Shown: in pieces, positions 1 to 51,435 of the stretch
How the letters are laid out: each line of letters starts with the position of its first letter
How positions within the stretch are numbered: position 1 is the stretch's first letter
From: Acidobacteriota bacterium
GTDB lineage: Bacteria > Acidobacteriota > Vicinamibacteria > Vicinamibacterales > UBA2999
Direction of reading: 5' to 3'
Length of the DNA: 51,435 bases
Assembly (NCBI GenBank): GCA_016190945.1
Contig: JACPPO010000146.1
Location: forward strand, 1-51,435
The notes under the pieces: generated by a model
What the model saw: the letters and a program-made list of their open reading frames with translations, nothing else
Database searches by the model: none
Told to the model about the DNA's origin: nothing
Program-made: the position numbers and the translations under genes

Positions 1-975
1 CACGGGGATCACTTCCTGTTCGACGTGAGACGCCCGGGCGTCTCCGAGAATCGTCATCGCACGCACGCCGTCATCGGCACCATCCGTGCGTCGCGCGGCA
101 TCGGCGATCGCGGGTCGGTGACGACGGGACTGGAGGGGGGAGCGGATTGGGTGCGCTCCAGCAATCTCGGCGACCACGATACTCGGCGCGTCAGCGGCTT
201 TGCCGAGTGGCGGTACGCGCCCGCCGCGAGCATGCAGCTTGACGCCAGCCTTCGCGTCGATCGCTACACGGAGTTCGGGACCTCGTTGAGCCCATCGTTC
301 GGCGTCGGCTGGTGGCCGTCCGCCCCGCTTCGGCTGCGGGCGTCAACCGGGCGGGCGTTCCGCGTGCCGACGTTTACCGAGCGGTACTACTCGGATCCTG
401 CGAACTGGGCGCGGCCAGAGGTTCACGCCGAGACGTCGTGGGCGGGCGAGACGGGTGCTGATTTCTTCCCGTCGGAGAGCTGGGTGCTGACCGCGACGGT
501 CTTCGGCCGAATCGATCACGACGTGATCGATTGGCTGCGGCCGACCACCGCGGAACGATGGCGGACCTACAACATCCGCGATGTCGACACCTTCGGCGCG
601 GAAATCAGTGCGAGGAAAAACCTGCCGGACGGGTCGTTCATCCAGGTTGGCTACGCCGAGCTTGACGTGCGGGCCGCCGCAGTCACGCAGCTCTCGAAGT
701 ACGTGCTCGACTACGCGCCGCACAGCCTAGCGGTGACGGCGGCGCTCGCCCTGCCGTCAGCCATGCAGCTGGCGCCGCGCCTTGAATACAAGCGTCGCAC
801 GCGATCGACGGGAACCAGCGACTACGCCGTGATCGACCTGCGCGTGAGCCGTCGGTTCGGGGCGTATGAGGTGCGCGTCGAGGGCACCAACCTTGGCAGC
901 GCCTCGTACCAGGAGGTCCTCGGCGTCGCGATGCCTAGCCGCGCGCTGACCCTGTCGGTGGCCTTTCGACCCTGA
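1..975 (+). CDS. TonB-dependent outer-membrane receptor, C-terminal part
   Basis: The reading frame is open from the first base, so the gene begins left of the window; 324 residues of its C-terminal half are visible. The alternating hydrophobic and aromatic pattern, the segment FRVPTFTERYYSDPANW and the later YNIRDVDTFGAEISARK stretch are typical of the beta-barrel of TonB receptors of the BtuB or siderophore type, which import large ligands across the outer membrane. The last residues, SVAFRP, do not end exactly on the usual terminal Phe. The plug domain and TonB box are outside the window, so the ligand cannot be named. Confidence 0.85.
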   Translation, partial: HGDHFLFDVRRPGVSENRHRTHAVIGTIRASRGIGDRGSVTTGLEGGADWVRSSNLGDHDTRRVSGFAEWRYAPAASMQLDASLRVDRYTEFGTSLSPSFGVGWWPSAPLRLRASTGRAFRVPTFTERYYSDPANWARPEVHAETSWAGETGADFFPSESWVLTATVFGRIDHDVIDWLRPTTAERWRTYNIRDVDTFGAEISARKNLPDGSFIQVGYAELDVRAAAVTQLSKYVLDYAPHSLAVTAALALPSAMQLAPRLEYKRRTRSTGTSDYAVIDLRVSRRFGAYEVRVEGTNLGSASYQEVLGVAMPSRALTLSVAFRP

Positions 976-984
976 CGTGGGGCG

Positions 985-1021
985 CACCTTCGCACTCTCG
1001 CATCATCACACCATCGCACCG
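985..1021. repeat. Heptad TCGCACY repeat, copy 1
   Basis: A run of near-identical 7-bp units (TCGCAC plus one variable base) lies between the TonB receptor and the convergent aguA. The stop codon and last codons of aguA lie inside it. Related copies with both inverted arms are at about 34693-34758, 43612-43694 and 51187-51254. Confidence 0.6.
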
Positions 1022-2070
1022 CGTTGTGGTGGCGCAGGTTCCTGCTGCGTGAGGCAATGAAGGGTGCCAAGCCCCCAGACGAGATCGACGGCATGGATGC
1101 CGACGATTCGATGTGCCGGCATCAGGTCGGCGAGCGTGTTCAGGGCCACACGGTCGTTGGGGTCGTTGAACGTCGGCACCATCACCAGGCCGTTGGCGAC
1201 ATAGAAATTCGCGTAACTTGCCGGCAGGCGCTCCCCGTTCATCATCACGGGCCGCGGGAACGGCAGTCTGACGATCCTGAGCGGACCAACGTCGGCCTGC
1301 CTCGATGCCGCCTCGAGCCTGCGCAGGTTGTCCATCGAACGCGCGTGGTTCTCGTCCTTCGGGTCCTCCTCGACGGCCACCACCACCGTACCCACGTTCA
1401 CGAATCGCGCCACGTCGTCGATATGCCCATGGGTGTCGTCGCCGACGCATCCCTCGCCGAGCCAGATCGTGCGGCGGACGCCAAGCCATTCCTGGAAGAT
1501 GCGTTCGTAGTCAGCACGCCCGAGACCCGGATTTCGGACTTGCACGTCGGTCAACAGCCACTCCTCCGTGACGAGCAGCAGCCCCTGTCCGTTGACCTCG
1601 ATGCCACCGCCCTCCAGCACGATGCGCTCGTTCGTGTCGGCGCGGCGCGGCTCCTCACGAGGCAGGCCGGTCAGGCGCGCGATGACGGGTCCTACGCCCG
1701 CGTCCTGCCGCCAGTTGGGGTACTTTGCCCATCCGCTAAAGGCCCAGTTCAGCAAGACGACGTCGCCGCGTCCGTCAATAACGCTCGTGGGGGCGGAATC
1801 GCGCAGCCAGACGCGGTCGGTCGCTCCCTCGTACAGCGTGACGCGATCTCGGCGCACGTCATGGGCGCCCAGGGCGACCCGCGCGGCCTCCAGGACATCG
1901 CGGTTGTGGCACAGGATCTCAACGGCCTCGTGGTCCGCGAGCACGCGGGCGATTTCCGCGTACGCCCACGGGATCGCCCCGAGTTTGCCGGGCCAATCAG
2001 GCTCGTGATGGGGCCAACTGATCCAGGTCGCCTTGTGCGGCTCCCATTCGGCGGGCATTCGGAATCTCAT
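1006..2070 (-). CDS. aguA: Agmatine deiminase
   Basis: Hydrolyses agmatine to N-carbamoylputrescine and ammonia, the first step of the arginine-decarboxylase route to putrescine. The protein belongs to the peptidyl-arginine deiminase family: it starts MPAEWEPHKATWISWPHH, carries LEGGGIEVNGQG, DDTHGHIDDVARF, and ends with the nucleophile Cys in GLGTLHCLTQQEP. The length of 354 residues is normal. I chose the ATG at 2070; a TTG at 2082 lies inside a heptad repeat and the ATG at 2058 is also possible. It lies 46 bp downstream of aguB on the same strand, so both steps are likely cotranscribed. Confidence 0.93.
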   Translation of the reverse strand: MRFRMPAEWEPHKATWISWPHHEPDWPGKLGAIPWAYAEIARVLADHEAVEILCHNRDVLEAARVALGAHDVRRDRVTLYEGATDRVWLRDSAPTSVIDGRGDVVLLNWAFSGWAKYPNWRQDAGVGPVIARLTGLPREEPRRADTNERIVLEGGGIEVNGQGLLLVTEEWLLTDVQVRNPGLGRADYERIFQEWLGVRRTIWLGEGCVGDDTHGHIDDVARFVNVGTVVVAVEEDPKDENHARSMDNLRRLEAASRQADVGPLRIVRLPFPRPVMMNGERLPASYANFYVANGLVMVPTFNDPNDRVALNTLADLMPAHRIVGIHAVDLVWGLGTLHCLTQQEPAPPQRGAMV

Positions 2071-2076
2071 ACGAAT

Positions 2077-2099
2077 GCCCAAAGCCCAAGGCCTAAAGC
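2077..2099. repeat. Heptad CCCAAAG-type repeat, single arm
   Basis: Three tandem 7-bp units of the form GCCCAAA, GCCCAAG, GCCTAAA sit between aguB and aguA. Fuller copies with inverted arms occur at about 25011-25075, 38377-38444 and 50245-50312. Confidence 0.5.
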
Positions 2100-2116
2100 G
2101 CGCAACCGCATTGGTC

Positions 2117-2992
2117 TTACGTGCCGAGATATCGATTCAGGATCGGGCCGTACGCGTCCAGGCGGCGGTCGCGCAGGAACGGCCAATTGCGGCGCACGGT
2201 TTCGATGAGCGCGGGATCGCACTGCGCGACGACGATCTCCTCATCCTCGCCGGCTTCGGCTACGTAGCGGCCGAACGGATCCGCAATAAAGGAGCGGCCG
2301 AAGAACGTGATCCCGCTGGTGCCGGGCTCGTCCTCGTGGCCGATGCGGTTGGGTGAAGCGACGTACACGCCGTTGGCAATGGCATGCGCCCGCTGGATGG
2401 TGCGCCACGCGTCCACCTGCGCGCGGCCCCATTCGTCTTTCTCCGCCGGATGCCAGCCGATTGCGGTCGGATAGAAGAGCACCTGCGCGCCCATGAGGCT
2501 CGTGATACGCGCGGCTTCCGGGTACCACTGATCCCAGCAGATCAGCACGCCGATCGTGGCGTGGCGTGTCTTCCAGACCTTGAACCCTGTCGCGTCGCCC
2601 GGCGTGAAGTAATACTTCTCGTGGAACAGCGGGTCGTTCGGGATATGCATCTTCCGGTAGACGCCAAGGAGGCTCCCGTCCGCGTCGATGATGGCGGCGG
2701 AGTTCCGGTAGATGCCGGCCGTCTGGCGCTCGAAAATCGGGACGATGATGACGGACGCGAGCTCGCGGGCGATTGCCTGCATGGCTTCCGTCGTTGGACC
2801 CGGAATCGGCTCCGCGAGATCGAAGCGGTCGGACCGCTGCGACTTGCAGAAATACGGGGCGTCGAACAGCTCCTTCAGGCAGATGATCTGCGCACCGCGA
2901 CGGGCGGCCTCGCGGACCAGCCGCTCGGCCCGTCGGATGTTGCCCTGCACGTCCGCATCCGCGTGGTCCTGGATGATCCCGATGGTGAACAT
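2117..2992 (-). CDS. aguB: N-carbamoylputrescine amidase
   Basis: A nitrilase-superfamily enzyme that converts N-carbamoylputrescine to putrescine, CO2 and ammonia, completing the pathway begun by the neighbouring aguA. The Glu-Lys-Cys triad is visible: Glu in LKELFDAPYFCK, Lys in YRKMHIPNDP and Cys in VLICWDQWYPEAARI. Length is 291 residues, as usual for the family. The ATG at 2992 is preceded by AGGG. It is divergent from hom with only about 32 bp between start codons, so the two promoters must overlap or lie within the opposite gene. Confidence 0.94.
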   Translation of the reverse strand: MFTIGIIQDHADADVQGNIRRAERLVREAARRGAQIICLKELFDAPYFCKSQRSDRFDLAEPIPGPTTEAMQAIARELASVIIVPIFERQTAGIYRNSAAIIDADGSLLGVYRKMHIPNDPLFHEKYYFTPGDATGFKVWKTRHATIGVLICWDQWYPEAARITSLMGAQVLFYPTAIGWHPAEKDEWGRAQVDAWRTIQRAHAIANGVYVASPNRIGHEDEPGTSGITFFGRSFIADPFGRYVAEAGEDEEIVVAQCDPALIETVRRNWPFLRDRRLDAYGPILNRYLGT

Positions 2993-3024
2993 CTGGCCCT
3001 ATGCTAGCCTTGCTGAATCGAAGG

Positions 3025-4296
3025 ATGAAGACAAAACCGCTCCGCGTCGCGCTCCTCGGCTTCGGCACCGTGGGCGGGTCCGTCGCCAGGATTCTGAGCG
3101 AACGACCCGAACTCGCCGATCGCCTCCAGCTCACCTACATCTTCAACCGCGGCATCGCGCGCAAGCGTGCCGCCTGGGTCCCCTCGTCCGTGGCCTGGAC
3201 CGAAGATGTCGATGAACTGTTCAGGTCCAAGCCGGACGCGGTTGTGGAAGTCGTCGGCGGCATCGATCCGGCCGGCGGCTGGGTGCGCCGCGCGCTGCAG
3301 CAGGGCGCCGCTGTGGTCACGGCGAACAAGATGCTGCTCGCGGCACACGCACCGGAGCTGCTGCATCTCGCGGTGATGAACCACACGCAGCTCCGCTTTG
3401 AGGCGGCCGTCGCCGGGGGCGTGCCGCTGATCCATGGCGTACGGGAAGGGCTCGCCGGTGACCGGCTACTGCGTGTGGCTGGCATTCTCAACGGCACGTC
3501 GAACTACGTGTTGAGCAGGATGGCCAGCGGCAACGAGCCGATGGCCGCCGTTCTCGACGACGCCCGACGCCTCGGCTACGCGGAAGCGGATCCCAGCGCC
3601 GATATCGACGGCGAAGATGCGGGGGCGAAGCTCGTCGTGCTCGCGGGCATCGCATTTCGTCGCCACCTGCGCCTGCCCGATATCCCGAGACGGTCGATCA
3701 GGGCGATCTCCGCCGCCGACTTCCGCTATGCCAGCCGGCTTGGCTGCACGATTCGGCAGATCGCGATGGTTGAGACGAAAGGCGACGGATTCCACGCCTT
3801 TGTCGGACCGGCCCTGGTCCTTCGCGGCTCGAATTTCGGGCTCAACATGGGCGCGAACAACGTCGTCACCATCGCCGGCTATTACGGTGGTGAGAACAGT
3901 TTTAGTGGCGCCGGAGCTGGCGGGCCAGCGACCGCCGTGGCGGTCGTGTCCGATCTCCTGTCGCTGACCGAGCGCGAGCGAGATCACGGCGAGGAATGGC
4001 TGCCCGCGCGCGCGGTGCCCCCGCCGGCGAGGCCCTATTACTTGCGCTTTGTCGTGCGGGACCGCCCGGGCATCCTGGCGTCAATCGCGGCATCGCTGGC
4101 GCATCAGGGCATCAACCTTGATGCGGTGCTGCAGGAGCCAGGCTATCCAAAGGGCGCGCTGCCGTTCGTGATCACCGTCGAGGCGTGCGAAGAGGTCGCG
4201 CTTGGGAAGGCGGTCCAGGAAATCGCCGCTGCCGACTTTCATGCCGAGGCGCCGCTGGCGATCCCGATGCTCTTGGGCGAGGACCCGCGGACGTGA
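3025..4296 (+). CDS. hom: Homoserine dehydrogenase
   Basis: Reduces aspartate semialdehyde to homoserine, the branch point to threonine and methionine. The N-terminus has the nucleotide-binding LLGFGTVGGSVARIL. ANKMLLA and DPSADIDGEDAGAKL carry the expected catalytic Lys and substrate residues. The last 85 residues (YYLRFVVRDRPGILASIA) form an ACT domain, which in this family binds threonine for feedback inhibition. I chose ATG at 3025 (423 residues); an in-frame ATG at 3001 would leave only 8 bp to aguB. It is first of the hom-thrB-thrC operon. No threonine leader peptide is visible upstream. Confidence 0.95.
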   Translation: MKTKPLRVALLGFGTVGGSVARILSERPELADRLQLTYIFNRGIARKRAAWVPSSVAWTEDVDELFRSKPDAVVEVVGGIDPAGGWVRRALQQGAAVVTANKMLLAAHAPELLHLAVMNHTQLRFEAAVAGGVPLIHGVREGLAGDRLLRVAGILNGTSNYVLSRMASGNEPMAAVLDDARRLGYAEADPSADIDGEDAGAKLVVLAGIAFRRHLRLPDIPRRSIRAISAADFRYASRLGCTIRQIAMVETKGDGFHAFVGPALVLRGSNFGLNMGANNVVTIAGYYGGENSFSGAGAGGPATAVAVVSDLLSLTERERDHGEEWLPARAVPPPARPYYLRFVVRDRPGILASIAASLAHQGINLDAVLQEPGYPKGALPFVITVEACEEVALGKAVQEIAAADFHAEAPLAIPMLLGEDPRT

Positions 4297-4311
4297 TATC
4301 TTTTTTGATTC

Positions 4312-5262
4312 GTGTCACTTAAGAGCCATGCCTATCCCTCGGCAGGCGATGTGAGGGTGCCGGCCTCCGTCGCCAATCTGGGTGGCGGATTCGATACCCT
4401 TGCGGTCGCGGTCCAACTGTATTTGCGCCTCCGGATCATCGAAATTCGCGAAGACGAGGGGACCAGGCTCACGGTGGTGAACAGCACCCCGCCGGTCAGC
4501 GGCAGGAACGCGGTCGAGCGGGCATTCGAGGCGATCGCGCGCTGGACGGGGCTGCGCGCCCCATCGGTCTTTGTCGAAACCGACAGCGAGATTCCGATGG
4601 CGGCCGGTCTTGGCAGCAGCGCGGCGGCGGCAGTCGCCGGCTTGCGCACGTTCGAGCGTGTCACCCAGCCGCTGCCGGAAGGCGTGCTGCTGGCGGTGGC
4701 GACGTCGCTTGAAGGGCACGCGGACAACGCGGCGGCCGCCCTGCACGGCGGGCTGACGTCTGTCGTCGAGCGGGAGGGGCGGGAGCCGCTCGCATTGCGA
4801 TGGGCGTGGCCCGAGCAAGTGCGTTTGATTGTCGCCACGCCTTCCGGCGGTCTCGCAACGTCAACGGCGCGCGCAGCGCTACCCGAGGCAGTGTCACGGA
4901 AGGACGCGGTGTTCAACCTGCAGCGGGTGCTCTCGCTCGTTCACGCGCTGCACTGCGGCGACTACGGGCGTTTGCGTGAAGCCGTTGAGGATCGGTGGCA
5001 CCAGCCGGCCCGCGCGGCTCTTGTTCCCCAGCTGGCCGCCGCGCTGGCGCTCGAGGATCCAGAGATTCTCGGGACGTTTCTCTCGGGCGCAGGGCCATCC
5101 GTTGCGCTGCTGGCTCGACGCGATTTTGGCCGCATCGAGCAGCTGCTCGCCTCAACGTACGAGCGTACGGGTTGTCCGGCGACAATCAGGACGCTCGGTG
5201 TGCACCAGGCGTTGGAGGCGGTCCCTGAAACGCTCGCCTCGGCGCATGGGAGAACCCTATGA
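4312..5262 (+). CDS. thrB: Homoserine kinase
   Basis: Phosphorylates homoserine to O-phosphohomoserine with ATP. GHMP kinase family: substrate-binding VPASVANLGGGFDTLAVA near the N-terminus and the ATP-binding loop PMAAGLGSSAAAA at about residues 95-107, with a C-terminal SGAGPSVALL motif. The start is GTG at 4312, 15 bp after hom; the nearby ATG at 4328 is out of frame. Its end overlaps thrC by ATGA, so translation is probably coupled. Length of 316 residues is normal. Confidence 0.94.
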   Translation: MSLKSHAYPSAGDVRVPASVANLGGGFDTLAVAVQLYLRLRIIEIREDEGTRLTVVNSTPPVSGRNAVERAFEAIARWTGLRAPSVFVETDSEIPMAAGLGSSAAAAVAGLRTFERVTQPLPEGVLLAVATSLEGHADNAAAALHGGLTSVVEREGREPLALRWAWPEQVRLIVATPSGGLATSTARAALPEAVSRKDAVFNLQRVLSLVHALHCGDYGRLREAVEDRWHQPARAALVPQLAAALALEDPEILGTFLSGAGPSVALLARRDFGRIEQLLASTYERTGCPATIRTLGVHQALEAVPETLASAHGRTL

Positions 5263-6518
5263 AATTCGTCGCGGGGCTGACCTGCCACCTGTGCGGGGCA
5301 ACGTATCCCGCCGAGGCGTTGTGGGTCTGCGTGGAGTGCCTCGGTCCCCTCGAAGTGTCGTACGACCACGCGGCGATACGCGGCGTCGTCAGCCGCGGCC
5401 TGATCGAATCGCGGCCGCCGTCCTTGTGGCGCTACCGCGAGCTGCTTCCGGTCGAGGAGCCGCGCACCGGTCTTCATTCGGGTTTCACGCCGCTCGTGCG
5501 CGCGACTCGTCTTGCGCGTGAGCTTGGGCTCGACGAGCTGTACATCAAAGACGATTCGGTGAACCATCCGACCTTTTCCTACAAGGACCGGGTCGTGTCG
5601 GTCGCGGCGACCCGCGCCGTTGAGCTGGGCTTCCAGGTGTTCGGGTGTGCGTCGACCGGCAACCTGGCCGGAAGCGTCGCCGCCCACGCGGCGCGCCTCG
5701 GGCTTCCGTGCTACGTCTTCATCCCCAACGATCTGGAGCCGGCCAAGATTCTCGGCGCCGCGATCTACGAACCGCACGTTGTAGCCGTCGAAGGCAACTA
5801 CGACGACGTGAACCGGCTGTGCACGCAAATCGCGGATCGCTACGGGTGGGGATTTGCGAACATCAATCTGCGCGCCTACTACGCCGAAGGCGCCAAGACG
5901 ATGGGCTTTGAGATTGCCGAGCAGCTCGGATGGCGCTTCCCCGACCACATCGTGTCGCCGGTTGCGGGCGGGACGCTCCTGCCGCGCATTTTCAAGGGCC
6001 TTCGCGAGCTGCGCGACGTCGGGCTCGTCAGCGGCCAGTTGCCGAAGATTCATGCCGCGCAGCCCTCCGGCTCCGCGCCTGTGATCAAGGCGATTGAAGC
6101 CGGCCTGGAGTTCCCGGAGCCGGTCAAGCCGAACACGATCGCGAAGTCGCTGGCGATTGGGAATCCGGCCGATGGATTCCAGGTCGTAAGGGTGGTAAAG
6201 GAGACCGGCGCGACCGGGGCCATGGTGAGCGACGAGGAGATCCTGGACGCCGTCCAGCTCCTGGCCCGGACGGAGGGCATTTTCGCGGAGGCCGCCGGCG
6301 GGACCACGCTGGCGGCCACGCGCGCGCTCATCAGGCGCGGCGTCATCAAGTCCAGCGAGTCCGTGGTGGTGTGTATCACCGGAAACGGCTTCAAGACCGC
6401 CGACGTGATGTTCGACCGGGTCGCGCGGCCGACCCAGATCGGCCGCGGACTGGCCGATTTCGAGCGCGTGCTTGGCTCACAGATTGGCGTCGTGGCCGCC
6501 GCTGCGGCGCGCGCGTAA
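5259..6518 (+). CDS. thrC: Threonine synthase
   Basis: PLP enzyme that converts O-phosphohomoserine to threonine. The N-terminus carries a CHLC...CVEC pair typical of the longer, zinc-ribbon-like threonine synthases. The PLP Lys lies in FSYKDR at about residue 109, and the phosphate-binding loop is ASTGNLAGSVAAHA. Length is 419 residues. The start ATG overlaps the thrB stop (ATGA). It is the last gene of the threonine operon; the next promoter starts about 50 bp downstream. Confidence 0.94.
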   Translation: MKFVAGLTCHLCGATYPAEALWVCVECLGPLEVSYDHAAIRGVVSRGLIESRPPSLWRYRELLPVEEPRTGLHSGFTPLVRATRLARELGLDELYIKDDSVNHPTFSYKDRVVSVAATRAVELGFQVFGCASTGNLAGSVAAHAARLGLPCYVFIPNDLEPAKILGAAIYEPHVVAVEGNYDDVNRLCTQIADRYGWGFANINLRAYYAEGAKTMGFEIAEQLGWRFPDHIVSPVAGGTLLPRIFKGLRELRDVGLVSGQLPKIHAAQPSGSAPVIKAIEAGLEFPEPVKPNTIAKSLAIGNPADGFQVVRVVKETGATGAMVSDEEILDAVQLLARTEGIFAEAAGGTTLAATRALIRRGVIKSSESVVVCITGNGFKTADVMFDRVARPTQIGRGLADFERVLGSQIGVVAAAAARA

Positions 6519-6568
6519 ATACGCTTCGAAATCGCGTCGAGCCATAAGTAAGTGTTCCCGAGCGGAAT

Positions 6569-6598
6569 TTGACGTTTCGGGGCCCCAGGTTATAGAAT
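6569..6598 (+). promoter_or_regulatory. Sigma-70-type promoter of the siroheme/sulfite reductase operon
   Basis: TTGACG at 6569-6574 and TAGAAT at 6593-6598 are separated by 18 bp; an overlapping TATAGA at 6591 gives 16 bp. Transcription should start at about 6604-6606, only a few bases before the ATG of the leader peptide at 6608, so the mRNA may be leaderless or nearly so. Confidence 0.6.
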
Positions 6599-6607
6599 CC
6601 GGACGTC

Positions 6608-6700
6608 ATGTTGTCCAGTTGCGGCCGGCCGGCTGCCTGTTACTGTACGAGGACCTGTCAGGTCCGGGCGCTGTCGGTCCGTCGCGTGGGTAACGATTAA
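6608..6700 (+). CDS. Cysteine-rich leader peptide (attenuator peptide)
   Basis: A 30-codon ORF starting MLSSCG, with Cys at positions 5, 11, 13 and 17 (segment ACYCTRTC) and ending GND before TAA. Four Cys in the first 17 codons is far above chance. It sits between a good promoter and an intrinsic terminator, ahead of genes for siroheme synthesis and sulfite reduction, which make the sulfide for cysteine. Known family logic for amino acid leader peptides: ribosomes stall at Cys codons when charged tRNA-Cys is scarce and let transcription continue. There is no clear Shine-Dalgarno, which fits near-leaderless initiation. No name is assigned; the coding call rests on codon content and the RNA structures. 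Confidence 0.75.
   Translation: MLSSCGRPAACYCTRTCQVRALSVRRVGND
6651..6669 (+). promoter_or_regulatory. Attenuator arms 1 and 2 (protector hairpin / antiterminator arm)
   Basis: GGACCT at 6651-6656 and AGGTCC at 6660-6665 form a 6-bp hairpin that includes the fourth Cys codon (6656-6658). The second arm extended, GGTCCGGGC at 6661-6669, can instead pair with GCCCGGAACC at 6730-6739 (9 bp with one bulged A), which is the 5' arm of the terminator. A ribosome held at the Cys codons would cover arm 1 and free arm 2 to disrupt the terminator. Confidence 0.65.
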
Positions 6701-6727
6701 CGAACCCGACAACACGCACACGATCGA

Positions 6728-6764
6728 AAGCCCGGAACCGAAATTCCGGGCTTTTTGTTTTTTT
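6728..6764 (+). terminator. Intrinsic terminator of the cysteine attenuator
   Basis: AAGCCCGGAA (6728-6737) pairs perfectly with TTCCGGGCTT (6744-6753) around a 6-nt loop, followed by a T tract to 6764. It lies between the leader stop codon (6700) and the sirC start (6772), not at an operon end, so it must be read through to express the operon. Confidence 0.88.
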
Positions 6765-6771
6765 GGAGACG

Positions 6772-7329
6772 ATGTTTCCAGTTTTTCTGAACCTCGAATC
6801 GCGCCGCGTCGTCGTGGTCGGCGGCGGGCCAGTGGCGGCCGGCAAGATCGAGGCGTTGCTGGCGGCCGGCGCGGACGTGACCGTGGTCGCGCCCCACGTG
6901 CGGCCGGAGATCGAGCGACCCGGGGTGCAGGTAGTCCGCCGACGCTTCGAAGACGCCGACTTGAACGGCGCGTGGTGGGTAGTCGCGGCCGCGCCCCAAG
7001 ACGTCAATAAGCAGGTGCTGGCTGCGGCGGAGGCACGGCAGATCTTCGTGAACGCAGTCGACGACCCCGGCCATGCCACCGCCTATCTCGGTGGAGTCGT
7101 GCGCCGGCACGGCGTTACGGTGGCGATTTCCACCGACGGCCGCGCACCGGCGCTGGCGGGGCTGCTGCGCGAGGCGCTGGACGCCTGGTTGCCCGGCGAT
7201 CTCGATGAGTGGATGGCGGCGGCCGATGAGGCGCGGCGCACGTGGAAAACGGAGGCGGTGCCGATGGACCAGCGCCGTTGGCAGCTGCTTCAGACGTTGA
7301 ACAGGTTGTATGCCGAGCGTACGAGGTAG
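6772..7329 (+). CDS. sirC: Precorrin-2 dehydrogenase / sirohydrochlorin ferrochelatase
   Basis: Oxidises precorrin-2 to sirohydrochlorin and, in Met8p/CysG-N type enzymes, may also insert iron to give siroheme. The N-terminal Rossmann motif RVVVVGGGPVAAGKIEALL and the DDPGHATAYLGGVVRRHGV segment match the N-terminal half of CysG. At 185 residues it is the stand-alone domain. ATG at 6772 is preceded by GGAG with only 3 bp spacing; a TTG at 6763 is possible. It overlaps cobA by 20 bp if cobA uses its first ATG. It is controlled by the upstream cysteine attenuator. Confidence 0.87.
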   Translation: MFPVFLNLESRRVVVVGGGPVAAGKIEALLAAGADVTVVAPHVRPEIERPGVQVVRRRFEDADLNGAWWVVAAAPQDVNKQVLAAAEARQIFVNAVDDPGHATAYLGGVVRRHGVTVAISTDGRAPALAGLLREALDAWLPGDLDEWMAAADEARRTWKTEAVPMDQRRWQLLQTLNRLYAERTR

Positions 7330-8089
7330 CGTGTCGCTCGTCGGTGCCGGCCCGTGGGATCCCGAGCTCTGGACGGTGCGCGCGGTGCGGCGCCTTGAAG
7401 AGGCCGACCTAGTGCTGTACGACGCCCTGGTCGATGTGGAGGCGCTGCGGCGTGCGACCAAGGCGCAGTGCTTCTGCGTCGGCAAGCGCGCCCGCCGTGA
7501 CAGCGTACCGCAAGAGACCATCCACCGCCTGATGATTCGCGCGGCGAAGCAGGGCAAGCGGGTGGTCCGCCTGAAGGGCGGGGACCCGTTCGTCTTTGGG
7601 CGCGGCGGGGAGGAAGCGCTTGCGCTGGTAATGGCCGGCGTGCCCTTCGAGGTCGTTCCCGGGGTCACGACCGCCGTGGCGGCACCGGAGCTCGCGGGAA
7701 TCCCGGTGACGCACCGCGGCATCGCGTCGGCGTTTCTCGTGTTGGCGGGTCACACGGCGGACGCCGTTGATAACACGCTGCGGTCCGTGCGGCCGAATAC
7801 GGTGTCGATGGTCATCCTGATGGGCGTCGGCGCGCGGGCAGACCTTGCGTCGAGGGTGATGGCGCACGGCTGGTCCGCGGACACCCCGGCGGCCATTGTG
7901 TGCGGGGCGTCGACGCCGGACGCCTGGACGTGGACCGGGACGCTCGTGCAGCTCGGCGGGGCGACGCCGCCCGCCGGCCTTCCCGGCGTGCTGGTCATCG
8001 GCGAAGTGGTGCGGGTACGTGAGGTGCTGGCGACGGCATCCAGGGCGGAACAGGCCGACACTGAGGTGAGTTATGGCCGTAACGGATGA
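7310..8089 (+). CDS. cobA: Uroporphyrinogen-III C-methyltransferase
   Basis: Transfers two methyl groups from SAM to uroporphyrinogen III, giving precorrin-2, the substrate of the upstream sirC product. SLVGAGPWDPELWTVRAVR, VVRLKGGDPFVFGRGGEE and the PGVTTAVAAPELAGIPVTHR segment are family hallmarks. Length is 259 residues from ATG 7310. A GTG at 7331, just after the sirC stop and preceded by ACGAGG, gives a tighter N-terminus (MSLVGAGP) and may be the real start. It overlaps sir by 17 bp. Confidence 0.93.
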   Translation: MPSVRGSVSLVGAGPWDPELWTVRAVRRLEEADLVLYDALVDVEALRRATKAQCFCVGKRARRDSVPQETIHRLMIRAAKQGKRVVRLKGGDPFVFGRGGEEALALVMAGVPFEVVPGVTTAVAAPELAGIPVTHRGIASAFLVLAGHTADAVDNTLRSVRPNTVSMVILMGVGARADLASRVMAHGWSADTPAAIVCGASTPDAWTWTGTLVQLGGATPPAGLPGVLVIGEVVRVREVLATASRAEQADTEVSYGRNG

Positions 8090-9902
8090 GGCGCCGACGT
8101 TCGGACGGGGACGTCCGTCGTTCGCCAACGAGCGGGACGTCGACGAGTTCGTCGATACCTTGAGGCGCTACGAGAACGGCGAAATCTCCGCCGACGACTG
8201 GCGGCGGTTCCGCCTCCTGCGCGGCACCTACGGGCAGCGGCAGGACGGGGTGCAGATGATGCGGATCAAGATTCCGCAGGGCATCGTCACCGGCGGCCAG
8301 CTTCGCACGCTCGGCGACGTCGCGGCGAAGTACTCGCGCGGCTTTGGCCACGTAACGACCCGCCAGAACATCCAATATCACTTCGTACTGTTGAAGGACG
8401 CCGAGCTGGTGATGCGCGACCTCGCCGAAGTGGGCATGACCACGCGCGAGGCCTGCGGCAACTCGGTGCGCAACATCACCGCGTGCCCGTATGCCGGCGT
8501 CGCCCACGACGAGGTGTTCGACGTGACGCCGTACGCCGAGGGGATGACGCGGTATTTCCTCGGACATCCGCTTGCGGGCTCGTTGCCGCGCAAGTTCAAG
8601 ATCGCGTTCGAGGGCTGTCCTCACGATCATGCGCTGGTCTCCATTCACGACCTCGGGTGGTTCGCGCGCAGCGTCAACGGCCGGCGCGGCTTCCGGCTGA
8701 CTATCGCCGGCGGCACGTCGATTCTGCCGACCTCGGGGTACCTGCTGTACGAATTTCTCCCCGCCGAACAGATGCTCGAGGTGGCGGAAGCGATCGTCCG
8801 GGTGTACCACCGCCTCGGCGACCGCCAGCACCCCCAGCGGAACCGCATGAAGTTCCTCATTCGTCAGCTCGGATGGGACGCGTGGCGGCAGAAGTTCGAC
8901 GAGACGCTGGCGGAGGTTCGTTCGGAGGGCGGTGTCCCTTTCAATGCGAGCGCGGTCGCCTCGGCGCTTGAACGCGCGCCGGACTGGCCCGCATCGCCGG
9001 CTCCCTCGCTCGAGAAGGTCAAGCGGACGGTGGCCGGCGTGGACGTCCACGGCCCGGGGATCATGCCTGGGACCGTGAAGCTGCAGACGTTCGCCGACGC
9101 TTATCTCAGATGGATGCACACCAATGTCGGACTTCAGCGCCAGGCCGGCTTCGTACACGTGACCGTGCGCCTGCCGCTGGGCGACATGACCGCCGGCCAG
9201 ATGCATGTGCTGGCCGACCTCGCGGAGGCGTACGGCGACGGCACGGCGCGGCTCACTATCGGACAGAACGTGTTGTTCCGATGGGTGAAGGTTGGCGCGA
9301 TCCAGGAGCTGTATCAGCGATTGCAAGCGGCGGGACTCGGGTCGGCCGGAGCGAACACGGTTGCCGACGTGGTGAGCTGTCCTGGTGCCGAAAGCTGCCG
9401 CCTGGCGGTCACGCAGTCGCGCGGACTCGGACGCATCTTGACCGAATACCTGGATCGTCGCCCGGAATTGGTGGCGCTCGTCCAGGAAGGGGACATCAAG
9501 ATCAGCGGCTGCCCCAACGGCTGCGGCCAGCACCACATTGCCGCCATCGGCTTCCAGGGGAGCGTCCGCAAGGTGGGCAACCAGGCGCTTCCGCAGTATT
9601 TCGTCTTGGTCGGCGGCGGCAGCACCGAGTCAGGCGCGCAATTCGGGCGGGTGGTGTCGAAAGTCCCGGTCCGCCGCCTGACGACCGCGATCGATCGGCT
9701 GCTGACGCTCTACCAGGAGCGGCGCGACCCGGGCGAATCGCCGGGTGCGTTCTTCAGGCGTATCCCCGCGGCGACCGCAACCGACGCGTTGAAGGATCTC
9801 GCGCAGGTTCTGCCGAATGAGACAACCGCAGACGACTATATCGATCTGGGCGAAACGGGGACGTTCGAAATGGTCGTGATGGACGGGGAGTGCGCCTCGT
9901 AG
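8073..9902 (+). CDS. sir: Ferredoxin-type sulfite (or nitrite) reductase, siroheme protein
   Basis: A 609-residue siroheme/[4Fe-4S] enzyme that reduces sulfite to sulfide, or nitrite to ammonia, in six-electron steps. It has the duplicated ferredoxin-like and catalytic halves. The cluster ligands are SCPGAESCRLA (about residue 436-442) and ISGCPNGCGQH (about 480-484); the siroheme-site Arg segment is in NSVRNITACPYAG. Sequence alone does not separate sulfite from nitrite reductases. The cysteine leader peptide and siroheme genes in the same operon favour sulfite. The start overlaps cobA. Confidence 0.88.
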   Translation: MAVTDEAPTFGRGRPSFANERDVDEFVDTLRRYENGEISADDWRRFRLLRGTYGQRQDGVQMMRIKIPQGIVTGGQLRTLGDVAAKYSRGFGHVTTRQNIQYHFVLLKDAELVMRDLAEVGMTTREACGNSVRNITACPYAGVAHDEVFDVTPYAEGMTRYFLGHPLAGSLPRKFKIAFEGCPHDHALVSIHDLGWFARSVNGRRGFRLTIAGGTSILPTSGYLLYEFLPAEQMLEVAEAIVRVYHRLGDRQHPQRNRMKFLIRQLGWDAWRQKFDETLAEVRSEGGVPFNASAVASALERAPDWPASPAPSLEKVKRTVAGVDVHGPGIMPGTVKLQTFADAYLRWMHTNVGLQRQAGFVHVTVRLPLGDMTAGQMHVLADLAEAYGDGTARLTIGQNVLFRWVKVGAIQELYQRLQAAGLGSAGANTVADVVSCPGAESCRLAVTQSRGLGRILTEYLDRRPELVALVQEGDIKISGCPNGCGQHHIAAIGFQGSVRKVGNQALPQYFVLVGGGSTESGAQFGRVVSKVPVRRLTTAIDRLLTLYQERRDPGESPGAFFRRIPAATATDALKDLAQVLPNETTADDYIDLGETGTFEMVVMDGECAS

Positions 9903-9917
9903 CCGGTAGTCGGCTAG

Positions 9918-10109
9918 TTAGGAGTTGGCAGCGCTACCAACCACCGTGTTATCGCTCGCGAAAACGCTCGATTCGTTTCTCGTCCTCGGGCGTTTCGGTG
10001 TCGCGCGGGTTGACATCGCGTTCCGACGTCCTCGCCGACTGTGGCACTGTGCCTGATCCGTCGGAAGAGCAGGTGAGCGCGTGTCCGGCGCTGCGGGTGC
10101 CTCGGTCAT
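9918..10109 (-). CDS. Small hypothetical protein, possibly frameshifted
   Basis: The ATG at 10109 has an excellent Shine-Dalgarno (GGAGAGG, 4 bp before the start) on the minus strand, and the ORF runs 63 codons, beginning MTEAPAAPDTRS. The second half looks less protein-like than the alternative frame, which reads RDVNPRDTETPEDEKRIE then RFRER and TAA at about 9953. A real gene with one indel near 10020-10040 would join the two. It fills the gap between sir and the ATP-grasp gene. I do not recognise the family. Confidence 0.35.
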   Translation of the reverse strand: MTEAPAAPDTRSPALPTDQAQCHSRRGRRNAMSTRATPKRPRTRNESSVFASDNTVVGSAANS

Positions 10110-10111
10110 CG

Positions 10112-10140
10112 TTCCTCTCCAGTACTATCCCACCTATAAT
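10112..10140 (+). promoter_or_regulatory. Possible promoter of the ATP-grasp gene
   Basis: A perfect TATAAT at 10135-10140 lies 22 bp before the ATG at 10162. The -35 (TTCCTC at 10112, 17 bp spacing) is poor. Confidence 0.4.
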
Positions 10141-10161
10141 CGCGTACGATTCGAAACATAG

Positions 10162-11181
10162 ATGGGAAAGCTGAAGATCATCGTGCTATACGACCGAGTC
10201 CTCGTGGACGATACCGAGGCGCCGGCGACCGGCGACAAGGCGCCCGTGGTGCGCACGCTCGACAGGAAAGAGGTCGAGGAGGAGGTCACCGAAGCTCTGA
10301 CCAAGCTCGGTCACGACCCGGTGATGTACGAGCTCGACGGCACCCAGAAGAGCCTCCTTGGCCTTGCCAAGGTGGAATGCGACCTTGTGTTCAACCTGGC
10401 GGAATCGTTCGCCGACGACGACACGGCCGACTTCAAGATTGCCGCGTTCCTCGAATTGCTCGGGAAGAAGTACACCGGCACCGGCACCAACGGGTTGATG
10501 CTGGCGCAGGACAAGGCGGTCGCGAAGAAGATCTTCGCATTTCACGGCATCCACACGCCGACATTTGCGAAGTCCTACCGCGGCCGGCTCGATTTCTCCC
10601 ACGATCTCCAGTTTCCCGTCATCGTGAAGCCGGCCCGCGAGGACGGCTCCATCGGCATCGAGTTCAGCGCGGTGGTGAACTCCATCCGCGAGCTGATGGA
10701 GCGGATGGACTGGCTCCATGCCAACTTCGATTCGCCTGTCCTGATCGAGGAGTACATCGAGGGCCGGGAGATGTACGTCGGCGTGATCGGCAACGACAAT
10801 GCGGAAGCGCTGCCGATTGTGGAACTGGACTTGTCCAAACTGCCCGGCGGCACGCCGCGCATTGCGGCGGCAGAGGTGAAGTGGGGCAAGGGCACCAAGA
10901 CGTACCGGGATACGAAGTCGGCGATTGCGACCGACCTGCCGGAAGAAACGACGCAAACGTTGCAGCAGACTGCCATTGCCGCGTATCAGGCGCTGGAGCT
11001 TCGGGACTACGGCCGCGTGGATATGCGGCTGCAGGCTGATGGCCGGGTGCAGGTGATCGAAGTCAATCCGAACCCGTGGCTCAGCTCCCGCGCGGAGTTT
11101 GCCATGGCGGCGCGCAAGTCCGGGCGAACCTACACGCGCCTGGTCGAAGAGATCATCGAGCTAGCCACGGCCCGGGCCTAG
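10162..11181 (+). CDS. D-alanine--D-alanine ligase-like ATP-grasp protein
   Basis: A 339-residue ATP-grasp ligase. The central and C-terminal regions match Ddl: FPVIVKPAREDGSIGIEFSA, a VLIEEYIEGREMYVGVIGN segment, then DYGRVDMRLQADGRVQVIEV and NPNPWLSS for metal and ATP binding. The N-terminal 90 residues differ from classical Ddl but keep DLVFNLAESF. It could join D-Ala to D-Ala for peptidoglycan or another pair of amino acids; no mur genes adjoin it. The stop overlaps the convergent methyltransferase stop by 4 bp. Confidence 0.8.
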   Translation: MGKLKIIVLYDRVLVDDTEAPATGDKAPVVRTLDRKEVEEEVTEALTKLGHDPVMYELDGTQKSLLGLAKVECDLVFNLAESFADDDTADFKIAAFLELLGKKYTGTGTNGLMLAQDKAVAKKIFAFHGIHTPTFAKSYRGRLDFSHDLQFPVIVKPAREDGSIGIEFSAVVNSIRELMERMDWLHANFDSPVLIEEYIEGREMYVGVIGNDNAEALPIVELDLSKLPGGTPRIAAAEVKWGKGTKTYRDTKSAIATDLPEETTQTLQQTAIAAYQALELRDYGRVDMRLQADGRVQVIEVNPNPWLSSRAEFAMAARKSGRTYTRLVEEIIELATARA

Positions 11182-11708
11182 GGCCGTACCCGTCCGTCCA
11201 CCTTCCATAAATAGAGCGTTCGGGATTGGCCGTCTGCGCTTGTGAAGACATCGACAACATCCGGGTCCCAGTCACCCATCGCGAAGTTGTGCGACACGAT
11301 GCGGGCACCGGGTCGAAGCTGCCGAGTGAGAATCGGCCGGAGCTGCACGTTTTGCGCGGACAGCAAGTACAGCGTAACGACCGTCGCCTCGGATACATCC
11401 GTGTCCAGCGCGTCCTGGAGCTTGAACGTGACCAGGTGCTCGACCTGTGCGCGGGCGGCGTTCCGTTGCGCCTCAGCGATGCGCACCGGGTCGATGTCCA
11501 CCCCGACGCCGTGGGCCCCGAACTTCTGCGCCGCGGCGATGACGACGCGGCCATCGCCGCAGCCCAAGTCGTACACCACGTCGCGCGAGGTGACCGTAGC
11601 CAGCGCGAGCATCCGGGCGACGACATCCGGAGGCGTGGCCACGTACGGCGCGCGAGGAACCTGCGGCGCCGCCACGCCAAGCAGCAAAGCCAGAAGCAAG
11701 TGGGCCAT
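11178..11708 (-). CDS. Exported SAM-dependent methyltransferase
   Basis: Class I methyltransferase with motif I in VVYDLGCGDGRVVIAAAQ, the acidic residue in GVGVDIDPVRI, and a terminal SHNFAMGDWDPD block. The substrate is unknown. The first 20 residues, MAHLLLALLLGVAAPQVPRA, look like a short signal peptide or membrane anchor, which is odd for an enzyme that needs cytoplasmic SAM. Length is 176 residues. It stands alone, convergent with the ATP-grasp gene. Confidence 0.8.
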   Translation of the reverse strand: MAHLLLALLLGVAAPQVPRAPYVATPPDVVARMLALATVTSRDVVYDLGCGDGRVVIAAAQKFGAHGVGVDIDPVRIAEAQRNAARAQVEHLVTFKLQDALDTDVSEATVVTLYLLSAQNVQLRPILTRQLRPGARIVSHNFAMGDWDPDVVDVFTSADGQSRTLYLWKVDGRVRP

Positions 11709-11937
11709 TGACCGATTTTAGCGACGGTTCCGAAGAAGGAGCCCCACGTCCATACGCCCGTAGGCTTGGGCCGCCTTCGGGATGAGACCGACGGTCTCGG
11801 CCTCGGCTGTCGCAGCAGAGGACGCAAGCGGGTCTGGCGCGTCATTTCGTGAAGCCGCCGCTCAAGTCCCCACGAATCCGAGGGTTACGGCCCGCTTGGG
11901 CCGTGGCAGCCAGCGTACGCGGCGCCAGCCCACGGTC
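11709..11937. other. Intergenic region without a gene
   Basis: No supported gene. It holds a 7-bp perfect hairpin, ACGGCCC / GGGCCGT at 11887-11904, and a 6-bp hairpin GAGACC / GGTCTC around 11783-11797. Both may be decayed repeat material. Confidence 0.5.
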
Positions 11938-11963
11938 AAACGGCAGGATTAAACGGCAGGGTT
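11938..11963. repeat. Two 13-bp tandem repeats upstream of carD
   Basis: AAACGGCAGGATT is followed directly by AAACGGCAGGGTT, differing at one base. Confidence 0.7.
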
Positions 11964-11984
11964 AAGGTGCCAAAATGGGCTCAT

Positions 11985-12013
11985 TCTTGGCCATTTCCCG
12001 TTGATCTTGGCCA
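11985..12013. promoter_or_regulatory. Direct repeat flanking the carD -35 box (possible operator)
   Basis: TCTTGGCCA occurs at 11985-11993 and again at 12005-12013, exactly 20 bp apart (two helical turns) and overlapping the carD promoter. Such placement suits a regulator binding one face of the DNA. That is inference. Confidence 0.4.
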
Positions 12014-12029
12014 GAACGTGCGCTATACT
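12001..12029 (+). promoter_or_regulatory. carD promoter, sigma-70 type
   Basis: TTGATC (12001-12006), 17-bp spacer, TATACT (12024-12029). Predicted start at about 12036 gives a 5' leader of nearly 60 nt before the GTG start. Confidence 0.7.
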
Positions 12030-12093
12030 GACCAGTGCTGTTCCAGGCACGAAACCGGTCCTACCACCAACCTAATCCTGCTACGGGGGAAAC

Positions 12094-12690
12094 GTGACAT
12101 TCCAGGTCGGCGACAAGGTCATCTACCCAAATCATGGGCTCGGCATCGTCGAACGCGTCGAAGAGAAGACTATCCTGGGTACCACCTGCGGCTTTTTCCA
12201 CCTGCACATCGTGTCCAACGACACCACGGTGCTCGTGCCCGTCGCGAACGTCGACGGCGTCGGTCTTCGCAAGGCCGTTACAGACGAGGAAGTGGAGCGG
12301 CTGTTCGAACTCCTCGGCGACGGCCGGATCGATAACCATCAGAACTGGAAGGGCCGCTTCAAGGACAATTCCGACAAGATGCGGACCGGCTCGATCTACG
12401 ACATGGCGGACGTGCTCAAGAGCCTGACGTTCCTGAGCAAGTCCAAGAGCCTCTCGTTCCGCGAGAAGCGCATGCTCGATCGCGCCAAGGCGCTCATCAT
12501 CTCCGAGATCTCCGAGGTCGTGCGCGCGAAGGCGCTCGAAGTCGAGCAAAAGGTCGATCGCGCGCTCGAAAAATGCTTCATGGTCAAGGCGCGCAACATG
12601 GCGCGCGTCACCGCGCGCGCCAAGATCACCAAGCCGGTCAAGGCGAGCGTCATGGCCGCGGCGCCGCGCCGTGCGGCGCGCGCCTCGTAA
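12094..12690 (+). CDS. carD: CarD/CdnL-family transcriptional regulator
   Basis: CarD proteins bind the RNA polymerase beta subunit through an N-terminal Tudor-like domain and stabilise open complexes, notably at rRNA promoters. The N-terminal domain is clear: FQVGDKVIYPNHGLGIVE followed by TVLVPVANVDGVGLR. The helical C-terminal domain contains KSKSLSFREKRMLDRAK. An extra 30-residue basic tail (KITKPVKASV, RRAARAS) follows and could bind DNA or RNA. GTG start at 12094 with GGGGGAAAC upstream; 198 residues. It has its own promoter and terminator. Confidence 0.9.
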   Translation: MTFQVGDKVIYPNHGLGIVERVEEKTILGTTCGFFHLHIVSNDTTVLVPVANVDGVGLRKAVTDEEVERLFELLGDGRIDNHQNWKGRFKDNSDKMRTGSIYDMADVLKSLTFLSKSKSLSFREKRMLDRAKALIISEISEVVRAKALEVEQKVDRALEKCFMVKARNMARVTARAKITKPVKASVMAAAPRRAARAS

Positions 12691-12722
12691 GCTTCGCCCA
12701 ACTGACTCCAGCGTTCTTCGCC

Positions 12723-12750
12723 GCCCGGGAGTTCGTCTCCCGGGCTTTTT
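12723..12750 (+). terminator. Intrinsic terminator of carD
   Basis: GCCCGGGAG (12723-12731) and CTCCCGGGC (12737-12745) form a perfect 9-bp stem with a 5-nt loop, followed by TTTTT. Confidence 0.9.
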
Positions 12751-12816
12751 GTGTGTGCGCCAGGCATGGCGCGCCGCGCCGTGGCTGGCGGGGCGTATAT
12801 GCGGCGGGTGGCACGC

Positions 12817-13058
12817 GACGATTCCGGCGGACCCGAGGCTCAGCCCCTCATCGAGCAAGTCGTGCGGCGAGAAAACCTCGTCGCCGAGCACGCGCGCGTA
12901 GTGCCGGAACGGTGCGGCACCAGGCGTCGACGGCACGTCAGTCGGCGACCTGCCGGCCTACTGTCGGCAGTACGGGTCGCGCATCCGGGGGCAGCGGCTC
13001 AGCGGCACGTATCTCCCGCAGCCCGTGCGGTGCGTAGACATCCCCAAACCGACGGACA
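12817..13058 (+). pseudogene. Group II intron reverse transcriptase/maturase fragment
   Basis: The start of an intron-encoded reverse transcriptase is recognisable in two frames. Frame one reads DDSGGPEAQPLIEQVVRREN then LVAEHARVV, ending at about 12903. One extra base at about 12904 shifts the frame, which then continues as RNGAAPGVDGTSVGDLP, QRLSGTYLPQPVR and IPKPTDKGP. This matches the N-terminal region (RT-0 to RT-1) of LtrA-type proteins. Similarity stops at about 13058 before the catalytic YADD region, so it is a truncated, dead copy. No intron RNA domains are evident. Confidence 0.75.
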
Positions 13059-13105
13059 AGGGACCGTTTGTCACTCGAGCGGAGACGTCGTAGGTCGCGC
13101 TGCAG

Positions 13106-13290
13106 TTACTTGAGAGATCCTGCTCGATTGGCGTTTTCTTGTTCCCTTTTGAGATGTCGTAGGTAAGAGGCTTCGCCCTGTGCGGCCGCCAGGCGCGCGC
13201 TGATAACCGCAAGCTCCAGCTTGGGAGTCTCGGCGGCGGGCTGCCGAACGAGAGTGACGGCTACCCAAGAGCAATCGCGGCGATGAACAT
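13106..13290 (-). pseudogene. Small exported coiled-coil protein, apparently frameshifted
   Basis: An ATG at 13290 gives MFIAAIALG then a stop. One base lost near 13262 would join it to an open frame reading AVTLVRQPAAETPKLELAVI, SARLAAAQGEASYLRHLK, REQENANRAGSLK and TAA at 13106-13108. The result would be a 60-residue protein with a hydrophobic start and a charged coiled-coil tail. No Shine-Dalgarno is seen. It may be a decayed gene or a sequence error; I do not recognise the family. Confidence 0.3.
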
Positions 13291-13368
13291 GACAGTATCA
13301 AGTGTAGCGGAGTGACGAGTGCTTCGCACGCCTTAAGCGCTCTCGGGCGGCGAAGCCGCCGAGTCGAA

Positions 13369-13443
13369 TGGTGGGCGCGGATGGAATCGAACCATCGACC
13401 CCCCGCGTGTGAAGCGGATGCTCTACCGCTGAGCCACGCGCCC
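13369..13443 (-). tRNA. tRNA-Val (anticodon CAC)
   Basis: Read on the minus strand from 13443. Acceptor arms GGGCGCG / CGCGCCC, D stem GCTC / GAGC, anticodon arm TCCGC-TTCACAC-GCGGG, T arm GATGG-TTCGATT-CCATC, and encoded ACCA. The anticodon CAC reads GUG (Val). Confidence 0.95.
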
Positions 13444-13456
13444 GTATGTTGCGCAA

Positions 13457-13476
13457 GGCGGATCTTCAGATCCGCC
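13457..13476. other. Perfect 9-bp hairpin beside tRNA-Val
   Basis: GGCGGATCT and AGATCCGCC pair around a 2-nt loop, between the tRNA and the upp fragment. There is no T tract, so a terminator is not certain; it may be an old upp terminator or a processing site. Confidence 0.45.
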
Positions 13477-13484
13477 AACAAATT

Positions 13485-13673
13485 TCAGTCTAGCACAGCA
13501 GTCCCGTACAGCCGATCGCCAAAGTCGCCGAGGCCGGGGACGAAGTACTTGCGCGCGTCGAGGTAGCGATCGACGACCGGCGTGTATACGGGAACTTCGG
13601 GGTGGTGCCGCTCAACCAGCGCCACGCCCTCTGGCGCGGCAACGATGCAGATCATGCGAATCGTCGCTTGCGG
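13485..13673 (-). pseudogene. upp: Uracil phosphoribosyltransferase, C-terminal fragment
   Basis: The minus strand encodes the last third of Upp: RMICIVAAPEGVALVERHH, PEVPVYTPVVDRYLDARK and YFVPGLGDFGDRLYGT, ending VLD. This includes the PRPP/uracil-binding C-terminal block of the pyrimidine salvage enzyme. An in-frame TGA at 13674-13676 and the loss of all sequence upstream show that the rest of the gene is gone. The break abuts the amidohydrolase fragment head to head. Confidence 0.85.
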
Positions 13674-14061
13674 TCACCAAGGGCACCGTTGTGACGATGG
13701 ATGACGACGGCCGCGTCGTTGCCAGCGGTGCCGTGGCGATTGACGGATCCGACATCGTCGCGGTCGATGTGGCCGATGCGATTCAGCAGGAGTTCCGCGG
13801 CAGCGAGACGATCGACGCCGCCGGCCGGGTGGTGCTTCCGGGTCTGATCAACACGCACATCCGCGCGCTCATGGTGCTGTGCCGCGGGCTCGTCGCCAGG
13901 GAGACAAAGGCGGCCGGCCTGCGCGGCGTTGGCGTCTCACACAAGCTCGAGAGCAACATGAAGCTGGCCAGCGGGACCGCAAGATGGTGACGCTGGATGA
14001 GGCCGCCGTCCTCCGCGACGCGCGGCCCCGGGCGCAGAAAGTGCGCGCGGCGGTCAAGTAG
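13673..14061 (+). pseudogene. TrzA/MtaD-type amidohydrolase, internally deleted and frameshifted
   Basis: Three blocks of one amidohydrolase (the family of S-adenosylhomocysteine, guanine and atrazine deaminases) remain in order. An N-terminal block reads VTKGTVVTMDDDGRVV and RVVLPGLINTHIRALMVL, where THI replaces the metal-binding THxH. A short middle block reads RGVGVSHKLESNMKLASG. A C-terminal block in another frame reads DRKMVTLDEAAVLRDA, then RAQKVRAAVK and stop at 14061. About 300 residues of the barrel are missing. It overlaps the end of hpt by 8 bp. Confidence 0.8.
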
Positions 14062-14575
14062 CGCCAGGGTCGTCGTCCAGGACGGCGATATATGGCAGGT
14101 TCCGATGTTGCTCGGCGCAATCGAGACCGTAGCCCACGACGAACTTGTCCTCGATGGTGAAGCCAACGTACTCGACGCTCACTTCGATCTGCCGTCGGGA
14201 CGGCCTGCTGAGAAGGCACGCCGTGCGCAGGCTGCGCGGCGATCGCGCTCGCAGGATGTCCTGCAGGCAGACCAGCGTCAGCCCCGTATCGACGATGTCC
14301 TCGACAATCACCACGTCGCGTCCCTCGATGCCTGCGTCCAGATCCTTCAGCAGCTGCACCTGCCCGGACGAGGAGGATCTCTTGCCGTAGCTCGATACCG
14401 CCATGAAATCGAACGAACAGCGCCCGGGAAGGGCCCTCGCGAGATCCGACAGAAAGACAAACGCGCCCTTGAGGACCGCGATGAGATGTACGCCATCGGG
14501 GTGATCGCGCCGGATGTCGGCGGCCATCTCACGCACACGCCGCTGAATGTCGTCGGAAGAGATGAGAACGTTCAT
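14054..14575 (-). CDS. hpt: Hypoxanthine phosphoribosyltransferase
   Basis: Salvages hypoxanthine (and usually guanine) to the nucleotide with PRPP. The PRPP loop is DVVIVEDIVDTGLTL; the mobile loop has SSYG, and GYGLDCAEQHRNLPYIAVL closes the active site. I chose ATG at 14575 (MNVLISSDDIQRRV, 173 residues), since the next upstream start adds only a short odd extension. It is adjacent to the upp and amidohydrolase remnants, suggesting an old nucleobase-salvage cluster. Divergent from the RpiB-like gene. Confidence 0.93.
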   Translation of the reverse strand: MNVLISSDDIQRRVREMAADIRRDHPDGVHLIAVLKGAFVFLSDLARALPGRCSFDFMAVSSYGKRSSSSGQVQLLKDLDAGIEGRDVVIVEDIVDTGLTLVCLQDILRARSPRSLRTACLLSRPSRRQIEVSVEYVGFTIEDKFVVGYGLDCAEQHRNLPYIAVLDDDPGAT

Positions 14576-14625
14576 CGTTGGGTTGAGCGGCCGCCGCACG
14601 CGAGAGTAACATAGCGTGCCGGCCG

Positions 14626-15246
14626 ATGAAACGCTTCCAGATGATTACCGAGGCTGACGCCCGCGTCCTCGATTACGGGAGCACCGTCATCCTGGCCGCC
14701 GGCGGCCACGTCACGCCGCTCGCACACGACACGCTGAAGGCGCGGCGTGTCTCGGTCGTCCGCGAAGGCGTCGACGTCGACGCTGAATCGCTGGCTCCGC
14801 CGAGTCGGATCCGTACTGTAGCCATCGCGGGCGACCATACGGGCGTGGCGCTGAAGAAAGCGATCCTCCAGCATTTGCGCGGTCGCGGCATGGCCGTGCA
14901 CGACCTGGGCACCGGCACCAGCGAGCCGGTGGATTATCCGGATACCGCGGCGTCCGTTGCCGTGCGGATCTCCCGCGGCGAGGCCGACGCCGGCATCGTG
15001 ATCGATGGCGCGGGGCTCGGGTCGACGATTGCCGCCAACAAGGTCAGCGGCGTCCGCGCCGCCATGTGCCTCAACCAGACGCTGGCCCGGTACGCGCGGC
15101 AGCACAATGGCGCGAACGTGCTGGCGCTGGGGTCGACGCTTGTCACGCCGGAAGAGGCGTTGGCGATCGTCGATACGTTCATCGACACGCCGATGCGCGA
15201 GCCGCGGTACATTCGCAGGCTCACGAAGATCCGGGATCTGGAGTGA
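14626..15246 (+). CDS. RpiB/LacAB-family sugar-phosphate isomerase-like protein with N-terminal extension
   Basis: Residues about 62-206 match Rpi[14 protein letters not shown] (Asp-His pair), then [14 protein letters not shown] and [14 protein letters not shown]. The usual catalytic Cys motif (CGTGIG) is replaced by DGAGLG, so the enzyme is either inactive or uses another base; some actinobacterial RpiB also lack this Cys. The first 60 residues ([37 protein letters not shown]) are not part of RpiB and resemble the TPAARxxLxxRxI segment of ethanolamine- and microcompartment-linked proteins. The stop overlaps the deoC GTG. Confidence 0.75.
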
Positions 15247-16118
15247 CGCAGCTTCCGGATATTCACCGCCTCATCCAGATCGTTGTCGAGGAGCTGGCGA
15301 CCGCCGGGCACGCCGTGCCGGCGCAGTGTGACTGTCACTCGCTGTTGTATGAGTGCTGTCCCGATCGGTTGAAAGGCATTCTCGATGCAGGCGCCACTCG
15401 GCTCGGGCTGTATGCGTCGGGCGGGTCAGCCGGAGGCGTGGCCGCGATGATCGACCACACGCTGCTGAAGCCCGACGCGACGCGGCAGGACATCGAGACG
15501 CTCTGCCGCGAAGCGGCGCAGTACGGATTCGCGAGCGTGTGCGTGAATCCGACCTGGGTGGCCGCGTGCGCGCGGCTGTTGCGCGGCAGCCGCGTTAAGG
15601 TATGCTCGGTTGTCGGGTTTCCGCTCGGCGCAACGACGACCGATACCAAGCAGTTCGAGACTCGCCGGGCAATCTTCGATGGCGCCTGCGAGCTCGATAT
15701 GGTGATCAATGTCGGCGCGCTGAAGTCCAGCGAGCTTCGACTGGTCGAGCGCGACATCGAGGCGGTCACCGTTCCGTGCCGCGAAGCCGGCGCGGTCAGT
15801 AAGGTCATTATCGAAGCGGCGCTCCTCACCGACGAGGAGAAGGTGACGGCCTGCGCGCTGGCTAAGGCGGCGGGCGCGAGCTTCGTGAAGACGTCAACGG
15901 GATTCGGGCCTGGCGGCGCCACGCCGCACGACGTGGCGCTGATGCGCCGCGTGGTCGGCGAGGAGATGGGCGTCAAGGCGGCGGGGGGGGTTCGGGATCT
16001 CGAGGGGCTCAAGGCGATGGTGGCCGCCGGCGCGACGCGCATCGGCGCCAGCGCCGGCGTACGGATCGTCCAGGAGTCGCAGAGTCAGCCGCCGACCGCG
16101 GCGGGCAAGGGCTATTAG
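15243..16118 (+). CDS. deoC: Deoxyribose-phosphate aldolase with N-terminal extension
   Basis: Class I aldolase that splits 2-deoxyribose 5-phosphate into glyceraldehyde 3-phosphate and acetaldehyde. The Schiff-base Lys is in [28 protein letters not shown] and [11 protein letters not shown] are family motifs. GTG start at 15243 overlaps the previous stop (GTGA). The aldolase proper begins at about residue 65 ([15 protein letters not shown]). The preceding [18 protein letters not shown] helix and Cys-containing linker ([13 protein letters not shown]) are extra. A short amphipathic N-terminal helix plus linker is how cargo enzymes are targeted to bacterial microcompartments, though no shell gene is in view. 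Confidence 0.88.
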
Positions 16119-16120
16119 CC

Positions 16121-16152
16121 CCTGGTCTCGACGTAAGAGCAAAGACCAGGAA
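16121..16152. other. Inverted repeat after deoC
   Basis: CCTGGTCT at 16121 and AGACCAGG ending at 16152 are perfectly complementary around a 16-nt loop, in the gap before the small basic protein. There is no T tract; function is unknown. Confidence 0.4.
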
Positions 16153-16171
16153 CGAAGATAAGGAGAAGAGC

Positions 16172-16462
16172 GTGGCAAATCTGAATCAAGAGCAGCTCCG
16201 GCGCCTGGCGCGGCTTGGCGCCGTCGCCCGCCTCGGGCAGTTGCGGCAGGAGGAAGCGGCCATTCGCAGCGAGTTCCCCGATCTGTTCGGGCGCGGCCGC
16301 CGGGAGGACGGTGCTGCGGCTGCTCCTGCAAAGGCGGCAATGGCGCCGGCGGGTCGAGCCGGGCGGCGCCGCCGGCGCTTGTCCGCGGAGGCGCGTAAGG
16401 CGGCTTCCGAACGGATGAGAAAGTACTGGGCCGAGCGGCGAAAGGAGAAAGCGGAGAAATAG
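16172..16462 (+). CDS. Small basic protein of unknown function
   Basis: 96 residues from a GTG preceded by AGGAG at a good distance. The N-terminal half is helical and mixed-charge (NLNQEQLRRLARLGAVARL). A flexible Ala/Gly linker leads to a strongly basic C-terminal helix, RRRRRLSAEARKAASERMRK followed by YWAERRKEK, that looks suited to binding nucleic acid. I do not recognise a named family. It overlaps the next gene by one base (TAGTG), so they are probably cotranslated. Confidence 0.7.
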   Translation: MANLNQEQLRRLARLGAVARLGQLRQEEAAIRSEFPDLFGRGRREDGAAAAPAKAAMAPAGRAGRRRRRLSAEARKAASERMRKYWAERRKEKAEK

Positions 16463-17163
16463 TGCCGCGTTTGGCGGTCGCGTGTGTCCTGTGGATCGGC
16501 GCGCTCGCGAGCCCGCCGGCTGCCGCACAGGTCGCCGCGCCCGATCCTCCGGGGCCGTACGTCATCGACGTCCGCGGCGTGACGAGCGCCATTCCACAGG
16601 ACGCCAATTTCTTTCCTCCGGTCCCGACAGCCACGATCGTTCCATCGCGCGGCTATGGCATCGACGTCGGCGCACACGTCTATCTGATGCGACTTGGCTC
16701 AGGCCGTCTTGGCATCGGCGGGAATGTGGTACGCGTTCGTGGCACAGCGTCTCCGGCGGCGCCAAGCTCAGGATCGATCCCAGCCACACCCGCCGCGGCG
16801 ATCAGACCGGACGTCCGCGCTACGCTGACCACCCTCGCGCCACAGCTCTCGTACAACTTCGGCTCTGCGGAGGGGTGGAGCTACGTCAGCGCCGGTCTGG
16901 GCCGCGCGCAATTGAGGACGGGAACGTCGGCGTTCGGGGGATCGGGGAGCACAAGCAGCGCGATGCCGGCACGGTCGGTCGATAGTGGCACCCGATCCAG
17001 CATCAACGTCGGGGGCGGTGCGCGGTGGTTCGCGAAGGCGCACCTGGCGTTCTCGTTTGACGTGCGATTTCATCTCGTCTCCGCGGGCGCGGAGGAGGGT
17101 ACGGCGCAGGCAACGCCGCGCACCACGCTCGTAGCTGCATCCGCCGGGATTTCGGTGAGGTAA
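16462..17163 (+). CDS. Outer-membrane beta-barrel-like exported protein
   Basis: 233 residues with a clear signal peptide (PRLAVACVLWIGALASPPAAAQ). The mature part alternates polar and hydrophobic residues (YGIDVGAHVYLMRLGSGRLG, APQLSYNFGSAEGWSYVSAG, LAFSFDVRFHLVSAG), as in small OmpA- or OprF-like barrels. No functional motif is seen. Start GTG at 16462 overlaps the upstream stop. Followed by a long hairpin and tRNA-Gly on the other strand. Confidence 0.7.
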   Translation: MPRLAVACVLWIGALASPPAAAQVAAPDPPGPYVIDVRGVTSAIPQDANFFPPVPTATIVPSRGYGIDVGAHVYLMRLGSGRLGIGGNVVRVRGTASPAAPSSGSIPATPAAAIRPDVRATLTTLAPQLSYNFGSAEGWSYVSAGLGRAQLRTGTSAFGGSGSTSSAMPARSVDSGTRSSINVGGGARWFAKAHLAFSFDVRFHLVSAGAEEGTAQATPRTTLVAASAGISVR

Positions 17164-17167
17164 GGCG

Positions 17168-17243
17168 CCTGGCTTGTCAGCCGCAGCTCGCCGGCGACGA
17201 ACCGGGCTGCCCGCCTGGGCCGAAGGCTCGGCGGGCAGCCGCC
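17168..17243. repeat. Hairpin-rich repeat, distant member of the family at 29225 and 47970
   Basis: GGCTGCCCGCC (17205-17215) and GGCGGGCAGCC (17230-17240) form an 11-bp perfect stem. The flanks CTGGCTTGTC and TGGGCCGAAGGC also occur, nearly identical, in the repeat at 47970-48047. It may also work as a terminator for the upstream gene, though no T tract follows. Confidence 0.5.
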
Positions 17244-17277
17244 GTAGCGCACCTGATTCAGCGCGCGCGTAGGCGGA

Positions 17278-17351
17278 TGGAGCGGGCTACGGGAATCGAA
17301 CCCGTCTAGCTGGCTTGGGAAGCCAGAGCATTACCACTATGCTAAGCCCGC
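17278..17351 (-). tRNA. tRNA-Gly (anticodon CCC)
   Basis: Read on the minus strand from 17351. Acceptor GCGGGCT / AGCCCGC, D stem GCAT / ATGC, anticodon arm CTGGC-TTCCCAA-GCCAG, T arm ACGGG-TTCGATT-CCCGT, with encoded CCA. The anticodon CCC reads GGG (Gly). Confidence 0.95.
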
Positions 17352-17375
17352 CTGCCCGATTGTAGCGCAGGCCTG

Positions 17376-18731
17376 CTAACCGCGAATGAGGGCCAGGACC
17401 TCGTCGCGTCGCTTTTCCATCATCGCCGGTGACGCCGCCTCGAGATTGAGGCGCAGGAGCGGCTCGGTGTTGGAGGGCCGCACGTTGAAGCGCCAGTCGG
17501 GATAGTCCACCGACACACCATCCATCTTGGCAATCGTCGCATCCGTGTAGCGTGCTTCGACCGCGGCCAGCCTCTTCGGCACTTCCTGCATTGATGCCAG
17601 CTTCGTGTTGATCTCGCCAGAAATGAAGTACCGCTCGCGAAACGGCTGGAGCAGGTCGCGCAGGGACTGGTTCTTTCTCGACATCAGCTCGAGGATGAGC
17701 AGCGCAGGAATGAGCCCGTTGTCGGCGTAGTAGAAATCGCGGAAGTAATAGTGCCCGGTCACCTCGCCACCGAAGATGGCGTTGACTTCCCGCATCCGCC
17801 GCTTGACGAAGGCATGGCCGACCCTGTTCATGAGGGCGCGGCCGCCGTGCCGCGCCACGACGTCCTTGACGGCACGGCTCGCGCGGAGGTCGTAGACGAT
17901 CGTCGAGCCCGGGTGCTTCAGCAGGAACGCCTCGGCAAGGAGCGCGGTCACGAAGTCGCCGGAAATGAACTCGCCGCTTCCATCGATGAAGAAACAGCGG
18001 TCCGCGTCGCCGTCCCAGGCGATGCCGAGATCCGCCTTCTGGCGAATGACCTCGGCGGTGATATCCCGGCGGTTCTCCTCGATAAGCGGATTCGCTTCGT
18101 GGTTGGGAAACGTGCCGTCGATGTCAAAGCAGAGCTGGGTGACCTTGCAGGGCAGCCGGTCGAAGAGGGCGGGCGCCACGAGGCCGGCCATGCCGTTGCC
18201 GGCGTCAAGCACGACCGAGAAGGGCTTGACGACCGACGGATCGACAAAAGATATCACCTTCTCGACATATTCAGACACGACGGTACGCGTCGAGATCGAG
18301 CCGTGCCTGGCAGCAGGCGGCGGGAGACGATCCTGGACGATCATGTCGCGAATATCACCGATGCCGGCGTCGCCGCTCAAAGGCAGCGCGCCCGCCCGCA
18401 CCATCTTGACGCCGTTGTACTGCTGCGGGTTGTGCGAGGCCGTGATCTGCGCGCCTCCGCCGAGGTCGTCCCGGACCACGGCGAAGTACAGCATGTCGGT
18501 GCCCATCATCCCGTAGTCGATGACGTCGGTGCCTTGCTCGCGCGCGCCGTCCATCAACGCCGACGCAAGGGCAGGCGAGGACACGCGCATGTCGCGCGAC
18601 ACGCCGATCCGGGGTGTCTGCAGGTAAGCGGCAAGCCCTCGCCCGATCAGTCGCGCCACCTCGTTGTTGATTTCGCCCGGATACAGGCCGCGGACGTCGT
18701 AGGCCTTGAAGATGTCGAGATTGACATTCAT
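17376..18731 (-). CDS. manB: Phosphomannomutase/phosphoglucomutase
   Basis: Interconverts mannose 6-phosphate and mannose 1-phosphate (or the glucose pair), feeding GDP-mannose or UDP-glucose synthesis. All four domains are present: IFKAYDVRGLYPGEI at the start, phosphoserine loop AQITASHNPQQYNGVK, metal site AWDGDADRCFF, sugar loop GGEVTGHYYF, and phosphate loop RPSNTEPLLRLNLEA near the end. Length 451 matches AlgC-type enzymes. It lies 3 bp downstream of the nucleotidyltransferase gene, with which it forms an operon. Confidence 0.92.
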   Translation of the reverse strand: MNVNLDIFKAYDVRGLYPGEINNEVARLIGRGLAAYLQTPRIGVSRDMRVSSPALASALMDGAREQGTDVIDYGMMGTDMLYFAVVRDDLGGGAQITASHNPQQYNGVKMVRAGALPLSGDAGIGDIRDMIVQDRLPPPAARHGSISTRTVVSEYVEKVISFVDPSVVKPFSVVLDAGNGMAGLVAPALFDRLPCKVTQLCFDIDGTFPNHEANPLIEENRRDITAEVIRQKADLGIAWDGDADRCFFIDGSGEFISGDFVTALLAEAFLLKHPGSTIVYDLRASRAVKDVVARHGGRALMNRVGHAFVKRRMREVNAIFGGEVTGHYYFRDFYYADNGLIPALLILELMSRKNQSLRDLLQPFRERYFISGEINTKLASMQEVPKRLAAVEARYTDATIAKMDGVSVDYPDWRFNVRPSNTEPLLRLNLEAASPAMMEKRRDEVLALIRG

Positions 18732-18734
18732 TGC

Positions 18735-19793
18735 TCAGGCCCGCGTGTAATCCGTCAGCGTCGTCTCGTCGCCGAGCACGGCGCCGCCGTCCACGCTGAC
18801 GTTGCGTCCGAGGTGGCAGTTGCGCCCCAGGATCGCGTCACGCACCGAGGCCTCGCGGCTCACGCGGCAGTTCGGCCAGAGAATCGCGCCATCGATGGAC
18901 GCATCCTCGTCCACCCGCGTCTGCCGGCCGATGACCGAATAGCGGCCGATGCGCGCCCCGGCTTTGATGAGCACACCTTGGTCGATGAAACAGGGACCTT
19001 CCACGGTCGCGCCGTCCTCGATCCGCGCATCGGCCGCCACCGAGGTGCGAGGGGCGGGCAGATCGAGAAACGGCGCCGTCACGTAGCGGCCGTCCATGAT
19101 GTCGCGGTGTACCCGCGTGTACTTCTCGGGCGTCCCGATGTCGATCCAATACCCGTCGTAGATGTACGCGATGAACGTCTCGTTGCGCTCGATCAAAGAC
19201 GGGAAATAGCTCCGTTCGATCGACCAGGGCACATCGCTCGGAATGCGACCGAAAGTGTCTGGCTCGAGCACGTAGATGCCCGCGTTAATGTGATTCGTTG
19301 TGACTTGGTCGGCGCGCGGCTTCTCCACGAAACGTCTGACGTTGCCCTCCGGATCGGTCTCCACGAGGCCGTAAGCAGTCGGGTTCTCGACCGGTGTCAG
19401 CACGATCGTGGCGCGCGCATTGCGCGCGCGATGCAGCCGGATGACCGCCGCCAGGTCGATCTGCGTCAGCACGTCGCCGTTGAACACGACGATCGGTTCG
19501 ATCAAGTCGGCACCCGCGTACTTCACCGCGCCCGCGGTGCCGAGGGGGACGGGTTCCACCACGTACCGGATCTTGATGTTCAGCGCAGAGCCGTCACCAA
19601 AGATCTCCTCGATCCGCCGGGGCTGGTAGCTCAGGCTCAGGATGACCTCGTCGATCTCCGGAACCTGCTTGAGAAGATCGAGCTGGTAATGGAGGAAGGG
19701 CCGGTTGAAGATCGGCACGATCGGCTTCGGCGTGTGAATGGTGAGCGGCCGCAGCCGCGTCCCCTGGCCCCCGGCGAGCAGGATCGCCTTCAT
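18735..19793 (-). CDS. manC: Sugar-1-phosphate nucleotidyltransferase (mannose-1-phosphate guanylyltransferase type)
   Basis: Activates a sugar 1-phosphate with a nucleoside triphosphate. The N-terminal pyrophosphorylase signature is MKAILLAGGQGTRLRPLT, with TPKPIVPIFNRPFLHYQ and VFNGDVLTQIDL. From about residue 255, hexapeptide-type segments (GARIGRYSVIGRQTRV, GRNCHLGRNVSVDGGAVLG) indicate a left-handed beta-helix. Together with the adjacent mutase it suggests GDP-mannose, but a glucose substrate is possible. 352 residues. Divergent from pgsA with a 50-bp gap. Confidence 0.88.
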   Translation of the reverse strand: MKAILLAGGQGTRLRPLTIHTPKPIVPIFNRPFLHYQLDLLKQVPEIDEVILSLSYQPRRIEEIFGDGSALNIKIRYVVEPVPLGTAGAVKYAGADLIEPIVVFNGDVLTQIDLAAVIRLHRARNARATIVLTPVENPTAYGLVETDPEGNVRRFVEKPRADQVTTNHINAGIYVLEPDTFGRIPSDVPWSIERSYFPSLIERNETFIAYIYDGYWIDIGTPEKYTRVHRDIMDGRYVTAPFLDLPAPRTSVAADARIEDGATVEGPCFIDQGVLIKAGARIGRYSVIGRQTRVDEDASIDGAILWPNCRVSREASVRDAILGRNCHLGRNVSVDGGAVLGDETTLTDYTRA

Positions 19794-19843
19794 GACAATC
19801 AGCGATTGTATCCGATACTCGATGATAGAATTGGCGTCCTCCG

Positions 19844-20440
19844 ATGAACCTGCCGAACATGCTGACGATGGTGCGGATGTTTCTTGTGCCGCTGCTGGTC
19901 GTCGTGTTGCTGACCGAGTTCGAGGGGCATCGTATTCTCGGGGTGCCGAAAGAGCTCGTCGGCGCCGCGATCTTCGGCTTCGCGTCGGTGACCGACTGGC
20001 TCGACGGGTACCTCGCTCGACGGCGCCGGCAGGTCACGTGGCTCGGGCAGATGCTCGATCCGATTGCCGACAAACTGCTCACGTCGGCGGCGTTCATCTC
20101 GCTCGTGCAACTGGGCCTCGCGCCGGCGTGGATGGTGGCGCTCATCATCGGTCGCGAGTTCGCTATCACGGGACTTCGAAGCTTCGCGCACACCAGGGGC
20201 ATTGCCATGCCCGCCTCGCCACTCGGCAAAATCAAGATGGCGTCGCAGGTCACCGCCATCCTGCTGCTGATCCTCGGGTGGGGGCCGCTGCCGTGGCTTG
20301 CGCCGATCGGCCACGCGGCGCTCTGGGTGGTCATGATCGCCGCCGTCACATCGGCCGTGGACTATTACCGCCGGTTCCAGCGGCTGCTGAACGCGCACGT
20401 GACCGACGTCAATGTCGCCCGCGCCCGCAGGATCGGTTAG
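19844..20440 (+). CDS. pgsA: CDP-diacylglycerol--glycerol-3-phosphate 3-phosphatidyltransferase
   Basis: Integral membrane enzyme making phosphatidylglycerol phosphate. It has the CDP-alcohol phosphotransferase motif in VTDWLDGYLARRRRQVTWLG followed by QMLDPIADKL, and several hydrophobic helices (MFLVPLLVVVLL, AILLLILGWGPLPWLA). 198 residues is a normal length. Start ATG at 19844 follows TCCTCCG; the TAGAAT at 19826-19831 may be its -10 box. A hairpin follows the stop. Confidence 0.92.
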   Translation: MNLPNMLTMVRMFLVPLLVVVLLTEFEGHRILGVPKELVGAAIFGFASVTDWLDGYLARRRRQVTWLGQMLDPIADKLLTSAAFISLVQLGLAPAWMVALIIGREFAITGLRSFAHTRGIAMPASPLGKIKMASQVTAILLLILGWGPLPWLAPIGHAALWVVMIAAVTSAVDYYRRFQRLLNAHVTDVNVARARRIG

Positions 20441-20445
20441 GCGAG

Positions 20446-20467
20446 CCGAAGGTCGTTCAACCTTCGG
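20446..20467. terminator. Hairpin between convergent genes
   Basis: CCGAAGGT (20446-20453) and ACCTTCGG (20460-20467) form an 8-bp stem with a 6-nt loop in the 35-bp gap between pgsA and the convergent exported-protein gene. T-rich sequence (TTATTTT) follows on the plus side about 8 bases later, so it may terminate pgsA. Confidence 0.5.
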
Positions 20468-20475
20468 AACGGATG

Positions 20476-21270
20476 TTATTTTCGGAGCGCCACGTAATCG
20501 CCCGCAATGAATGCATCGCGGGAGAGCGTGATCCGCAGAGTAGACGACTCCGGCCTGACCTCGATCGCCACCGCTTCGCCCAGCTCGAACAGGAAGTTGC
20601 CCGGCTCCCGCTTGTCGCGGTAGACGACGAAGTGCGCGCCGGCGGTGACCCCGTGGTCGCTGCCACGGTCGACCAGGAAGTAATCGTCGCGGGCGAAGCT
20701 CGTGCGGTTATCGTTGCCGGTGAGGACCCGGCCATAGTTGCCGCGCTGCGCCGCAGGCCTGTTGACGGAGATCTCCGGAATGTCTGGCAGCACGAAGGGC
20801 GAGAGGTAATCGTTCACTTCGACCGAGTCGCAGGCGTGGGTAATAGTCGCGAGCGACATCCGCGGGTCCACCGCATAGATTCGGATCCACCCCGTCGTGC
20901 GGATCGTCGCCGGGTTGTCGCGGCTGACCGGACGTCGCTCGATTGGAACCGCGCGGCGGGTGTAGTACTCCTGGCCGACGGCGATGCCGTTGTCCCCACC
21001 GGCGTTGATGGCGACCAGGTCGCCCGGGGCGAAGCTGCGATGGACAAAGGATTCCTGGCTGCCAGTAATCCGCAGCGGCCTGGGAGGCACCTGGAAGGCG
21101 AGACTCGGCGCGCAGGCGAGCGACAGGATCTCCGGGGAGAGGTTCGTGGACCCGTGGGCAGGGGCGCGCTGCGCCAAAACGGGCAATGCGGTGGCCACCA
21201 CTCCGGCGGCGATCAGGGACGCCACGGGCCACACACCGCTGGGTCCCCGCCGCGCACTCCTCCACCCCAT
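20476..21270 (-). CDS. Exported protein of unknown function
   Basis: 264 residues from the ATG at 21270, with a signal peptide or anchor (WPVASLIAAGVVATALPVLA). The mature part holds two similar units: one around DLVAINAGGDNGIAVGQEYY and one around DYFLVDRGSDHGVTAGAHFV. Each is followed by a segment on variation and processing (MSLATITHACDSVEVNDYL). Such units occur in LysM- and FlgT-linked envelope proteins, so it probably acts in the cell envelope. A longer frame upstream of 21270 is repeat DNA. It is 95 bp downstream of bamD. Confidence 0.6.
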   Translation of the reverse strand: MGWRSARRGPSGVWPVASLIAAGVVATALPVLAQRAPAHGSTNLSPEILSLACAPSLAFQVPPRPLRITGSQESFVHRSFAPGDLVAINAGGDNGIAVGQEYYTRRAVPIERRPVSRDNPATIRTTGWIRIYAVDPRMSLATITHACDSVEVNDYLSPFVLPDIPEISVNRPAAQRGNYGRVLTGNDNRTSFARDDYFLVDRGSDHGVTAGAHFVVYRDKREPGNFLFELGEAVAIEVRPESSTLRITLSRDAFIAGDYVALRK

Positions 21271-21325
21271 CGCGCAGGCGTGCGCGATGGGGCCCCCGGA
21301 CCTGCGCGGTGGGGTGCCAGACACG
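21240..21325. repeat. GGTCCCCGCCGCGCAC repeat family, copy 1
   Basis: Contains GGTCCCCGCCGCGCAC, then a perfect inverted repeat CCCCATCGCGCA / TGCGCGATGGGG, then CTGCGCGGTGGGGTGCC. Its left part codes for the first residues of the exported protein. Related copies are at 27934-27985 and 29606-29645. Confidence 0.6.
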
Positions 21326-21379
21326 GAAACACGGAGTGCGGACCGTACATTCTCAAGCGTCATCGCTATCACCGATAAA

Positions 21380-22171
21380 TTACTGATTCTTCAGCTCTTC
21401 AAGCCTGCTCCGGGCGTCTTCGAGATGGTCGCTCCGATCGAACTCGGCGAGGAGCCGCTCGAAGTACGGGATGGCTTCAGCTTTCTTATCGGTCTTGGTC
21501 AGAGATTCCGCCAGATAGAAGTAGACGGCGTCGCGGCCGGTGAATCCGGAGTCCTCGCGAAGCACTTCGCGGAAGCGGTCGATCGCGCCCGGATACCACC
21601 GGATGCGGTAGTAGTGGAGGCCGACGAGGTACGACGCCTGGCTGAGGCGGTCACGCGCGATCCTCCAGTGCTGCTTCACGTCGGGCATAAGCGGGCTGTT
21701 CGGAAATTTCTGAAAGAAGACGTCGAAGTCGACGAGCGCTGCCTTCGTTTCGGTCTGATCCCGCGCAGGCGCCCGCATCTGTTGGAAATGGCTCATCGCG
21801 AGCTTGTACTGGGCGTAGTCTGCGCGCGGATTCGTCGGATAAAACGTCAGGAATTCCCTGAACTCGTTGGCCGCCAGGACCACCGATTCTGCCGTACCCT
21901 CGCCAAGATACGAGTCGCCGACCGCCAGCTTGGCGTCAGGCCTGAACGGACTTTGCGGATACCCGTCGACGATCTGTTGGAGGTACGTGCGCGCGTTGAG
22001 CCACTTTTCCATCTGAAGCGCTTCCGTGCCGCGTTCGAACAGATATCGATCCGGCTGCGCCGTGCCGGGCGGTAGCGTCGTCGTCTGTCTGGCGCCGCAG
22101 GCCGCGAATGCGGCAAGCAGCGCCACCCTGCCGGCGATTTGCCACCAGCGGCGCCACCTGCGATCAGTCAT
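21380..22171 (-). CDS. bamD: Outer-membrane assembly lipoprotein BamD
   Basis: Periplasmic lipoprotein of the BAM complex that inserts beta-barrels in the outer membrane. A signal peptide ends in a lipobox (LAAFAACG) at about residue 25. Helical TPR-like repeats follow: RYLFERGTEALQMEKWLNA, VAANEFREFLTFYPTNPRAD-type and YLVGLHYYRIRWYPGAIDRF segments typical of BamD/ComL. 263 residues. Its start overlaps the epimerase stop by 8 bp. Confidence 0.88.
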   Translation of the reverse strand: MTDRRWRRWWQIAGRVALLAAFAACGARQTTTLPPGTAQPDRYLFERGTEALQMEKWLNARTYLQQIVDGYPQSPFRPDAKLAVGDSYLGEGTAESVVLAANEFREFLTFYPTNPRADYAQYKLAMSHFQQMRAPARDQTETKAALVDFDVFFQKFPNSPLMPDVKQHWRIARDRLSQASYLVGLHYYRIRWYPGAIDRFREVLREDSGFTGRDAVYFYLAESLTKTDKKAEAIPYFERLLAEFDRSDHLEDARSRLEELKNQ

Positions 22172-23105
22172 GTCCTGGGGTCATCCAGTCGTACTGGGCG
22201 CGTAGCCCCTCTTCCAGCGTAACTGTTGGCGCGAATGCCAGTTCCGCGCGGGCGCGAGTGGTATCCGCATAGGTGTTCCGCATGTCGCCCCGCTGCGCCT
22301 CAATCTGCTCGACGCGCAGGGGACGGCCGGTGATCCGGCGGATCAGCTCGAACACGTCGAGCAACTCGATGCGAGATCCACCACCGATATTGTAGACAGC
22401 CCCCGGCTTCCCGCGTGCTGCGGCCGCCACGGTGGCTGCCACCGCATCGGCCACAAAGGTGAAGTCGCGGGTCTGCTTCCCGTCTCCGAACTGCGGCACC
22501 GCATCTCCCCGCACCACCGCATGCAGGAAACGCGAGAACCCCATGTCGGGACGCTGGCGGGGCCCATACACCGTGAAGTATCGGAGCGAGACGGCCGGTA
22601 CGCCGTGATTGACGTGGTACAGGTGGCAGAGTTGTTCGGCGGCGAGCTTCGTCACTCCGTACGGGGATACCGGCTGTGGACAGACGTCTTCACGCATCGG
22701 CAGCGGCACTTCGTCCCCATACACGGATGAACTCGAGGCGTACACCAGCCGCTCAATCGGCATCCCGACGCAGGCTTCGAGCAGGATCTGGGTCGCCTCC
22801 ACGTTGTTGACCGTATAGACGTGAAAATCCCGCCCCCAGCTCTTGCGCACCCCTGCCTGCGCGGCCAAGTGAAACACGTGGGTGATGCCGTCCAGCAACG
22901 TCGACAGGTCGGCGTCGGCCAAGGACGACTCTACGAGCGTGAAGCCGGCGGCGCCGCGGAGACGCGCCAGGTTGCGTGCCTTCAGTTCCCGCGGGTAGTA
23001 GTCGGTAAAGGAGTCGATGCCGGTGACCGTCGCGCCGGTCTCGATGAGGCGCTCGACAAGATGCGAACCGATAAAGCCGGCAGCGCCCGTCACCAGCGCG
23101 TTCAT
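22164..23105 (-). CDS. NAD-dependent nucleotide-sugar epimerase
   Basis: Short-chain-type epimerase acting on a UDP-sugar, most like UDP-glucuronate 4-epimerase or GalE. NAD-binding MNALVTGAAGFIGSHLVERL, catalytic SSSSVYGD and Tyr-Lys pair in SPYGVTKLAAEQL, and RYFTVYGPRQRPDMGFSRF are visible. 313 residues from ATG 23105, whose ATGA overlaps the thioesterase stop. It may supply sugars for surface polysaccharide along with the mannose genes. The exact substrate cannot be read from sequence. Confidence 0.88.
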   Translation of the reverse strand: MNALVTGAAGFIGSHLVERLIETGATVTGIDSFTDYYPRELKARNLARLRGAAGFTLVESSLADADLSTLLDGITHVFHLAAQAGVRKSWGRDFHVYTVNNVEATQILLEACVGMPIERLVYASSSSVYGDEVPLPMREDVCPQPVSPYGVTKLAAEQLCHLYHVNHGVPAVSLRYFTVYGPRQRPDMGFSRFLHAVVRGDAVPQFGDGKQTRDFTFVADAVAATVAAAARGKPGAVYNIGGGSRIELLDVFELIRRITGRPLRVEQIEAQRGDMRNTYADTTRARAELAFAPTVTLEEGLRAQYDWMTPGHD

Positions 23106-23563
23106 GCGAGCATCTCGCGGACGCGCGACGGCAGGCGGCATGGCTTGCCGCTGGTGTCGACGGCTGCATGCACCGTGTGACCGACCGCGGCGATCGTACC
23201 GTCGGCGCCGCGCGCCACTTCATAGTCAAACCGGATCCGGACCGGCGTCACTAGCGTTCCGCGCGTCGTGATCTCGATCTCATCGTCATACCGCGCGGGC
23301 TGGCGGTACTCGCAGTGGGCTTCAATCGCGGGCAGAGAGATCCCGTCGCGCTCCATCTCGCGGTAAGTCCAGCCGGTCTGGCGCAGCCATTCGGTTCGTC
23401 CGATCTCGAACCAGACGAGATAGTTCGCGTAGTAGACGACGCCCATGCGGTCCGTTTCGGCGTACCGCACGCGGACACGGGTGCGCCGGACCGCCTCTGC
23501 CGCCCGGGGGCCCAGAGCCGGGGCCTGGGCCCCGGGGCCTGAGGCCTCCAGCGGATCGCTCAT
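23102..23563 (-). CDS. Acyl-CoA thioesterase, YbgC/4HBT family
   Basis: Hot-dog fold thioesterase. The active-site segment is RVRYAETDRMGVVYYANYLV, followed by WFEIGRTEWLRQTGWTY. YbgC proteins hydrolyse acyl-CoA and associate with the Tol-Pal system in some bacteria; no tol genes are near. 153 residues, with a 20-residue low-complexity start. It overlaps both neighbours by 4 bp. Confidence 0.87.
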   Translation of the reverse strand: MSDPLEASGPGAQAPALGPRAAEAVRRTRVRVRYAETDRMGVVYYANYLVWFEIGRTEWLRQTGWTYREMERDGISLPAIEAHCEYRQPARYDDEIEITTRGTLVTPVRIRFDYEVARGADGTIAAVGHTVHAAVDTSGKPCRLPSRVREMLA

Positions 23564-24267
23564 GCGTGGGAACCGGTGGCGGAGCCGACCGCGGCGCGTA
23601 GCGCGCGCGTCGCGGCTTCAGGGTCGGGAGCGCCGAAGATAGCGTGGCCCGCGACAAGGATCGATGCGCCGGCCGAGAAGGCGTCAGCCGCGGTGCCGGC
23701 GTCGATGCCGCCGTCGATCTCAATTGGCACGGAGGATCCCGCCCGGGTGAGCAGCTCGCGCACACGGCGGACCTTGTCCAGGCTTCGCGGAATGAAGGTC
23801 TGGCCGCCGAACCCCGGGTTAACCGACATGACGAGCACGAAGTCGACGTCCGGGGCAATTTCCTCGAGCGCGGCCGCCGGTGTCGAGGGATTGAGTACGA
23901 CGCCCGCCTTGACGCCCCGGCCCTTGATGAGGGCAATCGTGCGATGCAGGTGTGTCGACCCCTCCACATGCACGGACAGCATGTTCGCCCCCGCCCTCAC
24001 GAAGTCGTCCACATACCGATCCGGCTTCTCGATCATGAGGTGGATGTCGAGCGGGCGCGTCGCGATCCGTTTGATGGCGCGGACGACAGGCGGACCGATC
24101 GTGATGTTGGGGACAAAGTGGCCGTCCATGACGTCGATGTGAATGAGATCGGCGCCTCCGCGCTCGACGGCGGCAATGTCGCGGCCGAGTTCCGCGAAAT
24201 TCGCGGACAGGATGGACGGCGCGATCTGTACCCCTCCGGTCAGCACGACGCGGCCTCGATCGGTCAC
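23560..24267 (-). CDS. rpe: Ribulose-phosphate 3-epimerase
   Basis: Interconverts ribulose 5-phosphate and xylulose 5-phosphate in the pentose phosphate pathway. The TIM-barrel motifs are all there: IAPSILSANFAELGRDI, DLIHIDVMDGHFVPN, MSVNPGFGGQTFIP and IEIDGGIDAGTAADAFSAGA. 235 residues, with about a dozen extra residues before IAPSIL. Overlaps the PASTA gene stop by 4 bp. Confidence 0.94.
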   Translation of the reverse strand: MTDRGRVVLTGGVQIAPSILSANFAELGRDIAAVERGGADLIHIDVMDGHFVPNITIGPPVVRAIKRIATRPLDIHLMIEKPDRYVDDFVRAGANMLSVHVEGSTHLHRTIALIKGRGVKAGVVLNPSTPAAALEEIAPDVDFVLVMSVNPGFGGQTFIPRSLDKVRRVRELLTRAGSSVPIEIDGGIDAGTAADAFSAGASILVAGHAIFGAPDPEAATRALRAAVGSATGSHA

Positions 24268-24986
24268 CGGCTCACCTCGAGGGAGATCGAGTCGGCGGGA
24301 CCAACGCGGAATCCACCGGCCGGCTGCTGCCGCACGACAGTTCCCGACGGCACGCCTTGGTACGGCTGCGAGCCGACAATGCTGACGCGGAAGCCTCTTG
24401 TGCGCAACGTCTCGGCGGCCCGCGCGCCGCTCGTGCCAATCAGATCGGGCATCACGTAGGTCGTTGCCTGCTCACCGCGGTTGAGCAGCATCGAGACGCT
24501 GGGCGCGCGGGATGTCGGCGCCGGGTCCTGGGCAACAACGGCGTCGGCAGGATAGTCGGGCGAACGAAATTCAGAGACGGCGGCGATGTCGAGGCCATCC
24601 TCATCAAGACGCATCCGCGCCGTGCGCTCGGTCTGGCCCACGAGTGCCGGAACGGTTGTTGTCCGGGGGCCGGAGCTGACCCACACGCGAATCGTGCGCT
24701 GGCGCCGCGCCTGGACACCTGGCGCCGGCTCCTGCTGGGTGATGCTGCCGGCCGCAACACGTTCGTCGGGGCGCTGATTCGGATCGATTCTCAACGTAAG
24801 ACCGACGTCGGCGGCCGTCCGCGAGGCAGTGGCGACCGGGGCGCCGACCAGGTTCGGTACCTGCACCGCGCGGGCGCGCAACGCCACGCGCATGGTCACC
24901 AGCGCGAAGAGCAGAAACGTGGCCGCGAGCGCCCCGGCGAGCAGCAGCAGTTTCCCGAGGCCCCAGACGCGTGCTCTGAGCGGCAT
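24264..24986 (-). CDS. PASTA-domain membrane protein
   Basis: 240 residues: one N-terminal membrane helix (LGKLLLLAGALAATFLLFAL) and three extracytoplasmic PASTA domains, beginning at VQVPNLVGAPVATA, TTTVPALVGQTERTA and TYVMPDLIGTSGARA. PASTA domains bind peptidoglycan or muropeptides and are usually attached to Ser/Thr kinases or penicillin-binding proteins; here there is no such domain. Start at 24986 chosen because upstream sequence is heptad repeat DNA. Confidence 0.85.
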   Translation of the reverse strand: MPLRARVWGLGKLLLLAGALAATFLLFALVTMRVALRARAVQVPNLVGAPVATASRTAADVGLTLRIDPNQRPDERVAAGSITQQEPAPGVQARRQRTIRVWVSSGPRTTTVPALVGQTERTARMRLDEDGLDIAAVSEFRSPDYPADAVVAQDPAPTSRAPSVSMLLNRGEQATTYVMPDLIGTSGARAAETLRTRGFRVSIVGSQPYQGVPSGTVVRQQPAGGFRVGPADSISLEVSR

Positions 24987-25010
24987 TCCTGTGTGGATCG
25001 TACCACGAGG

Positions 25011-25075
25011 CTCAGAGCTTTCGGCTCCGGGCTTTCGGCCACGCCCAAAGCCCAACGTCCAGGGCCTAGAGCCTG
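25011..25075. repeat. Heptad CCCAAAG-type inverted repeat
   Basis: Left arm units GCTTTCG, GCTCCGG, GCTTTCG and right arm units CCAAAGC, CCAACGT, CCAGGGC, CTAGAGC, each 7 bp, are roughly complementary around a short loop. It fills the gap between rsmB and the PASTA gene and touches the rsmB stop. Confidence 0.6.
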
Positions 25076-26418
25076 CGTACGAGCGCTGCCGCGAAGAACG
25101 CCTCGAGTCCGTGTGCGAACGGCAGCGTCTGCAGCATGCCGCGCCCGTCAAGGACGGGCATCAGGCGCGGTGGTGCATCGCTGCGCAGATCGACGAGTTC
25201 GAACTCACGCTGCCGCGACAGAAACGCGTCGACGACCGCCGCATTCTCTTCGGGCTCGCTCGAGCAGGTCGCATAGACGAGGCGGCCGCGCGGTCGCACC
25301 AGCACCGCCGCGCGGTCGAGCAGAGCGAGTTGCTCCTGTGCAAGTCTCGCCAGGTCGCGCTCGCTTCGGCGCCATCGGATGTCGGGATCGCGCCTGATCG
25401 TGCCGAGGCCTGAACAGGGTGCATCCACGAGCACACGGTCGAACACCGGCGTGAATGGCAATGGGCCGGATGTGGCGACTTTCACCACACGGACGCATGC
25501 CGCGCCGCTGGCCCGCACCGTGTCGAAGAGGAGCCTGATGCGCCGCGCACGCACGTCGCACGCAACCAGCAGACCGGTATCGTCCATGTCCGCGGCCATG
25601 GCGATGGTCTTGCCTCCTGGCGACGCGCAGAGGTCGAGCACCCGCTCACCGGGCCGCGCGACCACCGCAAGGTTCACCAGCTGCGACGCCTCGTCCTGGA
25701 CGAAGAACGACCCATCAGCCGGTCCGCGCAGCGGGTAGCCCGCGGTCACAATCAAGCCGTCTGGCGCGTGTCGTGTCGGCTCGGTCTGGATGCCGGCCAC
25801 GCCGAGCGTCGCCGCGACCGTTTCGCGGCTGGCGCGCAGCGTGTTGGCGCGCAGCGTGAGCCGCGGTGTCTCGTTGTTGAAGCGCACCCAGTGCTCGGAC
25901 GCATCAAAGCCATGTTTATCGAACCAGCGCGCGACAAGCCATTCGGGATGCGAGTGCGTGATGCCAAGGTAGGCCAGCGCGGCAGCGCGATCGGTGCTGT
26001 CGTCGGGTCTGGGCGGCAGCGGCAGACGGTGTCGCTGCCGTAGGGCGGTGTGCAGGACCGCGTTCACGAAACCGGTCGCGCTCGGCTTGCGCGCCTGCCG
26101 CGTCAGGTCCACCGCATCGTTGACGACGGCTGAGGCCGGAACGCGATCCAGGTGCAGGAGTTGGTAGAGACTCAGTCTGAGAATATGGAGGACGTCGCGG
26201 TCGATCCTTGCGATCTCTCGATTCGCGAAGTGTTCGGCCAGGTGGTCGAGGCTTCGCTGCCATCGCAGCGTGCCTGTGACGATTTCGACGGCAAGCGCGC
26301 AATCGCGCTCGTCGGACAGATGCTCGCGGCCACGCGCAAGCGCGGAAGGAAGGTCGGCGCGCTCGTCGGCAATCGCGCGGAGCGCGTGATAGGCCGCGGT
26401 GCGCGCCGGTGCGGTCAT
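25066..26418 (-). CDS. rsmB: 16S rRNA (cytosine-967-C5)-methyltransferase
   Basis: Methylates C967 of 16S rRNA. The N-terminal NusB-like RNA-binding domain (TAAYHALRAIADERADLPSA) covers about 150 residues; the catalytic domain has the SAM motif VLDLCASPGGKTIAMAADM. The two Cys residues of RNA m5C methyltransferases lie in VDAPCSGLGTIRRDPDIRW and YATCSSEPEENA. 450 residues from ATG 26418, which overlaps the fmt stop (ATGA). The longer open frame upstream is not coding. Part of the aroC-def-fmt-rsmB run. Confidence 0.93.
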   Translation of the reverse strand: MTAPARTAAYHALRAIADERADLPSALARGREHLSDERDCALAVEIVTGTLRWQRSLDHLAEHFANREIARIDRDVLHILRLSLYQLLHLDRVPASAVVNDAVDLTRQARKPSATGFVNAVLHTALRQRHRLPLPPRPDDSTDRAAALAYLGITHSHPEWLVARWFDKHGFDASEHWVRFNNETPRLTLRANTLRASRETVAATLGVAGIQTEPTRHAPDGLIVTAGYPLRGPADGSFFVQDEASQLVNLAVVARPGERVLDLCASPGGKTIAMAADMDDTGLLVACDVRARRIRLLFDTVRASGAACVRVVKVATSGPLPFTPVFDRVLVDAPCSGLGTIRRDPDIRWRRSERDLARLAQEQLALLDRAAVLVRPRGRLVYATCSSEPEENAAVVDAFLSRQREFELVDLRSDAPPRLMPVLDGRGMLQTLPFAHGLEAFFAAALVRRL

Positions 26419-27425
26419 GGGCCGGCCCCGCCGAAGCTCGGCGAAGGCCGGCCCGTGAAACGCGCGCCGCGCTGCACTCGGCGGCCGGCAAGAAACTCCC
26501 GCGCCCCCATCGGCCGGCGTCCTTCCGGCTGTAGCTGTTCGATGGCGATCCGCTCCCCGTGACCCGTTGCGACGTGGATCGCATCGCGGGAGGTCTCGAC
26601 GATGGTGCCTGGCAGCGCGTCGGTGGTTTCGCTCTCGATACGGGTTTTGAGCAGGATAAGCCGCCCACCGTCGTGATACGTGTACGCGTGCGGCCAGGGG
26701 TACAGACCGCGCACGCGATTGTGAATATACGAGGCCGGCAGCGACCAGTCGATGAGGCCTTCGTCCTTGGTCAGCCGCGGCGCATAGCTGCACATCATGA
26801 AGTCCTGCAGCTCGTACTGTTCGGTGCCCGCCGCGATCTGCTCCACCACCTGCAGCAGCAGGTCGGCGCCCATCTGTGCGAGATCGCGCTCGACGACATC
26901 GCTCGTTTCGTCGGGACCGATCGGGCGGGCGACCTTGGCGAACATCGCGCCGGCATCGAGCATCTTCTCGATGCGCATAATCGTCACCCCCGTTTCGCGC
27001 TCCCCGTCAATGACCGCGCGCTGTACGGGGGCGGCGCCCCGATACTTCGGCAGCAGCGAGGCGTGGACGTTGATCATGCCGAGACGCGGCAGTGAGAGGA
27101 TCTGTTCGGGAATCAGCTTGCCGTACGCCGCCACGACGCCGAGATCGGGCTCCCACTCACGAAGCGTCGCCGCGAACGACGGGTCGCTCAATCGCTCCGG
27201 CTGAAGCAGCGGCAGGCCGCGTTCCACGGCGAGCGCCTTGATGGGGGAGTCCGACACCCGCTGACCCCGGCCGCGCGGACGATCCGGCCGCGTGACCACC
27301 CCGCACAGCTGATGCCGTGAGGCAAGGAGCTTCTGCAGGGTTGGAACAGCAAATCGCGGGGTGCCAAGAAAGACGATGCGCAGGTAGTCGGAGGCGGTCG
27401 GGCCTCCGATCGGGGTTGTCACCAT
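26415..27425 (-). CDS. fmt: Methionyl-tRNA formyltransferase
   Basis: Formylates initiator Met-tRNA with 10-formyl-tetrahydrofolate. LRIVFLGTPRFAVPTLQKLL opens the formyltransferase domain; the catalytic loop is NVHASLLPKYRGAAPVQRA, with GVTIMRIEKMLDAGAMFA after it. The C-terminal tRNA-binding domain follows. 336 residues; the extra N-terminal 14 residues suggest the start could be slightly downstream. It overlaps def, its usual partner, by 7 bp. Confidence 0.94.
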   Translation of the reverse strand: MVTTPIGGPTASDYLRIVFLGTPRFAVPTLQKLLASRHQLCGVVTRPDRPRGRGQRVSDSPIKALAVERGLPLLQPERLSDPSFAATLREWEPDLGVVAAYGKLIPEQILSLPRLGMINVHASLLPKYRGAAPVQRAVIDGERETGVTIMRIEKMLDAGAMFAKVARPIGPDETSDVVERDLAQMGADLLLQVVEQIAAGTEQYELQDFMMCSYAPRLTKDEGLIDWSLPASYIHNRVRGLYPWPHAYTYHDGGRLILLKTRIESETTDALPGTIVETSRDAIHVATGHGERIAIEQLQPEGRRPMGAREFLAGRRVQRGARFTGRPSPSFGGAGP

Positions 27426-27928
27426 TTGCCCGAGCGCGAGAGCTTCCTGATCCTCCGCACGATGAGATCCTTCTGAAGCCCGCGGAGCCGATCCACGAAC
27501 AGCGTCCCGTCGAGGTGATCCATCTCGTGCTGGAGGCAGCGGGCCAGAAGACCGGTGCCTTCAATAACCTGTTCCCGTCCGTTCCGCGCCAGGCCCTTCA
27601 CGACCGCGCGGGCCGGCCGCGCCATCGTCGCGTTGAAACCAGGCACGCTGAGGCACCCCTCGTCTTCGTACTGGGTGCCGTCCACTTCGACAACTTCCGG
27701 GTTGATGAATGTAACGAGATCCCCAGGGTTGTGGCCGCCCGACACGTCGGCGACAAAAATCCGCAACGGCACACCGACCTGCGTGGCCGCCAACCCGATG
27801 CCAGGCGCGGCGTACATCGTCTGAACCATATCGTCGATGAGCTGCTGGATGTCTGGAGTGATCTCGGTAATGGGGGCGGCGGCCTGATGAAGGACCTGCT
27901 CGCCATAACGGAGGACGGGTCGGATCAT
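27419..27928 (-). CDS. def: Peptide deformylase
   Basis: Removes the formyl group from nascent proteins. The three deformylase motifs are intact: GIGLAATQVGVPLRI, EGCLSVPGF (metal-ligand Cys) and QHEMDHLDGTLF (HExxH). 169 residues. The start ATG at 27928 overlaps the aroC stop (ATGA), so it is translationally coupled to a chorismate gene and to fmt. Confidence 0.95.
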   Translation of the reverse strand: MIRPVLRYGEQVLHQAAAPITEITPDIQQLIDDMVQTMYAAPGIGLAATQVGVPLRIFVADVSGGHNPGDLVTFINPEVVEVDGTQYEDEGCLSVPGFNATMARPARAVVKGLARNGREQVIEGTGLLARCLQHEMDHLDGTLFVDRLRGLQKDLIVRRIRKLSRSGKW

Positions 27929-29172
27929 GCGGGCCCGGGGTCCCCGCCGCGCACGCCTGCGCGGTGGGGTGGGGGTGTGCCGCGCGCCGCGAAGCGCCGG
28001 CGCACCTGCTCGGCCGTGGCCTCGTAGTGACGCTCGATCTCCTCAATGGAATCGCCGCCGAACTTTTCGAGAAACGCATCCGCCAGGACGAACGCCACCA
28101 TGGCTTCGCCCACCACGGCCGCGGCAGGCACCGCGCAGACATCGCTGCGCTCGATCGCCGCGGGCGCCTCGCTCATCGTGGTCAGATCGATGGAGCGCAG
28201 CGGTTTCATCAACGTGGAAATCGGTTTCATGAACCCGACCACGCGCACGTCTTCGCCGTTAGTCACGCCACCCTCGAGCCCGCCGGCGTTGTTGGTCGGC
28301 CGCACCGGAACGCCGGCGTCCGTTCCAGGAAGAATTTCGTCATGAACCCGCGAACCGGGCCGCATGGCCGCTTCCGGTCCGATCCCGATGCCCACGGCCT
28401 TGATGGCGTGAATGCACATCAGCGCCTGGCCGAGACGGCCGTCGAGCTTGCGATCCCACTGCACATAGGACCCGAGGCCCGGAGGAATGCCGGTGGCGAT
28501 GACTTCGAAGGCCCCGCCAAGGGTGTCGCCTGCATCGCGCGCCTTGTCGATCGCCGCGACCATGCGCTGCTGGACGTCGTCGTCGGCGCACCGCAGCGGG
28601 GCGTCCTCGGGAATGGCCTGCGCCTGGGCGAAGGAGACCGTGCGATTCTCGCGCAGCATCACGTCGCCGACGACCGAGACGTGGCTGGCGATGCGGACGC
28701 CGAAGCGCGCGAGCAACTGCCGCGCGAGGCTGCCAGCCGCGACGCGCCCCGCCGTTTCGCGCGCACTGGCACGCTCGAGGACGTCGCGGATGTCGTCGTG
28801 TCCGTACTTAATCGCGCCGGCGAGATCCGCGTGCCCGGGGCGAGGGCGGGTGACCTCCGCTCGCCGGACCCCGCTCGCGTCTTCCGGCGCCTCGGCCTCG
28901 ACGTACATCGTCTGCTGCCAGTTGATCCAGTCGCGGTTGCGAATCAGGAGGGCGATTGGCGCACCCGTCGTCCGCCCGCGCCGAACGCCGGTGAGGATCT
29001 CCGCGCGGTCGGTCTCGATGGTCATCCGGCGCCCGCGGCCGTACCCGCCTTGACGCCGCCGGAGCTGTTCGTTGAGCGCGTCGATGTCGATCTGAAGGCC
29101 CGCGGGCATGCCGTCCACCGTGACGACGAGCGCCTGGCCGTGCGATTCGCCGGCGGTGAGGAACCTCAGCAT
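27925..29172 (-). CDS. aroC: Chorismate synthase
   Basis: Makes chorismate from EPSP with reduced FMN, the last common step to Trp, Phe and Tyr. FLTAGESHGQALVVTVDG, RRRQGGYGRGRRM and RPNHADLAGAIKYG-like (RPRPGHADLAGAIKYGHDD) motifs are clear. At 415 residues it is longer than average. The last 18 residues (GTPPPHRAGVRGGDPGPA) are encoded by a dispersed repeat and are probably not functional. It is away from the main aromatic operon. Confidence 0.94.
   Translation of the reverse strand: MLRFLTAGESHGQALVVTVDGMPAGLQIDIDALNEQLRRRQGGYGRGRRMTIETDRAEILTGVRRGRTTGAPIALLIRNRDWINWQQTMYVEAEAPEDASGVRRAEVTRPRPGHADLAGAIKYGHDDIRDVLERASARETAGRVAAGSLARQLLARFGVRIASHVSVVGDVMLRENRTVSFAQAQAIPEDAPLRCADDDVQQRMVAAIDKARDAGDTLGGAFEVIATGIPPGLGSYVQWDRKLDGRLGQALMCIHAIKAVGIGIGPEAAMRPGSRVHDEILPGTDAGVPVRPTNNAGGLEGGVTNGEDVRVVGFMKPISTLMKPLRSIDLTTMSEAPAAIERSDVCAVPAAAVVGEAMVAFVLADAFLEKFGGDSIEEIERHYEATAEQVRRRFAARGTPPPHRAGVRGGDPGPA
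27934..27985. repeat. GGTCCCCGCCGCGCAC repeat family, copy 2
   Basis: GGGGTCCCCGCCGCGCACGC is followed by CTGCGCGGTGGGGT; arms CCGCGCA and TGCGCGG are complementary. The repeat supplies the stop and last codons of aroC. Confidence 0.6.
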
Positions 29173-29224
29173 ACCGCGTCCATTTTACTCTTCATGATGA
29201 GAGAGGCCTGACCGCCTCTGCCGA

Positions 29225-29290
29225 GGTCGGTTCGCTTTGCGACCCGTCGAGCCAGTGCTAGCTGGACGGTCCGTTTTCGCGGATCGTCCC
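29225..29290. repeat. Triple-hairpin palindromic repeat, copy 1
   Basis: Three small palindromes in a row: GGTCGGTTCGC-ttt-GCGACCCG, CCAGTGCTAGCTGG, and GACGGTCCG-ttttcg-CGGATCGTC. Read on this strand it matches the reverse complement of 47970-48047 almost base for base over the shared 65 bp. Confidence 0.7.
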
Positions 29291-29387
29291 GGCGGTCCGC
29301 CGAAGCTTCACGCGAAAGCGGAAGGCGTCCGGCTACCGGTGGCGGCGGACTCCGGTAGCGGGCGCGGTGATACGCTCTGCTGCACTA

Positions 29388-29476
29388 TGCGGACAGCAAC
29401 CATGGCGTTGCTCGCGGTGACGTGTGCGGCGTGCGGCCGGTCGGAGCCGGGAGGGTGTCTGGTTTTCTTCATCTGA
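29388..29476 (+). pseudogene. Lipoprotein start, probably a remnant
   Basis: A 29-codon ORF, MRTATMALLAVTCAACGRSE then PGGCLVFFI and stop, looks like a signal peptide with a lipobox (VTCAAC). It breaks off at once. An overlapping frame at 29455-29553, starting GTG, reads SGFLHLTLQIGDDLHRTMEG then LGSTITVNVTE and TAA, which may be the tail of the same lost gene. Confidence 0.35.
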
Positions 29477-29773
29477 CCCTGCAGATCGGCGACGATCTTC
29501 ATCGGACGATGGAAGGACTCGGCTCGACGATCACCGTGAACGTCACCGAGTAATCCAAACCACTCTTGATTCGGTCGCCGACCGCAGGGCGGGCCGTTAT
29601 GCGGGATCCAGGCCGCGCACGCGCGCGCGGTGGGGTGCCGCGGCCCGCCTGGCGTGATGAAAAATCTTATCGGTTGTTATGGCCCCGGCGCGCAAGAACT
29701 GCACGCTCCAGCACCGAGTGCCGCGTTTTCGCGCCTATTTTGACCTGCGCGCAGGCTTGCATCCCGCTCGTGC
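29477..29773. other. Gap before the sigma-54 activator
   Basis: Apart from the tail fragment to 29553 and the repeat at 29606-29645, no gene is supported. No clear promoter for the activator is seen. Confidence 0.5.
29606..29645. repeat. GGTCCCCGCCGCGCAC repeat family, copy 3
   Basis: CCGCGCACGCGCGCGCGG followed by TGGGGTGCC matches the copies at 21299-21322 and 27945-27975. Confidence 0.55.
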
Positions 29774-32644
29774 GTGCCGCGACTGATTCAGGACCGCTAC
29801 TTCGCGTACGACGAGCTCCGCGGCTGCGACCTCACGACCGGTCATGACGTCCGTCTCGACGACCTGCCGGCCGATCCCCCGGATGGTGGATCCGTTCCGC
29901 TTCATGATTCCCTTGCACTGGCGCCGCTCGTCGAAGTGCTAAACGACGGTCAGGATGGCGACCCGCGGTGGGTCGTCGCCGACGCGCGAAATGGGGCGCA
30001 AGCGGCCGCGATGGTTCGCCGGGCCGCGGCGGACGCGCGCCGACGGGGCTTCGTCCCGCTACGCGTACCGCTCTATCTGCGGTGGCGGGATGCCTTGGCG
30101 CAGGATCTGGAGGAGCGCACGTTGCTGCTCATCGGCAGCTTTGCCAGGAGCATGGCGACCTCTCGCGCCGCCCTCGTCCAGGCTGCGTCGTTCTCGCCGC
30201 GGCCGCACGTGCTGCTGACGTTCCGGTCCGCATCCACGGCAGAGACCGCGTGCGTCGTCCGCGAGGCGCGCGCCGCGTATGGCGTATTGCCGGCTTCAGG
30301 CCGCGCCAACCCCGCGCCGATGGCGGCCGACGTTGTCCGCCATATCGAACGGGCTGCGCGTGCCACGGAGTTCCATCGGGCCGGACGTCATGCCGCAGCG
30401 GAGCGGCTGCTTCGCGACGTCGCCGGAAGCTTGGTCAGGCGCGCCGCGTTTGCGCCGGCAGCCACCACGCTCGTGACGCTTGGACGGATCCTGCTCGAAC
30501 GCGGACGCGCGACGGCTGCGGAGAAGGCCTTTGACGAGGCTGCGCACTGTGCTCAATCGGCCTCCGACGAACCGGCCATGCTCGATGCCCGCCTTTGGCA
30601 GGCGGCAGCCCGGACCGACGCGGGTCGCCTGACGGACGCCGAATCGGTCTGCCGAGCCGTGCTGCTTACGCGTGCGCTGTCACCGGTGCGGCAGGCGTGG
30701 GCCCACGCCATTCTGATTCGAATCCTGTTGTGGCAGGGACGGAGCGAGGAAGCAGCAGCCTCTCCTCTGCCCCCGCCGCAAGGCGCGGGCTTCGACCTCG
30801 ACCCGGTCGTCGCGGCATCGATCGATGCGACCGCGGTCCGGGTGCTGCTGGCGGCAGGCGATGTCTTCCAGGCCGGCCAACGGGCCCGCGCACTCGTCAC
30901 TTGGTCGGAGAAGGCCGCGGACCCGCTGCCACGGGTTGCCGCGTTGACGGCGCACTTGCGGGTGCTGGCCGCTGCTGGCGACCTCGATCTCACGGAGCAG
31001 AGGCTGCGGGAGATCGTCGATCTCTCGAGACAGGCGCGAGCGCCGCTCCGTGCCGTGCGCGCCAAAGTGATCTGGTACGACGCATTGCGCCGCGCCAGAC
31101 GCGGGCGCGCGGCGCAACGCGAACTCCATCAGTTGGCCCGCATGGGCCGCGTCGGACCGGCGCTCTTGCGCCGGGCGGTCGAGCAGCGCGTGGCGGACCA
31201 CGTCGGGGAGGCGCCACAATCCGCGGTCGCGCCCGCGTGCGCACCGCCCATGCGGGCACTGTCGATGGCGGTCCCGTTTCTGCGCCTGGCGCACGAAGAG
31301 GAAAGCGATCGCCGCGCAGTCCAGTGTCTGCTCGATGGCGTCGCGCGTGAGCTGCATCCGACCCGGGTGGACCTTGTGTCCTGCGATGCGGGGCCGGCAA
31401 GCACGTTGATGACCACGGGCGGGGGGCTCGCGACGCGTCTGGGTCCCCGGGTGCTGGAAGCAGGCATCGTCATCCCTGAGGAGGTCGACGACGGTGGCCG
31501 TGAAATCGGCATACCGATCCGGCTTGCCACGCGTCTCCTCGCCGCGCTGGTGTGCCGATGGCCCCTCGATCGTCAACCGCCGCCGCATGCTATCGACGTG
31601 CTGGATCTTGCCGCCGCGATTGCTGCGCCGCGGGTGGATGCACTACTGGCCGGACTTCGTGAGATGTCGCTCGCCTCAACGTCGGTTCCCGAGCTCATTG
31701 GAACCAGCGCCGCGATGGCGGAGGTCCGTCGCGCGATCGAGCGCGCGGCGAGAGCGCCGTTTGCCGTCCTTATCGAGGGGGAGAGCGGTGTCGGCAAGGA
31801 GCTCGCCGCGCGGGCCCTGCATCAGCTGAGCGCACGACGCGAGCGCCGGTTCTGCGACGTGAACTGCGCGGCCCTTCCGGACGACCTGCTCGAGTCCGAG
31901 CTGTTTGGCCACGTCCGGGGTGCATTTACCGGCGCCGTGGCTGACAAGGCGGGGCTCTTCGAAGACGCCGACGGCGGCACCCTCTTTCTCGATGAAGTAC
32001 CGGATCTGTCGCCTCGAGGGCAGGCGAAGCTGCTGCGCGTGCTGCAGCAGCAGGAAGTGCGGCGCGTCGGCGAGACATTCAGCAGGAAGGTGGACGTGCG
32101 GCTGGTGACGGCGGCGAACCGCGACATGCGCATCGAGACCGCCGAGGAACGCTTCCGGCCGGACCTCCTGTACCGACTCGACGTGATCCGCATCCGAATT
32201 CCGCCGTTGCGCGAGCGCCCCGAGGACATTGCCGTCCTGGCGCAGCACTGCTGGCGAGCGTCGGCGGCGCGCGTGGAGTCCGCGGCGACGCTCACGCACG
32301 CCCTCCTCGCGGAACTGGCGCGCTATCACTGGCCGGGCAACGTGCGCGAGCTGCAGAACGTCATGGCAGCGCTTGCGGTCGCGGCGCCCGCGCGTGGCCG
32401 GGTGCGCCCCTCACTGCTGCCCGCGGCCATCACGGGCTCCGCCAGCATCTCCTCGCGGCGGCTGGCCGACGCACGCGCGCAGTTCGAGCGGCGGTGCGTC
32501 GAGGTGGCACTTGCGCGCGCGAGCGGCAGCCGCACCCGTGCCGCCGCGGAACTGGGGCTGTCGAGGCAGGGATTGCTGAAGGCCATGACGCGGCTTGGCC
32601 TCGATCCGCGTCCTTGCAATGGCGCTGGCGAGCGGGAACAATGA
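29774..32644 (+). CDS. Sigma-54-dependent transcriptional activator with TPR/GAF-like sensory region
   Basis: 956 residues. The AAA+ domain begins at about residue 640: Walker A GESGVGKE (about 669), the sigma-54 contact GAFTGA (about 716), Walker B TLFLDEV (about 736), and the RFRPDLLYRLDVI sensor region. The C-terminal Fis-type helix-turn-helix is GSRTRAAAELGLSRQGLLKA. The N-terminus has no receiver domain: residues about 190-480 are Ala-rich helical repeats of TPR type, and 495-640 look GAF-like. It should hydrolyse ATP to open sigma-54 promoters, perhaps in response to a bound ligand or partner protein. Start GTG at 29774. No partner kinase is near. Confidence 0.88.
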   Translation: MPRLIQDRYFAYDELRGCDLTTGHDVRLDDLPADPPDGGSVPLHDSLALAPLVEVLNDGQDGDPRWVVADARNGAQAAAMVRRAAADARRRGFVPLRVPLYLRWRDALAQDLEERTLLLIGSFARSMATSRAALVQAASFSPRPHVLLTFRSASTAETACVVREARAAYGVLPASGRANPAPMAADVVRHIERAARATEFHRAGRHAAAERLLRDVAGSLVRRAAFAPAATTLVTLGRILLERGRATAAEKAFDEAAHCAQSASDEPAMLDARLWQAAARTDAGRLTDAESVCRAVLLTRALSPVRQAWAHAILIRILLWQGRSEEAAASPLPPPQGAGFDLDPVVAASIDATAVRVLLAAGDVFQAGQRARALVTWSEKAADPLPRVAALTAHLRVLAAAGDLDLTEQRLREIVDLSRQARAPLRAVRAKVIWYDALRRARRGRAAQRELHQLARMGRVGPALLRRAVEQRVADHVGEAPQSAVAPACAPPMRALSMAVPFLRLAHEEESDRRAVQCLLDGVARELHPTRVDLVSCDAGPASTLMTTGGGLATRLGPRVLEAGIVIPEEVDDGGREIGIPIRLATRLLAALVCRWPLDRQPPPHAIDVLDLAAAIAAPRVDALLAGLREMSLASTSVPELIGTSAAMAEVRRAIERAARAPFAVLIEGESGVGKELAARALHQLSARRERRFCDVNCAALPDDLLESELFGHVRGAFTGAVADKAGLFEDADGGTLFLDEVPDLSPRGQAKLLRVLQQQEVRRVGETFSRKVDVRLVTAANRDMRIETAEERFRPDLLYRLDVIRIRIPPLRERPEDIAVLAQHCWRASAARVESAATLTHALLAELARYHWPGNVRELQNVMAALAVAAPARGRVRPSLLPAAITGSASISSRRLADARAQFERRCVEVALARASGSRTRAAAELGLSRQGLLKAMTRLGLDPRPCNGAGEREQ

Positions 32645-32654
32645 CGGTAGCCGC

Positions 32655-32872
32655 ATGGACTTGGCCCCGACCTTCGTGATGCCATCCCTGATTCCGATCG
32701 GGATCGGGTTCGTTCTGTTCAGATATGGGTGGAACGCGCGGCGGGGGCCGCAACGTGTGGCGGTCTGGTGTTGGTGGCGTATCCGTACTTCACCGGCAGC
32801 ACCATAGCAATGACAAGCGTCGGCGTCCTCCTCGGCGGCGTGCCGTATCTGATGATTTGGGTCGGATGGTGA
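32655..32872 (+). pseudogene. Small two-helix membrane protein, frameshifted
   Basis: An ATG frame gives MDLAPTFVMPSLIPIGIGFV then LF, a hydrophobic helix. After a shift near 32720, another frame reads WVERAAGAATCGGLVLVAYP, YFTGSTIAMTSVGVLLGG, VPYLMIWVGW and TGA at 32870-32872, again hydrophobic. The second half is clearly protein-like and lacks its own start. Either the gene is broken or there is a one-base sequence error. Function unknown. Confidence 0.5.
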
Positions 32873-32932
32873 CCAACGAGTCGACGCCCGGATGGGATCG
32901 CTTCCACGCGTTCGCACTCGACAACTGAGCCT

Positions 32933-33853
32933 GTGCTGCGGTTTCTGGCGCGTCGCCTTGCATTGACCATCCCGGTGTTGCTCGGGGTGGCGACGCTTGT
33001 CTTCGCGCTTATCCATCTGATTCCAGGCGACCCGGCGCAGGCGATGCTTGGCGAGACAGCCGCCGAGGAGGATGTCGCGGCGTTGCGGGCGCGCCTTGGC
33101 CTGGACCGGCCGCTCATCGAGCAATACGGCGGCTTCCTCAGGCGCGCGGCCCGCGGTGATCTCGGCACCTCGCTGCGCACGAGCGAGCCCGTCACGCAGG
33201 CCATCGTCGATCGGCTGCCCGCGACGCTCGAACTGGCGGCGGCGGCCATGCTGGTCGCGATTGGCGCTTCGGTCCCGCTCGGCATCGTTGCCGCCGTGCG
33301 GCGGGGGACGATCGTCGACCACGCCGCGACCACCCTCGCGTTAACCGGAATCTCGATTCCAAACTTCTGGCTGGGACCGCTCTTGGCCATCGTCTTCGCG
33401 GTTGAACTGGGCTGGCTGCCGGTGTCCGGCCGCGGCACGCTCGCGCACCTGGTGCTCCCGGCGATCTCGTTAGGCGCGGCGTTGGCGGCGATCCTTGCGC
33501 GGATGACGCGCGCGTCACTCCTCGAGGAGCTGCGTGAGCCCTACGTGCAGGCGGCACGGGCGCGCGGCGCGTCACGCGCCAGGGCCGTGCTGCGCCATGC
33601 GTTCCGCAACAGCCTGATCCCTGTCGTCACCCTCGTCGGCTTGCAGTTCGGCGCCGTACTGACCGGCGCGGTCATCACCGAGACGATCTTCGCGTGGCCC
33701 GGCATCGGCCGGCTCCTCATCCAGTCGATCGGCTTTCGCGACTATCCCATGGTCCAGGGATGCATTTTGTTCATTGCCGTGACGTACGTCGGGATGAACC
33801 TGCTGACGGATCTTGTCTACGGCGTGTTGGATCCTCGCATTCGTTATGACTGA
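32933..33853 (+). CDS. dppB: Peptide/nickel ABC transporter permease, DppB type
   Basis: Inner-membrane permease of the oligopeptide family. MLRFLARRLALTIPVLLGVA begins the first membrane helix, followed by LIHLIPGDPAQAMLGETA. The cytoplasmic EAA loop ARARGASRARAVLRHAFRNS is intact, then the ETIFAWPGIGRLL segment. 306 residues; GTG start. It pairs with the following permease, but no substrate-binding protein or ATPase is present, so the pair depends on genes elsewhere. Confidence 0.9.
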   Translation: MLRFLARRLALTIPVLLGVATLVFALIHLIPGDPAQAMLGETAAEEDVAALRARLGLDRPLIEQYGGFLRRAARGDLGTSLRTSEPVTQAIVDRLPATLELAAAAMLVAIGASVPLGIVAAVRRGTIVDHAATTLALTGISIPNFWLGPLLAIVFAVELGWLPVSGRGTLAHLVLPAISLGAALAAILARMTRASLLEELREPYVQAARARGASRARAVLRHAFRNSLIPVVTLVGLQFGAVLTGAVITETIFAWPGIGRLLIQSIGFRDYPMVQGCILFIAVTYVGMNLLTDLVYGVLDPRIRYD

Positions 33854-33880
33854 CGCACCCTCGCGCCTCCGACCGCTGCC

Positions 33881-34681
33881 ATGGCCAGAGTAGGTGCGGC
33901 CGTGGTGTTCGTCGCCGTCCTGGCGGCCATCCTGGGCCCATGGCTGGCGCCGTTTGAGCCATCGACGCAGGAGCTGGCGCTGCGGCTGGAAGGACCGAAC
34001 GGTGCGCATTGGTTCGGTCTCGATGAGCTGGGACGCGACGTTTTCGCACGCGTGCTATTGGGTGCGCGCATCTCGCTGCTCGTCAGCTTCGTCGTCGTCG
34101 GCGTGTCGGCGACCATCGGGATTGCCATGGGCTCGGTGGCGGGGTATTTCGGCGGCCGCATCGATGAGGCGATCAGCCGGCTGATCGACATCCTACTGGC
34201 GTTTCCGGGATTACTGCTCGCAATCGCGCTGGTTGCCGTCCTGGGCCCGAGCCTCACGAATGTGGTGCTGGCGCTGTCGCTCATTGGGTGGGTGGGCTAC
34301 GCGCGTCTCGTCCGCGGCCAGGTGCTACGGGCCCGCGAGCTGGAGTTCGTGCAGGCCGCGAGGGCGCTCGGCGCCACGACCTCGCGGATCCTGAGGCGCC
34401 ACATTATCCCCACCACCTTGCCGGCCGTGACCGTACAGGCAACGCTTGGCATGGGGGGGGCGATCCTGGCGGAGGCGGCGCTCAGTTTCCTGGGCTTGGG
34501 CGTGCAGCCGCCAACGCCGAGCTGGGGCACGATGCTCAATTACGGGCGCGGGCATCTGCTCGATGCGCCGCACCTGACCATCTTCCCTGGTCTCGCCATC
34601 GCGATTCTCGTGCTCGGATTCAATTTTCTCGGGGACGGCTTGCGCGATGCGCTGGATCCGGCTACGCGGAGTCGGACTTAG
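33881..34681 (+). CDS. dppC: Peptide/nickel ABC transporter permease, DppC type
   Basis: Second permease of the pair, 266 residues, 27 bp downstream. It shows HWFGLDELGRDVFARVLLGA after the first helix, the EAA loop QAARALGATTSRILRRHIIP, and EAALSFLGLGVQPPTPSWG, all typical of DppC/OppC. Forms the channel with the upstream protein. Substrate (peptide, nickel or other) cannot be told. Confidence 0.9.
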   Translation: MARVGAAVVFVAVLAAILGPWLAPFEPSTQELALRLEGPNGAHWFGLDELGRDVFARVLLGARISLLVSFVVVGVSATIGIAMGSVAGYFGGRIDEAISRLIDILLAFPGLLLAIALVAVLGPSLTNVVLALSLIGWVGYARLVRGQVLRARELEFVQAARALGATTSRILRRHIIPTTLPAVTVQATLGMGGAILAEAALSFLGLGVQPPTPSWGTMLNYGRGHLLDAPHLTIFPGLAIAILVLGFNFLGDGLRDALDPATRSRT

Positions 34682-34692
34682 CACTCAACGTT

Positions 34693-34758
34693 CGACGGTG
34701 CGAGGGTGCGACAGTCGGTACGACTATGCACTCTCGGCACCATCGCACCCTCGCACTG
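34693..34758. repeat. Heptad TCGCACY inverted repeat, copy 2
   Basis: GTGCGAGGGTGCGA (34698-34711) and TCGCACCCTCGCAC (34743-34756) are perfect 14-bp inverted arms made of 7-bp units. It lies between dppC and the convergent TPR gene and could end both transcripts. Confidence 0.75.
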
Positions 34759-34761
34759 AGG

Positions 34762-35955
34762 TTATGAGGTCGGTAATCGCCGCTCGAGCCGCGCCAGGCG
34801 AGTGAGGGTCGCCGGGTCGACGTCGCTTTCGCCGGCAAGGGCAACGTAGCGGAGTAATGCGTCCCGGGCGACAGGGACATGTCCAAGCCGTTCTGCGGCA
34901 TCCGCCAGGTACCGAAACACGATCGGGTCCACCGGCGGTTTTCCAGCGGCCTCGAGCAGGGTCCGCTCGGCCGCGCGCGCATCGCCCGCCAGCAGCATCG
35001 CCCGGCCGTACAAGGTTAGCGTCTCGCTTGAGGCGGTCGCGGCGGCAGCCGTGGGCTGCAGCGCTTCGATCGCCTTGCTCAATGCGACGCGGTCGTTCCG
35101 GAGTTCCGCGGCCTCGAGCCATACCCGACCGAGGGCCGTGTAGACCGCCGGCGTGTCGGGGTAGCGCTCCGCCGCGCGGCCGAGGGTGAGAATGGCCGCG
35201 TCGGTTCGTCCCCAGCGGGCGTAGGCAAGCCCCACGCTCACGAGCCGTTCGGCACGTGAGGGTTCGAGTGCCGCGAGCGCCTCCAGTTGCGCCAATGCGT
35301 CCTGTCGACGACCCGCTCGATCGAAGAGATCGATCAACCCCTCCCGCGCGGCGGCAAACGCCGGGCTGATCTCCACCGCGCGCGTCAACGCCCGCAACGC
35401 CTTCTCGTCCTGTCCGCGTTCGCGAAGACACATGCCAAGCAGGTAGTGCGCTTCCGTGAAGCGCTCGTCGAGCGCGACGGCTTCGCCGAGGGGCTCGATG
35501 GCTTTCTCCACCTGCCCGGTCCTGTAGTAGGCAAGCGCGAGCTTGTACAGGACGCGCGGCGACCGATCGTCCAGCACGGTGAACGCCTGATAGTGCTCCG
35601 ATGCGCGCTCGTACCGCCCCATCGCGGCATTCACGTCGCCAAGCAGCTCGATCGGATGCGGCGCCGAAGGGTCGAGTGCCGCGGCTTCCCGCAGGTCCCG
35701 AAGCGCCGCAGTGAGTTCGCCGCGCCGCCGGTAGGTGTCGCCGCGCTTCAGGTGGGCCAGCATCGAGTCGCGCTTCAGGGCCAGGGCGCCGCTGAAGGCC
35801 TCGATCGCCCCGTAGGTCTGGTCCTGCGCCAGCGCGGCGTTGCCCGCTGCGATCAGGCGCTGAAATTCGCGCTCCTGGCGGACGGCATGCCACGCCAGGA
35901 CGACCCCGACCATCAGAGCGGCAAGACCCACGGATACGACCAGCAGGCGCTTCAT
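34762..35955 (-). CDS. Membrane-anchored TPR-repeat protein
   Basis: 397 residues. A single N-terminal hydrophobic helix (LLVVSVGLAALMVGVVLA) anchors a long row of tetratricopeptide repeats, for example AAGNAALAQDQTYGAIEAFS, LGDVNAAMGRYERASEHYQA and YLLGMCLRERGQDEKALRAL. Such proteins are scaffolds for other envelope proteins; no specific partner can be named. Its ATG overlaps the stop of a truncated upstream frame. Confidence 0.8.
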   Translation of the reverse strand: MKRLLVVSVGLAALMVGVVLAWHAVRQEREFQRLIAAGNAALAQDQTYGAIEAFSGALALKRDSMLAHLKRGDTYRRRGELTAALRDLREAAALDPSAPHPIELLGDVNAAMGRYERASEHYQAFTVLDDRSPRVLYKLALAYYRTGQVEKAIEPLGEAVALDERFTEAHYLLGMCLRERGQDEKALRALTRAVEISPAFAAAREGLIDLFDRAGRRQDALAQLEALAALEPSRAERLVSVGLAYARWGRTDAAILTLGRAAERYPDTPAVYTALGRVWLEAAELRNDRVALSKAIEALQPTAAAATASSETLTLYGRAMLLAGDARAAERTLLEAAGKPPVDPIVFRYLADAAERLGHVPVARDALLRYVALAGESDVDPATLTRLARLERRLPTS

Positions 35956-36041
35956 GGCAGCGGCTCATCGTAGCAGAGGTACGGGACCTTCGTCGCCAGG
36001 GCGGCGATGAAGTCGCGCGTGCCGAGACTCGTGGTCGTGCA
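35952..36041 (-). pseudogene. C-terminal remnant of a gene once upstream of the TPR gene
   Basis: A minus-strand frame ends TTTSLGTRDFIAALATKV then PYLCYDEPLP and TGA, with that TGA overlapping the TPR gene ATG (ATGA), the spacing typical of cotranslated genes. Upstream the frame meets a stop at about 36060. The rest of the gene is missing. Family not recognised. Confidence 0.35.
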
Positions 36042-36112
36042 CCCGCGCGAGCTCTACGGCCTGAACCTTACCGATTCCGGCGGTCCGGCGGCGGAGGATG
36101 TCGTGAAGCTGC

Positions 36113-38371
36113 TTAATGGCGCCCGGACGCGGCCGGTGCTTCGCCCCGCGCGCTCGTAACGTTGTTCAGCGAGTCGGTGGCGCGGATGATCACGTCGCGG
36201 GCCGCCGTATCACCTTCCAATGTCAGTTCGAACTGTTCGGCGCGCGAATCGGCAATGCCGTCCTTGGGATAGATCGTCTGCCAGCGGTCGCCATCCAGTG
36301 AATACTCAGCCTTCTGCACTGCTGAATCGGCGTCCCGTACCTCGAAGGCGATCACCGTGCGGGTGCCCTCGCGGTGGACGGCCGTAACCGTCACCACCGG
36401 CGGCATGTTGTCGATCTCGAACGTAGTGCTTTCCATCGACGCGGTCAGCGCAGCATCAGGCGGATTCGACGGCAGGTCGGAAGCCACAACCTGGACGACA
36501 TAACGGCCGTTGGGTACTGAGGTCGTGTCCCACACGAGAATCGGGTCGGTGAGCTCGCGTTTGAGCGGTTTCCATGCGGTTTCTCCCTCGCGTCGGTACA
36601 GCACGTCGTAATGCAGCTCGTCCCGGTTCTCGTCCTCCGCGCGCCACACGAAGGTCAGCAGCCCCTTCTGGTAGGCGCGGCGTCCCAGCGCGGGTGCGCT
36701 GGTAGCCGCGCCCCCCCCGCCCTGGTTCTGCGCCGCCGCGCGCCGATCCGGCGTGTCCCCCTCGAACCCCGCGATCTCGGGATCGCCCGTTGGAAACGGA
36801 CGCTGAAAAATAGTGCCCGGTGGGTGGATGGTGATCGCCGTCACGCGGGGACGCGTGTTGCGCGGTAGATACGCCGCGGTCACCGAGGTCAACATCGGCG
36901 CCTGGTTGCGGCCGGCTGCCAGCACCGCGCGCCATTGAAGGTATCGCGCGCGGGGACTCACGATCGGGCTGCCGGTTTCGTCGGTGTAGGCCTTGCTCCA
37001 GTCGCTCCACGTTTCGTCGGGGGTCCGCGTGTTGCCGGAACGCGTGGCGATCTCGAGCTTCGTGCCCGCGGGGACCAGGCCCTGCCATTTGATGGCACCC
37101 CAGGTGGCGACGGCCTGTGCGTCGCGGACATCCGACGTATAGGTACCGCGATCGGCGCGCTCAGCCGACAGCTGCAGCAGCTTGCCGGGATTTGACGTTG
37201 CGAACAGCATCCGACCCGCCCGGTCCGGAAGCAGCGTGGTTACTTGCTGCGCCAGCGCGCGTGCCACCAGCGTCGGCTGCATCGGCTCGTCCGCGAGGCG
37301 ATAGATCTTCCCCTCGTTCCCGGTGGCGACAAGCACGGTTCCGTCGCTGTCGAACGCCATGTCGTAGGGGACGTCTTCGCGCAACTGCCAGACGAGGTCC
37401 CACGCGCCATCCCGCATGATGCGGTAGACCGCGCCGGCACCGGGACCCTGGTTGTCGCGCGGCGCCGCTTGCGGTGCAGGTCTCGCCGCCGTGGTGGCCG
37501 AGTCGGCGGCAATCGTGATCGACGTAACCTCGGTGGAAACCGAGGCGACCGGCTGCGGTTGCGCGGGCTCCGGCGTCTGGATGGGCGGCCGAGCCTGCGT
37601 GGGAGCGGCGCGTTCGCTCACCGCCGCGGCGTAGATGTCGCCGTTGGTGTCGACGCGAAGCGTACGAATCTCGTTGTACGGAGAATCGAGGAGAACGAAC
37701 GGCTTGCCGGACGCGTCGATCTGAAACACCCGCCCGGGTGACTCGGTTCCCGCCAGGAGCCGGCCTTCACGATCGAAGGCGAGCGACATCACATGGGCCG
37801 CCTTGGTCTGGTAGAAGGGCGCGCCCCGGCCGTCCGAGCCGATCTTGTAAATGGTGCCCTTGTCGCCCGTGCCGGCGAACACGTTGCCCGCGGGATCGAC
37901 CGCCAGGCTCCATACGTACCGATCCGGCGGATCAAAGAACATCGTGCCAGATCCGAGCGCATCCACTCTGTAGATCTTGCCGTCAGGCGACGTCGCGGCG
38001 TAGATGCCGCCGGCGGGCGCCAGCGCAATGGCATGTACCTCGAGTTCCTCGGCGTCGAAGAACACGGTGCCGTTGCCGCTGGCGTCAACGCGGTACACCT
38101 GTCCCTCGTTTCCGCTGCCGATGAATACGGAGCCGTCCGGCGCGCTCACCAGCGTCCATAGGAAGGGGGCACTTGATTCGTAGACGGTTGTCGTGGCGGG
38201 CCCGAGCGCCAGGCGGCCGTACGCATCAATCGACAGGTTCTCGACCTCGCCCTGGAGGAACTCGGCTTCCGTTGAGACCTGCCAGAACGTGGGCACCGCA
38301 GCGTACACTCCGGCCGCCGCCGCGCATAGGAACAACGCCGCAAGAAGACTTCGCTTCGATGGATGAGTCAT
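36113..38371 (-). CDS. Exported beta-propeller protein with C-terminal Ig/FnIII-like region
   Basis: 752 residues with a signal peptide (SLLAALFLCAAAAGVYAA). Residues about 50-440 hold repeated propeller strands of NHL/WD type: GSVFIGSGNEGQVYRVDASG, GGIYAATSPDGKIYRVD, GNVFAGTGDKGTIYKIGSDG and later TVLVATGNEGKIYRLADE. A Pro/Gln-rich linker lies at about 270-310. The C-terminal part (YHVLYRREGETAW-like, TTSVPNGRYVVQVVASD) resembles fibronectin or Ig-like domains. Ligand unknown; probably secreted or surface-bound. Confidence 0.8.
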   Translation of the reverse strand: MTHPSKRSLLAALFLCAAAAGVYAAVPTFWQVSTEAEFLQGEVENLSIDAYGRLALGPATTTVYESSAPFLWTLVSAPDGSVFIGSGNEGQVYRVDASGNGTVFFDAEELEVHAIALAPAGGIYAATSPDGKIYRVDALGSGTMFFDPPDRYVWSLAVDPAGNVFAGTGDKGTIYKIGSDGRGAPFYQTKAAHVMSLAFDREGRLLAGTESPGRVFQIDASGKPFVLLDSPYNEIRTLRVDTNGDIYAAAVSERAAPTQARPPIQTPEPAQPQPVASVSTEVTSITIAADSATTAARPAPQAAPRDNQGPGAGAVYRIMRDGAWDLVWQLREDVPYDMAFDSDGTVLVATGNEGKIYRLADEPMQPTLVARALAQQVTTLLPDRAGRMLFATSNPGKLLQLSAERADRGTYTSDVRDAQAVATWGAIKWQGLVPAGTKLEIATRSGNTRTPDETWSDWSKAYTDETGSPIVSPRARYLQWRAVLAAGRNQAPMLTSVTAAYLPRNTRPRVTAITIHPPGTIFQRPFPTGDPEIAGFEGDTPDRRAAAQNQGGGGAATSAPALGRRAYQKGLLTFVWRAEDENRDELHYDVLYRREGETAWKPLKRELTDPILVWDTTSVPNGRYVVQVVASDLPSNPPDAALTASMESTTFEIDNMPPVVTVTAVHREGTRTVIAFEVRDADSAVQKAEYSLDGDRWQTIYPKDGIADSRAEQFELTLEGDTAARDVIIRATDSLNNVTSARGEAPAASGRH

Positions 38372-38376
38372 GCTGA

Positions 38377-38444
38377 AAGTCGCAGGTCCAAGGTCAAAGG
38401 GCAGGAGTCAAATCGACCTTTACGTTTCACCCTTTGATTTACGG
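38377..38444. repeat. Heptad inverted repeat between propeller and S55 genes
   Basis: Left arm units GTCGCAG, GTCCAAG, GTCAAAG, then right arm units GACCTTT, ACGTTTC, ACCCTTT, GATTTAC show the same 7-bp period and inverted layout as the copies at 25011 and 50245. Confidence 0.55.
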
Positions 38445-40307
38445 TTATTCCTCGATCGTCAGCGTCAAGATGCGCGATCCGGTCACCGCGTGTCCGGTCG
38501 CAATGTCCCATTCGCCAAGCATCGCGCTCTGCAGCGGCCTGAAGCTGCCGCCGTTGCGATCGGATTCCATCACGGCCATCACGGAGGGAGGCAGCGCCGA
38601 GAACGATTCGCCCTTGACGACGGCGCCGCGATCGCGGCCGAGGAGGCGGACGTACAGGCGGTTGTTCTTGCGCGTGTTGTTCAGGACGCGAATCATCTGC
38701 GGCAGACCGCGCGTCTGGAGCGGTTGAACGTGCAGCTCCCGCGCCTCCCACTGCGATAGCCGGGTGCCGTCCGCCACCATGATCGACACCGGGCCGCTGG
38801 CGCTGGCCGGAATCGTCACCGGCAACGTTCTCGTGATTTCCTCACCGCGATACGTCCGCAGCAGCATCTTCAGATCCACCGTGGCGCCGGGCTTCGGGCG
38901 GTTGCCGTCGATCCACACCCGCTCGAGCGTGGCGCTGCGTGGCTGCTCACTCGCGTCGATCTCGAGATCAAGCCGCTCCAGCTCCACGTCTTCAAACGCG
39001 TTGCGAAGCAGGAAATTGATGGGAGCCACGACATACGCCGCCGCGCCGATCGAAGGCTGATCGCCCGTGAAGAGGTCCTCAAACGCCACGTTGCCGTATT
39101 TCTTGATGGACGCCGTGCCGCGGACGACATAGCTGGCCGCGCCGTTCTGGCGCTCGTACGAGCTGAGCGTGTTCAGGATGGAGAGGTACGCCAGCAGGGG
39201 AGTAAAGAGCTGGTCGTTTACCATTGCCATGTTGAACGTCTTCTTCGTCCCTCGCTCCGACGTCAGGCTGATCCGGACGGGGATGAGTGCCGGGCCCGGA
39301 CCGAGCGTCCCCGCGATCGTGGTGGCGCGATCTTGTTGGACGGTCCCAATCACCTCGCCGGTGGTGGCGATCTTCATCGAATTCGCGAGGCTCGGCAGCA
39401 CGGCAAGCACGCGGGCGCGCGTCATTGGGAACTGCGTCGGCCCAAGCCCGTGGAACGGATGGCCGAAGGCATAGACGCGATCGCCGTCCACCTCCGTCAC
39501 GGTGCCGGTCGCACCAAGTTCGAGATCGCCGCTCATAAGGGCGATACCGACGGGATCGCCGGGTCGTAGGGGTGGTGCCGCTACGGGCAAAGCCCCTCCG
39601 GCTGTCTGCGCAGGTCGTGGCGCGACGAGCGAGGACCCTCCCATCACCGGGACGAAACCCCGGTCGCGGAAGGCGGAAGCGATCGGATCGATCACATCCG
39701 CGTCAAATCCGCCGAGCGACAGCGGCGTGGCAATCGGATGAAGCAACGTCCCTATGCCGGCGTTCAACGTGGCGCCGCCGAAGACCCGCACGTCGGCCGG
39801 GTTGTCGGCAAACGGCCCCGTCCAGCTGAACGCCTGGCGGAGCGAGGCGCTCAGGCTTTCCGGTGTGAGCGGGAACCGCAGCTCAACGCGCGCGGCCTGG
39901 CGCCGCGGGCCGGCAAACGTCGCGGCTTCGGTCATCTCGTCGATCGGCGTAATGCCGGCAATCGGCTCCTTCGAAAACTGGCCGAGTGAATACGAAACGG
40001 CGCCAACCAGGCGGCCGTCGATGTACACCGGGCTGCCGCTCATGCCCGCAATCACGCCCGTGTTGGCGAGCGGGCCGCCCTCGAGCCGCGCCAGGATCAG
40101 GTTGCGGCGCGTGCCGATGACGTTGTGCAGCACCCCGAGGATGTGGACCTTGAACTCGTCGAGACGGTCGCCTTCGAAGACGGTCTTGCCGATGCCCACC
40201 ATCCCGGCTTTCAGCTCATCCACGGGAAAGGTCCGGCTCTGGGCCGGAAGGCCGGCGGCCAGGAACAGGAGCAGGGCCAAGGCAGAGGCGAGAGATCGTA
40301 TGAACAT
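38445..40307 (-). CDS. Exported SpoIVB-type (S55) peptidase-domain protein
   Basis: 620 residues from ATG 40307, with a signal peptide (SLASALALLLFLAAGLPAQS). The peptidase S55 region follows: VDELKAGMVGIGKTVFEG, then the catalytic-Ser loop GVIAGMSGSPVYIDGRLVGA and PIAGITPIDEM. A second conserved block includes DRVYAFGHPFHGLGPTQFPM. In Bacillus, SpoIVB signals to a sporulation protease; in non-sporulating bacteria the role of these proteins is unknown. The C-terminal 250 residues are beta-rich. The long open frame upstream of 40307 lies in the aromatic leader and is not coding. Confidence 0.85.
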   Translation of the reverse strand: MFIRSLASALALLLFLAAGLPAQSRTFPVDELKAGMVGIGKTVFEGDRLDEFKVHILGVLHNVIGTRRNLILARLEGGPLANTGVIAGMSGSPVYIDGRLVGAVSYSLGQFSKEPIAGITPIDEMTEAATFAGPRRQAARVELRFPLTPESLSASLRQAFSWTGPFADNPADVRVFGGATLNAGIGTLLHPIATPLSLGGFDADVIDPIASAFRDRGFVPVMGGSSLVAPRPAQTAGGALPVAAPPLRPGDPVGIALMSGDLELGATGTVTEVDGDRVYAFGHPFHGLGPTQFPMTRARVLAVLPSLANSMKIATTGEVIGTVQQDRATTIAGTLGPGPALIPVRISLTSERGTKKTFNMAMVNDQLFTPLLAYLSILNTLSSYERQNGAASYVVRGTASIKKYGNVAFEDLFTGDQPSIGAAAYVVAPINFLLRNAFEDVELERLDLEIDASEQPRSATLERVWIDGNRPKPGATVDLKMLLRTYRGEEITRTLPVTIPASASGPVSIMVADGTRLSQWEARELHVQPLQTRGLPQMIRVLNNTRKNNRLYVRLLGRDRGAVVKGESFSALPPSVMAVMESDRNGGSFRPLQSAMLGEWDIATGHAVTGSRILTLTIEE

Positions 40308-40447
40308 CGGCTGAAGGCTCAACCTTGAAGATACGGGTAAACCGCTGAAACTGCAAGGCCCGAAGCCCTGCGCTGACGACCTCTCCAAAGCCCAATGAGC
40401 GGAGGGAATGATTGTAGGCAACCCTTGGATCCGGAGCCCTCTGCCCG
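40308..40447. other. Gap between S55 gene and aromatic operon promoter
   Basis: No gene. One partial heptad unit run (CCAAAGCCCAAT, about 40394-40405) is related to the CCCAAAG repeats. Confidence 0.45.
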
Positions 40448-40475
40448 TTGACAGCCGCAGAACCTCTGCGATACA
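40448..40475 (+). promoter_or_regulatory. Promoter of the aromatic amino acid operon
   Basis: A perfect TTGACA (40448-40453), 16-bp spacer and GATACA (40470-40475), or TACAGT at 40473. The start would be about 40482, giving a very short 5' leader before the peptide ATG at 40497. Confidence 0.65.
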
Positions 40476-40496
40476 GTCAGTCCAGTCTTCACGCTC

Positions 40497-40589
40497 ATGC
40501 CGCATCGCTTTAGCTTTTTCCCGTCGCCGAGCTACGCCAGCTACTGGTGGTGGTATCGGACTGCGACTGAAGGGGCGGCCGGCGTCTAA
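40497..40589 (+). CDS. Aromatic (Phe/Tyr/Trp) leader peptide
   Basis: A 30-codon ORF beginning MPHRFSFFPSPS and continuing YASYWWWYRTA to TAA. It holds three Phe, three Tyr and three consecutive Trp codons. It lies between a strong promoter and an intrinsic terminator directly before aroDE-trp-aroQ-aroF-tyrA, an operon serving all three amino acids. By the known logic of leader peptides, stalling at Phe, Tyr or Trp codons would favour read-through. No Shine-Dalgarno is clear. Confidence 0.85.
   Translation: MPHRFSFFPSPSYASYWWWYRTATEGAAGV
40567..40577 (+). promoter_or_regulatory. Antiterminator arm of the aromatic attenuator
   Basis: CTGAAGGGGCG, just 10 bp after the Trp/Tyr codon run, pairs over 11 bp (one G-U) with CGCCTCTTCAG at 40619-40629, the 5' arm of the terminator. 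A weak competing hairpin is GTCGC (40523-40527) with GCGAC (40563-40567). Confidence 0.65.
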
Positions 40590-40617
40590 GACCCGCACGA
40601 CGAACTGAGCCTATACG

Positions 40618-40658
40618 ACGCCTCTTCAGCCCCTGGTTGAAGAGGCGTTCTTGTTTTT
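40618..40658 (+). terminator. Intrinsic terminator of the aromatic attenuator
   Basis: ACGCCTCTTCA (40618-40628) and TGAAGAGGCGT (40638-40648) form a perfect 11-bp stem with a 9-nt loop, then a T-rich tract to 40658, ending at the aroDE ATG (40659). Confidence 0.9.
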
Positions 40659-42140
40659 ATGACCCATTCGCTGCTATGCGAAACGGTGACCGGCGACACC
40701 ATGGCCGAGCTGACCGCGGCGCGCGGACGTGCGGCGGCGGCTGACATGGTGGAGTTGCGCCTTGATGGCGTGAGGGATCTCGACGTGGCGCAGGCGCTCC
40801 ACGGCCGGCGCGCCCCGGTCGTCGTCACGTGCCGCCCGGCCTGGGAGGGGGGTCGATTTGACGGCAGCGAGGAGGAGCGGCGCGCTGTGCTGGCGAGGGC
40901 GCTGACGCTTGGGGCTGAATACGTGGACCTCGAATGGCGGGCTGGGTTCGACGATCTCGTCCGCGCGAACGGCTCGAGAGTCGTCGTCTCGTCCCATGAT
41001 TTTGCCGGCGTGCCGGACGACCTCTCCTCGCGAGCGCGGGCGATGCGGAGCACGGGCGCAGCGGTGATTAAGGTGGCGGTGACCGCGGCGCGGCTCTCCG
41101 ACACGCTGCCGCTGCTCGAGATCGCGAAGGGTGGCGACGCCGTGGTAATCGGCATGGGTGAGGCCGGCGTGCCGACGCGGCTCCTGGCCTCGCGATTCGG
41201 ATCGCGATGGACGTATGGAGGCGACGCCGTTGCGCCAGGCCAGATACCGACTACCCGCATGGTGGAACAGTTTCGGTTTCGAGCGGTTGGCGCAAGTACC
41301 GCACTGTACGGGGTCGTCGGCGGTAACGTGATGCAGTCGGTGTCTCCGGCTATGCACAACGCCGCGTTTGCCGCGGCCGGACTGGACGCGGTGTACGTGC
41401 CGCTGCGTGCGGCGGATTTTGCCGACTTCCTCGTCTTCGCCGATGCACTGGGCATCTCCGGTGCCAGCGTAACGATCCCGTTCAAGCTCGCCGCGCTGAC
41501 CGCATCGGTGAGTTCCGACGACCTGGCGTGCAGGGCTGGCGCGGCGAACACGATCCGGCGGGTTCACAGCGGGTGGGAGGCGACCAACACGGATATAGCC
41601 GGCTTCCTCGAGCCGCTGGATGCCGTCTGGGGCGCCGACGCTCCGGAGGCGGGGGCGGACCTGAAGGTTCGCCCCTACGCAAGCGTGCGCTTCTCAGTCC
41701 TTGGGGCCGGCGGCGCCTCGCGGGCGGTCATCGTGGCGCTCACGTCGAGAGGCGCCCGAATCACCGTGCATGCGCGCCGCCAGGATCAGGCACAGGAGGT
41801 GGCCGCGTCAACGGGCGTCGAGGCAGGGCCGTGGCCTCCCGCCGCGCGGTCGTGGGACGTGCTCGTCAACTGCACGCCGCTCGGAGGTGCGTCCGCGCCC
41901 GATGCGTCGCCGCTACCGGGCGGGCCGTTCGACGGCCGTCTCGTGTACGACCTGACCTACCGGCCCGGGGAGTCGCTCCTGGTTCGAGAGGCTCGCCGCG
42001 CCGGCCTCCGGACGCTTGATGGCCTGCCGATGCTCGTGGCGCAGGCCGAGCGGCAGTTCGCGTGGTGGACGGGGCGGCGCCCCGCGCGGGGTGTGATGCA
42101 GGCGGCCGCTCTCGCTGAGACAAGCCACAGAGGCGACTGA
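40659..42140 (+). CDS. aroDE: Fused 3-dehydroquinate dehydratase (type I) and shikimate dehydrogenase
   Basis: Catalyses steps three and four of the shikimate pathway in one 493-residue chain, the arrangement known from plants. AroD half, about 1-215: ADMVELRLDGVRDL, His in VVVSSHDF (about 112) and Schiff-base Lys in AAVIKVAVTA (about 137). AroE half, about 220-493: VMQSVSPAMHNAAF, Lys in SVTIPFKLAALT (about 275), GAANTI, NTDIAGF and the NADP loop FSVLGAGGASRAVI. A palindromic repeat encodes extra residues ahead of that loop. No separate ribosome site is evident beyond the T tract. The stop overlaps trpE by one base. Confidence 0.92.
   Translation: MTHSLLCETVTGDTMAELTAARGRAAAADMVELRLDGVRDLDVAQALHGRRAPVVVTCRPAWEGGRFDGSEEERRAVLARALTLGAEYVDLEWRAGFDDLVRANGSRVVVSSHDFAGVPDDLSSRARAMRSTGAAVIKVAVTAARLSDTLPLLEIAKGGDAVVIGMGEAGVPTRLLASRFGSRWTYGGDAVAPGQIPTTRMVEQFRFRAVGASTALYGVVGGNVMQSVSPAMHNAAFAAAGLDAVYVPLRAADFADFLVFADALGISGASVTIPFKLAALTASVSSDDLACRAGAANTIRRVHSGWEATNTDIAGFLEPLDAVWGADAPEAGADLKVRPYASVRFSVLGAGGASRAVIVALTSRGARITVHARRQDQAQEVAASTGVEAGPWPPAARSWDVLVNCTPLGGASAPDASPLPGGPFDGRLVYDLTYRPGESLLVREARRAGLRTLDGLPMLVAQAERQFAWWTGRRPARGVMQAAALAETSHRGD
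41652..41675. repeat. Palindromic insert within aroDE
   Basis: GGGGCGGACC and GGTTCGCCCC form a 10-bp stem (one G-U) with TGAA loop, in frame. It encodes AGADLKVRPYA between the AroE halves, where related proteins are shorter. Confidence 0.55.
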
Positions 42141-43606
42141 TGCACATCACCACGTTCGAGCAGTTTCGGGATCTGGCCCAGCGCGGCACGTTCGTGCCGG
42201 TCTACAAGGAGATCGTGGCCGACCTCCTGACCCCGGTCTCTGCCTTCCTGAAGATCGCGGAGCACTCCGATTACGCCTTCCTGCTCGAATCGGTCGAGGG
42301 CGGCGAGCAGGTTGGGCGCTACTCGTTTCTTGGCAAGGACCCGTTTCTGATCCTGCGATCGCGTGGCGGCAAGACGATCGTCGATCGTGCCGGCCAGACG
42401 TCCGAATCCGACAGGCCGTTCGTGTCGGCGCTCCGCGAGCTGATGACAGGCTTTCATTCGCCCTTTGTGCCTGGCCTGCCGCGATTCACCGGGGGCGCGG
42501 TCGGATATCTCGGCTACGACGCCGCGGCGTGGTTCGAGCCCGTGACGCTCCAGCCGGCAACCGAGGTCGAGGATGAAGCGGGTTTCATGCTGTTCGACAC
42601 CGTGCTCGCCTTCGACCACGTGCGGCACCGGATCCTGATCATCGCCAATGCGCGTATTACCGGTGATGAGGATCTCGAGTCGCTCTACCAGTTCGCGCGC
42701 GCGAAGATCGAGTTCGTCGAGCGGGAACTAGAGCGAACGCTGTCGAGAGCCGCGCCCGCTCAGCGTCAGCCGCTCGATATCGTGTCGAACGTCACCCGCG
42801 ACGAGTTCGAGCGGGGGGTTCGCACTGCCAAGGAATACATCGGAGCCGGTGACATCTACCAGGTTGTCTTGTCGCAGCGATTCGAGACGCGGTTCGACGC
42901 GGACCCCTTCACGGCGTACCGCGCGCTCCGCCATGTGAATCCGTCGCCGTACATGTATTTCCTCCGCATGGGCGGCCGGGCCATCGTCGGGTCATCCCCC
43001 GAGATGCTCGTGCGAGTGGAAGGGCGGTCGATGCAGACGCATCCGATTGCCGGGACGCGTCCCCGCGGCCGCACGGAGGAAGAGGATCTGCGCCTCGCGG
43101 AGGAGTTGAAGCGCAGCGAGAAGGAGCGAGCCGAGCACGTCATGCTCGTGGATCTCGGTCGCAACGACTTGGGCCGAGTGGCCGCGTACGGCACCGTGAA
43201 GGTGCCGACCTATATGACGCTCGAGCGGTACTCCCCCGTCATGCACCTGGTGTCGATCGTCGAAGGGCGCCTCTCGGACGAGCACGATCGGCTCGATGCG
43301 CTGGTGGCGTGCTTTCCGGCCGGCACCGTGTCTGGTGCGCCGAAGGTGCGCGCCATGGAAATCATTGCCGAGCTCGAGAACCGCCGGCGTGGCGTGTATG
43401 CCGGGGCGGTTGGCTACCTCGATTTCGCCGGCAACCTCGATTTCTGCATCACGATTCGTACAGTCGTCATTGAGCACCGCCGCGCCTACGTACAGGCCGG
43501 CGCGGGCATCGTGGCGGATTCGAACCCGACGGCCGAGTACGAGGAGACGCGCGATAAGGCACGCGCCATGATTCAGGCGCTGGAACTGGCGCAACAGGGT
43601 CTGTGA
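42140..43606 (+). CDS. trpE: Anthranilate synthase component I
   Basis: Converts chorismate and ammonia to anthranilate. The N-terminal feedback site LLESVEGGEQVGRYSFLG and the catalytic blocks HPIAGTRPRGRTEEEDL, HVMLVDLGRNDLGRV, FPAGTVSGAPKVRAMEI and AGAGIVADSNPTAEYEE are intact. 488 residues. The Ser-containing LLES element is that which binds Trp in regulated enzymes, so feedback by Trp is likely in addition to attenuation. Confidence 0.95.
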   Translation: MHITTFEQFRDLAQRGTFVPVYKEIVADLLTPVSAFLKIAEHSDYAFLLESVEGGEQVGRYSFLGKDPFLILRSRGGKTIVDRAGQTSESDRPFVSALRELMTGFHSPFVPGLPRFTGGAVGYLGYDAAAWFEPVTLQPATEVEDEAGFMLFDTVLAFDHVRHRILIIANARITGDEDLESLYQFARAKIEFVERELERTLSRAAPAQRQPLDIVSNVTRDEFERGVRTAKEYIGAGDIYQVVLSQRFETRFDADPFTAYRALRHVNPSPYMYFLRMGGRAIVGSSPEMLVRVEGRSMQTHPIAGTRPRGRTEEEDLRLAEELKRSEKERAEHVMLVDLGRNDLGRVAAYGTVKVPTYMTLERYSPVMHLVSIVEGRLSDEHDRLDALVACFPAGTVSGAPKVRAMEIIAELENRRRGVYAGAVGYLDFAGNLDFCITIRTVVIEHRRAYVQAGAGIVADSNPTAEYEETRDKARAMIQALELAQQGL

Positions 43607-43611
43607 GGGTT

Positions 43612-43694
43612 CGACGGTGCGAGAGTGCGATCGTGCGATGGTGCGGTGACGGGTCTGAAGTTGACGCCGTCGCACCTTCGCACCCTCGCACGGG
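43612..43694. repeat. Heptad TCGCACY inverted repeat, copy 3, between trpE and trpG
   Basis: TTCGACGGTGCGAGAGTGCG and further GTGCGAT units form the left arm; CGTCGCACCTTCGCACCCTC forms the right arm. It fills the whole 97-bp trpE-trpG gap in an otherwise overlapping operon. Confidence 0.75.
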
Positions 43695-43703
43695 AAGCGT
43701 TCG

Positions 43704-44270
43704 ATGGTACTGGTGATCGATAACTACGACTCGTTTACCTACAACCTCGTGCAGTATCTCGGCGAGCTGGGCGCGGAGATCCGCGTGCATCGCAACGACG
43801 CGGTGACACTGGACCAGGTGGCTGCGATGCAGCCCGACCGGATCGTCATTTCGCCCGGTCCCGGCCGGCCGGAGGATGCGGGGGTGACGGTTGACGTCAT
43901 CCGCCGGTTTGGACCAACGACCCCGATTCTCGGAGTCTGCCTCGGGCATCAGGCGATTGGCGTGGTCTACGGCGGTACCGTGTGCCGCGCGAAGACGCCG
44001 ATGCATGGCAAGACGTCCACCATCATGCACGATGGCAAGGGCGTCTTCAGGGGGATTGGCGAACCCTTCCAGGCCGGCCGCTACCATTCGCTGATCATCG
44101 CCAGCGGCGACGTGCCGGCCGACCTCGAGGTCGCGGCGCGGACGCGCGAGGAGGGCATCATCATGGCCGTGCGTCACCGGACGTACCCGGTGCACGGCGT
44201 GCAGTTTCATCCCGAGTCGGTGCTGACCGACGAAGGGCGACGGATTCTGCAGAATTTCCTGGACTTGTGA
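43704..44270 (+). CDS. trpG: Anthranilate synthase component II, glutamine amidotransferase
   Basis: Supplies ammonia from glutamine to TrpE. Class I amidotransferase: VLVIDNYDSFTYNLVQYLGE, nucleophile Cys in LGVCLGHQAIG (about residue 80), and His-Glu in GVQFHPESVLTDEG. 188 residues. Can also serve folate synthesis in some bacteria. The stop overlaps trpD by one base. Confidence 0.95.
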   Translation: MVLVIDNYDSFTYNLVQYLGELGAEIRVHRNDAVTLDQVAAMQPDRIVISPGPGRPEDAGVTVDVIRRFGPTTPILGVCLGHQAIGVVYGGTVCRAKTPMHGKTSTIMHDGKGVFRGIGEPFQAGRYHSLIIASGDVPADLEVAARTREEGIIMAVRHRTYPVHGVQFHPESVLTDEGRRILQNFLDL

Positions 44271-45292
44271 TGTTCACGGAGCTGCTCGAGAAGGTCGTGC
44301 GTCACGAGGACCTCACCGCAGACGAGGCGGCCGGCGCCATGCGCGAGGTGATGGAGGGACGCGCTCCCGCAGCGTCGCTCGCGGCGCTGCTCCTGGGGCT
44401 CGTGATGAAGGGCGAGCGGCCTGCCGAGATCGTGGGGTTTGCGCGGACGATGCGTGAGCAGGCGGTGAAGCTGTCGGCGCCGGCCGGTGACGTCTTCGAC
44501 ACGTGCGGCACGGGCGGCGATCGGTCCGGCACGTTCAACATCTCGTCCGCGGCAGCACTCGTCGTGGCCGCTTGCGGCGTGAAGGTGGCCAAGCACGGGA
44601 ACCGCTCCGTGTCGAGCCGGTGCGGCAGTGCCGACGTGTTCGAGCAGCTCGGCGTGAACATCGCGGCGGCGCCGGCGGTGGTGGAGCGGGCACTCCACGA
44701 CGCCAACATCGCTTTCTTCTTCGCGCCGACATTTCATCCGTCGATGAAGCATGCGGCTCAGACACGGCGCGAGCTTGGCATCCGCACGGCGTTCAACCTG
44801 CTCGGGCCGCTGACCAACCCCGCCGGTGCGCGGCGGCAGATTGTCGGCGTGCCGCGGCCGGAGCTCACCGAACTGCTGTCCCGCTCGCTGCTGATGCTCG
44901 GGTCGGACCGCGCGTGGGTGGTCCACGGCGCGGATGGCATCGACGAGATCTCGACGACAGGGTACACGAAGGTCTCGGAATGCCGCGCCGGCGCGGTGAA
45001 CACCTTCTACATCCATCCGGCCGATTTCGGGCTCTCGAAGGCGACGCCGGCTGATCTCCAGGGCGGGGACGCGGCGCGGAATGCCGCTATCGTGCTGGAG
45101 ATTCTCGGTGGCACGCGCGGCGCTCCGCGCGACGTGGTGCTCCTCAATGCCGGTGCCGCTCTGTTCGTGGCCGGCCGTGCTGCCAGCGTGAGCGAGGGGA
45201 TCGCTCGTGCCGCCGAGGCCATTGATACCGGCGCCGCGCACGCGACGCTCGATGGAATGGCGCGGAGCTCCCACGCGGAGGCTGCCGTATGA
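44270..45292 (+). CDS. trpD: Anthranilate phosphoribosyltransferase
   Basis: Transfers phosphoribose from PRPP to anthranilate. [17 protein letters not shown] and [20 protein letters not shown] are the PRPP and anthranilate sites; [19 protein letters not shown] is family-typical. 340 residues from ATG 44270 (TGATG overlap with trpG). The longer open frame upstream is in trpG. Overlaps trpC by 4 bp. Confidence 0.95.
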
Positions 45293-46086
45293 CCGGCGCG
45301 CCGGACCTCCTGGGCACGATTGTCGCGGCCACTCAGCGCGTCATCGAGGTGCGGCGCGAGCGAGAACCGGCGGTGACGTTGGAGAAGCGGGCCGCCGCCG
45401 CGTTACCATCCGGTGCCAGATTCGAACGGGAGCTGGGGGCGGCCGGGCGCGTGAACGTCATCGGCGAGTGCAAGAGGCGGTCGCCGTCAAGAGGCGTGCT
45501 CGCGGCGGAATACGATCCCGCGTCGATCGCGCGGCTCTACGAGCGTGGTGGCGCCGCGGCGATTTCGGTCCTCACGGAGCCGACGTTCTTTGACGGGGCG
45601 CTCGAGCATCTGACGGCCGTGCGGCGCGCTGTTTCTCTGCCGTTGCTCCGCAAGGACTTTATCGTCGACGACTACCAGCTGTTCGAGGCGCGCGCCGCCG
45701 GTGCCGACGCGATCCTGCTGATCGTGGCGGCGCTCGAGCAGCCCGACCTGGTGCGGCTGCAGGCCCGCGCGTGGGAACTTGGCCTCGCCGCGCTGGTCGA
45801 GGTGCATGACGAAGAGGAGTTGACCCGCGCCGTCGACAGCGGCGCGCGCCTGATAGGCGTCAACAATCGAAACCTCCGCACGCTGCAGGTGGACATCGAC
45901 GCGTCATACCGCCTGGGCGCCAGGATTCCACCCGGAGTCATCGGGGTGAGCGAGAGCGGCCTCCGGTCGCGTGCGGATCTCGAGCGTCTCGCCGCAGCCG
46001 GATATCGCGCATTTCTGATCGGTGAACGGTTCATGACGGACGTGGATCCCGCACGTTCGATCGGCGAGCTGACCAGATGTTCCTGA
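45289..46086 (+). CDS. trpC: Indole-3-glycerol-phosphate synthase
   Basis: Closes the indole ring. TIM barrel with catalytic Lys in [16 protein letters not shown] and [16 protein letters not shown], plus [14 protein letters not shown] and [17 protein letters not shown]. 265 residues. Overlaps trpD (ATGA) and trpF (10 bp). Stand-alone, not fused to TrpF as in enteric bacteria. Confidence 0.95.
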
Positions 46087-46694
46087 AGGTTTGCGGGATT
46101 ACCCGGCTCTCGGATGCGCTCCATGCCGTCGAACATGGCGCCGGTGCGCTGGGCTTCGTGTTCTGGCCGCAGAGCCCCAGGTATATCAGCCCGGAGCGCG
46201 CCGCCGAGATCATCGCGGCGCTCCCCCCTGACGTGGACGCGGTCGGCGTGTTCGTGAACGAGTCTGTGGACGGCATCAGGGCGGTGGTCGCCAAGACCGG
46301 TATCGGCGTTATCCAGTTGCACGGCGACGAGACGCCCGCATACGCGGACAAACTGGGCTGGCCGGTGCTGAGGGCCATTACGGTCGAGCAGGCGGAACAG
46401 GCGGCTGTCGCCTGGCCGCCGGAGACGATCTTTCTGATGGACTCGGTGGACCCGGCCCGGCGCGGCGGCACCGGCTCCACTCTCGATTGGCGGCAGGCGG
46501 CGTCGGCGGCGCGCGGCCGGCGCGTCGTGCTGGCGGGCGGATTGACGCCGGACAATGTGGCCGAGGCGATTGGCACGGTACGGCCGTTCGGCGTGGACGT
46601 GTCGTCGGGCGTTGAGGATGCACCCGGTGTGAAGAATCCGGACAAGGTGGCGCGCTTTCTGACGCGCGCGCGGAGTGCATTTGACAAACACTAA
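46077..46694 (+). CDS. trpF: Phosphoribosylanthranilate isomerase
   Basis: Amadori rearrangement of PRA to CdRP. The catalytic Cys is in [13 protein letters not shown], and Asp in [36 protein letters not shown] is also present. 205 residues. It overlaps the longest trpB reading frame by 20 bp. Confidence 0.94.
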
Positions 46695-47952
46695 GTCGGC
46701 GAAGGGGGTCAGACCCTATGACACGACTCGACTCATGGGGTCTGACCCTCCTGTGTTCGGGCGGCGTGACCCGGATGCACGCGGGTACTTCGGCGCCTAC
46801 GGCGGCCGTTTTGTGCCCGAGACGCTCGTTGCGCCGATCGAGGAGCTCACGGCGGGCTACCTCGCCGCGCGCGCCGACGCGGTGTTTCGCGACGAACTGG
46901 ACGGCCTGCTGAAGCACTACGTCGGCCGCCCGACGCCACTCTACGAAACGCGCCGGCTGGCAGGCGATCTGGGTCGAAAGGGGCGCATCCGTATCCTCCT
47001 GAAGCGCGAGGACCTGACGCACACCGGCGCCCACCAGATCAACAACGCACTCGGGCAGGCGCTGCTCGCAAAGCGCATGGGCAAGCGGCGTGTCGTCGCT
47101 GAGACCGGCGCGGGCCAGCATGGCGTGGCGACGGCCACCGCGTGTGCGCTGCTCGGCCTCGACTGCTGCGTCTACATGGGGGCGGAGGACATGCGGCGCC
47201 AGGCGCTGAACGTCGTCCGCATGCGGCTGCTTGGCGCGGACGTGCGCCAAGTGGACGCCGGCAGCCGCACGCTGAAGGACGCGATCAACGAAGCCATGCG
47301 CGACTGGGTGGCCAACGTGACGGACACTTATTATCTGCTCGGCTCCGCGCTTGGCCCGCATCCGTATCCGCTGATGGTGCGCGAGTTTCAGTCGGTCATC
47401 GGCCGCGAGGCGCGGAGCCAAACGCTCGACCAGGTCGGACGTCTCCCGGACATTGTCGTGGCGTGCGTCGGCGGCGGCAGCAATGCGATGGGGATCTTTG
47501 ACGGCTTCCTGGACGATAAAGACGTGCGGCTCATCGGCGTCGAGGCGGGCGGCGAGCGGATCGCGCCGGGCCGACACGCGGCACGCTTCGCCGGCGGCAG
47601 TACGGGCGTGCTCCAGGGCACCCGCACCTTCATCTTGCAGGACGAAGCGGGCAACATCGAATTGACACACTCCATTTCGGCGGGTCTCGATTACGCGGCC
47701 GTCGGGCCCGAGCATGCCTGGCTACGGGACCTCGGGCGCACCGAGTACGCTCACGTGTCCGACGCCGAAGCGCTCGAAGGGTTTCAGACGCTCGCGCGGC
47801 TTGAGGGCATCCTTCCGGCGCTCGAGTCGGCGCATGCGATTGCGTACACGATGAAGCTTGTGCGCGACGTGGCGGACGGTACCATCATCCTGATCAACCT
47901 CTCGGGACGCGGCGACAAAGACGTCCAGAGCGTCGTCGAGGCGCTTCGATGA
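46675..47952 (+). CDS. trpB: Tryptophan synthase beta chain, catalytic Lys replaced by Gln
   Basis: PLP enzyme that joins indole and serine. The family is certain: [68 protein letters not shown] and [16 protein letters not shown]. But the motif that is normally HTGAHK, whose Lys binds PLP, reads HTGAHQ (codon CAG at 47035-47037, residue 121 of this frame). As read, the protein should lack the Schiff-base Lys. This may be a real mutation or a sequence error (AAG to CAG). Start is either GTG 46675 or ATG 46735; a palindromic repeat lies between. Confidence 0.93.
46704..46750. repeat. GGGGTCAGACCC-type palindromic pair at the trpB start
   Basis: AGGGGGTCAGACCCTATG at 46704 and CATGGGGTCTGACCCT ending at 46750 are inverted copies; each is itself a near-palindrome. 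The element lies in the trpF-trpB junction and supplies the second possible trpB start. Confidence 0.65.
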
Positions 47953-48827
47953 CGCGGCCTTGGGCACCGGGACGGTCCGCTAATGCGGACCGCCCAGCTA
48001 GCGCTGGCTTGTCGGGTCGCACAGCGACCCGACTTGGGCGAAGGCGGCTGGCCGCCACGTTCGCTCGCATCCGCGCCGGCAATATTGGTCCCGGCCTCGT
48101 GACCTACGTGACCGCGGGCGACCCTGACCTGCCGCGGACGGAGGGCATCCTGCGTGCCCTCGACCGCGCCGGCGCCGACGTGATCGAGGTCGGCGTCCCG
48201 TTTTCGGACCCCCTTGCGGACGGCCCCGTCATCCAGCGCGCCACCGAGCGCGCACTGGCCTCGGGCACGACGCTCGCCGGCGTCCTCGACATGGTCCGGC
48301 GCTTACGAGCCGACCTGCGCGCGCCGATAGTCATATTCAGCTACGCGAACCCAATTCTGCGGCTTGGCGCGGAGCGATTTGCCGACCAGGCGCGCGACGC
48401 CGGCGTCGATGGTGTGCTCGTCCTGGACCTCCCAATCGAGGAAGCGGACCAGTTCCGGGCGCTCGTGGCATCGCGGGGGATTGATACAATTCTCCTGCTC
48501 AGCCCGACGACGAGCGACGAGCGTCTGCGGCGGGCCGCGTCCCTCGGCAGTGGCTTTCTGTATGCAATCTCGCGGCTCGGTGTAACCGGAGCCCGCGACG
48601 CCATCGCGGATGGCGCTGAGGAGATGGTCCGACGGATCAGGGCCGTCAGCTCCCTGCCCATCGCCCTCGGGTTTGGCATCTCGAAGCCGGAACACGTGCG
48701 CGAAGTGGGGCAGTGGGCGGATGCCGCCGTGGTCGGCAGCGCGCTGGTCAACGTCATCGCTGACGCGGGCGCGTCACTCGATCTCAATACGCGGGTAGAG
48801 GAGTATGTGCGGTGGCTGAAGTCCTGA
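47949..48827 (+). CDS. trpA: Tryptophan synthase alpha chain with repeat-encoded N-terminal extension
   Basis: Cleaves indole-3-glycerol phosphate to indole for TrpB. Catalytic Glu and Asp lie in [36 protein letters not shown] and [13 protein letters not shown] are typical. The enzyme proper starts at about residue 36 ([20 protein letters not shown]). The preceding residues ([20 protein letters not shown]) are encoded by a palindromic repeat also found at 29225-29290. 292 residues; ATG overlaps the trpB stop (ATGA). Confidence 0.93.
47970..48047. repeat. Triple-hairpin palindromic repeat, copy 2, inside trpA
   Basis: Three palindromes in a row: GGTCCGC-taat-GCGGACC, CCAGC-tagc-GCTGG and GTCGGGTCGC-aca-GCGACCCGAC. 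It is the inverted copy of 29225-29290 and is read in frame as the N-terminal extension of trpA. Confidence 0.75.
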
Positions 48828-49135
48828 CGAACATCGAGGAGCTGCGCGGCCGGATCGACGTCGTCGACGATCAGCTCGTGCGTCTGCTGAACGTGCGGGT
48901 GGCGTGCGCCGTAGAGGTCGGCCGGCTGAAACACGAGGCCGGGCTGCCGATTTACCAACCCGAGCGCGAGGCGCAGGTGTTGAACAAAGTCAGGAAGTCG
49001 GCGACCGAGCTGTCCGGCCCGCTGACGGCCGAGGCGCTCGTCCGGATTTTCGAGCGCATCATTGACGAAGCGCGGCGCGCGGAACGTGCCGCCAGCGTCC
49101 GCGGAGACGGGCTCGGGCCGTCCATCGGCGAATGA
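48812..49135 (+). CDS. aroQ: Chorismate mutase, AroQ class
   Basis: Rearranges chorismate to prephenate, the entry to Phe and Tyr. A helical 107-residue protein with LRGRIDVVDDQLVRLLNVRV, Lys in EVGRLKHEAG and Glu in YQPEREAQVLNKV, the active-site set of AroQ enzymes. GTG start overlaps trpA by 16 bp. The Ser/Gly-rich tail after residue 95 is probably disordered. Confidence 0.9.
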   Translation: MAEVLTNIEELRGRIDVVDDQLVRLLNVRVACAVEVGRLKHEAGLPIYQPEREAQVLNKVRKSATELSGPLTAEALVRIFERIIDEARRAERAASVRGDGLGPSIGE

Positions 49136-49178
49136 ACCGACACAGGAAGAGCGGAGATAGAGGAGCGGAGATAACGTC

Positions 49179-50225
49179 ATGATCGTTGTGATGAAAGAGC
49201 GGGCCACTGAGGCGCAGGTCGACTCGGTCATCGCCCGTCTCATTGAGCTGGGGATGGACGTTCACCGATCGTCCGGCGCGACGCGGACCGTGCTCGGGGT
49301 GGTCGGCGCCGGCAAGGTGGACAAGGAGATGATCGAGATTCTCGAGGGCGTCCACGAGGTGATGCGCATCTCCGAGCCGTACAAGCGCGCGAGCCGCAGC
49401 TACAAACCCGAGGACACCATCGTCACAATTGACGACGTGCGGATCGGGGGCGATGAGGTCATCGTCATGGCCGGGCCTTGCTCGGCGGAGACCGAGGAGC
49501 AGTGCCAGGCGTCGGCGGCCGCCGTCAAGCGTGCCGGAGCCAAGGTGCTGCGCGGCGGGGCGTTCAAGCCGCGCAGCTCCCCGTACAGCTTTCAGGGTCA
49601 CGGTGAACCGGGCCTGCAGATGCTGCGGCACGCGGCCGATGCGCACAACCTCAAGCTGATCTCTGAAGTCATGGACGCCAGCCAGATTGAGCTCATCGCC
49701 AAGTACTGCGACATCTTCCAGGTCGGCGCCCGCAATATGCAGAACTACACGCTGCTGCGCGAGCTGGGTCATGCGCGTAAGCCGGTGCTCCTGAAGCGCG
49801 GTATCTCGGCCACCATCGAAGAGTGGCTGCTGTCGGCCGAGTACATCCTGGACGGCGGCAACAACGACGTCATCCTCTGCGAGCGTGGCATCCGGACGTT
49901 CGAGACCGCGACGCGGAATACGTTTGACATTTCGGCGATCCCGGTCGTCAAGAAGCTGAGCCATCTCCCGGTGATCGCGGATCCCAGCCACGGCGCCGGC
50001 CGGCGCGACATGGTGGCGCAGCTGGCGCGCGCCGCGGTTGCGGCGGGCGCCGACGGCCTTCTCATCGAAGTGCACAACGATCCGGACCGCGCGCTGAGCG
50101 ACGGGGCGCAGTCGATGTTCCCGTCGCAATTCGATCGTCTGATGGCGGAGCTGCGGATCATCGCCCCGGCGATCGGGCGCAGCATCTGCCTCGAGGCTGC
50201 CGCTCGCCGTGGGTGGGCGCGATAA
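49179..50225 (+). CDS. aroF: DAHP synthase, type I beta, with N-terminal regulatory domain
   Basis: Condenses phosphoenolpyruvate and erythrose 4-phosphate, the first shikimate step. The barrel has [65 protein letters not shown] and [13 protein letters not shown]. The first 85 residues ([20 protein letters not shown]) form the ferredoxin-like domain that gives feedback control by Tyr or Phe in the Thermotoga-type enzymes. 348 residues. Follows aroQ by 43 bp; chorismate mutase and DAHP synthase often interact. Confidence 0.94.
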
Positions 50226-50244
50226 AACGCCCGCGGCTCGCGAA

Positions 50245-50312
50245 GCCCCCAAATCCCAATGACCAAGTCCCAACGTGGGTTCGGGTCTTAGGATTTGGAT
50301 CTTGGGATTTGA
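50245..50312. repeat. Heptad CCCAAAT inverted repeat between DAHP synthase and tyrA
   Basis: Left arm CCCAAAT CCCAATG, then ACCAAGT, CCCAACG; right arm units TAGGATT, TGGATCT, TGGGATT. Both arms keep a strict 7-bp period and are complementary around GTGGGTTCGGG. Confidence 0.7.
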
Positions 50313-50314
50313 CG

Positions 50315-51181
50315 ATGTCCCCACCGGATTCTCCCGTTTTCCCAAGGGTCGCGATTGTCGGTCTTGGGCTGATCGGCGGGTCGATTGCTTTTGGCGCCCG
50401 CCGCGCGTGGCCTTCGACGCATGTGGTCGCGATCGATCGGGAACCGGTCGTTCGCGCGGCGCTCTCGCGCCGCGCCATCGACGCCGCGGCGGACGACCTG
50501 GCCTCCGTCGCCGACGCCGATCTGATTGTGCTGGCCGCACCCGTGCGCCAGAACATTGCCCTTCTCCGGCGCGTTGCCGCCTATGCCTCCACCTCAGCGG
50601 TGATCACGGATGTCGGCGGTACCAAGCGAGCGATTGTCGCCGCAGCGGCGGCGCTCTCCGAACGGGTCACCTTTGTTGGCGGCCATCCGATTGGCGGCGG
50701 CGCGCGCGGCGGGTTCGAATTTGCCACGGCAAGCCTGTTCGCGCGCCGGCCCTGGATCTTCACGCCCCACAACGCAGCAGGTTCCAACGCTATACGCCGC
50801 TTGTCCGCTTTCGTCACCGGCCTTGGCGCCCAGCCGGCGACGATGGACGCGGCCGAGCACGACCGGTTGATGGCGCTGATCAGCCACCTCCCACAACTGA
50901 CGGCCACCGCGCTGATGGAGGTGGTCGGTGGGGCGGCAACCGCCGGCGGATTGCGAATGGCGGGTCAGGGACTGGTTGACACTACTCGCCTCGCGTCCAG
51001 TCCCGCCGACGTCTGGCGGGACGTCTGCGTCACCAACGCGGACGAGATCGGCAACGCGCTCGACCTGCTGATCGAGCGGCTGTCGGAGATGCGGAGCGAC
51101 CTGCGGCGCGCCGAGATCATCGACTCTGTTTTTGACGACGCCGCGCGCTGGCGCGCGCAGCTCATGAAGGGGAGGGATTAG
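50315..51181 (+). CDS. tyrA: Prephenate dehydrogenase
   Basis: Oxidises prephenate to 4-hydroxyphenylpyruvate for Tyr. NAD-binding VAIVGLGLIGGSIAFGARR at the N-terminus, substrate loop VGGHPIGGGARGGFEFA, and the helical LISHLPQLTATALMEVV region are visible. 288 residues from ATG 50315; the longer frame runs back into a heptad repeat. There is no ACT domain. Last gene of the operon; no pheA (prephenate dehydratase) is in view. Confidence 0.9.
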   Translation: MSPPDSPVFPRVAIVGLGLIGGSIAFGARRAWPSTHVVAIDREPVVRAALSRRAIDAAADDLASVADADLIVLAAPVRQNIALLRRVAAYASTSAVITDVGGTKRAIVAAAAALSERVTFVGGHPIGGGARGGFEFATASLFARRPWIFTPHNAAGSNAIRRLSAFVTGLGAQPATMDAAEHDRLMALISHLPQLTATALMEVVGGAATAGGLRMAGQGLVDTTRLASSPADVWRDVCVTNADEIGNALDLLIERLSEMRSDLRRAEIIDSVFDDAARWRAQLMKGRD

Positions 51182-51186
51182 CTTCG

Positions 51187-51254
51187 CAGTACGACGGTGC
51201 GAGGTGCACTTGAGAAAGGTTTGACAGTGGCGTAGCCCCACCTTCCTTCGCACG
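51187..51254. repeat. Heptad TCGCACY inverted repeat, copy 4
   Basis: TACGACGGTGCGAGGTGC on the left and CCACCTTCCTTCGCACG on the right, degenerate compared with copies 2 and 3. Follows tyrA and may end the operon transcript. Confidence 0.5.
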
Positions 51255-51358
51255 AACGGATTCTCCTCGGCCCGGACCCATCCGTCGACTTGAATGGCCA
51301 GCGTTCGCGGAATCGGCCACTTTACCCCGGTTGTTGCCGGCGTGAACGTGGCCGGCTG

Positions 51359-51390
51359 TTTGCGCCCGCGGCAGCGCGGGGATTGAAACG
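51359..51390. CRISPR. Single CRISPR-repeat-like sequence at the window edge
   Basis: A 32-bp stretch starting GTTTGCGCCCGCG and ending GGGGATTGAAAC. It has the short inner stem CCCGCG / CGCGGG and the ATTGAAAC 3' end found in many type I and III repeats. Only 45 bp remain to the window end, about one spacer length. The last bases (GTGGTC) resemble GTGGCC at 51349, which could be a second repeat starting. No cas gene is visible. Confidence 0.35.
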
Positions 51391-51435
51391 ATCGCCAGAA
51401 CGGCGCCTCAGTCTTGACGATCCCCAGAAGTGGTC

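Follow-up and report, generated by a model that had tools for sequence, protein, structure and literature searches.

Leader peptides rich in cysteine and lacking terminators have been predicted in mycobacteria (Seliverstov 2005, PMC1262725), where leaderless Cys-rich short open reading frames (ORFs), including one before nirA, were subsequently demonstrated (Shell 2015, PMC4633059). The authors of the latter paper thought that these would be the first examples of cysteine-directed attenuation in bacteria, and the mycobacterial polycysteine control has been reported as translational (on Canestrari 2020, via PMC13236596 and PMC9031893). The element described here resembles these short ORFs in that a Cys-codon ORF, leaderless there and predicted to be nearly so here, heads cysteine/sulfur operons, several of them per genome, but it differs in possessing an intrinsic terminator, an antiterminator, and a predicted 3-nt 5' untranslated region (UTR), while the mycobacterial leaders have no terminators. 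The uORFC-8-2 motif of cysS in Rhodobacterales also combines a Cys-codon upstream ORF with an intrinsic terminator, and ribosome-mediated transcription attenuation was predicted for it (PMC8632094). This combination is common to both; however, in the description cited, uORFC-8-2 is located only before cysS, has tandem Cys at codons 14 and 15, belongs to another phylum, and is accompanied by no leaderless claim. Leader ORFs close to +1 that operate through terminator-type attenuation include ilvL of Corynebacterium glutamicum ilvBNC (1 nt from +1; PMC11857589) and Sinorhizobium meliloti trpL (at +1; PMC7298713). These two share the near-+1 leader ORF and the terminator with our element, but they concern branched-chain amino acids or tryptophan and belong to other phyla. 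The trp/his-type attenuators of enteric bacteria are similar in their regulatory codons, in their 2:3 and 3:4 pairings, and in the spacing between stop codon and terminator; the 1:2 pairing, which the window also has, may be a further common trait. Their leader ORFs are led by a Shine-Dalgarno (SD) sequence, unlike the leader studied here, and to our knowledge cysteine is not among the amino acids of this group. In the open-licence literature, we found no report of an Acidobacteriota attenuator that responds to cysteine. The components of our element all have precedents in other systems, so that it would extend a known kind of control and not found a new category.

We analyzed a 51,435-nt stretch of DNA (referred to as the window) from a soil-type member of Acidobacteriota. 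On the basis of its sequence, we predict that positions 6569 to 6764 are a cysteine-sensing, ribosome-mediated transcription attenuator of the met8-cobA-sir siroheme/sulfite-reduction operon, with its leader ORF on a nearly leaderless transcript (estimated probability, about 0.78). The features are as follows.

5259 to 6518, plus strand: thrC, the upstream neighbor, outside the element (profile match)
6569 to 6574, plus strand: -35 element TTGACG (promoter scan; in most homologous leaders, TTGAC precedes the start by a constant distance)
6593 to 6598, plus strand: -10 element TAGAAT (sequence; position-specific score over 77 leaders)
6604 to 6606, plus strand: predicted transcription start (promoter spacing; purine at -3 in 54/77 leaders)
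6608 to 6700, plus strand: leader ORF MLSSCGRPAACYCTRTCQVRALSVRRVGND, stop codon TAA at 6698 (translation; T/C exchanges at the third position of homologous Cys codons)
6651 to 6665, plus strand: 1:2 hairpin GGACCTG/CAGGTCC, the putative anti-antiterminator, right after the final main Cys codons (-8.8 kcal/mol)
6661 to 6691, plus strand: 5' strand of the extended antiterminator, pairing with 6704 to 6739 (permutation tests on homologues)
6727 to 6764, plus strand: intrinsic terminator (arms 6727 to 6737 and 6744 to 6754, then a T-rich tail)
6772 to 7329, plus strand: met8/cysG N-terminal domain (precorrin-2 dehydrogenase; TIGR01470)
7310 to 8089, plus strand: cobA, uroporphyrinogen-III C-methyltransferase (TIGR01469)
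8073 to 9902, plus strand: NirA-like assimilatory sulfite/nitrite reductase (best match NF007126, below its curated cutoff)

From the promoter, ORF, hairpins, spacing, conservation, and gene context, which were read from the sequence and its comparison with relatives, we infer the following mechanism. RNA polymerase would start approximately 3 nt before the ATG at 6608, and a ribosome would load at the 5' end of the transcript without an SD sequence. If Cys-tRNA were scarce, the ribosome would stall at the Cys codons at 6638 and 6644 and cover the 5' arm of the 1:2 hairpin (6651 to 6657); positions 6659 to 6691 would then be free to pair with 6704 to 6739 before the 3' arm of the terminator is made, resulting in readthrough. 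If cysteine were plentiful, the ribosome would reach the TAA at 6698 and disrupt the antiterminator, and the 6727-to-6754 hairpin with its T run would terminate transcription.

The TTGACG/TAGAAT pair (18-nt spacer; 10/12 consensus matches) is the only promoter-like site in positions 6480 to 6800, where shuffled sequences are expected to yield 0.2 ± 0.4. The earlier note had placed the end of TAGAAT at 6598 and the ATG at 6608, with no SD sequence and a transcript beginning 2 to 4 nt before the start codon. The coordinates are right (ATG, 6608 to 6610; gap, 9 nt), and the 20 nt preceding the ATG carry no GGAG, GAGG, or AGGAG core. Assuming that +1 lies about 7 nt past the -10 box, promoter spacing likewise predicts a start at 6604 to 6606, with G6605 as the best purine and a probable 5' UTR of 2 to 4 nt. 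An alternative -10 box, TATAGA (6591 to 6596), would give a +1 near 6603 and a UTR of 5 nt. The TAG at 6593 to 6595, inside the -10 box, is an in-frame stop that bounds the leader frame on its upstream side, so the candidate starts before the first Cys codon are limited to ATG 6608 and TTG 6611. The SD sequence of met8 (GGAG, 6765 to 6768) lies outside the terminator stem, and the hairpin ends 17 nt before the met8 ATG. Since met8 has an SD sequence and the leader ORF ahead of it has none, the two ORFs of the readthrough RNA would use different initiation signals, and how leaderless initiation feeds coupled attenuation would, if the model holds, become testable.

Homologous leaders were collected by two routes. 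A covariance model of nine leaders, the window's among them (R1), matched 81 of the 193 genomes of the window's class (E ≤ 0.01), and 60 of its loci, from 55 genomes, were read down to an E value of 1.2e-5. R1 contains the -10 and start columns, which means that its 60 loci were partly chosen for their promoter-start geometry; R1 does not include TTGAC. A sulfite reductase scan of named genomes provided 80 loci, of which 25 carry a Cys-rich short ORF and a terminator before met8 (before cobA in L013). These 25 were chosen for a visible Cys ORF among the loci with a met8 match (37 sequences, including the window). After removal of five duplicates from 86 loci, 81 distinct leaders were retained: the window's, 60 found with R1, and 20 found via sulfite reductase. 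A second model (R2) matched 69/193 class genomes at an E value of ≤1e-5, mostly in other clades (model matches).

The phylum-wide R1 search matched 42/396 genomes (E ≤ 0.001). The 16 matches read from outside the class (L248 to L263) are terminators and lack a Cys leader: their densest stretch holds no more than 2 Cys in 8 codons in 14 of them and 3, a value within the random range, in the other 2. L267, inside the class, is also a terminator without a Cys leader. Because of such cases, R1 matches weaker than approximately 1e-5 cannot be counted without being read. Among the non-Acidobacteria loci L036 to L080, we found no convincing Cys leader apart from that of L069, a Gemmatimonadetes contig, and hence of another phylum, with a candidate leader (MINRPNSAMCCTTCPSSRERPGNTGGCLS), TACGTT 9 nt before its ATG, and a terminator. 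L005, L007, L010, and L015 (examples of the many relatives without a leader directly before met8), as well as L016, L022, L025, L028, L032, L036, and L037, either have no leader ahead of met8 or provide too little sequence. Upstream of met8 in L020 and L030, the promoter and terminator are kept and the Cys leader is missing; these are possible natural loss variants, L020 being in a MAG of Luteitalea, which NCBI taxonomy places in Vicinamibacteria.

When leaders anchored by TANNNT are added to the TTGAC-anchored ones, 77 of the 81 have an in-frame start that follows the promoter at a short and constant spacing (no start was assigned in L170, L202, L024, and L033). In 61 of 62 TTGAC-anchored leaders, an in-frame ATG, GTG, or TTG is located 36 to 43 nt downstream from the initial T of TTGAC (modes, 38 and 39), compared with 0/62 and 9/62 for the other two frames of the same window and 3 to 22/62 for other windows in the same frame; the 62 leaders were selected for a start 30 to 50 nt after TTGAC, and the evidence therefore lies in these contrasts. 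With +1 at about 35 to 36 nt after the first T, the UTR of these leaders would be 2 to 4 nt. The geometry is also present in 23 of the 25 leaders found via sulfite reductase, which are independent of the covariance model. Over the 77 leaders, the mean -10 score is 6.2 at the expected place and 1.3 to 3.6 at eight shifted places, and the gap between the best -10 hexamer and the start is 8 to 10 nt in 52. A purine occupies position -3 in 54/77 leaders, with ATC or ACC often preceding the start, and 29/77 have no other in-frame ATG or GTG ahead of the Cys tract. The start codons are GTG (53), ATG (21), and TTG (3). GTG is a poor leaderless start in Escherichia coli, and its prevalence counts against the leaderless reading.

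A strict TANNNT rule recovered 32/81 leaders (shuffle mean, 2.3; maximum, 6) and missed many because their -10 boxes are often TACATA, TAAAAA, or a similar hexamer; we relied instead on the TTGAC anchor and the score. At the expected -10 position, a GAAGRGAGTACTT-like block is common to L019, L020, L021, L030, L031, and L035 and is possibly a different promoter type. Among structural genes of the class, delimited by a crude gene caller, TANNNT is most frequent at a 6-nt gap, the classical leaderless distance (14/351 genes); compared with the gap of 8 to 10 nt in the Cys leaders, this suggests that the latter carry slightly longer UTRs of about 3 nt. In the window's own genome, strict -10 boxes were found at gaps of 6 to 9 nt in 10 cases among 236 genes versus approximately 0.6 per gap elsewhere (crude gene caller). 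These counts, based on uncurated start sites, support the existence of leaderless genes in this genome and its class. An earlier survey reported TA-led genes in 3/3 Acidobacteria genomes (average, 13.3%; Zheng et al. 2011, PMC3160421); the occurrence of leaderless genes as such is therefore no novelty in this phylum.

The attenuator could also be real and its leader translated from a longer RNA, produced by thrC readthrough or from an upstream start, through SD-independent internal initiation. The gene thrC, with its end at 6518, has the same orientation, the promoter call derives solely from a consensus match, and an SD core (AGGAG, GGAG, or GAGG) stands near the start in 5 of the 62 TTGAC-anchored relatives, being absent from the other 57. 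However, the distance from the -35 and -10 elements to the start is kept in 77/81 leaders, before met8, cysD, cysH, and transporter genes, and upstream RNA would bring no SD sequence in the window. We consider a longer RNA unlikely. Comparison of the homologous leaders makes leaderless-type translation, as proposed in the earlier note, the best reading for the window's cysteine leader. It also suggests a refinement, in that the usual 9-nt gap predicts a UTR of about 3 nt and not a true 5'-AUG.

The window's leader has 30 codons, including Cys codons at 6620, 6638, 6644, and 6656. It had been likened to polycysteine ORFs; the peptide MLSSCGRPAACYCTRTCQVRALSVRRVGND is indeed Cys rich, but its four Cys codons are spaced and form no contiguous run. 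The window's tract is a weak one, with 3 Cys in 8 codons, a density that all 60 model-found relatives reach or exceed and that is also reached by 210/3,000 random pieces of its own genome. At least 4 Cys in 8 codons occur in 56 of the 60 relatives versus 13/3,000 random pieces. Within its own genome, four-Cys tracts are not enriched (13 matches versus 21 for the reversed pattern). In the three-codon Cys core, 31/210 third positions have C for T, all synonymous, compared with 7/428 changes at positions 1 and 2 (75 of 76 rows kept, with three antisense matches among them adding noise). This difference argues that the tract is conserved as codons.

A GC-rich stem followed by a T run is present in 80 of the 81 loci, the exception (L182) stopping at a contig end. 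The distance from the stop codon to the terminator is 21 to 53 nt (median, 30; 80 loci). The strand that follows the Cys codons is complementary to the 5' side of the terminator and to the flank upstream of it. For 34 diverse loci, this pairing amounts to -34.0 kcal/mol within a locus, compared with -28.2 kcal/mol with the terminator regions of other loci, and none of 5,000 permutations equaled the within-locus value; a test on smaller regions in 29 diverse loci gave -19.2 versus -17.0 kcal/mol (0/5,000 as good). On its own, the flank helix that precedes the terminator showed only modest specificity (23/5,000 as good). The 1:2 hairpin exceeds shuffles only slightly (mean z score, -0.67) and falls below -1 in 31/80 loci, which counts against the model. 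In the window, the antiterminator consists of a core helix (6661 to 6669 with 6730 to 6739) and a second helix (6674 to 6679 with 6722 to 6727). When the growing RNA was folded to 6741, 16 antiterminator pairs formed with the ribosome at Cys codon 5, 11, or 13, 10 with the ribosome at Cys codon 17, and 0 with the ribosome at the stop codon. Ribosome-free minimum-energy folding to 6741 likewise yields the antiterminator, so basal termination needs a kinetic argument. Once the 3' arm of the terminator exists, the terminator wins every full-length fold at equilibrium (-38.6 versus -34.1), and the switch decision must therefore be kinetic. No Rfam family matched at threshold within the element (Thr_leader, 22.6 bits; gathering threshold, 55). 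The same negative result was obtained for the elements in 20 related loci.

In M. smegmatis, leaderless polycysteine short ORFs are reported to act by translation attenuation (PMC13236596 and PMC9031893). If the same held here, the leader would govern how accessible the ribosome-binding site of met8 is, and the hairpin, the end of which is only 17 nt from the met8 ATG, would be incidental. We regard this as quite improbable, given the GC-rich stem and T run in 80/81 loci, the position of the met8 GGAG outside the stem, and the antiterminator complementarity aimed at the terminator arm; the window's element, having a terminator, falls outside the mycobacterial type of downstream sequestration. 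The chance that the hairpin is an ordinary thr operon terminator followed by an unrelated promoter and a random ORF appears very small. The element does lie behind thrC in the window and, judging by upstream sequence, in some close relatives; however, the promoter stands before the terminator, the promoter-leader-terminator unit also precedes cysD, cysH, and other genes (55 genomes), and the Cys codons are kept synonymously. That the Cys-rich peptide, with a C-terminal PALSVRR conserved in close relatives, is itself the product (e.g., for metal binding or as a RiPP precursor) is scarcely credible, since its C terminus is not the same in all clades and lies out of frame in L149, whereas the RNA pairing is maintained, and the downstream genes encode siroheme and sulfite-reduction enzymes.

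A trp-type cysteine attenuator, with a leader behind a predicted 5' UTR of 2 to 4 nt and reused on several operons in Vicinamibacteria, is the best reading of these comparisons. Sulfur-related genes lie downstream in all 58 of the 60 model-found loci that have downstream sequence. The first gene in the 81 loci is met8 (33), cysD (22), cysH (17), cobA (2), a YeiH-like gene (2), or a TauE-like, a ThiF/JAB/rhodanese, or a redoxin gene (1 each; 2 loci without sequence); the yeiH, tauE, tlpA, and moeB gene classes rest partly on queries from those same loci, and the redoxin locus has the loosest sulfur link. In addition to the met8 element, the genome of the window contains another one, before cysD (L148; G000:C91:10216-10386, minus strand; E value, 3e-34), which lay outside model building. 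This paralogue is stronger, contains CCC, and has the peptide MLSMCGRPCACCCMGTCRVPALSVRVHG from a GTG. Before a second met8 paralogue of the same genome (L113; G000:C95:1457-2008), no Cys leader is visible.

We lean slightly toward a broader proposal, namely, a cysteine "ribulon" of Vicinamibacteria, in which unlinked siroheme/sulfite reductase, cysD, cysH, and sulfur transporter operons would be coordinated without a repressor by ribosomes on near-leaderless Cys leaders controlling terminators, with a standard UTR of about 3 nt and an origin independent of mycobacteria. The earlier note had suggested that such a layout would be an independent case beside mycobacteria. The layout is similar, but it is class-wide rather than a single case, and a terminator follows it in 80/81 loci, unlike in mycobacteria. 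If true, the proposal would extend cysteine control by leaderless leaders to a second phylum, with transcription termination instead of ribosome-binding-site sequestration as the output, and would provide an entire class with a sensor, a target regulon, and a model open to testing.

Two further observations concern the surroundings of the leaders. In L013 (3074 to 3240), the leader is located between met8 and cobA rather than before met8, which suggests that the element moves within the operon. SAM riboswitches are present a few kilobases downstream of Cys leaders in L187 (5149 to 5264), L193 (5114 to 5220), and L174 (4970 to 5106).

Follow-up and report, generated by a model that had tools for sequence, protein, structure and literature searches.

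Leaders of the thr and ilv operons carry several kinds of control codon in one peptide and sense Thr/Ile or Ile/Leu/Val, while the gamma-proteobacterial pheA and pheST leaders sense Phe only and precede single-branch operons. In other bacteria, trp genes are controlled by T-box and TRAP attenuators. Leader-peptide attenuators of trp operons are described for Escherichia coli (trpL), Corynebacterium and Streptomyces (PMC1262725, which also names a pheST leader), and in theory the sensitivity of such a leader should fall when its fraction of regulatory codons is low (PMC1183508). As regards larger aromatic operons, a 2005 survey reports putative, database-derived attenuators before some tyrA supraoperons and the use of TRAP by the Bacillus trp/aro supraoperon; its attenuation section names neither a leader peptide nor a sensed amino acid, nor does it refer to Acidobacteria (PMC1173090). 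A search of the open-access literature found neither mixed aromatic control codons nor an earlier description of the element reported here.

In the draft genome of an Acidobacteriota bacterium of the order Vicinamibacterales (contig JACPPO010000146.1; “the window” hereafter denotes the whole analysed stretch of 51,435 nucleotides), the operon aroDE-trpEGDCFBA-chorismate mutase-DAHP synthase-tyrA is preceded by what is, judged from sequence comparison and folding, very probably a ribosome-mediated transcription attenuator with Trp and Tyr as its main signals (Table 1). Like trpL and other trp attenuators, it has a leader open reading frame with UGG repeats and alternative antiterminator and terminator hairpins ahead of trp genes. 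Unlike them, it mixes in Tyr and often Phe codons, and its operon adds aroDE, chorismate mutase, DAHP synthase and tyrA. With the thr and ilv leaders it shares the principle that a single peptide bears control codons for more than one end product of its operon, yet here these codons are aromatic, as they are in the Phe-only pheA and pheST leaders of single-branch operons. The combination of trp genes with common-pathway genes and tyrA resembles the aromatic supraoperons mentioned above (Bacillus trp/aro, tyrA supraoperons), but a leader peptide is predicted where Bacillus uses TRAP. The initial annotation had set this leader apart from classical single-amino-acid leaders, a distinction that stands against trp and pheA leaders but has to be narrowed in view of the several-codon thr and ilv leaders. 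If our reading is right, a mixed-codon aromatic leader is conserved along with a whole operon across an Acidobacteriota order whose regulation has been little studied.

Table 1. Predicted regulatory elements and genes of the aromatic amino acid operon in the window
Feature	Position	Strand	Basis
Promoter-like site TTGACA-18-TACAGT	40448..40477	+	Shuffled controls; recurs ahead of leaders in relatives
Predicted leader peptide ORF, 30 codons + TAA	40497..40589	+	Homologous ORF in nearly all genomes of the order
Phe-Ser-Phe-Phe codons, possible Phe control codons	40509..40520	+	Phe at one column in 15/18 near relatives
Putative Tyr/Trp control run YASYWWWY	40533..40556	+	Trp in 74/74 genera, Tyr in 66/74
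Predicted antiterminator 5' arm CTGAAGGGGCG	40567..40577	+	Covariation with terminator 5' half
Predicted terminator stem-loop; 5' half (core 40620-40629) doubles as antiterminator 3' arm	40617..40649	+	Folding, covariation
T-rich terminator tail CTTGTTTTTA, abuts aroDE start codon	40650..40658	+	Sequence
aroDE, fused type I dehydroquinate dehydratase + shikimate dehydrogenase	40659..42140	+	Protein families
trpE	42140..43606	+	Protein family
trpG	43704..44270	+	Protein family
trpD	44270..45292	+	Protein family
trpC	45289..46086	+	Protein family
trpF	46077..46694	+	Protein family
trpB	46675..47952	+	Protein family
trpA	47949..48827	+	Protein family
Chorismate mutase (type II)	48812..49135	+	Protein families
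DAHP synthase	49179..50225	+	Protein families
tyrA, prephenate dehydrogenase; last cluster gene in window	50213..51181	+	Protein family

The promoter, 30-codon reading frame, terminator and antiterminator arm that had been noted from the letters alone were all recovered at their positions by sequence inspection, folding and shuffling, and the RNA folding proposed at that stage as a check did return the terminator hairpin (energy z = -2.5, equal stability in 1 of 200 shuffles). The promoter-like site occurs once in the window as against 0.1 times expected from shuffles, and a TTGACA box with 17-18 nt spacing lies 5' of the leader at a score of at least 9 in 89 of 123 relatives vs 4 of 123 shuffled sequences. 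The predicted peptide, MPHRFSFFPSPSYASYWWWYRTATEGAAGV*, has aromatic residues at F5, F7, F8, Y13, Y16, W17-19 and Y20; across all six frames, only two runs in the window hold six or more aromatic codons out of eight, the leader and one elsewhere (shuffle mean 0.1). The antiterminator arm begins 10 nt past the Trp/Tyr run and can pair with CGCCTCTTCAG (40619-40629) in the 5' half of the terminator at 11 positions, one of them G-U, and the terminator stem itself comprises 15 pairs. An end-product codon run in a short reading frame, an intrinsic terminator before the first gene and a mutually exclusive antiterminator, three defining features of a leader-peptide attenuator, are found together. In the window (40478-40499) and the homologous regions, a median of 16 nt separates the predicted -10 box from the leader start codon, which is preceded by a Shine-Dalgarno-like motif in only 7 of 112 genomes. 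With so short a 5' untranslated region, mostly devoid of a Shine-Dalgarno motif, the leader mRNA may be nearly leaderless. Of note, an AAGAGG in the 3' half of the terminator (window 40640-40661) could be the aroDE ribosome-binding site, hidden upon termination; its spacing to aroDE is not kept in relatives.

We compared upstream regions from 129 genomes in the order Vicinamibacterales. A covariance model built from 32 of these regions matched 143 of 162 genomes of the order (the 32 doing so by construction), nearly always once and adjoining aroDE, and the reading frame, its codon content and the stop position are kept over the order. Both helices, which exclude one another, covary: the antiterminator is paired in 92.8% of cells, with 19 double-changed cells vs 5.2 in shuffles, and the terminator in 99.4%, with 15 vs 4.3 (0 of 500 shuffles as high in either case), counts that are inflated by the relatedness of the genomes. 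When the partners were slid by one to three columns, the signal was gone. Changes from GAAGAGG to GGAGAGG to GAGGGGG touch all three strands and occur in separate families. The proposal was to be given up if close relatives turned out to have lost the codon run or the pairing; on examination across the order, it withstood this test. We consider it very improbable that the terminator is an ordinary one whose leader peptide has no function, or that it belongs to a translation-independent RNA switch (T-box, riboswitch or RNA-binding protein). Other kinds of attenuator, T-box and TRAP, do control trp genes elsewhere, but the order-wide conservation of frame, codon content and stop position speaks against such a switch here, as does the result of an Rfam search, in which Trp_leader, other leader families and T-box gave no match at the gathering threshold or at E values up to 10.

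Outside the order, matches to the covariance model are weak or partial, and we rejected them as instances of the same element, several being plain terminators or leaders of another operon. The best of them, from other Acidobacteriota (L292, L293 and L295), are clear Trp leaders with a terminator ahead of a trpB homologue, followed in L292 by a DAHP synthase homologue, and their runs are of the WWWY or WWWC type (SWWWYRR, NWWWCTH, GWWWCAG). It is tempting to speculate that Tyr and Phe codons were added to the leader while the operon grew.

The placement of the codons relative to the helices fits a ribosome-mediated mechanism. Usually, 7-13 nt separate the last Trp codon from the antiterminator arm, and the stop codon begins 14-24 nt downstream of the arm's first nucleotide. 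When transcripts ending with the terminator 5' half were folded under a 27-nt ribosome mask, the antiterminator probability was about zero for ribosome positions from two codons before the arm to the usual stop position and averaged 0.54-0.70 further upstream. For the window it came to 0.69-0.88 with the ribosome at the Trp codons, 0.35-0.999 at the three Tyr codons and 0.999 at the Phe codons, values that, as an equilibrium picture of a kinetic process in which the ribosome-free RNA of the window already scores 0.85, back the geometry rather than the quantities. As far as geometry and mask folding go, a ribosome at the stop codon masks the antiterminator arm and one at the control codons leaves it free. 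An unhindered ribosome would reach the leader stop and cover the arm (40567-40577), so that the terminator (40617-40658) forms and the operon is switched off. A shortage of charged tRNA-Trp or tRNA-Tyr would hold the ribosome on the Y..YWWWY codons, its leading edge stopping right before the arm; the arm, left free, would then pair with the terminator 5' half, and transcription would proceed into aroDE and the genes behind it as far as tyrA. Trp and Tyr would be the main signals in this scheme, to which the early Phe codons may add a weaker Phe input in the window's family. Leader translation, stalling, read-through and the ranking of signals are what we infer from these data, efficient translation of the leader being assumed.

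Codon statistics, drawn from 74 genera of 14 families with each genus represented by a single genome, are in line with this assignment of signals. They omit five genomes with mis-anchored arms (G018, G039, G137, G156 and G155), of which the first four show the aromatic run by eye and the last contributed its leader to the geometry set. Trp accounts for 46% and Tyr for 12% of codons -9 to -5 ahead of the arm, compared with 0.8% and 1.9% in the operon genes, and the genus counts for the two residues given in Table 1 refer to the last 15 codons. The placement of Tyr shifts among leaders (WWWY, WYWYW, WWYW, WWSYYGF) and both TAT and TAC are used; relative to the operon genes of the window, leader Tyr and Phe codons lean to TAT and TTT. 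It is conceivable, yet improbable in our estimate, that Trp codons alone are regulatory, with Tyr and Phe carried along for reasons of decoding speed or RNA structure: Trp is the sole residue present in every genus, WWWY and WWWC leaders precede the trpB homologue in other Acidobacteriota, and the TGGTAT and TGGTGG hexamers overlap RNA-structure constraints. However, Tyr reaches six times its background, does so at shifting positions and with both of its codons, and the operon holds tyrA. The predicted leaders of nearly all genera support Trp and Tyr as signals, the two amino acids to which the trp genes and tyrA of the operon are dedicated. Taken together, the order-wide conservation, the two covarying helices, the position of the stop codon and the Trp/Tyr codons make attenuation that senses Trp and Tyr well supported.

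The gene content of the operon bears on the question of which amino acids it serves. Representatives of every family sampled share the same gene order downstream of aroDE; in a few, chorismate mutase, DAHP synthase or tyrA escaped detection. A gene for prephenate dehydratase (pheA, PF00800) was never found in or beside the operon, being unlinked in every genome of the order in which both could be located; in the window's own genome, which is 78% complete, no pheA was found. Since the operon includes the trp genes and tyrA and pheA is unlinked, its dedicated end products are Trp and Tyr, and Phe is served only via the common pathway and prephenate. The initial annotation had the operon making shikimate intermediates, Trp and the Tyr/Phe precursor; with tyrA as its last gene, the operon goes past that precursor, and it does so without pheA.

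Whether Phe is a third signal, such that a shortage of Phe, Tyr or Trp each usefully relieves termination, is less clear. That one peptide senses all three amino acids had been proposed from the window alone, and while attenuation, Trp and Tyr are borne out by conservation, covariation and geometry, Phe is plausible, being enriched about two-fold, though unevenly and with pheA unlinked. Phe amounts to 6.3% over the 28 codons before the arm, whereas operon genes contain 3.1% and the alternative frames 2.4-2.7%, and at least one Phe lies within these codons in 66 of 74 genera vs 41 of 74 in each other frame (P about 6e-6, Fisher's test, uncorrected for relatedness). The enrichment is thus frame-specific. 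In the window's family, Phe occurs near the peptide start, where one column is conserved (Table 1), and in f13 (SWFWFIYF, YWWWFFYF), f14 and part of f15 it sits within the control run itself. Besides, a ribosome placed on the Phe codons of the window gives an antiterminator probability close to one in the folding described above, and most pheA upstream regions checked are without an attenuator of their own. On the other hand, Phe is unevenly distributed, being at about background level or lower in several families (f4, f10, f12), and pheA is never in the operon. In G085, a member of the window's family, pheA even has its own Phe leader, the operon leader there having a WYWYW run. Furthermore, in the window the Phe codons sit near the peptide start, 15 or more codons ahead of the arm, and a stall there may work less well than one at the run. 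On balance, one leader integrating all three aromatic shortages, with Phe at the peptide start or within the run depending on the family, is a serious possibility that we rate at somewhat below an even chance. If true, a single RNA would do, order-wide, what model bacteria do with separate controls for trp, tyr and phe. The natural series of runs (WWWY, WYWYW, WWYYF, WFWFIYF) offers a way to test how signals from several amino acids are weighed at one stall site.

Alternatively, the Phe codons seen in the window's family could be a by-product of a pyrimidine-rich protector strand that pairs with the purine-rich arm. The minimum-energy fold of the window does contain such a protector (1:2) hairpin, in which CUUUAG from the Phe stretch pairs with CUGAAG of the arm, and stretches like TTTAGCCCCTTC recur in near relatives. 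Across 73 genera, however, the complementarity between leader start and arm was close to that of codon-shuffled controls (mean z 0.35; P<0.05 in 10 of 73). A protector hairpin conserved among the leaders was accordingly not recovered, a point that also counts against the attenuation model. In addition, Phe is enriched outside the best complementary stretch as well (6.2% vs 3.1% in genes), and a structural by-product would sit uneasily with the reading-frame specificity of the enrichment. We therefore do not favour this explanation and regard it as rather unlikely.

Attenuators of pheA were considered as a general home of Phe control and rejected as such, for among 19 further pheA upstream regions a clear Phe leader was seen in G085 only, the other exception being a Val-rich leader in G015. 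The separate Phe leader of G085, MRLRAFPFVFTFAGFTAAREAV*, lies with a terminator upstream of pheA (L323, G085:C194, about 413-545). Attenuator-like leaders that are Val- or Thr/Val-rich (MLRNASVHVRSAGVVFGFVGVVVLVVRPTG, MTFRPILSSFVTVVVTVTGITAMPVQQLRMF) were noticed upstream of pheA in G015 (L260 and L327) and G061 (L253). Finally, genus g162 yielded Leu/Val-type leaders with a terminator, MTRPAILLLLVLVLVLVTQGAN (L297) and MTRTTILLLLVLVLVLVTQGAN (L298), and the gene that follows them begins with MPIERSEWIWIDDQWK and presumably encodes a branched-chain aminotransferase.
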